IMG/VR virus record: IMGVR_UViG_3300021185_003211
Span: 1-33,269 of that record
DNA: 33,269 bases
Origin: a virus
Direction: 5' to 3' (one strand)
The notes under the pieces were generated by a model. The model saw only the letters and a list, made by a program, of their open reading frames with translations, ran no database searches and was not told where the DNA came from. This document shows positions 1 through 33,269 of this stretch, in pieces (within the stretch, counting starts at the first letter, position 1; the number at the start of each line of letters is the position of its first letter). Made by a program: the position numbers and the translations under genes.

Positions 1-1
1 C

Positions 2-229
2 GGTGAAGCTATTGATATTGATGATGTGTATAGCAAAGCTTCTAACGCTGACTTTTTTAATTATATTAAAAATAAATTAGAATTTGATCAGCTTATATGG
101 GAGTTTGGAAATGATGAAAATCCAGACTGGGTTCACGTTAGTTATAATTTAGGTAAAAATAGAATGCGTATACTTAAAGCTATTAAAGAAAACGGTAGAA
201 CAAAATATATAAACATTACAAATGAATGA
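2..229 (+). CDS. Endolysin, peptidase M15-type (3' part only)
   Basis: This is the C-terminal 75 residues of a protein whose start lies before the window; reading frame 2 is open from the first base. The fragment resembles zinc D-Ala-D-Ala carboxypeptidase/L,D-endopeptidase endolysins (peptidase M15), which cut peptide cross-links in peptidoglycan at the end of infection. It opens with GEAIDID, matching the block that holds the zinc-binding Asp. It then has FDQLIWEFG and DWVHVSY at about residues 42-48, where the D-x-x-H pattern fits the catalytic acidic residue and the last zinc ligand. The first zinc ligand (His) is outside the window. A holin-like gene lies about 0.6 kb downstream, which supports a lysis role. 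The in-frame GTG at 26 is internal, not a start. The stop overlaps the next ATG by 8 nt. Confidence 0.82.
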   Translation, partial: GEAIDIDDVYSKASNADFFNYIKNKLEFDQLIWEFGNDENPDWVHVSYNLGKNRMRILKAIKENGRTKYINITNE

Positions 230-554
230 TCCAATTACTTCAAGAGTGCAAAAAGCACCTTTAATGAAAAAATCAAAGCCACCAGCGCCTTCTAAAAAGA
301 AAAGCTTAGGTTATTACAATAAAGCCAACCCAACAGGCACAGGGGCAGCGGCAGGTGGAGGTATGACAGCAAAAGGTACTGCGAAATACAGAAAAGACAA
401 TCCTGGAAGTAAATTAAAAACAGCGGTTACAACACCGCCTAGTAAATTAAAACCTGGTAGTAAAGCTGCCAAACGAAGAAAATCATTTTGTGCGAGATCA
501 AAAAGCTGGGACTCAGAGAGAGGTAGAGCAGCTCGTAGAAGATGGAACTGTTAA
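222..554 (+). CDS. Small basic Cys-containing phage protein, family of unknown function
   Basis: A 110-residue, strongly basic protein rich in Lys, Arg, Pro and Gly. Its middle is a flexible Gly/Ala segment (GAAAGGGMTAKG). A conserved-looking block, NPGSKLKTAVTTPPSKLKPG, is followed by RRKSFCARSK and a C-terminal RRRWNC. I recognise the RKSFCAR...RWNC pattern from small proteins of many marine tailed phages, where the function is not established. The high charge and paired Cys suggest nucleic-acid or metal binding, but that is inference. The ATG at 222 overlaps the endolysin stop; a second ATG at 226 is in another frame. It resembles in character two small basic genes at the far end of the late block (29709 and 29864). 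Confidence 0.8.
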   Translation: MNDPITSRVQKAPLMKKSKPPAPSKKKSLGYYNKANPTGTGAAAGGGMTAKGTAKYRKDNPGSKLKTAVTTPPSKLKPGSKAAKRRKSFCARSKSWDSERGRAARRRWNC

Positions 555-569
555 CTTAAATTTTATATT

Positions 570-851
570 ATGAATACAATTACAATTACCCTGGCTGTAT
601 TAGTCACACTATCAATTTTATTAAACTTTTACTTGATATATCTTTATACTGGTAAAATAAAAGATGCAGATCGCGATATGATTGCTGATGCTGCAGAAGA
701 AGCCGCTGCAGAGATTAAAAAAAGAGCTAAAACTGTTGTTAAAGAAATTAATGATGTTGGCGCTGCTGTAAAAGAAGTTGGAAATCAGATTGGAGATCTC
801 CCAAGTGCTGTAGCCGGAAAAACAAGAGCAGGACGTAAACCTAAGAAATAA
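570..851 (+). CDS. Small membrane-anchored helical protein
   Basis: 93 residues. The N-terminus has one hydrophobic segment (about residues 6-27, including VLVTLSILLNFYLIYLY). A long Ala/Glu/Lys-rich helix follows (about 30-75), ending in a basic tail (KTRAGRKPKK). The topology fits a membrane-anchored protein with a cytoplasmic or periplasmic helix. Lying between an endolysin and a holin-like gene, it could be an accessory lysis protein such as an inner-membrane spanin, but no spanin partner is visible and sequence alone does not decide it. It is preceded by the A/T-only leader AATTTTATATT directly before the ATG. Its stop overlaps the next ATG by one base (TAATG), which suggests coupled translation. 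Confidence 0.7.
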   Translation: MNTITITLAVLVTLSILLNFYLIYLYTGKIKDADRDMIADAAEEAAAEIKKRAKTVVKEINDVGAAVKEVGNQIGDLPSAVAGKTRAGRKPKK

Positions 852-1267
852 TGGCTGATAAGAAAAAATTTAAAGACACAGCTGTCGGACAATTTTTACT
901 TAACAAAATTCCAAATGTTGTAGGAGCTATAGCGGGCGATACACCTGTGGGTTCTGTTATACAAGCTATAATTGGGGGGTCTGATATGTCAGATTCTGAT
1001 AAAGAAATTGCTCTTGAAAAATTAAAAATGGAAAGAGCTGAAATAGATGGTGTAACAAAACGTTGGGTAGCTGACGCAAGATCAGGAAGTTGGCTTGCAT
1101 CTAATGTAAGGCCATTAGTGTTAGTTTTTTTAACAATATCATATGTTGTTGGATGGTATTTAGGATATTCATTAGACAATATAACCTCATTATTAACAAT
1201 AGTAATCGGAGGCTATTTCGGATCTCGTGGAGTGGAAAAAGTCTTTGGAAATAGTAAACATAAATAA
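851..1267 (+). CDS. Holin-like protein (3-TM phage holin type)
   Basis: 138 residues. The N-terminal half is soluble and charged (KKKFKDTAVGQFLLNKI, then SDSDKEIALEKLKMERAE). The C-terminal half has the block WVADARSGSWLASNVRPLVL, followed by hydrophobic stretches at about residues 80-97 and 104-122 and the motif GGYFGSRGVEKV. This arrangement, with the SWL...NVRPLVL block and a terminal Y-F-G-x-R-G-x-E-K, fits the 3TM phage holin family, whose members form inner-membrane holes that release or activate the endolysin. The M15-type endolysin gene lies just upstream, so a lysis cassette is likely. The start is translationally coupled (TAATG) to the preceding gene. Confidence 0.72.
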   Translation: MADKKKFKDTAVGQFLLNKIPNVVGAIAGDTPVGSVIQAIIGGSDMSDSDKEIALEKLKMERAEIDGVTKRWVADARSGSWLASNVRPLVLVFLTISYVVGWYLGYSLDNITSLLTIVIGGYFGSRGVEKVFGNSKHK

Positions 1268-1275
1268 CAAATAAA

Positions 1276-1434
1276 ATGGAAATTAAATTAAATGAATTAC
1301 AATTGCAGCGAATTAATCAAGTATTAAATGAATTACCTATTCGCGAAATCAATAAAGTAAAAGCTATTCTAGCTATTATTGAAGAATCAAATCAAAGCAA
1401 AGAAATTAAAAATGAATCTAATAAGAAAAATTAG
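1276..1434 (+). CDS. Small hypothetical protein, 52 residues
   Basis: A short frame starting MEIKLNELQLQRINQVLNEL and ending in a Lys/Asn-rich tail (SNKKN). It starts 8 nt after the holin-like stop with the leader AAATAAA before the ATG, as other genes here do. The sequence is amphipathic: leucine and isoleucine recur every three to four residues over about 40 residues, which suggests one or two helices. There is no recognisable family. The next gene overlaps its last 23 nt in another frame. I keep it because it fills an otherwise empty gap, has a plausible start and has ordered composition. Confidence 0.6.
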   Translation: MEIKLNELQLQRINQVLNELPIREINKVKAILAIIEESNQSKEIKNESNKKN

Positions 1435-1630
1435 TATTGGTCGTGATTATAAAAACGATGCCATGCATTACAGTGTTGGGCAAGAAGTTTTCGGGGGTCA
1501 TACTATATCGGAAATAATAGAAAAAAAAGACTGCTATAAAATATATATTAAAAAAAATGATGAGGTTTTACCTTGGAAAGAGTTTAATAAAAATATGGCG
1601 GTATCAATAGAATTTAATTTAGAATATTAA
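1412..1630 (+). CDS. Conserved phage hypothetical protein, 72 residues
   Basis: Begins MNLIRKISIGRDYKNDAMHY and continues with a Gly/Val-rich turn (SVGQEVFGGHTISEI), a charged strand region and VLPWKEFNKNMAVSIEFNLE. It looks like a small beta-rich protein. I recall similar short proteins next to terminase genes in marine Bacteroidota phages, without known function. The frame is open upstream to a TTG at 1379, but ATG 1412 is the better start: it has the A-rich leader AATTAAAA. Its stop overlaps the next start by one base (TAATG), so it is probably co-translated with the GroES-like gene. Confidence 0.7.
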   Translation: MNLIRKISIGRDYKNDAMHYSVGQEVFGGHTISEIIEKKDCYKIYIKKNDEVLPWKEFNKNMAVSIEFNLEY

Positions 1631-2229
1631 TGAAGCATAACCATGCTTATATTGTTGAACCAATTAATGGTAGATACAATAATAAAAAAAATGTTGAAGG
1701 TCAAGAATTAATATTAAATACATCAGTAGAAGATCATAAGTTTGTAAATAGATTAGGCATTATAATTGAAACACCAATCATTAAAGACGAATATGATTTA
1801 CAAATAGGTGATGAAGTAATTATTCATCATAATGTATTTAGAAGATATTATGACGTGCGGGGTGATGAAAAAAATAGTCGTAACTATTTTGAAGAAGATA
1901 AATACTTTTGCTTTAGCGATCAAATATTTTTATACAAAAGAAGTGGTAAATGGTACACACCACCTGGATTTTGCTTTGTAAAACCAATTAAAAGCACAAA
2001 TAATCTTACTGAAGATAAAGAAGAGCCACTCATGGGTGTTTTAAAGCACTTAGGAAGCTATTTAAAGAGCTTTGGATTACAAAATAATGATTTAATAGGT
2101 TTTACACCAAACAGTGAATATGAGTTCGTTATAGACAACGAAAAATTATATAGAGTACCGCTTAATTCAATTTCAATTAAATATGAACGCAAAGGAACTG
2201 AAGTCGAGTATAATACAAGCTGGGTATAA
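1630..2229 (+). CDS. Tandem GroES-like (Cpn10-fold) protein
   Basis: 199 residues that read as two GroES-like halves. Half 1 (about 6-105) has AYIVEPI, then GIIIETP, LQIGDEVIIHHN and DKYFCFSDQIFLYKR. Half 2 (about 112-190) has FCFVKPI, MGVLKHL, LQNNDLIGFTPNSEY and IDNEKLYRVPLNSISIKYE. Each follows the order of E. coli GroES: an initial strand (VIVK), a loop, GEVLAVG, VKVGDIVIFND and DNEEVLIMSESDILAIV. Co-chaperonins cap the GroEL chamber; T4 gp31 is a phage version needed to fold the capsid protein. A capsid-folding role here is inferred from the late-gene position. The mobile loop that contacts GroEL is not clearly recognisable, so the fold is better supported than the activity. The gene overlaps the next one by 47 nt. 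Confidence 0.6.
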   Translation: MKHNHAYIVEPINGRYNNKKNVEGQELILNTSVEDHKFVNRLGIIIETPIIKDEYDLQIGDEVIIHHNVFRRYYDVRGDEKNSRNYFEEDKYFCFSDQIFLYKRSGKWYTPPGFCFVKPIKSTNNLTEDKEEPLMGVLKHLGSYLKSFGLQNNDLIGFTPNSEYEFVIDNEKLYRVPLNSISIKYERKGTEVEYNTSWV

Positions 2230-2458
2230 GGCAGTACACGAACTTATAAGGGTAGCAGAAGAAGAAATAATTGTTGAGGGCGGTGATGATGAGCTCGCCG
2301 CTGATAGATTAAAAAATGCTGCTGCAACTAAAAAGCTTGCAATATTCGATGCTTTTGAAATTCTTACACGCATAGAAGCTGAAAAGAATTTAATGGAAGA
2401 TAAGCCCATTGAAAATAAAGGAGCATTTGGTGGATTTGCTGAAAGAAGATCTAAATAA
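2183..2458 (+). CDS. Putative terminase small subunit
   Basis: 91 residues, almost wholly predicted helix. It starts MNAKELKSSIIQAGYKAVHE and contains an acidic stretch (EEEIIVEGGDDE) followed by LAADRLKNAAATKKLAIFDA. Size, helical character and the place directly before the large terminase gene fit a DNA-recognising small terminase subunit. No helix-turn-helix can be assigned with confidence, so the call is mainly by position. It starts inside the 3' end of the GroES-like gene (47 nt overlap in a different frame), and its stop overlaps the terL ATG by one base (TAATG). Confidence 0.45.
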   Translation: MNAKELKSSIIQAGYKAVHELIRVAEEEIIVEGGDDELAADRLKNAAATKKLAIFDAFEILTRIEAEKNLMEDKPIENKGAFGGFAERRSK

Positions 2459-4665
2459 TGTACAAACAAACATTAGTTAAAACCGTAACCCCAGTTAAGC
2501 CTAACGTAATCAAAAGATTAAATAGGTATAATAAATGGCTATATGGTTATAATAAAGAGCACGATATTGTTGTTATAAGCAAAAATGGTAAGATAGGTGA
2601 TATTATTGAGCTGCAAGGATTGTATATAGCATTGCCACCTGTTCCAAAACAAGTAGATAACAATAATAATAAATGGGTTGCGCAAGAATATCCTAAAGAT
2701 TTAAAAAATATCAAAAGTATATTTGATTGGGAAAGCTATCCTGAAACATTTAAATCAAAGTGGTATGATTATATTGATAAAGAATTTACAAAGCGTGATG
2801 AGGGGCATTGGTTCAATAATAAAAATGTGCCTACTTATGTTACTGGTACTCACTACATGTACTTGCAGTGGACTAAAATTGACGTTGGGCAACCAGACTT
2901 TAGGGAAGCAAACAGATTATTCTTCATATTCTGGGAAGCTTGCAAAGCAGATAAAAGATGCTACGGAATGTGCTATCTTAAAAATAGACGGTCAGGTTTT
3001 AGTTTTATGTCCTCCTCTGAAACGGTCAACATGGCAACCATATCTTCAGATTCAAGGTTTGGAATATTATCAAAGACGGGTTCAGATGCAAAGAAGATGT
3101 TTACAGACAAGGTTGTACCAATATCAGTCAACTACCCGTTCTTTTTCAAACCCATCCAGGACGGAATGGACAGGCCAAAATCAGAAGTCGCATACAGGGT
3201 ACCTGCCTCAAAACTTACCAAAAAGAGTATTACCCAAACCAGTGAAAAACAAATACTAGAAGGTTTAGACACTACAATTGACTGGAAAAATACTGGAGAT
3301 AACAGTTATGATGGTGAGAAGCTTAAGTTATTAGTACATGACGAATCAGGTAAATGGGAAAGGCCTGACAATATATTAAACAACTGGAGGGTAACAAAAA
3401 CAACGTTACGATTAGGTAGTAAGATTATTGGAAAATGCATGATGGGATCAACATCTAACGCATTGGAAAAAGGAGGAGGTAATTTTAAAAAGCTTTATAA
3501 TGATTCAGATGTTACAAGAAGAAATAGAAATGGACAGACTAGCTCGGGATTATATAGTTTGTTCATACCTATGGAATGGAACTACGAAGGATACATTGAT
3601 TCTTTTGGATACCCTGTCTTTGATACTCCAGAAAAACCCGTCATTGGAAATGATGAAGAGTACATCGATACTGGGGTCATAGAGTTTTGGGAAAACGAAG
3701 TTGAAGGCTTAAAGCATGATAGCGATGGATTAAATGAATACTACCGCCAGTTCCCCCGGACGGAGGAGCATGCTTTTAGGGATGAAGCTAAAAACAGTAT
3801 ATTTAATTTAAGTAAAATATACGAGCAAATTGATTTTAATGAAAGTGCCACTCGTGACGGTCTTGTTACTAAAGGATCGTTTTCTTGGGAAAATGGAATA
3901 AAAGATAGTAGAGTTATATTTTCACCCAACCCAAGTGGTAGGTTTTTAGTTAGCTGGGTACCATCTAAGAATATGCAAAACAACGTAATAGTAAAGAATG
4001 GTACAAAACATCCGGGAAATGAACACGTTGGTGCATTTGGTTGCGACTCATATGATATATCGGGTACAACAGATGGAATAGGCTCAAAAGGTTCCTTACA
4101 TGGACTTACTAAGTTTAGTATGGAAGATGCACCACCCAATACATTTTTTTTAGAATATGTTGCAAGACCCCAAACTGCAGAAATATTTTTTGAAGATATG
4201 CTTATGGCTTTAGTTTTTTATGGTATGCCAATATTAGCGGAAAATAATAAGCCAAGATTATTATACTATTTAAAACGAAGGGGTTATAGAGGATTTTCAA
4301 TGAACCGTCCTGATAAAATTTGGAATAAATTATCTGTAACAGAAAAAGAAATAGGTGGTATACCTAATACGTCAGAAGATATAAAACAAGCTCATGCTGC
4401 TGCTATAGAAACTTATATAGATAAATATGTTGGTTATAATGAAGAAGGTTGCGGTAATATATATTTTAATAGAACACTAAATGACTGGGCTAAATTTGAT
4501 ATAAATAAAAGAACAAAATATGATGCAACTATTAGTTCTGGGCTCGCTATTATGGCTTGCAATAGGCATTTATATCATCCAAAACCAAAATACGAAAAAC
4601 AATCGTTAGGAATAAAAATAAAAAGATTTAATAATAAAGGAATGCATTCGCAAATAATTAAGTAG
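2458..4665 (+). CDS. terL: Terminase large subunit (packaging ATPase-nuclease)
   Basis: 735 residues; powers DNA packaging into the prohead and cuts the concatemer. The ATPase domain shows a deviant Walker A, KNRRSGFS, at 175-182 (no classical GKT/S, as in many phage terminases). Walker B is LLVHDE at 291-296 and the coupling motif is MMGSTSNA at 328-335. The RNase H-like nuclease domain shows GCDSYD (Asp530, Asp533), LEY (Glu566) and YDATISSGLA (Asp689) as candidate metal ligands. Length and domain order fit a full-length protein. Overlapping TAATG at the start links it to the small subunit gene; the portal gene follows after one spacer base. GC content is visibly raised around nt 2980-3400, the region between Walker A and Walker B. 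Confidence 0.93.
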   Translation: MYKQTLVKTVTPVKPNVIKRLNRYNKWLYGYNKEHDIVVISKNGKIGDIIELQGLYIALPPVPKQVDNNNNKWVAQEYPKDLKNIKSIFDWESYPETFKSKWYDYIDKEFTKRDEGHWFNNKNVPTYVTGTHYMYLQWTKIDVGQPDFREANRLFFIFWEACKADKRCYGMCYLKNRRSGFSFMSSSETVNMATISSDSRFGILSKTGSDAKKMFTDKVVPISVNYPFFFKPIQDGMDRPKSEVAYRVPASKLTKKSITQTSEKQILEGLDTTIDWKNTGDNSYDGEKLKLLVHDESGKWERPDNILNNWRVTKTTLRLGSKIIGKCMMGSTSNALEKGGGNFKKLYNDSDVTRRNRNGQTSSGLYSLFIPMEWNYEGYIDSFGYPVFDTPEKPVIGNDEEYIDTGVIEFWENEVEGLKHDSDGLNEYYRQFPRTEEHAFRDEAKNSIFNLSKIYEQIDFNESATRDGLVTKGSFSWENGIKDSRVIFSPNPSGRFLVSWVPSKNMQNNVIVKNGTKHPGNEHVGAFGCDSYDISGTTDGIGSKGSLHGLTKFSMEDAPPNTFFLEYVARPQTAEIFFEDMLMALVFYGMPILAENNKPRLLYYLKRRGYRGFSMNRPDKIWNKLSVTEKEIGGIPNTSEDIKQAHAAAIETYIDKYVGYNEEGCGNIYFNRTLNDWAKFDINKRTKYDATISSGLAIMACNRHLYHPKPKYEKQSLGIKIKRFNNKGMHSQIIK

Positions 4666-4666
4666 C

Positions 4667-7090
4667 ATGGCTGAAACAATATTAAAAAGTTCATTTCCAA
4701 GTCAAATAGCAAGCGACGAGGAAAAGGCTAGTGAAGAATACGGATTAAAAGTTGCCCGTGCTATTGAACATGAATGGTTTAAAAGAGATAGTGGAGCAAC
4801 ACGCTTTTATTCTAATAGAGACGAGTTTCACAAACTACGCTTATATGCTAGAGGTGAACAATCAACAAAAAAATATAAAGATGAATTATCTATCAATGGT
4901 GATTTATCTTATTTAAACTTAGATTGGAAGCCTGTGCCAATTATACCTAAATTTGTAGATATTGTTGTTAATGGAATGTCTGATAGGATGTACGATATTA
5001 AAGCATTCTCACAAGATCCATCTTCTATAAAAGAAAGAACCGACTATGTGGAGTCTATTTTAGAAGATATGCAAACGCGTGAAATTTCTGATCAAATAAT
5101 GGAAAAACTTGGGATCAATGTATACAATACGGATCCAACAAAACTACCTGAATCAGAAGAAGAGCTTTCTTTACATATGCAGCTTGAATATAAGCAAGCA
5201 ATTGAAATTGCAGAGGAGCAAGCTATAAATTCTGTATTTAATAATAATAATATTGATCTTATAAGAAAAAGAGTAAATTACGATTTAACTGTTATTGGTA
5301 TTGGAGCTACAAAAAACGATTTTAATAAATCTGAAGGCATAAATATAAAATATGTTGACCCAGCCGATTTAGTGTATTCTTATACAGACTCGCCTTACTT
5401 TGATGATATATATTATGTTGGCGAAGTTAAGTCTGTAACTATCAACGAGTTAAAACTGCAGTTTCCAAATTTAACAGACGAAGATCTTAAAGAATTATCA
5501 AAACAAGGCGTTCAGACTGCTTCTTCTCATAATAGACATATTAATGAAGATAGCGTTTTAGACGCAAATACTATTCAAGTTTTATATTTTAATTATAAAA
5601 CATATAATAACGAGGTATTTAAAATAAAGAAAACAGCATCTGGCGCTGATAAAGCAATTCCTAAAAACGATCAATTTAATCCACCTAAAGATGATAGATC
5701 AAGATTTACAAAAGAATCAAGATCTATAGATGTAGTTTATGATGGGGCTTTTATATTAGGAACAAAACATTTGCTTAAGTGGGAAATTGCTAAAAATATG
5801 GTAAGACCTAAAAGCGATACAACAAAAACAATGCTAAATTACAATATTGTAGCGCCTAGAATATATAAAGGAAAAATTGAGTCGCTTGTAAGTCGTATTA
5901 CAAGCTTTGCTGATATGATTCAATTAACTCATTTAAAATTACAGCAAGTAATGTCAAGAATGATTCCAGATGGGGTTTATTTAGATGCAGATGGTCTTGC
6001 TGAAATTGATTTAGGTAATGGAACAAATTATAATCCGCAAGAGGCATTAAATATGTTTTTCCAAACAGGTTCCGTAATCGGTAGATCAATGACTACTGAC
6101 GGTGACATGAATCCAGGGAGAGTACCTATTCAAGAATTAACATCTAATGGTGGTAATAATAAAATAAGTTCATTAATAAGTACTTATAATTATTATTTAC
6201 AAATGATTCGTGATGTAACCGGACTAAATGAAGCACGAGATGGTTCTATGCCTGATAAAAATGCTTTAGTTGGGCTACAAAAATTAGCCGCTGCAAATTC
6301 AAATACAGCCACAAGACATATATTACAATCAAGTTTATATCTTATTACTAAAACAGCGGAAGCAATAAGTTTAAGAATATCTGATGTATTAGAATATTCC
6401 CCAACAAGAGATTCATTCATTTCAAGTATTGGTAGATTCAATGTTGGTACCCTTGAAAATATTAAAAATATGCATTTGCATGATTTTGGTATTTTTATTG
6501 AGCTATCTCCAGATGAAGAGGAAAAACAAAGGCTTGAAAATAATATTCAGCAATCATTGGCTAAAGACCAAATATATTTAGAAGATGCAATTGATATTAG
6601 AGAAGTTAAAAACCTTAAGCTAGCTAATCAATTATTGAAAGTACGTAGACGAAAAAAATTAGAATTAGATCAACAAAGACAACAAGCTAATATTAAGGCA
6701 CAGGCAGATGCTAATTCACAAAATACACAAGTAGCTGCTCAAATGGAAATTCAAAAGAATGAAGCAATCACAGGGCAAAAAGTTCAGCTTATTCAAATTG
6801 AAAATGATCTTGAAATGCAAAAAATGATGCAAGAAAAAGAACTTAAGAAAGAGCTTATGAAATATGAGTTTGATCTTAATATGGCTCTTAAAAACAAAGA
6901 AACTGATTTGTTTACTGATAAAGAAAAGTATAAAGAAGATCGCAAAGACGAAAGAACTAGAATACAAGCATCTCAACAATCTAAACTTATTGAACAACGT
7001 AAGGATAGAAAAGGCGAACAAGAATTTGAATCCGCAGGTAATGATACCATGGGTAGCGGATTTAATTTAGAAATGTTTGAACCAAGATAA
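4667..7090 (+). CDS. Portal protein
   Basis: 807 residues, directly downstream of terL, as is usual for portal genes. The portal is the dodecameric ring at one capsid vertex through which DNA enters and leaves. The N-terminal region contains RDEFHKLRLYARGEQSTKKY and WKPVPIIPKFVDIVVNGMSD, a pattern I associate with long portals of Bacteroidota podoviruses. From about residue 620 to 790 the protein is a long charged, Gln/Lys/Glu-rich coiled coil (LELDQQRQQANIKAQADANS and beyond), as in the extended portals of crAss-like phages. The tail ends NLEMFEPR. The assignment rests on position, length and sequence pattern; no catalytic motif exists to confirm it. Confidence 0.85.
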   Translation: MAETILKSSFPSQIASDEEKASEEYGLKVARAIEHEWFKRDSGATRFYSNRDEFHKLRLYARGEQSTKKYKDELSINGDLSYLNLDWKPVPIIPKFVDIVVNGMSDRMYDIKAFSQDPSSIKERTDYVESILEDMQTREISDQIMEKLGINVYNTDPTKLPESEEELSLHMQLEYKQAIEIAEEQAINSVFNNNNIDLIRKRVNYDLTVIGIGATKNDFNKSEGINIKYVDPADLVYSYTDSPYFDDIYYVGEVKSVTINELKLQFPNLTDEDLKELSKQGVQTASSHNRHINEDSVLDANTIQVLYFNYKTYNNEVFKIKKTASGADKAIPKNDQFNPPKDDRSRFTKESRSIDVVYDGAFILGTKHLLKWEIAKNMVRPKSDTTKTMLNYNIVAPRIYKGKIESLVSRITSFADMIQLTHLKLQQVMSRMIPDGVYLDADGLAEIDLGNGTNYNPQEALNMFFQTGSVIGRSMTTDGDMNPGRVPIQELTSNGGNNKISSLISTYNYYLQMIRDVTGLNEARDGSMPDKNALVGLQKLAAANSNTATRHILQSSLYLITKTAEAISLRISDVLEYSPTRDSFISSIGRFNVGTLENIKNMHLHDFGIFIELSPDEEEKQRLENNIQQSLAKDQIYLEDAIDIREVKNLKLANQLLKVRRRKKLELDQQRQQANIKAQADANSQNTQVAAQMEIQKNEAITGQKVQLIQIENDLEMQKMMQEKELKKELMKYEFDLNMALKNKETDLFTDKEKYKEDRKDERTRIQASQQSKLIEQRKDRKGEQEFESAGNDTMGSGFNLEMFEPR

Positions 7091-7106
7091 TACCCAATTT
7101 TTTTTT

Positions 7107-7125
7107 AATTTTATAATATTTTATT
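7107..7125 (+). promoter_or_regulatory. A/T-only leader motif before the scaffold gene
   Basis: AATTTTATAATATTTTATT abuts the ATG of the scaffold gene. It differs from the leader at 9929-9947 at only two of 19 positions. A shorter form (AATTTTATATT) precedes the ATG at 570. It could be a late promoter element, a translation enhancer replacing a Shine-Dalgarno site, or both. Confidence 0.4.
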
Positions 7126-8424
7126 ATGGTAGAAGAAGCAGCAAATGTTGAAGAAACTGTTCAAGGAGAAGCACAACAAAATGCGCAAGAAACAATTGAA
7201 CAACAAGCAAAAGAAAACCAGGCAGAAGAGCCTGCGGTTATTGAAACAAAAGATGATGATACCAATATTACTACAGATGAAGATGGTACAATCAAAATTG
7301 ATTTAAGAAAACAACCTAAAACAAAAAAAAATGCCGTTCAAGAGCAAAGCGCAGATGAGGTTCCTGTACGCAACGAATCCGAAACTAGCGACGGAATACA
7401 AGAAAAAAACGACGAAAAAGCAAATGAAACAATTGCCGGAGAAAGTAACACCTCTGACGATGAGATGCCCGTCGTCGAACTTGTACAAGATGAAGAAGCG
7501 GTAGAAAAAGACCTAAGCTTAGCGGATAAAATAAAAGATATTCCTAATAAGCTTAAAGAAGGTGGAGAAGATGTAAATAATAATCAAGAAGCTAGTGAAC
7601 TTCCCGAAAATATCAACAAATTAGTTGAGTTCATGAAAGAAACTGGCGGAACACTTGAAGATTATATAAATCTTAATAAAAATTATGACGATATGGAGAG
7701 CATGAGTTTGCTCCGTGAGTATTATCGTCAATCTAAACCTCATTTATCAGAAGATGAAATTTCTTTTTTAATAGAAGATAGTTTTTCATATGATGAAGAG
7801 ATTGAAGAAGAAAGAGATATTAAACGCAAACAATTAGCGTTAAAAGAAAGCATTGCTGAAGCTAAATCAAATCTTACTAGTTTGAAAAGTAAATATTACG
7901 ATGATCTTAAGTTAAGTTCAAAGTTAACTCCAGAACAAAAAGAGGCGGTTGAGTTTTACAATACCTACAAACAAGAACAAAGTCAATCACAACAATTAGC
8001 ACAACAACAAAGATCTATATTCCAAGAAAAAACAAATGAATTGTTTTCTGAAAATTTCAAAGGTTTTGAATATAAAGTAAACGATCAAAAATATAGATTC
8101 AATGTTAAAGATGTTAATAATGTTAAAGATTCCCAAGCAGACATTAATTCATTAGTTAGCAGGTTTGTTAATGAAAAAAATGAAATTTCAGACGCAGCGG
8201 GTTATCATAAAGCATTATTTACCGCTATGAATTCTGATTCAATTGCTAATCATTTTTATGAGCAGGGTAAGGCTGACGCGATTAAAAATCAAATAGCTAA
8301 ATCTAAAAACGTAGATATGGATCCACGTGGTACTCATGAAGCAGTTACAACTGATTCTGGATTTAAAATAAGAGCTATAAGTGGTGATGACAGTTCTAAA
8401 TTACGTATAAAACTTAGAAAATAA
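7126..8424 (+). CDS. Capsid assembly scaffolding protein (putative)
   Basis: 432 residues between portal and major capsid genes, the standard scaffold position. Residues 1 to about 150 are low-complexity, very acidic and Gln/Glu-rich (EEAANVEETVQGEAQQNAQE). Residues about 160-310 are helical: LVEFMKETGGTLEDYINL, LLREYYRQSKPHLSEDEI, then a coiled coil running to Gln-rich QSQSQQLAQQQRS. The C-terminus is a short basic tail (SKLRIKLRK), a feature also seen in scaffolds that bind the capsid protein through basic residues. Composition, helicity and position all fit, though no enzymatic motif can prove it. An internal protease domain is not visible. Confidence 0.72.
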   Translation: MVEEAANVEETVQGEAQQNAQETIEQQAKENQAEEPAVIETKDDDTNITTDEDGTIKIDLRKQPKTKKNAVQEQSADEVPVRNESETSDGIQEKNDEKANETIAGESNTSDDEMPVVELVQDEEAVEKDLSLADKIKDIPNKLKEGGEDVNNNQEASELPENINKLVEFMKETGGTLEDYINLNKNYDDMESMSLLREYYRQSKPHLSEDEISFLIEDSFSYDEEIEEERDIKRKQLALKESIAEAKSNLTSLKSKYYDDLKLSSKLTPEQKEAVEFYNTYKQEQSQSQQLAQQQRSIFQEKTNELFSENFKGFEYKVNDQKYRFNVKDVNNVKDSQADINSLVSRFVNEKNEISDAAGYHKALFTAMNSDSIANHFYEQGKADAIKNQIAKSKNVDMDPRGTHEAVTTDSGFKIRAISGDDSSKLRIKLRK

Positions 8425-8443
8425 CAATTAAAAATAATTAAAA

Positions 8444-9874
8444 ATGGGATTATTTGCAAACGGTGGATCGTTTCCTGCGGGATTAACGCCTACACCTACT
8501 AAAACACTTTTTTCCGGTAACTATCTTACTTTTGATAGTGCTACCGGTGGCGGAACTTTCGCCCAACAATTTTTACCAGACGTATACGAAAAGGAAGTTG
8601 AGCGTTACGGAAATCGCTCTGTTTCTTCTTTCTTACGCATGGTAGGAGCTGAAATTCCTTCTGCTTCAGATCAAGTTATTTGGTCAGAGCAAGGGAGATT
8701 ACATATTGCTTATGATGCTGCAACTGCTGTAGCTTCTACAAGCACTATTACTGAAGTTGGTCATGCTGTACGAGCTGGACAAACAGTAGTTATTTCTCAG
8801 GATCTTACAACTGTAAAAGCTGTTGTAACTAGCGTTCCTGATGCAGACACTATTGTTGTTGCTCCTTATGCTGGAACTGATCTTGCTGGACTTGGAATTA
8901 CTGATGGAGCTATTAAACTATTTGTTTATGGTTCTGAATTTGGTAAAGGTACAAGCGGTATGGTTGGATCTGTAGATGCTGGTTTTGAGCAATTTAGTAA
9001 TTCACCTATCATCATCAAAGATAAGTATTCAATTTCTGGATCTGATGCTGCACAAATTGGATGGGTTGAAGTTACTACTGAAAACGGTGCTTCTGGATAC
9101 CTATGGTATTTAAAATCAGAGCATGAAACAAGACTTCGTTTTGAAGATTATCTTGAAATGTCTGTAGTTGAAGGAGAACTTGCTTCTGCTACTGGTGCTG
9201 GTTCTGCTGCTAACGCTGGATACAAAGGTACTGAAGGTCTTTTTGCTGCTATTGAAAGCCGTGGAAATATCTACCAAAACTTTAATTCAGGTGAAGCTAC
9301 TCTTGCTAATTCAGGATCTGATAGAACTGCATTACAAGATTTTGATGAAATTCTTAAGAATCTTGACAAGCAAGGAGCTATTGAAGAAAACATGCTTTTC
9401 TTAAACAGAGCTACTTCGCTTGCTTTTGATGATATGTTAGGAGCTGTAAACGCTCACTATAATGGTGGTACTTCTTATGGAGTATTCAACAATAGTGAAG
9501 ATATGGCACTTAATTTAGGATTTAGCGGTTTCCGCAGAGGTTCTTATGACTTCTACAAAACTGACTGGAAATACTTAAATGATGCTGCAACACGTGGACT
9601 TACTGAAGATATTGATGGCGTAATGGTACCAGCAGGTACTTCAACTGTATACGATCAGCAATTAGGTAAGAACATTAAGCGTCCTTTCTTACACGTACGT
9701 TACAGAGCTTCTGAAGCTGATGATAGAAAAATGAAATCTTGGATCACTGGATCTGTAGGTGGAGTTTATACTTCTGAAACTGATGAAATGAACGTTAACT
9801 TCTTGTCTGAAAGATGTTTATGTGTTCAAGGTGCTAACAACTTTGTATTATTCAAGTCTGTTGCTCAATCATAA
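8444..9874 (+). CDS. Major capsid protein
   Basis: 476 residues, following the scaffold-like gene and followed by a strong hairpin terminator. The sequence is Gly/Ala/Ser-rich, begins GLFANGGSFPAGL, has an early block FAQQFLPDVYEKEVERYGN and ends with ERCLCVQGANNFVLFK. An HK97-type fold is expected for a tailed phage but cannot be read by eye. Codon use differs from its neighbours: GCT, GGA/GGT, CTT and TTC are common and GC is higher, as expected for the most abundant late protein. The start has a leader of A and T only (TTAAAAATAATTAAAA). Position, size and codon bias make the call likely. Confidence 0.85.
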   Translation: MGLFANGGSFPAGLTPTPTKTLFSGNYLTFDSATGGGTFAQQFLPDVYEKEVERYGNRSVSSFLRMVGAEIPSASDQVIWSEQGRLHIAYDAATAVASTSTITEVGHAVRAGQTVVISQDLTTVKAVVTSVPDADTIVVAPYAGTDLAGLGITDGAIKLFVYGSEFGKGTSGMVGSVDAGFEQFSNSPIIIKDKYSISGSDAAQIGWVEVTTENGASGYLWYLKSEHETRLRFEDYLEMSVVEGELASATGAGSAANAGYKGTEGLFAAIESRGNIYQNFNSGEATLANSGSDRTALQDFDEILKNLDKQGAIEENMLFLNRATSLAFDDMLGAVNAHYNGGTSYGVFNNSEDMALNLGFSGFRRGSYDFYKTDWKYLNDAATRGLTEDIDGVMVPAGTSTVYDQQLGKNIKRPFLHVRYRASEADDRKMKSWITGSVGGVYTSETDEMNVNFLSERCLCVQGANNFVLFKSVAQS

Positions 9875-9890
9875 TTACTAATGTAGAGAT

Positions 9891-9925
9891 GGGGCGTCTT
9901 TAAGGCGCCTCTATCTTTACTTTTT
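9891..9925 (+). terminator. Rho-independent-type terminator after the capsid gene
   Basis: An 8-bp stem, GGGGCGTC (9891-9898) with GGCGCCTC (9904-9911), includes two G-T wobbles and a TTTAA loop. T-rich sequence follows (TATCTTTACTTTTTATC). It stands out in GC from its surroundings. It lies 16 nt after the capsid stop, so it may limit read-through or protect the capsid mRNA 3' end. Confidence 0.7.
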
Positions 9926-9928
9926 ATC

Positions 9929-9947
9929 AATTTTATTATATTATATT
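9929..9947 (+). promoter_or_regulatory. A/T-only leader motif before the post-capsid gene
   Basis: AATTTTATTATATTATATT directly precedes the ATG at 9948 and matches the leader at 7107-7125 at 17 of 19 positions. Lying right after a terminator, it is a candidate site for renewed transcription or for Shine-Dalgarno-independent translation. Confidence 0.4.
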
Positions 9948-10778
9948 ATGGCTAAGAAAAAAGAAGTTATAGAGGCTGTAGAAGCTCCTGTAACACAAGT
10001 GATTGAAACATCACAAAAAGCAAAACCTGTTCAAAATAAAAATGAATGGGCAATTAAAGATAGAACTTATATTTTAAAAGGCAATAAATCACCTATAACA
10101 TATACTTTAGCTTCAAAACATCATAGTAGAAACCCTTTAATGTGGTTTGATGAAGAAGAAGGTTATGCAAAAGAATTAAGATATGCTTCAAATCAAAAGT
10201 CTCCTTTTGTTGATGAACAATCTGGATTTTCAACATTAAAGCATATTGTGTTTAGAAATGGATCATTATTTGTTTCAAAATCTGATCAATCTTTACAAAA
10301 ATTATTATCATTATATCATCCTCAAAAAGATAAAACTTATTATGAGCTTGATAATGTAGCAGAAGCTACTGATGAACTTGCTGATATAGAAATAGAAATT
10401 ACAGCATTAAATTTAGCAAAAAACTTAGATGTTGTCCACGCTGAAGCCGTGCTAAGAGTAGAACAGGGTTCTTCTGTTTCTAAAATGACAACAACAGAAA
10501 TTAAAAGAGATTTATTATTATTTGCAAAACGCAATCCTGGATTATTTATTGAATTAGTCGAAGATGACAACGTTCAATTAAGAAATTTTGGAATTAAAGC
10601 AACTGAAGCAAATATTATTCGTTTATCACAAGACCAAAGATCTTTTCATTGGGCTAGTAATGATAAAAAATTAATGTCGGTACCTTTTGATGAAAATCCA
10701 TATTCAGCATTAGCTGCTTATTTTAAAACAGACGAAGGAACTGAAATATATAAATCAATAGAAAAGAAATTAAAATAA
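9948..10778 (+). CDS. Conserved virion-associated protein of unknown function
   Basis: 276 residues. The first 30 are low-complexity and Lys/Glu/Ala-rich (MAKKKEVIEAVEAPVTQ). A beta-rich domain follows (about 33-115: WAIKDRTYILKGNKSPITYT, then LRYASNQKSPFVDEQSGF). An acidic helical segment follows, then a C-terminal domain with LLLFAKRNPGLFIELVEDDN and MSVPFDENPYSALAAYFKTD. I recall this two-part protein directly downstream of the capsid gene in other marine phages, but know no function. A head decoration or completion role is possible from position alone. The gene is bracketed by hairpins at 9891-9911 and 10793-10815, so it may form its own transcript segment. Confidence 0.75.
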   Translation: MAKKKEVIEAVEAPVTQVIETSQKAKPVQNKNEWAIKDRTYILKGNKSPITYTLASKHHSRNPLMWFDEEEGYAKELRYASNQKSPFVDEQSGFSTLKHIVFRNGSLFVSKSDQSLQKLLSLYHPQKDKTYYELDNVAEATDELADIEIEITALNLAKNLDVVHAEAVLRVEQGSSVSKMTTTEIKRDLLLFAKRNPGLFIELVEDDNVQLRNFGIKATEANIIRLSQDQRSFHWASNDKKLMSVPFDENPYSALAAYFKTDEGTEIYKSIEKKLK

Positions 10779-10792
10779 TCATCTTATAGTGA

Positions 10793-10815
10793 AGGGATCA
10801 CTTAAGGTGGTCCCT
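10793..10815 (+). terminator. Strong intergenic hairpin, possible terminator or mRNA-processing structure
   Basis: GGGATCAC (10794-10801) pairs with GTGGTCCC (10807-10814) with one wobble, plus a closing A-T pair, around a TTAAG loop. The downstream sequence is A/T-rich but lacks a clean T run, so it may be a weak terminator, an mRNA stabiliser or a processing site. It occupies the gap between two genes and argues against translation starting at GTG 10789. Confidence 0.5.
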
Positions 10816-10836
10816 CATTATAATAAAAAGAATAGT

Positions 10837-11529
10837 ATGGTTAGTGTAGATACGGTATACCAAACAGTATTGGCAATACTTAATAAAGAAAACAGAGGAT
10901 ATATGACTCCGCAAGAGTTTAATCTTCTAGCTAATCAAACTCAAAGTGAAATATTTGAGCAATATTTTTATGATTTAAATCAATATAATCGTAGAGGCGA
11001 AATAACAAACGAGTTTGCTAATATTGTAAAAAATATAAAAGAAAAAATTGATTTATTTAAAGTACAACAATTCCCATTAGTATATTCTACAAATAAATTT
11101 AATCTACCTACTAATTTATATAGAGTTGGGTCAATTGATTATCGAAATACAACGGAAGTAGAACAAATAACTAATAAAGAATATTTATATTATTCTCAAT
11201 CTCCGTTAACAGCTCCAAAAATATCTTATCCTATGTATATTAGAGAAGAAAATAGCATATCTGTCTATCCAGACTCTATTGCTTCTGAAATATTTTGTAC
11301 TTATATAAGAAAACCCGCTTCTGTTAACTGGACTTATAACGTGGTTAGCAATGAAGCTTTTTATAACCCAGGGGCACCAGATGCTCAAGACTTTGAGGTG
11401 CATGAATCCGAAATATCTAACTTAGTTATAAAAATATTAAGCTATGCTGGAATTGTAATAAAACAAGCTGAAATTATTCAATTAGCAGAAGCTAAAGAGA
11501 ATAAGAAAATAACTCAAGAAAAATCTTAA
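10837..11529 (+). CDS. Head-tail connector/ring-type structural protein (putative)
   Basis: 230 residues from ATG 10837. It begins MVSVDTVYQTVLAILNKENR, followed by GYMTPQEFNLLANQTQSEIF, a helical opening typical of phage connector proteins. A beta-rich middle follows (FNLPTNLYRVGSIDY, YPMYIREENSISVYPDSI, CTYIRKPASVNWTY). The C-terminal helix (EISNLVIKILSYAGIVIKQA) is also typical. Similar pairs of proteins lie after the capsid gene in crAss-like and related podoviruses, where they form neck rings or tail adaptors. The frame is open upstream to GTG 10789, but that start would put a strong hairpin inside the coding region and add basic residues not in keeping with the domain. ATG 10837 is therefore chosen. 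Confidence 0.65.
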   Translation: MVSVDTVYQTVLAILNKENRGYMTPQEFNLLANQTQSEIFEQYFYDLNQYNRRGEITNEFANIVKNIKEKIDLFKVQQFPLVYSTNKFNLPTNLYRVGSIDYRNTTEVEQITNKEYLYYSQSPLTAPKISYPMYIREENSISVYPDSIASEIFCTYIRKPASVNWTYNVVSNEAFYNPGAPDAQDFEVHESEISNLVIKILSYAGIVIKQAEIIQLAEAKENKKITQEKS

Positions 11530-11532
11530 TAA

Positions 11533-12405
11533 ATGGCTTTAGCTAAAATAACACCAGTACAACACTACGCCTCAAATAATATGGGGCAGTACCAATTTAT
11601 TAGTTTAAAGGATATTGTAAATAATTTTATTGTTTCTCAAGTGGGGGATGATAAAATAATTAAAAGCGCAAAAAGATCAGAGGTATTGTATCATGCTCAG
11701 CGAGGTATTGCTGAATTAAACTATGATACACTTGGAAATATAAAAACACAAGAAATAGAACTGCCTCCGTCTTTATCAGTGCCCCTCCCTCATGACTTTG
11801 TAAATATTGTTGAAATTTGTTTTGTTAATTCTAAAGGTATTCTATACCCAATACAAAAAAGTTCCGTTTCAGCAGATCCTAGTTCAATACAACAAAATAT
11901 AGATTATGACTATATATTTGATTATGATGGTTTTCCAACAATAGCTTCTCAATCTGTAACCGCAGATAGGTTTTTAGATGCTACAAAAGATAATGTAGCA
12001 AATAAAAATGAAATAAATTTTGGTTATACAGCAGGTAAAGGAGCAAGATATGGTATAGACCCAACATTAGCAAATAAAAATGGGTCTTACCTAATAAATG
12101 ATAAATTTGGTTTAATAAGCTTTAGTGGTGATTTAGCTGGTAGCATTATTGTTCTTAAGTATATATCAGACGGGCTGCATTCAGATGCTGATATGGAAAT
12201 ACATAAATTTGCAGAAGAAGCAATGTATAAAATAATTGCACATGGACTTATATCTACTAAATCAAATATACCTGAATATCAAGTTAATAGGTTTAAAAAA
12301 GAAAAGAGAGCATCAATAAGAAATGCAAAATTAAGGTTAGCAAAACTAAGCCCTAATGAAATTATTCAAGAACTAAGAGGTAAATCTAAACAAATTAAAC
12401 ATTAA
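11533..12405 (+). CDS. Second connector/ring-type structural protein (putative)
   Basis: 290 residues. It starts MALAKITPVQHYASNN. A helical region follows (ISLKDIVNNFIVSQVGDDKI, then KRSEVLYHAQRGIAELNYDT), then a beta region (IKTQEIELPPSLSVPLPHDF, FVNIVEICFV). The C-terminal helical part reads HKFAEEAMYKIIAHGLISTK, then EYQVNRFKKEKRASIRNAKL and RGKSKQIKH. The C-terminal pattern is one I recall from structural proteins of crAss-like and marine Bacteroidota podoviruses that sit at the head-tail junction. It is placed after the first connector-type gene with a TAATAAATG junction (tandem stops, then start), implying close translational coupling. The assignment is by position and pattern only. 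Confidence 0.65.
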   Translation: MALAKITPVQHYASNNMGQYQFISLKDIVNNFIVSQVGDDKIIKSAKRSEVLYHAQRGIAELNYDTLGNIKTQEIELPPSLSVPLPHDFVNIVEICFVNSKGILYPIQKSSVSADPSSIQQNIDYDYIFDYDGFPTIASQSVTADRFLDATKDNVANKNEINFGYTAGKGARYGIDPTLANKNGSYLINDKFGLISFSGDLAGSIIVLKYISDGLHSDADMEIHKFAEEAMYKIIAHGLISTKSNIPEYQVNRFKKEKRASIRNAKLRLAKLSPNEIIQELRGKSKQIKH

Positions 12406-12408
12406 TAA

Positions 12409-15400
12409 ATGGCAGAGCTTAAGCACACTTTCCTCAAGGGGAAGATGGATAAAGATAGCGATGAAAGATTAGTTGAAAATGGGGCATATAGAGATGCCCT
12501 TAATATACACGTATCTTCTTCAGAGGGTGCTAATGCTGGTGCGGTAGAAAATTTATTAGGTAATGAACAACTTTCTTCATTAGAATTAAAAAATGCAAAG
12601 GTATTAGGCTCTGTAGTTTACACTTTAAAAGATAAACTGTATTGGATTATAACTTCAGATAATATAGACGGTATATATGAATATGATCAAATACGAAAAG
12701 AAATATCTCCTATACTAATTGATACAAAAAGCGCAGGCAAAAAAACTTTTTTCTCTACAATTATAGATTCTAATTCTGATAATGAATTAATTTTAGATAA
12801 TGTATCAAATACGGATATAAGTACAATATTCGGAAATATCCCAAATAACAATAATGATGAAACGCTTGTTTCAAATAATATTGATCTTTATTGTGAAAAT
12901 CCATATATAAAAATATCTATACCAAAAGACACGGTAATAAGAAAAGAAAAAGATTTACTTGTATTTAAAAACATACATTATTCTGGTCAAGCATATGGCA
13001 GCGTTGATTTAAATGTGGATTTTTCATTAAAAAGTGTATTAAACTTTTCAAAAAATAATATTATAACAGGTATTAATATTATAGATGATATGCTTTTTTG
13101 GACAGATAATTTAAATGGCCCAAGAAAAATAAATATTTCAAGATTTAAAAAATATACAGAGTCACAAAAATCAAATAACGTAAATATATTTGAAACACAA
13201 ACAAAAGTATTGTTTGAAGATAAAGATGTGCATAGTAATATATTTATTAATACAAGAGATTTTACAGAAGATGATATTAGTTTAGCTAAAAAAGTGCCAA
13301 TGAGTGCACCTACATTATCATTATCTAATACATTAACTAATTCAGGTATTACTACAATACCATTTTTAACTAATTTTCAAAACAATAACGTAAACGTTGA
13401 CGTTGGTGATGATTTATTTATACCTGTTAAAACATTACCTATTTGGAAGGTAGGAGATACTATAATAATAACAGCTGAAAATCCAACTGTTGAAACTATT
13501 GAGCTTACAGCTACTGTAAAATCAATTTCTTTTATTGGCATAACATTAACATTAACAACTAAAGATGCTGATATAGACTATAGCTTAAACTATGAAGCTA
13601 CATTTACTTTATTAGAAAAAAAGCCAATTCATGAATTATCTTTTGTTAGATTTGGTTATAGGTGGAAATATAATGATAATGAATATTCATCTATTTCGCC
13701 TTTTTCTGAAGTTGCTTTTATACCAGGTGATACATTTAAGTACAGTGCTAAAGAAGGTATTAACACATCAATGGAAAATCAACTTAGAATAGTTGAATTA
13801 TCTGATTTTGATACCGGGGATGATAATGTTTCAGAAATAGAAATATTATATAAAGAAAGTGCTAATCAAAATATATATACTTTAAAATCAATAAAAAGAA
13901 TAGATTTTGAAGACACTTATGAAATAACAAAAGAACAAATACATTCAGTATTACCAAATGATCAGTTGCTTAGAGCGTGGGATAATGTGCCTAAAAAAGC
14001 AAAAGCACAAGAAGTAACTTCAAATAGAATTATATTTGGTAATTATAAACAAAATTATGATATTTATAATCCAGCAGAGTTTGATGTATTTATTTCTCAA
14101 AGATTTGGAAAGCAAAGTATAAAATCAAATAGAAATTATCAAATAGGTGTTTCTTATATTGATGAGTATAATAGACATTCACCTATACTTTCAAATGATA
14201 CAGGTTCATTTTTTGTAGATAAAAAACAAGCTACGGTATCTAATGAATTTAATATTGCATTAAAATCAAAGCCACCAGCATGGGCAAAACACTTTAAGTA
14301 TTATATAAAGGATATTTCTTCTGAATATTACAATTTAGCTGCTGATAGATTTTATGTAGATAAAGAAAACGGATTTGTTTATATTTCTTTTTCTTCAAAT
14401 GAAAGAAATAAAATATCAAAAGATGATTCTATTCTGTTAAAGAAAAAACACGGAACAGATGAAGCTGTTTCAACAGATAGTAACAGATTTAAAGTTATTG
14501 ACGTTTTTAATGAAGCACCAGCTTTTATTACACAAAGAAAAAAATCTATTCAGCTTTTAACTGATGTTAAATTTACTGATAATATTTCAGGTTCTAATGT
14601 TACAACCGTATTAAATAAAAGTGCGGGATCAGGGACTTTACCTAGACCAAGAAGTAAAAGTGTAAAAATAATGCAAGCTTTTAGAGGTCAAGACATTGAT
14701 ATCCCATCACATCACAACCATCCAAACGAGGGGGTTCCAACAAAATATTTATCTGATTTACAAGCTGGTAAATTTGTTAGATTTACTTATAATGATAATG
14801 GTAATGTTAAGCAAACTGATTATTATAAAATAGCATCCGTAAAAATAGACGGAGCTGACCATCCAGATGATAATTATCAAGTTGAATTATTTTTTGATAC
14901 AGTGTTCGGAGACGACGTTAACGTTCTTTATGATTCTACTGGCAATATTGGAGACTCAAACGGTTTAGGTGTAAATTTAGAAATTGCTGAAGAGTTTTCA
15001 GCGGCAGGTGATAAAGAGTTTGATGGTAGATTTTTTATTAAAGTGGCTGCTAATGAGGAATTATTATATATAAATAATTCATCAAATACAGATTATTACG
15101 ATTTAGAGGCTTTTGATTTAGCAGGTAAGGACAGACATTCTGATAAAAAGAATGATCATAGATTTGGACCTAAAAATAAGGTAGATGATAATCCAAAGTT
15201 TCCAATATTTATAAGTGATAATAACCCTGGAGGTGATTTTGCTTTTGGTATTACTATGTTAAACTATAAACAAGTAAGCTTAGAGGCTTTTGAAAAATTT
15301 GATATAGGCACAAAATTTTATATTAATGAGGATTCAAATAATATATATGAAATAGAATCTACATCAACACCAGAGTTTACTGTATTTAGTAAAAAACGCT

Positions 15401-18400
15401 TGGCTGGTGGTACTTATGATGGTAAACAAAAAAAAGAAAAGGACCGACCTATACTTAGAAAAAATTTAAAAATAAAAAGAGTTGAAACTGGAGATATAGT
15501 AAAAACACAAGATTTACCGCCTATACCTGCACTTGGTTCATTATCAACAATAAAGCTTACTATTGTTGAAGAAAACTTTGATAATAATAAAATACCTTTT
15601 TCTAAAAATCCTGCAATATTTGAAACAGAGCCAAAGCCAAACAAAACTGATTTAGATATTTATTATGAAACTGAAAAAGCATTTGATATATCAGAACATG
15701 GGAACTCTTTAAAAATAAAATGGTTTAACTGTTTTAATTTTGGTAATGGAGTTGAATCTAATAGAATAAGAGACGACTTTAATTCACCATTTATTCAACC
15801 AGGAGTAAAAGCATCAGCACCAATAACAGATCAAATAAAAGAAGAACATAAGTTTAATGGTATAATATGGTCAGGTATAATAAATTCAAGAAGTGGATTA
15901 AATAAATCTAATGAATTTAATGTAGCTTATCCTATAACAAAAGATTTATTACCGTCATATGGCTCTATACAAAAATTGCACGCATGGGATGATAGATTAA
16001 TCATGCTTTGTGAAGATAAAATTGTGCGAGCATACGCAGATAAAGATGTTATTTATAACGCTGATGGCAATATGAATATTGTTGCTACTAATAAAGTTAT
16101 AGGTGATGCTCAACCTTACGCAGGTGAATATGGTATATCTACAAACCCAGAATCATTTGCAGCTTATGGTTTTAGGTGTTATTTTACAGACAAAATGAGG
16201 GGTGCTGTAATAAGATTATCATTAGATGGTATGGAAGTTATTAGTAATTATTTTATGAGTGACTTCTTTAATGATAGATTTTTTGGTAGTGAATGTTATA
16301 ATTCAAAACAGGACAATTCATATTTATTAGGCTCATATGATAGCAATAATAGTTTATATAATATTTCTTTCTCAGGAAGAGATACCGTATGTTTTAATGA
16401 AAAAATAAATGGATGGGTGACTAGAAAATCATTTATACCTCAAAATGCTATATCATTAAATAATATTTATTATACATATAACAATGGGGATCTTTGGCAA
16501 AATGATTCATCTAATGTGCCTTATAATAATTTTTACAACGTACAGTATACTTCTAAAGTACAATTAGAAATTAATGATAATCCTTCTGTTATAAAAAAAT
16601 ATAGAACATTAGGTTATGAAGGAACTAAAGGATGGAAGGCTAATATAATTACAGATCAGGAAAAATCAAGTGATTTATATTTTATAGAAAAAGAAAATAA
16701 ATATTTTGCGTATGCAAAAGGTGAAGAAAAAAATTACACTAATTTAGATTTAAAAAGTTTTAATTTACAAGGTTTAGGAAATTCAATTGCTTTTTCTAAT
16801 CTTGCTCCTGCTTCTAGTACAGAATTGAAATTTGAATTATCACCGCCTGATACTTTTAAATATATATCAACACCTGCTATTTTAAATAATTTACCTGGTG
16901 CTATACTATTACCAACTGTTTCTATTACAATAACACCAAAAAATGGTTATATATTAGATGCAAATAAATTAAATATACCTAAAGCTGTTGTAACTAAATC
17001 TGGTAATAATTTAATTGTTGAATATACACATGGCATAAAAACTCAGCCTACTATAAATAAAAATATTGAAATAGGTTTATGTAAAATTAATTTTGCAGAA
17101 AAAGAAAATGTATCAATAACCGGTAATTATAGTTTTAGTAAAACAGGTAAAGTAAACTCTAGTATACCTGATGGCTCTTATAATATAAGTGGAAATACAA
17201 AAACATTAAAAAACACGGCAAAAAGAACATTAATTCCTGAACCAGGTAATGAAATATTATTTGATAGTATAAAAACAAATAATCCTAACGTACAATTAAT
17301 TAAAAAACAAAATGATGACGGGAGTGTAACGGTTACTGAAAGAATAGAAATAGGCACTTCTAATAAAACAAATTTTGATTATGAAATTTCAGCAATAGCT
17401 ATTGCTGCTACTGTAGCCACTAAAGAATTAGTGTTATCTTCTATTAATAAAGATGATTTAATTAATGAGAATTACAATAGAATTTTAAGTATTTATGGTG
17501 ATCCAGGAAGTGTATTTTCATATGAATTAGAAAATAATGTGGGAGCTATAGACAATATAAATAATATTTTAATACCAGATACAGGCATTCACCAGATACC
17601 AATAAACTTTGATTCATCAAATACTACTGATTTATTCACTATAACATTAACGCCTGGCCAAGACACGATAAATGGTGTTAATTTTGAAAATATTATACAA
17701 ATACCTAAAACTCAGAAAAGCACTCATGAGATTACTATGTTTTCTCAATTTAATAATACCATGAGTAATAAAAGTGTATTTAAAGCAACAAGTAACGATG
17801 CTATTAATTATGACTTTTCTTTTATTTTAAATTTACCCTCAGCTAATTATATTTTAAAATCACAAATAAAGCAAAAAGATTTTATTATTGACAACACAAC
17901 AGATGTTACAGAACTTACTGATTTAAATTTAGTATTAGATAATTCTGCAAATACTGTAACATTATCTGGTAATATTAATATAGATAAGGTTACAAGCGAT
18001 AATAAAATTATACTATTTTTAACTGACTTTTTAAATGAACAAATAACATTACAATTAGGATATAGTAATGTTACTGCAGCAGGGGTTACTACAACAAATT
18101 ATACATTTTCACCTTCTTCAACTTATTCAATAGTAGGTCCATCAGGTTTAGCTCCTCAAACTATTGAAAATGAATATTTATTTACATTAACACCAAGTGG
18201 TGGATTTGAATTTATAAATAATATAAGTTCTAATGATTTTGAAATAATAGATGGTGGTAATAATAATGTTACAGCTATATATGCTTTAAATAATACTGTT
18301 GATATTTCAGTGATAAATAGCGAGTTGGTTGTAAAAATTACTCCTAATAGCTTCAATATGCCTTTGGCTAATGAAACTATAAACATAGTGCCAAAAAATC

Positions 18401-20898
18401 AAGTAACGCAATCTATACAAGCCCCATTAAGTGATTATAGCTTAGTATACAGCCCTCTTGATAACGACGATAGATTATTTACAAAAAAATTAATATTAGG
18501 TAAATTAAGTGATTCTTCTAATCAACAATTTTTGTTTCAAAAAACATTTGTTATTGATAGAATATTAACACAAAACTTTGATTATACGAAAATTTTTAGT
18601 GTATCGGGCCATGTAATAAACTTATTAGACAATGAGTTAAGTTTAGCTACAGCGGGAACATATACAGATATAAATGGAAATTCTGTAACAGTAACAGATT
18701 ATATAGAGCTAAATACAAATAAAACAGAATTAACATTAAATATATTAGCTAATATAAATGCAGTTCCTGATAAAGCTATAGGTACTGTTGAATTTGATTT
18801 GGCTACTGAAGAGAGTTATCATGTAATAGAACTACAAGAGGGGGATTGTGATACTCATAAAGGCACACAAATAGTTAAATATAGATTATTTAATGCAGAC
18901 CCTTTAGATTCATTAATTACAAAAGGCTCTTATATAACCGATATTAATGATTCAACAGTTGGCGCTACTGATGGCAGTGCTGTTCTACAAAATAAATTTA
19001 AAATAGTAGGCGATGACAAGCTAGTAATATTAAATAAATCTACTATAAATAGTATTGATAAAGTAAAAGGATTTGAACAATGTGCTAAAAATGTAGGTAC
19101 TATAATTGATGCAAATGATATAACTAGAGTATATGGCGATCCTGATTTTAATATTGGTGCTACAAGTAATTCAGGAGCTACATTATCTTATTCTGTAAAA
19201 TTTAATTCATCTGTAATTACATCAACCACTTCAGGTAAAGTTAATATACAACAAGCAGGTGTTGCACAAGTAATTATTACAGCCCCCACAACAACAGTCG
19301 GTAATATAACATATCTATATACAACAAAAACAATAAATATTATTATACAAAAAGCAGACAGAACTATATCTTTTGATAAAGATACATATACAGCAAACGG
19401 TAAGTGGGCAGCTGCTACTGCTAAAGTTACTATGTCTGGTTTCCAGAGTACTCCAACATATAGAGTTATTGGCCCTGCAAATGTTGTTAATATTATTGCA
19501 TCTCAAAATGCACCCCTTGATACTGAAGTTTTAATTGGAGCTACGAATAAAGTTGGTTCTAGCACAACTATAGAGGTTGAAGTATTAGGAGGAACAAACT
19601 ACAATATAGCAAGAGATACTGCGGTATTTGAAATACAAACTTTTTTCTCTCCTGATTCAGATGGTGATAGAGTTCCTGATGCTGATGATTTATGGCCAAG
19701 TCATGGTGAAGCATATTATGCAAATCAATTTAATCTTACGCAAACAGCTTATCCAAACGATTCTGATACAGCGGTAACTCAATCAGGCGGTCAATTATAT
19801 GAATTTTACGATGGAAGTTTTAGCGGTTATATAGAAACCTCTCCTTTAAGCAAGCCTACTAACACAGTAGATAATTTGCTTACCTGGGAAGCAACCCCTC
19901 TTTCAAATTGGATAAATATAATACATTCATCAGGTGTTGTTGGAAAAGAAAATATTCCTTTTGTAATACAAAACAACACAGGAGGAGATAGAACGGGCAA
20001 TATAAGAATAACTTATTATTATAGAGGCATTGAAGTACAAAAAGTGGAACAAATTATAAGACAAAGTAGCACTTCACAGCCTGTAGTCAACCCACCGACC
20101 CCGGGAACCCCATCCACTCCGGCAACTAATCCTAATGTGCCTACCCCGGGAACCCCAGCCGCACAGGCAACTAATCCTAATGTTCCTCAAGCAACTAGCC
20201 CTAATATATTATCTTTAACACCTTATGCATCAAGTACATTTACTTATAATACTTATTACGGTCAAATTACTGCACAAGCCAAAGAAATTAATCAAACTTT
20301 TTATCATGATGGTACTAATGTATTACCTGAAGTAAATGATAAAGTTTATTCAGATGATGGTGGAAAATCAGTATTAAGAGGGCCAGGGGTATATAGAATA
20401 ACATCTACAAGCCTTATGACAATTGGTTATAGAGGTATTGTTACTGGGTTTGATAGCTTCCAATTACCAGGTAGTACCGCAATTGGTGATTTAGTATGTA
20501 GCAATGATCCAAGTGCTTCTTTATCTAATGAATTTAAAATTGCAGCTTCAATTACTGGTTCAATAAATAATCCTGATATATTCTTTACTAATCAAAGTCC
20601 AACAAGAGGAACTGTGTTAGATTATCAAGTAACAGCTGTATTTTTAGCTAATACTAATGAAAGAATAAAATGTTTAGTTCATTTCTTAATAAGAGTTGAT
20701 GGTACTCAATATGATAATTATAATAAAGCAATCGTATGTGCTGCCGTAGCTGAAACAATTAGCTTTACTAAAAAAATAGGATCTGATGAATTAACATTAG
20801 AAAAAGCATTTGGAAGTAAATTTGGAACTAGATTCTATGATAGAGCAAATCCATCAGCACCACTACCTGATCCAAAAGATTATCAACCTATGGTTTAA
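12409..20898 (+). CDS. Giant tail protein: stabilisation/muzzle-type N-terminus fused to a modular adhesin
   Basis: 2829 residues. The N-terminus (LKGKMDKDSDERLVENGAYR, then GAVENLLGN) and the block at about 1220-1460 (GISTNPESFAAYGFRCYFTD, WDDRLIMLCEDKIVRAYA, DLYFIEKENKYFAYAKG) match the pattern of P22 gp10-like stabilisation or crAss-like tail-muzzle proteins, expected to be beta-propeller-rich. From about 1465 it becomes an adhesin-like array. About 1496-2000 holds divergent beta repeats. About 2230-2412 is MBG-like (DITRVYGDPDFNIGATSNSG). Residues 2416-2427 form a thrombospondin-3-like calcium site (DSDGDRVPDADD). About 2490-2554 is BACON-like (LSNWINIIHSSG, NNTGGDRTGNIRITY). About 2560-2600 is a Pro-rich linker, and a C-terminal domain of about 230 residues follows. 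The protein probably closes the tail and binds the host surface. It lies after the connector genes with a TAATAAATG junction. The domain names are pattern-based. Confidence 0.75.
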   Translation: MAELKHTFLKGKMDKDSDERLVENGAYRDALNIHVSSSEGANAGAVENLLGNEQLSSLELKNAKVLGSVVYTLKDKLYWIITSDNIDGIYEYDQIRKEISPILIDTKSAGKKTFFSTIIDSNSDNELILDNVSNTDISTIFGNIPNNNNDETLVSNNIDLYCENPYIKISIPKDTVIRKEKDLLVFKNIHYSGQAYGSVDLNVDFSLKSVLNFSKNNIITGINIIDDMLFWTDNLNGPRKINISRFKKYTESQKSNNVNIFETQTKVLFEDKDVHSNIFINTRDFTEDDISLAKKVPMSAPTLSLSNTLTNSGITTIPFLTNFQNNNVNVDVGDDLFIPVKTLPIWKVGDTIIITAENPTVETIELTATVKSISFIGITLTLTTKDADIDYSLNYEATFTLLEKKPIHELSFVRFGYRWKYNDNEYSSISPFSEVAFIPGDTFKYSAKEGINTSMENQLRIVELSDFDTGDDNVSEIEILYKESANQNIYTLKSIKRIDFEDTYEITKEQIHSVLPNDQLLRAWDNVPKKAKAQEVTSNRIIFGNYKQNYDIYNPAEFDVFISQRFGKQSIKSNRNYQIGVSYIDEYNRHSPILSNDTGSFFVDKKQATVSNEFNIALKSKPPAWAKHFKYYIKDISSEYYNLAADRFYVDKENGFVYISFSSNERNKISKDDSILLKKKHGTDEAVSTDSNRFKVIDVFNEAPAFITQRKKSIQLLTDVKFTDNISGSNVTTVLNKSAGSGTLPRPRSKSVKIMQAFRGQDIDIPSHHNHPNEGVPTKYLSDLQAGKFVRFTYNDNGNVKQTDYYKIASVKIDGADHPDDNYQVELFFDTVFGDDVNVLYDSTGNIGDSNGLGVNLEIAEEFSAAGDKEFDGRFFIKVAANEELLYINNSSNTDYYDLEAFDLAGKDRHSDKKNDHRFGPKNKVDDNPKFPIFISDNNPGGDFAFGITMLNYKQVSLEAFEKFDIGTKFYINEDSNNIYEIESTSTPEFTVFSKKRLAGGTYDGKQKKEKDRPILRKNLKIKRVETGDIVKTQDLPPIPALGSLSTIKLTIVEENFDNNKIPFSKNPAIFETEPKPNKTDLDIYYETEKAFDISEHGNSLKIKWFNCFNFGNGVESNRIRDDFNSPFIQPGVKASAPITDQIKEEHKFNGIIWSGIINSRSGLNKSNEFNVAYPITKDLLPSYGSIQKLHAWDDRLIMLCEDKIVRAYADKDVIYNADGNMNIVATNKVIGDAQPYAGEYGISTNPESFAAYGFRCYFTDKMRGAVIRLSLDGMEVISNYFMSDFFNDRFFGSECYNSKQDNSYLLGSYDSNNSLYNISFSGRDTVCFNEKINGWVTRKSFIPQNAISLNNIYYTYNNGDLWQNDSSNVPYNNFYNVQYTSKVQLEINDNPSVIKKYRTLGYEGTKGWKANIITDQEKSSDLYFIEKENKYFAYAKGEEKNYTNLDLKSFNLQGLGNSIAFSNLAPASSTELKFELSPPDTFKYISTPAILNNLPGAILLPTVSITITPKNGYILDANKLNIPKAVVTKSGNNLIVEYTHGIKTQPTINKNIEIGLCKINFAEKENVSITGNYSFSKTGKVNSSIPDGSYNISGNTKTLKNTAKRTLIPEPGNEILFDSIKTNNPNVQLIKKQNDDGSVTVTERIEIGTSNKTNFDYEISAIAIAATVATKELVLSSINKDDLINENYNRILSIYGDPGSVFSYELENNVGAIDNINNILIPDTGIHQIPINFDSSNTTDLFTITLTPGQDTINGVNFENIIQIPKTQKSTHEITMFSQFNNTMSNKSVFKATSNDAINYDFSFILNLPSANYILKSQIKQKDFIIDNTTDVTELTDLNLVLDNSANTVTLSGNINIDKVTSDNKIILFLTDFLNEQITLQLGYSNVTAAGVTTTNYTFSPSSTYSIVGPSGLAPQTIENEYLFTLTPSGGFEFINNISSNDFEIIDGGNNNVTAIYALNNTVDISVINSELVVKITPNSFNMPLANETINIVPKNQVTQSIQAPLSDYSLVYSPLDNDDRLFTKKLILGKLSDSSNQQFLFQKTFVIDRILTQNFDYTKIFSVSGHVINLLDNELSLATAGTYTDINGNSVTVTDYIELNTNKTELTLNILANINAVPDKAIGTVEFDLATEESYHVIELQEGDCDTHKGTQIVKYRLFNADPLDSLITKGSYITDINDSTVGATDGSAVLQNKFKIVGDDKLVILNKSTINSIDKVKGFEQCAKNVGTIIDANDITRVYGDPDFNIGATSNSGATLSYSVKFNSSVITSTTSGKVNIQQAGVAQVIITAPTTTVGNITYLYTTKTINIIIQKADRTISFDKDTYTANGKWAAATAKVTMSGFQSTPTYRVIGPANVVNIIASQNAPLDTEVLIGATNKVGSSTTIEVEVLGGTNYNIARDTAVFEIQTFFSPDSDGDRVPDADDLWPSHGEAYYANQFNLTQTAYPNDSDTAVTQSGGQLYEFYDGSFSGYIETSPLSKPTNTVDNLLTWEATPLSNWINIIHSSGVVGKENIPFVIQNNTGGDRTGNIRITYYYRGIEVQKVEQIIRQSSTSQPVVNPPTPGTPSTPATNPNVPTPGTPAAQATNPNVPQATSPNILSLTPYASSTFTYNTYYGQITAQAKEINQTFYHDGTNVLPEVNDKVYSDDGGKSVLRGPGVYRITSTSLMTIGYRGIVTGFDSFQLPGSTAIGDLVCSNDPSASLSNEFKIAASITGSINNPDIFFTNQSPTRGTVLDYQVTAVFLANTNERIKCLVHFLIRVDGTQYDNYNKAIVCAAVAETISFTKKIGSDELTLEKAFGSKFGTRFYDRANPSAPLPDPKDYQPMV
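20098..20187 (+). repeat. Two tandem 45-bp units coding a Pro-rich linker
   Basis: Two in-frame 45-bp units (20098-20142 and 20143-20187) encode TPGTPSTPATNPNVP and TPGTPAAQATNPNVP; a partial third follows (QATSPN). Both contain ACCCCGGGAACCCC, a marked GC spike in an AT-rich gene. The units lie between the BACON-like domain and the C-terminal domain of the giant tail protein and probably form a stiff spacer whose length can vary by slippage. Confidence 0.85.
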
Positions 20899-20909
20899 TA
20901 CAATAAAAA

Positions 20910-21233
20910 ATGACAACAACAACAGTAACTTTTAAAAACCCTTTAAATCAATCATTACAAACTGGTGATATTATATATTTCCAAAAAAATGATGATGTAT
21001 TAGAATTTGGAGAATGTGTAAGCATAGATGATTCTAGAACAATAGTAGTAGTTGAAGTCCCAGACACTAACGTACGTCCTGAAGCAAATAGTTTTTTTAT
21101 GTTTGCTAAAAATAATGTAATAAATACTAGTGGATTGCTTGGTTATCATGCTACTGTAACTTTAGAAAACGATTCAACAGATTTTACAGAACTATTTGCT
21201 GTAAACTCTGAAATAAATATAAGTAGTAATTAA
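20910..21233 (+). CDS. Small beta-rich virion-type protein, unknown function
   Basis: 107 residues, rich in Thr, Val, Asn and Asp with alternating hydrophobic residues, suggesting a small beta sandwich. It starts MTTTTVTFKNPLNQSLQTGD. It has an internal IDDSRTIVVVEVPDTN and ends LGYHATVTLENDSTDFTELF followed by AVNSEINISSN. The end, with a Leu-Gly-Tyr and a Glu-Leu-Phe-Ala-Val-x-Ser-Glu pattern, recalls short proteins found in tail or baseplate-like regions of several marine phages, with unknown role. It lies 11 nt after the giant tail gene, with the leader AATACAATAAAAA before the ATG. A small tail-tip or plug protein is possible, but there is no direct evidence. Confidence 0.65.
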   Translation: MTTTTVTFKNPLNQSLQTGDIIYFQKNDDVLEFGECVSIDDSRTIVVVEVPDTNVRPEANSFFMFAKNNVINTSGLLGYHATVTLENDSTDFTELFAVNSEINISSN

Positions 21234-21245
21234 AAATAAAATATT

Positions 21246-21911
21246 ATGCCTGAGGAAAAAAATATGTTTGGTAAAATAGGCGAAAACTTTGGAAAAATGT
21301 CTCCTGAAATGCAAGGACAAACAGTCGGTGGTGTTGCTGGCGGCGTTGCTGGAATATTAAGTGGTATTATAGGAAGTAGAGCTAGGAAGCAAGAGCAAAG
21401 AGCCGCAAACGCTGAATTAAAACAACGCAGACAAGCTTACGAAGGATTTGAATTTACTAACCCTGCCGCTCAAATGACAAACCCCTTTGAGGATTTAACT
21501 GTTAATAAACAACAAGCGCAGTTCCAATCTCAACAACAACAACAAGCATTAGCGGGAACTATGTCTAGTTTACAGGGTGCTGCTGGGGGTTCAGGAATTG
21601 CTGCATTAGCTCAAGCAATGGCTAGTCAACAATCTCAAAACTTGCAAGCTGCATCAGCTAGTATTGGACAACAAGAAGCACAAAATCAAATAAAAAGAGC
21701 ACAAGGACAACAGGCATTAGAAACAGCAAGGGCACAAGGTCAACAAGCTCTAGAGGCAAAAGAATTTGGAAGAAATGAAACTTTATTTGGTATGGCACAA
21801 CAACGTAAAGGTGCTGCTGATTTAGCTAGACAGCAAGCAACGCAAAGTTTAGTCGGAGGTATTGGAGAACTAGCAGGGGCTGCTGCATCAATGGCTATAC
21901 CCGGAATATAA
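21246..21911 (+). CDS. Putative internal virion (ejection/cargo) protein, Gln/Ala-rich
   Basis: 221 residues. A short charged N-terminus precedes a Gly-rich hydrophobic segment (about 28-42: VGGVAGGVAGILSGIIG). A long helical Gln/Ala-rich body follows (QFQSQQQQQALAGTMSSLQG, GIAALAQAMASQQSQNLQAA, QNQIKRAQGQQALETARAQG). It ends with a second hydrophobic stretch (SLVGGIGELAGAAASMAIPG). Gly-zipper-like ends around a Gln-rich helix are common in small proteins stored in podovirus heads and ejected with the DNA, such as the P22 ejection proteins. The position before two larger candidate internal proteins supports this. The call is by composition and context, not homology. Confidence 0.6.
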   Translation: MPEEKNMFGKIGENFGKMSPEMQGQTVGGVAGGVAGILSGIIGSRARKQEQRAANAELKQRRQAYEGFEFTNPAAQMTNPFEDLTVNKQQAQFQSQQQQQALAGTMSSLQGAAGGSGIAALAQAMASQQSQNLQAASASIGQQEAQNQIKRAQGQQALETARAQGQQALEAKEFGRNETLFGMAQQRKGAADLARQQATQSLVGGIGELAGAAASMAIPGI

Positions 21912-21921
21912 AAATAAAATT

Positions 21922-23565
21922 ATGGCAAATTTAGCATTAATAAGAGGGGCTGGTATTGCTGCTCCAAAATTTACAGATCTTCGGACGGCTGTACAGCCTG
22001 GAATAAATACTTTTAAAAACGTAATGTCTTTACGTCAAAAAGAAGCTGATAAACTTGAAGCGGAGAAAAAAAGACAAGATAATTTAAAAGCTAATGATTA
22101 CAAAAGCTTAGGTGCTTTACAAACAGATGGAGTTCCAAAACCTTGGATGCAATTTTTTGATGGAGTTGCTGTTGATGTAAAAAAAGAAAATAACTATTTA
22201 GTTAATCAAAAAGGTAAAATAGACCAGTTTGAATATATAGACGGCATTAGGAAACAACAGCAAGTAATATCAAATTTACAAAATTCAATTGGAGCTATCC
22301 AACAATATTCCGCAGACTATGCACAAATCATTGAAGACGAAGATTTATCAGATTCTTTAACAGCTAAAGAATTAAAAAATATAAATGATATTGTAGAGCT
22401 AAAGGGAAAACCAGTTTATAAAAACGATGAGGTTTATTTTGTTACTGAGGACGGTGATGAATTTGCAATATCTGATTTGCCAAAATTAAAAAAGAAAGAA
22501 ACACCTCTGCATTTAGAAATAAATAAAGGTCTAGAAAGCGTGATTAATACAGGTGGCTCGAAAGGTATGTTTAGAGATAGTCAATATTTACAAGAGAAAA
22601 TTGATACTTATTTAAATGACACTAAAATAACAGGCAAGCAAGCTAAATCATTAGCTATTGATTTTTTAGGAATGGGCGGTAAAGATGGTAATTTTGCAGA
22701 CATTTTTAATGATTTAACAGGAGGTAAATTAGATGACATTGATGGTGACGGAGACATTGATAAAGATGATTATATAAAAAGTTTTGCTAATATAAAATCT
22801 GATGATGATTTTGTTAGAAGAATAAAAAACGAATATAAAAAAATTGCTCTTAATGGTTCTGATAATCTTAAAGACGAATATGATAGAATTAATAAAGTTA
22901 AAGCTGAACAATCTAAAGGTAAAGGAGATTTGCCTAAATATCAATTTGATGAATTAATGCGTCAAAAAGAGTTGCAAACTACTTCAGTCTTTTTAAAACC
23001 AGTAAGTAAATTTTTAAGTGCTCAGCCAATAAATGAAACACAAGCAAAATCTCTTATTGAGTACGCAAATAACACTATACCTGGTATTGAGATATATCAA
23101 AACACTCAAGCAGATGATGATGGCAACCTATTAAATCCTAACGCATATGTTATAGAAGTAAATGGAAAACAAAAACCATTTATTATAGGTAAAACACCAG
23201 GAATGGCAATTGATAAATTTATTAAAGATTTATTTGGATACACTGCTAATGATCGTTTATCTATGTTCGGTGTTGAAGATAATGAAGAAACTAAAGATGA
23301 ATTTTCTGAATATAAAGAAGAATCACCACGCTATAAATTAGAATTAAAAACTATTGAAGACATAACTAGCGGAAGGTATGATAGAAATAAAGCTTTAAAA
23401 GAAAAACTAGCTGAAGAAAAAGAAAATGATTTAATTGATACTTTAAAAAGAAACTTTAAAGCAGGTAAAATAACACAAGAATATTTAACAGGCCCTGGAA
23501 AAGCAATTTATGATAATTGGAAAAAAACAGGCGGAGAAATTGATTTATCATTACGTTCAAATTAA
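21922..23565 (+). CDS. Putative internal virion protein with an EF-hand-like loop
   Basis: 547 residues, mostly charged and helical. It begins MANLALIRGAGIAAPKFTDL and contains coiled-coil-like stretches (LRQKEADKLEAEKKRQDNLK; about 35-55 and 105-135). A single 12-residue calcium-loop pattern lies at 272-283: DIDGDGDIDKDD, with Asp at positions 1, 3, 5, 9 and 12, Gly at 6 and Ile at 8. This fits an EF-hand or dockerin-type loop. The block before it (KITGKQAKSLAIDFLGMGGK) would supply the leading helix. The gene lies between a Gln-rich ejection-type protein and the giant polyvalent protein and so is probably part of the same internal or ejected set. Function is unknown. The start at ATG 21922 has the leader AAAATAAAATT. 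Confidence 0.6.
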   Translation: MANLALIRGAGIAAPKFTDLRTAVQPGINTFKNVMSLRQKEADKLEAEKKRQDNLKANDYKSLGALQTDGVPKPWMQFFDGVAVDVKKENNYLVNQKGKIDQFEYIDGIRKQQQVISNLQNSIGAIQQYSADYAQIIEDEDLSDSLTAKELKNINDIVELKGKPVYKNDEVYFVTEDGDEFAISDLPKLKKKETPLHLEINKGLESVINTGGSKGMFRDSQYLQEKIDTYLNDTKITGKQAKSLAIDFLGMGGKDGNFADIFNDLTGGKLDDIDGDGDIDKDDYIKSFANIKSDDDFVRRIKNEYKKIALNGSDNLKDEYDRINKVKAEQSKGKGDLPKYQFDELMRQKELQTTSVFLKPVSKFLSAQPINETQAKSLIEYANNTIPGIEIYQNTQADDDGNLLNPNAYVIEVNGKQKPFIIGKTPGMAIDKFIKDLFGYTANDRLSMFGVEDNEETKDEFSEYKEESPRYKLELKTIEDITSGRYDRNKALKEKLAEEKENDLIDTLKRNFKAGKITQEYLTGPGKAIYDNWKKTGGEIDLSLRSN

Positions 23566-23580
23566 TAAATAAAATTTAAT

Positions 23581-26500
23581 ATGCCTAGATATAAATTACC
23601 TGATGGAACTATATATAATATACCTGAAGAAAAGGTAAATGGTTTTTTACAAAAATACCCTGATGCTGTAACGGAAACATTGGGAAAGATAACTCCTCTG
23701 CAGGAAGATCAAACGGGTGCACTTGCGGAGGTAAACGTAGCGCCCAATACGGATTTGTCTTTGGAGACACCTTCTTTGGATTCACAAGAAAAAGACACAG
23801 CGATTGAAAGAACTTTTGGTAAAAATTCTTTAACAGATTTTTTTGGAGATATCTATAGAGCTGCTAATAAAGGTTTAGAGCAATCTAGCTTAGTAGACCC
23901 TAGCATAAATTTATATAGAGAGGGGGCTGAAGCAGATGATAAAACTATTTTAAATTTTATAAAAGCCAACGAAGAAACTAATAAGAATATCATGCAATCT
24001 GACGAAATGCGTGAGTTTAATAAAATATATGAAGAAGAAGGTGGTGGATGGTGGGGTTTTGTAAAAGGTGCTGCTCTAAATCCTACTGTATTAACTCAAG
24101 AATTAGTCAGTTCTATTGCAATGCAAGTTGGAGCATTAAAATCTGATGAAGTTGCTACAGCCGCAACAGGAGGTTTAGTGGTTGGCGCAACAGGAGCTGG
24201 TTTAGCAACTGCCGGAGTTTTAGCTGTTCCTGGTGGAATTGCTGGCGCTATGGGCGGAGCTATGACTGCGTTAGAAACAGGATTAACATTTTCAGAATTA
24301 TTAAATAAAGAACTAGGAAATAATTTAACGATTGAAAATGTAAGAGCTTTTTTGCAAAATGAAGAAAAATTATCTGATCTTAAAAATAAAGCTTTAGGTA
24401 GGGGATTAACTATTGGAGCAATTGAATTAGCGACAATGGGTATTGCTAAAGGTGTTGGAGGTAAGATAGCTAAAGCTGGATTTAAAAGAGCTGGTTTAGC
24501 AACAGCAGCAGCAATAGGTGGTATTGAAATTGCTGGGGGAGCAGCGGGTGAGATTGCAGGTAGATTTGTAGCGGGACAAGAGATGGATACTGCTGAAATT
24601 GGATTTGAAGCATTTGCAGGGCTTGGCTCAGCTCCGGTTAGTATTTTAGGGCAGTCTAAAAACATTAGCAAAGGAATATCTAAAATAAAAATAGATAAAG
24701 AATTAGCTAATACTAAATACAAAGACATTTCTGATTTATTTTTAAATGAAGAAAAAACATCTGATACCGCTATTAACTTAACTAAAATTAAAAATTCCGC
24801 TAATATTATTATTGAAGAAATAAATAATAAAGTTAAAAAAGGCGAAATTACTAAAGAACAGTCTGATAAAATTAAAGAAAATTTTGCTATTACAGAACAA
24901 GCTAATAATAAATTAGACGTTTTAGAATATCAAGAAAAAGATAAATCAGAAATAATAGATTTATTAAAAGAAAAATCAAATTTAGAAATTAAAATAAAAA
25001 AAGTTGATGAGGCCTCATTAACTAAACCTGAATCTGATAGAATTCAAGAAATAGTTGCAAGATTAAACGAAGTAGCTGAAGTTAATACTGCAAAAAAATT
25101 AAAAAAATCTGTTTCGTTTGCTGAAAAAGCAGGTAAAGCTTTAGGATTAGAAACTGAAGTTTTATCACAAGAAGAGATACGTAAACAGTATGGAGATGAA
25201 GCTTCTAATTCTGACGGTTTTATTAAAAACGGTAAAATAATAATAAATGAAGAGGTAGCGAGGCAAACCGAAGCTGTAACAGTGGGGAGTCACGAAGTAC
25301 TACATGGCATTTTAAATAAAGCTTTAAAAGGAAAAGATGCTAATAAAATTGTAAATCAATTTAAAAAAGTAATTGGCAAACAACAATTAGCGAAAATCGA
25401 AGAAAGATTATATGCTAATGATGAAAATGGAAAACGGCTTTATAGTGATGAATATATTGCAGCAAATCAAGATGAATATTTTACATTATTTTCCGATGCT
25501 ATCCTGAAAAACCAAATTGAATATAACGAAAATATATTTACTAAATTAGGAGATCTTATAAGACCTATATTAAGAAAATTAGGATTTAATAAAATTAAAT
25601 TTGAAAGTGGCCAAGATGTATATAATTTTTTAAAAGAATATAACAAATCTGTAAAAGAAGGAGCACTTAGTCAAGATATTATTAACTTGGGAGCGGAAAT
25701 TTCATCAGAAAAAATACAGCTTTCTAAAACAGCTTCTGAAAAAGTACAAAAAATATTTGATGAAAAAGGTAAAGATGGCTCATTTGATATAATTGAAGCC
25801 TACAAGCCTTTAACTACTAAGCTGACAAATAAATATAGAAATGTACCCGGTTTTGAGTTTGAATTACTTCAAAGTGAAATTGAAATAGGTAAACGTGGTT
25901 TATTAGATCTTATCAATGCATACGACCCATCTAAGGGTGCAACTTTAAATACGTATGTACAAGGACAATTAGCCAATAGGTCTATTGAAGCAGCTAACCG
26001 TATATTAGATACGGAGTTTAAATTAGATGTAACAGAAGCTAAAGGAGTTACTGATACGGCAACAGCAGAAGAAACAATTGAAAGAGAAGAAGCTGCTCCT
26101 GTAGATGAAATAAAAAGTTTACGCAAAGAAATTGGTTTATCAGAAGAACTTGTTACTAAAGTTAAAGATGCTGTAGTAAAAACTTTTGGTACAAAACTAC
26201 CTAACCCTCAGGATCCTAAATTTAGATTTGAACTACAGAAAAGATTTAGAACAGAATTAAAAAAGCCTTTATCTAAGTTTGTAGGTAAGCAAGCTGATTA
26301 CGAAGCTTTCTTAAGAGACAACTTTGAATCTGTGTATAGCAAAATGCCTCAGTCATTAATAAATAGAAGATTTAAAGAATTTGCTGAACCTGTTCTTGAT
26401 AAGAATGGAAAACAACTTAGAGAGCGGACGGCAGAAGGCAATAAGATATATGTTAAAAAGAAAATATCTAAAGCTGAATGGATTAAATATTTTATAGGTG

Positions 26501-29500
26501 CTGATGTTAAAAGTTCAACTAAAGGAGCTAGAAAAACAGCTATAGTTGAAGGTATGGCAGAAGAAATTGCTTTTGATGCTACCATGGAAGTTTTAAATGA
26601 CCCTGATGTTATTTCAAAATACCAAGACATAGCCGAAATTACTGGGGCTATACTTCCTGATAACTATTTAGCTCAAATTGCTAAACAAATAGATAGAAAC
26701 GAAGATTTTAAATTTTCCAAAAGCATATTAAATGATTCTGGTTTAAGTAATCAAGAACTAAGCTCTATATTATTTGAAGGATTTATTTCAGCAGCCGGTA
26801 AAGTTGACCCTAAAATTATTGAAATATTATTGGATAATGCATGGGCTAAAAATTTTCCTAATGTATTAGAAGATTTTATTTTTCCGGGGTATAAAGAAGC
26901 ATTAAAAAATAAAACTATTGAAGAACAATCTGATTTAACAAGATATTTAATAAATATTATTTCAAGACCATTAAGAACTGCGTCCTATAAATCTAAAAAA
27001 CTAGAATATAATACAAATACTAGATTATTCAGAAGGCTTGAAAAAATTGCTGGGCCAAAACTTTTTGGTAAATTTAAAAGTAATGCTTTAATACAATTAG
27101 AACAAATACAAAGCCAAGATAAAAACGGAAATTGGTTAACAAAATCTTATATAAGGGATAAAAAAGGTATTGCTTTAGGAGCTTCTACTTATAATACTTC
27201 AGTGCAAACTTTTCATAAAGATTTAATAAATAATAAACTTTCAAGAAAAGAAGTTGATGGTGTTTTTAGTGAAAATAGGAATAGATTAAAAGAAATTATT
27301 TTTAAGCTTGGTCCTAAAAACAAAGGTTTAGCTATATCTCTTATTAAGCTTACGCAAAAAGACCAAAGAGGACTATTGAGATCATCTGGGCATATAGGGG
27401 GTATTGTACAAAATTATAATGGCGAAACTGTATTTGAGCATAGACCTCCTGTGCAATATTTATTTGAAAAAATAGTTGATTATATAGAAAAGCCTACAGA
27501 TGCTAAAAAAGAAAAATTAAATACATTATTAGATACCGCACAAATAAATGTAGTTCCAAAAGATTTTGCTGATATTGTTGATCAAGAATATAAAACTACA
27601 ATTCCATCAGACGGAAAAATTAGTTATGAAAATGCATTAAATAAAACTAATTATAAATTTGATGGTATATTTAAGTTTTCTAAATCATTAAATAAAGATT
27701 TTAATAAAATATTAGAACAAAGCACAGATATTGATTGGGCTAAAAGATTTTCACCTGTTGAAGCAAGGGTTGTTGGAAAAGGTAAAGGTAAAAAATTCTT
27801 TATTCCTTATTCAGCAGATGATTTTGTTGGTTTATTATACGCAACATTAGGTAAAGGTAAAGTAGGAGATCAACAAATGGAATGGTATAAAGAAAATTTA
27901 CTTAGACCGTTTTCTCGTGGTATTCAACAATATGAAGCTGCAAAACAACAAGCTCTTAGAGATTGGCAAGTATTAAAAAAAGAAGCTAAAAAAAATGTGC
28001 CCGGTGGGTTGGGTAAAAAGAATGCTACTGGACTAACTAATCAAGATGCGGTACGTATTTATATTTGGACTACACAGGGTATGGATATACCAGGAACCGA
28101 AGGAAGCCCAGAATTAGTGCAACAAAACTTAGAAATAGTTAAAAATGATGAAAAGTTAAAAGCTTTTGCAGATCGCTTAATGGCTTTAAATCCAGAAGGT
28201 TATCCAGAACCATCAAACAACTGGGATTCAGGGGATATAACAACAGACATTGTATCTTATATAAATGGGGTTAAGCGTAGTGAGTTTTTAACTGAATGGA
28301 AAGCAAATGCTGATGAAATATTTTCTGATCAAAATAAAGAAAAGCTAAGAGCTTTATATGGAGACACTTATATTGAAGCATTAGAAGATATACTTTATAG
28401 AATGCGTACCGGTACTAATAGAAAATTTGGTGCCAGTAAAATTGAAAAACAATTTATGGATTGGACTAACAATTCTGTAGGTGCAATTATGTTCTTCAAT
28501 GCTAGATCCGCTGTACTTCAAACATTATCAGCTATTAACTTTATAAATTTTAGCGACAACAATCCTATTAGCGCAGCGCTTGCTTTTGCTAATTTTCCTC
28601 AATACGTAAAAGATTTTACAACATTATTTAATTCAGATTTCTTAAAACAACGTAGAACCGGTTTACAAACTGATGTTAATGCAGATGAAATTGCTAGAGC
28701 AGCAAAAGGATCTAAAAATACAGCAAGAGCGATGTTAAGTGCTTTACTTAAATTTGGTTTTACACCAACTCAAATTGCTGATAGTTTTGCAATTGCATCT
28801 GGCGGAGCTACAATGTACCGTAACAGAATTAATAAATATTTAAAAGAAGGTTTAAGCCAAAAAGAAGCTGAACAAAAAGCATTTACTGATTTTCAAGAGA
28901 TTGCAGAAGAAACACAACAATCTGCAAGACCTGATAGAATATCATCACAACAAGCGAGCTCATTAGGGCGCCTTATATTGGCTTTTGGTAACACACCTAT
29001 GCAATACGCTCGGTTAACTAAAAAGGCTACATTAGATTTGATTAATGGACGAGGAGATTGGAAGACAAATATAAGTAAGATTGCTTATTATAGTGTAATA
29101 CAGAATATTGTATTCTCTGCTTTACAACAAGGATTATTTGCTTTATTGTTTGATGATGAAGATGATGATAAAGAAAAGTCTAGACTATTTAGAATTGGTA
29201 ACAGTAGTTTTGATACTTTACTAAGGGGTATCGGCGTTTATGGTGCAGCGGCTGCTACTGTAAAAAATATGATTATAGAAATAATTGAGCAATCCGAAAA
29301 ATCAAGGCCTGATTATACTAAAATTGCAATTGAAGCAACATCACTTTCGCCTCCTATTAATTCCAAATTAAGAAAACTTGAATCTGCTGGTAAAACATTT
29401 ACTTATAAGCAATCGAAAGAAAAAGTATTTACAGAAGGGTTTAGTTTAGAAAATCCTGCATTTTTAGCTGGAGGTAAAGTATTATCTGCTGCAACAAACT

Positions 29501-29712
29501 TACCCGCAGATAGAATTGTACAGAAAGCAGATCATCTTTATACTGCTATGCAATCTGAAACAGAATTATGGCAGGCAATTGCATTATCACTCGGTTGGAG
29601 CGAATGGGATTTGAGCATGATTGAAAAGCAAACTAAAAAATCTAAAAAGTTTAATCCTAGAGATACAAATAGAAATATAAATAGAACAGTTAAAAGAAAA
29701 TTTAAAAGATGA
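23581..29712 (+). CDS. Giant polyvalent virion protein: zincin, sigma-70 region-2-like and helical C-terminal domains
   Basis: 2043 residues. The N-terminus, MPRYKLPDGTIYNIPEEKVN, is a short motif found at the start of many phage internal proteins. Hydrophobic Gly/Ala-rich segments lie at about 190-230 and 277-345 and may cross membranes. A zincin signature, HEVLH, is at 571-575, with DEYFTLFSDAI about 80 residues on as a possible third-ligand helix. Residues 735-809 resemble sigma-70 region 2 (IIEAYKPLTTKLTNKYRN, ending YDPSKGATLNTYVQGQLANR). Three similar linkers recur: KIQLSKT (711), DFKFSKS (1042) and IFKFSKS (1363). The conserved helical C-terminal part (about 1630-1850, LGRLILAFGNTPMQYARLTK) resembles a domain of phage large polyvalent proteins. 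It ends in a basic tail. Probably packaged and ejected; an internal-protein role is inferred from order and size. The stop overlaps the next ATG (ATGA). Confidence 0.7.
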   Translation: MPRYKLPDGTIYNIPEEKVNGFLQKYPDAVTETLGKITPLQEDQTGALAEVNVAPNTDLSLETPSLDSQEKDTAIERTFGKNSLTDFFGDIYRAANKGLEQSSLVDPSINLYREGAEADDKTILNFIKANEETNKNIMQSDEMREFNKIYEEEGGGWWGFVKGAALNPTVLTQELVSSIAMQVGALKSDEVATAATGGLVVGATGAGLATAGVLAVPGGIAGAMGGAMTALETGLTFSELLNKELGNNLTIENVRAFLQNEEKLSDLKNKALGRGLTIGAIELATMGIAKGVGGKIAKAGFKRAGLATAAAIGGIEIAGGAAGEIAGRFVAGQEMDTAEIGFEAFAGLGSAPVSILGQSKNISKGISKIKIDKELANTKYKDISDLFLNEEKTSDTAINLTKIKNSANIIIEEINNKVKKGEITKEQSDKIKENFAITEQANNKLDVLEYQEKDKSEIIDLLKEKSNLEIKIKKVDEASLTKPESDRIQEIVARLNEVAEVNTAKKLKKSVSFAEKAGKALGLETEVLSQEEIRKQYGDEASNSDGFIKNGKIIINEEVARQTEAVTVGSHEVLHGILNKALKGKDANKIVNQFKKVIGKQQLAKIEERLYANDENGKRLYSDEYIAANQDEYFTLFSDAILKNQIEYNENIFTKLGDLIRPILRKLGFNKIKFESGQDVYNFLKEYNKSVKEGALSQDIINLGAEISSEKIQLSKTASEKVQKIFDEKGKDGSFDIIEAYKPLTTKLTNKYRNVPGFEFELLQSEIEIGKRGLLDLINAYDPSKGATLNTYVQGQLANRSIEAANRILDTEFKLDVTEAKGVTDTATAEETIEREEAAPVDEIKSLRKEIGLSEELVTKVKDAVVKTFGTKLPNPQDPKFRFELQKRFRTELKKPLSKFVGKQADYEAFLRDNFESVYSKMPQSLINRRFKEFAEPVLDKNGKQLRERTAEGNKIYVKKKISKAEWIKYFIGADVKSSTKGARKTAIVEGMAEEIAFDATMEVLNDPDVISKYQDIAEITGAILPDNYLAQIAKQIDRNEDFKFSKSILNDSGLSNQELSSILFEGFISAAGKVDPKIIEILLDNAWAKNFPNVLEDFIFPGYKEALKNKTIEEQSDLTRYLINIISRPLRTASYKSKKLEYNTNTRLFRRLEKIAGPKLFGKFKSNALIQLEQIQSQDKNGNWLTKSYIRDKKGIALGASTYNTSVQTFHKDLINNKLSRKEVDGVFSENRNRLKEIIFKLGPKNKGLAISLIKLTQKDQRGLLRSSGHIGGIVQNYNGETVFEHRPPVQYLFEKIVDYIEKPTDAKKEKLNTLLDTAQINVVPKDFADIVDQEYKTTIPSDGKISYENALNKTNYKFDGIFKFSKSLNKDFNKILEQSTDIDWAKRFSPVEARVVGKGKGKKFFIPYSADDFVGLLYATLGKGKVGDQQMEWYKENLLRPFSRGIQQYEAAKQQALRDWQVLKKEAKKNVPGGLGKKNATGLTNQDAVRIYIWTTQGMDIPGTEGSPELVQQNLEIVKNDEKLKAFADRLMALNPEGYPEPSNNWDSGDITTDIVSYINGVKRSEFLTEWKANADEIFSDQNKEKLRALYGDTYIEALEDILYRMRTGTNRKFGASKIEKQFMDWTNNSVGAIMFFNARSAVLQTLSAINFINFSDNNPISAALAFANFPQYVKDFTTLFNSDFLKQRRTGLQTDVNADEIARAAKGSKNTARAMLSALLKFGFTPTQIADSFAIASGGATMYRNRINKYLKEGLSQKEAEQKAFTDFQEIAEETQQSARPDRISSQQASSLGRLILAFGNTPMQYARLTKKATLDLINGRGDWKTNISKIAYYSVIQNIVFSALQQGLFALLFDDEDDDKEKSRLFRIGNSSFDTLLRGIGVYGAAAATVKNMIIEIIEQSEKSRPDYTKIAIEATSLSPPINSKLRKLESAGKTFTYKQSKEKVFTEGFSLENPAFLAGGKVLSAATNLPADRIVQKADHLYTAMQSETELWQAIALSLGWSEWDLSMIEKQTKKSKKFNPRDTNRNINRTVKRKFKR

Positions 29713-29864
29713 AATATAACCCAATAACAGCAAAAACATCTACACCTTTAACTAAAAAGGATGCATGTTATCGCAAAGCAAAAGCAAAATATAGAGTATT
29801 TCCATCAGCTTATGCATCGGGTTATATTGCTAAATGCCGTAAAAGAGGGGGAAAATTAGGATAA
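29709..29864 (+). CDS. Small basic Cys-containing phage protein, 51 residues
   Basis: MKYNPITAKTSTPLTKKDAC is followed by YRKAKAKYRVFPSAYASGYI and AKCRKRGGKLG. The pattern Cys-Tyr-Arg-Lys...Tyr-x-Val-x-Pro-Ser-Ala-Tyr-Ala-Ser-Gly...Lys-Cys-Arg-Lys-x-Gly is one I recognise from small or terminal segments of many tailed-phage genomes; its role is not established. It is basic, with two Cys 25 residues apart. It starts in the ATGA overlap with the giant polyvalent gene, and its stop overlaps the next ATG by one base (TAATG), so all three are probably translated together. Confidence 0.8.
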   Translation: MKYNPITAKTSTPLTKKDACYRKAKAKYRVFPSAYASGYIAKCRKRGGKLG

Positions 29865-30151
29865 TGGCTGTAAGTAAAACTGAAAAAGGAGCATCACTTA
29901 AACGTTGGTTTAAAGAAGAGTGGACTGACGTTAGTACAGGTGAACCCTGTGGTAGAAGCAAAGGTGAAAGTAGAGGTACGCCGTATTGCAGACCTAAAAA
30001 AAGAATATCATCTAAGACGCCTAAAACAGCTGGGGAAATGTCAAGCTCTGAAAAAAGTAAAAAAATAGCTGAGAAAAAAAGAATTGGGCAGCCTGCTGGT
30101 AAACCCAGAAGAGTTAGCCCCGTGACGATGAAAGCGTCATGTAAATATTAA
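29864..30151 (+). CDS. Small basic Cys-containing phage protein, 95 residues
   Basis: MAVSKTEKGASLKRWFKEEW opens the protein, followed by TDVSTGEPCGRSKGESRGTP and YCRPKKR, with a Lys/Ser-rich body and an ending SPVTMKASCKY. The KRWFKEEW...PCGRSKGE...G.PYCRP arrangement is a pattern I know from short basic proteins of phages and large DNA viruses (DUF5872-like, from memory, unverified). Two Cys flank a short basic loop, which could bind a metal or nucleic acid. It is strongly basic overall. It is coupled to the previous gene by TAATG and to the next by a TAATAAATG junction. No function is known; DNA condensation in the head is a possibility only. Confidence 0.8.
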   Translation: MAVSKTEKGASLKRWFKEEWTDVSTGEPCGRSKGESRGTPYCRPKKRISSKTPKTAGEMSSSEKSKKIAEKKRIGQPAGKPRRVSPVTMKASCKY

Positions 30152-30154
30152 TAA

Positions 30155-30313
30155 ATGATTGAAGACTTGAAGATTTACGGAATAAGTATCTCCGCGTTAA
30201 CTGGCGGAATGATTAGTGAGCTAAACCCAATATTATCCACTTTAGTTTTAAGTGCTACACTAGTGTATACAATTATACAAATAAGTGAAAAATTAAAAAA
30301 TAAAAAGAAATAG
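30155..30313 (+). CDS. Small membrane protein, 52 residues
   Basis: MIEDLKIYGISISALTGGMI begins the protein. A hydrophobic C-terminal segment follows (about 25-43: ILSTLVLSATLVYTIIQIS), then a basic tail (KLKNKKK). One clear membrane helix is present, and a weaker hydrophobic stretch near residues 9-20 may be a second. The basic tail predicts a cytoplasmic C-terminus. Small phage membrane proteins of this kind are often annotated as holin-like, but a holin candidate already exists at 851-1267. It starts directly after tandem stops (TAATAAATG) and ends two bases before the next ATG. Confidence 0.68.
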   Translation: MIEDLKIYGISISALTGGMISELNPILSTLVLSATLVYTIIQISEKLKNKKK

Positions 30314-30315
30314 AT

Positions 30316-30735
30316 ATGCAACTTCCCAAAAATGGCGTAGCCCGCGAAATTAGACATTATGTAGGATCATTATTTATATTTTTATTTGTTATAGGAATTA
30401 TTGTGGTTCTTATACAATTCCCTGTATTAGACACAAATAAAGAAGTTGTAATGATGTTAATTGGAACAATTTCCGCAAGTATTGGAATCGTAGTAAGTAC
30501 AATAACTGGTGCTAAGCCAGATGATATTACGGCTTTAAAAAATGAAGTTGATAAGAAAAATAAAGAAGTTGAAATGCTTGTTCAAGCAAAAGATAACTTA
30601 GAGGCTATGGTTATTAATCTTCAAAAGCAAATGCTTGATAATCAAGATAACGTTATGGATAAGATTATTTTAAAAGCTGCTTTAGAACACGATGATAGAT
30701 ACACGGCTAAAAAAACAATGCAAAATAAGAAATAA
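30316..30735 (+). CDS. Membrane protein with two TM helices and a coiled coil
   Basis: 139 residues. A short basic N-terminus (LPKNGVAREIRHYVG) precedes TM1 (about 18-38: LFIFLFVIGIIVVLIQF) and TM2 (about 45-63: VMMLIGTISASIGIVVSTIT). A coiled coil follows at about 72-112 (ALKNEVDKKNKEVEMLVQAK). It ends in a basic tail (ALEHDDRYTAKKTMQNKK). The topology suggests both ends in the cytoplasm. I recall similar two-TM plus coiled-coil proteins in marine phages with unknown function. It is the last gene of the rightward block; a two-hairpin terminator region follows. A role in lysis or membrane takeover is possible but unproven. Confidence 0.72.
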   Translation: MQLPKNGVAREIRHYVGSLFIFLFVIGIIVVLIQFPVLDTNKEVVMMLIGTISASIGIVVSTITGAKPDDITALKNEVDKKNKEVEMLVQAKDNLEAMVINLQKQMLDNQDNVMDKIILKAALEHDDRYTAKKTMQNKK

Positions 30736-30767
30736 GTTGCTTATTAAGTATTAAAAATTAATTTAAA

Positions 30768-30783
30768 AAGCAATATGTTGCTT
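30768..30783 (-). terminator. Small hairpin, candidate leftward terminator
   Basis: AAGCAA (30768-30773) pairs with TTGCTT (30778-30783) around TATG. Read leftward it is followed by TTTAAATTAATTTTTAA, which fits a terminator for the nrdA transcript. A third copy, TTGCTT at 30737-30742, could pair with the same AAGCAA instead, giving two exclusive folds in this 90-nt intergenic stretch. Confidence 0.4.
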
Positions 30784-30791
30784 AAATAAAA

Positions 30792-30819
30792 AAGGGGTAA
30801 TCTTAATTGACTACCCCTT
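30792..30819. terminator. Bidirectional rho-independent terminator between convergent operons
   Basis: AAGGGGTA (30792-30799) pairs perfectly with TACCCCTT (30812-30819), with A-rich sequence on the left and ATTTTTT on the right. The stem therefore has a T run in either reading direction. It lies between the rightward virion block (last stop 30735) and nrdA read leftward (stop 30826-30828). Confidence 0.85.
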
Positions 30820-30825
30820 AATTTT

Positions 30826-32568
30826 TTATCCATCGCAGGATATACAATCTGGATCCATTGCTTTAGCAGCAATATCACCTCTTAATACAGATTCAGTTCT
30901 CATATAATATAATGTTTTAATTCCACGCTTCCAAGCCTCTAAGTGCACTTTATTAAGCCATTTAGGTTGTGCTTCTGATGGAAATGCTAAATTTAAACTT
31001 ACTGATTGATCTATATAATCTTGACGTATACCAGCTTGATTAATTAATTCTAATTGATTGATTTCTTTAAATGTTTTAAATACATTTTTTAAGGGTTCCC
31101 CTTCTTCTTGGTTGAGCTTTCCCCCATGATCGTAAAACCATCCATCGAGTTCTTTAATTCCTTGAACGGATCCACCATCTTCCAAAATTTTATCCCAAGT
31201 TTCTTTAGTGTCAATTCCAATTTTTCGTAATACTTTTTTAAGTTCTTTATTTTTTCTAATAAATGTGCCTTTAGCACTTTGTTCTGTAAATACGTTAGCA
31301 GCCCAAGGCTCAATTCCAGGAGATATATTTCCGCTAAGCTTACTGTTAGACACAGTAGGGGCCACAGCCCTAAGATGAGTGTTGCGAGTACCAGTACCCA
31401 CACACCAGAGCGGCTCGCCATATACTTCTGCAAGATCTCTCGATGCTCTTTCAGACTCAATCTTAATTTTGCTAAAAATTTCACGTGTTTTAAACTGAGC
31501 TAATAAACCTTCGAACGCAATGCCATTCTTTTGGAGTAGACTGTGCCATCCTAATACTCCCAGACCAAGGGCACGTCCTTTTTCCGCGCTGCGGACAGAG
31601 TTCTCGAATCCCTTCATGTTTTTTGCTTTCTGAATAAACTCCTCTAATACTCCGTCTAAAAACCATGTTGCGTCATATATTAAATTAGTGTTTTTCCATT
31701 CATCATATTTGTCTAAATTAACAGAAGATAAGCAACATACAAAGCTGTGTGATTCATCTGTATGTAATGTAATTTCACTACATATATTCGTCATATGAAC
31801 TTTGAGCCCATTTGATTTGTACGCTTTTGGATTATTTTTGTTTGTATTTCCCTTAAAGAGTATATAAGGCTCTCCAGTTGCTTTACGCTTTTGTAATAAC
31901 TTTGACCATTTGATTCTAGCTTCTTTATCTCCCTGTTCAAGTCTTCGCATAAACTTGTCACCGACCACAGCGCACTGGTGTAGGTTAAGTGATTGTCTAT
32001 TAACATCTCCTTTTGGTTCTCTGATCTCCAACCATTCTTCAAAGTCGGGGTGATCAATATTAATGTTAACTGACGCAGCTCCTCTGCGGACAGATCCTTG
32101 ATTAGTGGCAAGTATTGTTGAATCGTATATCTTGCAAAACGGGACCACTCCATCACTTGTTCCATTACCTGTAATTTTAGCACCAGCGGGTCTTATCATA
32201 TTAATTCCTAGACCAACACCGCCTCCATGCTTGGCTAGGAGCATCATTTCTAAATTCTTTTGTCCTATATCATTTATGCTATCAGCAACATCAATACCAA
32301 AACAGCTAATAGGTAAACCTCTATCTGTACCTGTGTTAGAAAGTACTGGTGAAGCTAAACACAACCAACCATCCCATATGTATTGAAAAAACTTTTCTGC
32401 CAATTCTGGCTTATATAAACGCTTAGCAACTGCATTAGCTACTCGCTGATATGCTTCCTTAGGTGTTTCACCTTGAAATAAATAACCTCCAGTTATTGTT
32501 TTCTTATAGACTTCAGTATCGCCCCAAACAGGATAATCTTCGCCTTTAACCCATTCATTATTCCACAT
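30826..32568 (-). CDS. nrdA: Ribonucleotide reductase class I, catalytic alpha subunit
   Basis: 580 residues; reduces ribonucleoside diphosphates to deoxy forms for phage DNA synthesis. Visible active-site elements: SCF with Cys89 (first redox Cys), NICSE at 261-265 (Asn, thiyl-radical Cys263, Glu), Cys279 in VCCLSSVNL (second redox Cys), the radical-transfer tyrosines LYY at 553-555, and a C-terminal CISC pair (575, 578) that accepts electrons from thioredoxin or glutaredoxin. SGNISPGIEPWAANVF is the substrate phosphate-loop region. It is shorter than E. coli NrdA (about 760 residues) and lacks the N-terminal ATP-cone. In some Bacteroidota enzymes the cone is on NrdB instead, but the nrdB start is outside this window. 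It overlaps the preceding small gene by 11 nt and ends at a bidirectional terminator. Confidence 0.95.
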   Translation of the reverse strand: MWNNEWVKGEDYPVWGDTEVYKKTITGGYLFQGETPKEAYQRVANAVAKRLYKPELAEKFFQYIWDGWLCLASPVLSNTGTDRGLPISCFGIDVADSINDIGQKNLEMMLLAKHGGGVGLGINMIRPAGAKITGNGTSDGVVPFCKIYDSTILATNQGSVRRGAASVNINIDHPDFEEWLEIREPKGDVNRQSLNLHQCAVVGDKFMRRLEQGDKEARIKWSKLLQKRKATGEPYILFKGNTNKNNPKAYKSNGLKVHMTNICSEITLHTDESHSFVCCLSSVNLDKYDEWKNTNLIYDATWFLDGVLEEFIQKAKNMKGFENSVRSAEKGRALGLGVLGWHSLLQKNGIAFEGLLAQFKTREIFSKIKIESERASRDLAEVYGEPLWCVGTGTRNTHLRAVAPTVSNSKLSGNISPGIEPWAANVFTEQSAKGTFIRKNKELKKVLRKIGIDTKETWDKILEDGGSVQGIKELDGWFYDHGGKLNQEEGEPLKNVFKTFKEINQLELINQAGIRQDYIDQSVSLNLAFPSEAQPKWLNKVHLEAWKRGIKTLYYMRTESVLRGDIAAKAMDPDCISCDG

Positions 32569-32773
32569 TAGCCTCTTCTTTAGTCTTCATCTCGCTCGAA
32601 ATATCTTTCTGTAAATCTTCCAGAGCTTTTTCGTACCCGTCGAATTTCTTCACTAGGCTCATCGTCCCAATAGATAAATCTCTGAGGTTGTTCATTTCTG
32701 TTATTATTTGTTGTATGTTTTGGCCCAGTACTTCTATTCTGTTCCACATCTCTATTAGTTTGTTTTCTTTCAT
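32558..32773 (-). CDS. Small coiled-coil protein between nrdB and nrdA
   Basis: 71 residues. It begins MKENKLIEMWNRIEVLGQNI and continues through ITEMNNLRDLSIGTMSLVKK to ALEDLQKDISSEMKTKEEAN. Hydrophobic residues recur with heptad-like spacing over most of its length, predicting one or two long helices. Its ATG overlaps the stop of the upstream membrane-protein gene (TAATG), and its end overlaps the nrdA start by 11 nt, so it is embedded in the nrd operon and probably co-translated. No family is recognised. A competing frame (32580-32780) is rejected for lack of junction coupling. Confidence 0.62.
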   Translation of the reverse strand: MKENKLIEMWNRIEVLGQNIQQIITEMNNLRDLSIGTMSLVKKFDGYEKALEDLQKDISSEMKTKEEANVE

Positions 32774-33027
32774 TATGCATTATATAAATAAATTAAATAA
32801 CCTATAGTAACATTTAAGTTAACTATTACTAAATTCCATTGTTTTGCTACAAACACTTGTGGCAAAGATAATAAACCTCCAAACACATATGTTACCGCTC
32901 CTATACTATCAGGTAGCAAATAGGGTGAAATCATTATAAAACCAGCGCCCATATATCCTAATCTACCTGCTAATCTTTCCTTAGGAGTTAGCTTTCTTTC
33001 TTTTACAAGATCTTTTAGTTTTACCAT
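32773..33027 (-). CDS. Small membrane protein between nrdB and nrdA
   Basis: 84 residues. The N-terminus is basic (VKLKDLVKERKLTPKERLAG). Two or three hydrophobic segments follow (LGYMGAGFIMISPYLL; IGAVTYVFGGLLSLPQVFVA; LVIVNLNVTIGYLIYLY). A Pro-Gln pair in SLPQVF loosely recalls PQ-loop transporters, but the match is too weak to name a function. The ATG overlaps the nrdB stop (ATGGTAA, 7 nt), and its own stop overlaps the following ATG, so it is tied to the nrd operon. I do not know a characterised homologue. Confidence 0.65.
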   Translation of the reverse strand: MVKLKDLVKERKLTPKERLAGRLGYMGAGFIMISPYLLPDSIGAVTYVFGGLLSLPQVFVAKQWNLVIVNLNVTIGYLIYLYNA

Positions 33028-33269
33028 ATATCCTCAAAATCTTCTCCTTCGTTTGCTTTAGAATAGTCTGTTGGACGAACAGCAAAGAAATCAGTATGGG
33101 TATGACCGCCTGTAAGATGGTAGAACCAGTCAAGGTTTGCGGCTGCTTCTCCATTAAATTTAAAGTACAACCCGAGGTCGAAGTAACCAAGTTCTTGTAA
33201 TTTTTCATTAAGTCTCTTTCTAATAAATTGTTTGAGGTCGTAGGCTTTAATACCATCAACGTCTCCTGC
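33021..33269 (-). CDS. nrdB: Ribonucleotide reductase class I, radical-generating beta subunit (C-terminal part)
   Basis: Reading leftward from the window edge, the frame is open for 82 residues. It contains GIKAYDLKQFIRKRLNEKLQ and then DWFYHLTGGHTHTDFF and RPTDYSKANEGEDFEDIW. These blocks match the C-terminal region of NrdB; the final residues form the flexible tail that docks on NrdA. The metal ligands and radical tyrosine are upstream, outside the window. An alternative frame over the same bases starts with an internal ATG but has no meaningful similarity. The stop overlaps the next gene's ATG (ATGGTAA). nrdB therefore precedes nrdA in this operon, with two small genes between. Confidence 0.85.
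   Translation of the reverse strand, partial: AGDVDGIKAYDLKQFIRKRLNEKLQELGYFDLGLYFKFNGEAAANLDWFYHLTGGHTHTDFFAVRPTDYSKANEGEDFEDIW

Follow-up and report, generated by a model that had tools for sequence, protein, structure and literature searches.

A repeated junction peptide, a candidate self-processing site, in a giant multidomain protein of a crAss-like phage

Introduction

A giant protein encoded by a virus record carries three copies of a short peptide, each lying between predicted domains. A preliminary description of the locus took them for repeated inter-domain linkers and considered two roles, namely cleavage sites for a zincin domain of the same protein and marks of modular assembly by recombination. 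The question is what such a peptide does at the borders of modules, and whether its distribution among relatives points to either role. Here we address it by comparison of the protein with its relatives, by counts of the peptide, and by structure models.

The locus and its relatives

The window, that is, the whole stretch of DNA analysed, is a virus record of 33,269 bases that carries terminase (phrog_6681), portal (phrog_6547) and further virion genes. The crassvirus muzzle domain (PF25729, crAss_MUZ_C) is found in a 2829-aa ORF with the E-value of 9e-07, over the cut-off. Since this domain is accompanied by the terminase, the portal and other virion genes, the window is assigned to a crAss-like phage. 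A GroES-like protein is also encoded in the window. The gene considered here is situated downstream of the virion genes:

23581..29712, plus strand: giant multidomain protein of the polyvalent type, 2043 aa (ORF; relatives found)

The N-terminal part of this protein is similar to phrog_32588 (1.3e-56), and a Pfam scan of the protein yields no match. As is characteristic of polyvalent proteins, several unrelated domains are joined in one chain: zincin-type, sigma-like, exchangeable and C-terminal modules. A weak relative in the Tenacibaculum phage Gundel_1 is annotated as a structural protein. In L015, a weak tblastn match with 24% identity over window residues 1596-1831, the protein carries InPase, LPD3 and LPD23.

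The relatives come from 12 loci of the first search and the best 80 of 166 from a search with the C-terminal module, the family sample being partial in this respect. Together with the window protein this gave 91 proteins, of which 19 near duplicates were dropped, leaving 72 for counting. The C-terminal module is common to all relatives used, and the upstream modules differ widely.

The predicted zincin domain

25291..25476, plus strand: zincin catalytic part, from HEVLH (residues 571-575) to the conserved Glu 632 (alignment of relatives)

In an alignment of 20 rows, selected out of 64 by the presence of HExxH and going down to 17% identity with the window protein, Glu 632 is the only other invariant column (20/20), as expected of a zinc ligand. 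Hence the features that define a zincin, HExxH and a downstream glutamate ligand, are both seen. The profile assignment is a weak match to the zinc endoprotease 1c7k (E 0.16), and Foldseek with the first model yields no match at E 0.001 or better and no clear match to a zincin fold.

Three junction motifs and the module borders

The peptide is present in the window protein at the following places:

25711..25731, plus strand: junction motif 1, KIQLSKT, residues 711-717 (sequence, alignment edges, structure model)
26704..26724, plus strand: junction motif 2, DFKFSKS, residues 1042-1048 (sequence, alignment edges, structure model)
27667..27687, plus strand: junction motif 3, IFKFSKS, residues 1363-1369 (sequence, alignment edges)

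The copies stand exactly at the residues reported earlier, and the feature had been drawn to position 27690, 3 bases beyond motif 3. The expression [FI][KQ][FL]SK[ST] matches the protein three times, far beyond chance: the mean in shuffled sequences is 0.004, and three matches never occur in 20,000 shuffles. The nearly even intervals, about 330 and 320 residues, had been read as a signal as well. This is rejected, as among ten three-copy proteins the intervals vary from 11 to 783 residues; out of the nine other than the window protein in the 72-protein set, L090 alone has similar spacing (334/323), and the rest cover that whole range.

Alignments of the window protein with ten relatives start and stop near the motifs. 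Near motif 1, the alignment starts at 715 or 718 in two of the ten relatives; near motif 2, it ends between 1039 and 1066 in nine; near motif 3, it starts between 1361 and 1367 in seven. In the 72-protein set, there are 16.3 alignment edges per motif copy within 12 aa, versus 1.7 at random places (none of 2000 random draws is as high), and when the common junction 3 is set aside, 6.4 at the motifs versus 1.3 at random. Moreover, unrelated modules meet at the same peptide in the family. Comparison of homologues had been suggested as a check on domain swaps, and its outcome strongly supports the reading of the motifs as marks of modular assembly. The modules delimited by junctions 2 and 3 are:

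26725..27666, plus strand: exchangeable module, residues 1049-1362, between junctions 2 and 3 (alignment edges; no Pfam match)
27688..29709, plus strand: conserved C-terminal module, residues 1370-2043 (common to all relatives used)

A search for relatives of the former yielded none.

An AlphaFold model of residues 480-1250 has the mean pLDDT of 62. In it, motif 1 lies inside a stretch with pLDDT under 50 (215-238 in the model numbering), and motif 2 opens another such stretch (566-612), so both are in or at low-confidence stretches between better folded blocks. This supports the claim that the motifs lie between domains for motifs 1 and 2, neither of which is seen in a domain core. The model of residues 1040-2043, which covers motif 3, has the mean pLDDT of 45 and is too poor for use.

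The block that begins at motif 1 is the following:

25705..26007, plus strand: sigma-70 region 1.2/2-like module, residues 709-809, beginning at junction 1 (VIA-align)

VIA-align pairs this module with 6ca0_F, E. coli sigma70 (Z 8.7, 96 aligned residues, rmsd 4.1, 19% identity), and with an RpoS region 1.2/2 fragment (Z 7.2, 92 residues, 20%), these Z-scores being, by the program's own warning, middling for helical folds. Sigma factors make up 17 of the 50 VIA-align rows, all within model residues 226-337. Independently, a profile search matches FliA over the same part, weakly (E 1.8). We consider the resemblance of the module after junction 1 to sigma-70 region 2, as judged from the model, a moderate lead.

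The peptide in the family

All four-residue words in the 72 proteins, which derive from the window, the 12 loci of the first search and the best 80 of 166 relatives, were counted at sites whose flanking sequences are unrelated on either side. QFSK ranks first, with 15 independent places versus 2.3 expected, FSKS second, with 16 versus 3.4, and FSKT fifth. The scores of the two leaders are 10^-7.6 and 10^-6.3, respectively, and across 20 shuffled sets no word does better than 10^-6.0. An extended form, [KQR][FLY]S[KR][ST], which was defined after the data had been seen, has 73 copies in 39 proteins of this set versus 5.2 in shuffles, where the maximum is 10. The motif is preferentially preceded by I, F, V or L and followed by L or I, and so the general form of the peptide is hydrophobic-[Q/K/R]-[F/L/Y]-S-[K/R]-[S/T]-[L/I].

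The 50 copies of [KQR]FSK[ST] have 40 different 15-base spellings, and their codon use is the same as the background; the FKFSKS of motif 2 and that of motif 3 also differ in their spelling. Since the motif codons match the background, selection acts on the peptide and not on the DNA.

Association of the peptide with the zincin

The relatives include several proteins in which the zincin is absent. Two truncated proteins without HExxH, L150 and L158, were left out of the comparison, as was L174, also truncated. A search of the zincin-less proteins revealed neither HExxH nor HExxxH, and the same holds for other frames of at least 100 aa in the fetched stretches of six zincin-less loci.

Among these partly sampled relatives (best 80 of 166), 45 of 64 zincin-bearing proteins contain FS[KR][ST], as against none of six zincin-less ones, or none of seven if L173 is included. 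For the latter comparison the Fisher p is 5e-4, the rows being treated as independent although they are related. At junction 3, where the state of L173 was scored by eye, the strict form is seen in 38/64 zincin-bearing and 0/7 zincin-less proteins, and the loose form [FLYAS]S[KR], in 57/64 and 1/7. Homologues lacking the motif at a domain edge, which had been named as an argument against the proposed linkers, therefore amount at this junction to 26/64 zincin-bearing proteins by the strict form and to 7/64 by the loose form. Moreover, as 19 of the 64 zincin-bearing proteins have no FS[KR][ST] at all, the motif and the zincin do not correspond strictly.

In sequence terms, the single most telling case for the link is the zincin-less L105. 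Its module preceding junction 3 shares 57-58% identity with the corresponding modules of the zincin-bearing L123 and L142, and both flanking modules are homologous; at the junction itself L105 has QAKKPAK where L123 and L142 have QAKVQFSK. The nearest relatives of L105, namely L109, L009 and L093, have a weaker form, VKASK, and not QFSK. L012, zincin-less and the most distant row, has FSKA and QFSKE close to where junction 1 would be, and its junction 3 reads SSK. The serine-leucine pair that follows the junction 3 motif (SLDK, SLSR, SLDR, SLSK) persists in five of the seven zincin-less rows, which suggests that the part of the motif before this pair carries the specificity.

The position of the motif relative to the zincin is one-sided. 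In zincin-bearing proteins, 68 of the 70 motif copies are C-terminal of HExxH, with about 27 of 70 expected before it, and in 16 of 37 proteins the first copy stands 135-156 aa after HExxH, just beyond the zincin domain.

The history of the losses limits the number of independent cases. The upstream block of the zincin-less proteins is represented by five rows of one clade, 72-77% identical, and L173 is 65% identical to this block. The block is joined to different C-terminal modules, and the C-terminal tree needs six separate placements of the zincin-less rows. Given one zincin-less clade with L173 as its kin, junctions 1 and 2 were lost about once, in addition to the distant L012; the loss at junction 3 may comprise several events, and the loss of the zincin may comprise only two. 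A tree-aware test on six pairs gives 3.6 pairs in the same direction, none in the opposite one and 2.4 with no difference, with the median p of 0.125, which is not significant.

Thus the earlier suggestion that the motifs are zincin cleavage sites gains indirect support from sequence comparison, namely from the absence of the motif without the zincin, its C-terminal placement and conservation at the peptide level.

Proposed function and alternatives

The window protein has an HExxH domain and repeated peptides at module borders; in a self-processing polyprotein these peptides would be the sites of cleavage. The reading we prefer, and to which we assign somewhat better than an even chance, is that the motif is a portable self-processing site, at which the zincin of the same chain would cut and thereby release the downstream modules. 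On this reading the giant protein is probably packaged in the virion, the peptide lies in the flexible linkers that connect its modules, and the zincin would act on the motifs of its own polypeptide, in cis or between copies. The predicted products are the N-terminal arm with the zincin (residues about 1-713), the sigma-like module (about 714-1045), the exchangeable module (about 1046-1366) and the C-terminal module (about 1367-2043); the arm would retain the zincin after the cutting. With the same site at every junction, we propose, a module gained by recombination would still be releasable. Packaging, cleavage, the exact bond cut and the timing are the parts of this explanation that we infer.

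A broader version is more tentative, and we would put it somewhat short of an even chance. In crass-type phages, one cut code, hydrophobic-[Q/K]-F-S-K-[S/T], read by the same-chain zincin, would free any injected module that it flanks; it would drive plug-in exchange of effectors, including the sigma-like transcription module, and would decay with the loss of the zincin, and a DIRFSRS-like code may serve other polyvalent proteins.

The simplest alternative is a favoured inter-module linker, swapped together with the modules and kept for flexibility or threading through the tail, that is never cut. The coincidence of the motifs with alignment edges and low-confidence linkers, as well as the many module swaps observed, fits such a linker. 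However, a plain linker needs no fixed Q/K-F-S-K core at unrelated borders, and it predicts neither the placement of 68 of 70 copies after the zincin nor the disappearance of the motif along with it; hence we regard this alternative as unlikely.

The motif could also be the place where some other factor docks or cuts, be it a chaperone, the portal, RNA polymerase or a separate protease of phage or host origin. The 19 of 64 zincin-bearing proteins without the strict motif speak for such a factor, and a GroES-like protein is encoded in the window. Against it speak the absence of the motif in zincin-less relatives, the C-terminal position of its copies with respect to the zincin, and the scan of the window proteins, in which no separate protease came to light. 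We rate this possibility slightly lower still, as improbable.

A further reading takes the repeat for a conserved DNA element, either a stretch of short homology or a hot spot of recombination, that serves module exchange. It agrees with the location of module borders at the motif, but the diversity of spellings, including those of the two FKFSKS copies in the window, and the background codon use lead us to reject this reading as very improbable. Chance repeats of a common composition, for which nothing speaks beyond the general possibility, have a negligible probability given the shuffling results for both the window protein and the family.

As the motif tracks the protease, the idea of self-processing by the zincin becomes directly testable. 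If it is true, the motif would serve to predict module borders and mature products across many giant phage proteins and would explain the free gain and loss of modules in them.

Related peptides in other polyvalent proteins

Peptides resembling DIRFSRS occur repeatedly in other polyvalent proteins, L039, L030 and L034 among them, and judging from the sequences they are a lead. In 44 other large proteins the word IRFS occurs at 6 independent places versus 0.8 expected but ranks below the top 30 words, and some of the peptides seem to follow one domain type; the enrichment is modest. In a narrow DNA scan of viral contigs, DIRFSRS was found in two contigs and the swapped control DFRISRS in four. 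One of the two DIRFSRS contigs is L039, whose 2459-aa protein of the polyvalent type contains several DIRFS-type peptides. Among nine named LPD38-type phages, Vibrio phage D274 is the only one with junction-like FSR[SA] copies, and VvAW1 and Pag-Yong1 have HExxH and no motif. Given the modest IRFS enrichment and the single phage out of nine, a general motif for all polyvalent proteins is not established.

Comparison with known systems

Processing of polyvalent polypeptides by a zincin-like MPTase has been proposed (Iyer et al. 2017, PMC5512222). The polyvalent proteins with MPTase described there are likewise giant multidomain phage proteins with an HExxH domain. The window protein differs from that description, as far as the accessible text goes, in that one particular junction peptide is repeated and goes together with the zincin: in this text 'linker' has no matches, 'cleavage site' has one, in a reference, and no site sequence is named. 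Our literature search, which covered mainly open journals, found no junction sequence for the processing of polyvalent proteins.

Very large virion cargo proteins are also found in the crAss-like phage phiCrAss001 (gp45, gp46, gp47, gp49 and gp50; PMC10172136); in the accessible text on this cargo, 'zincin', 'cleav' and 'proteol' have no matches. The virion RNA polymerase of phage N4 is, according to the accessible part of PMC5512222, also a giant virion protein with an MPTase domain; it is packaged unprocessed, whereas processing is predicted for the window protein. The accessible text of the same paper describes DdrB of phage P1 as likewise polyvalent with an MPTase domain, and reports that its packaging is preceded by processing to about 76 kDa. 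In DdrB the MPTase is C-terminal and one product is reported, whereas in the window protein the zincin lies ahead of the putative sites, of which there are up to three.

Module exchange in the giant-protein family

A single upstream lineage of relatives without HExxH (L095, L101, L105, L108, L113 and L173) was found fused to C-terminal modules belonging to several branches of the family tree, which is evidence of module swapping. The upstream block is 72–77% identical in five members, and 65% in L173.

The module preceding junction 3 is common to L109 (8525–9997), L093 (8573–9985) and L105 and has a weak DUF2608 match, at 1.8e-05 in L093, over the cut-off, and at 0.0045 in L109.

Nine family proteins (L128, L129, L132, L134, L136, L141, L153, L155 and L156) carry an additional HExxH about 60 residues from the C-terminus; the extended junction motif, [KQR][FLY]S[KR][ST], is absent from all nine.

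Gene context and junction-like peptides

Features of the window include the following.

1630–2229, GroES-like co-chaperonin gene (phrog_13932, 6e-18), adjoining the terminase gene
12409–20898, 2829-aa protein with a crassvirus muzzle C-terminal domain and a BACON-like stretch below threshold
25705–26007, candidate sigma-70 region 2-like module (structural comparison) in the giant protein, immediately past junction motif 1
30826–32568, minus strand, ribonucleotide reductase large subunit, 580 aa (phrog_84, 2e-151)

The reductase is shorter than its profile, covering positions 204–795 of 975. The giant protein housing the sigma-like module is probably virion-borne.

Outside the family, the polyvalent proteins of L039 (an ORF of 2459 aa on the minus strand), L030, L034 and L015 contain peptides of the DIRFSRS, DIRFSLV, NTRFSRS and DVRYRF types at apparent domain borders. 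These peptides possibly constitute an analogous junction code.
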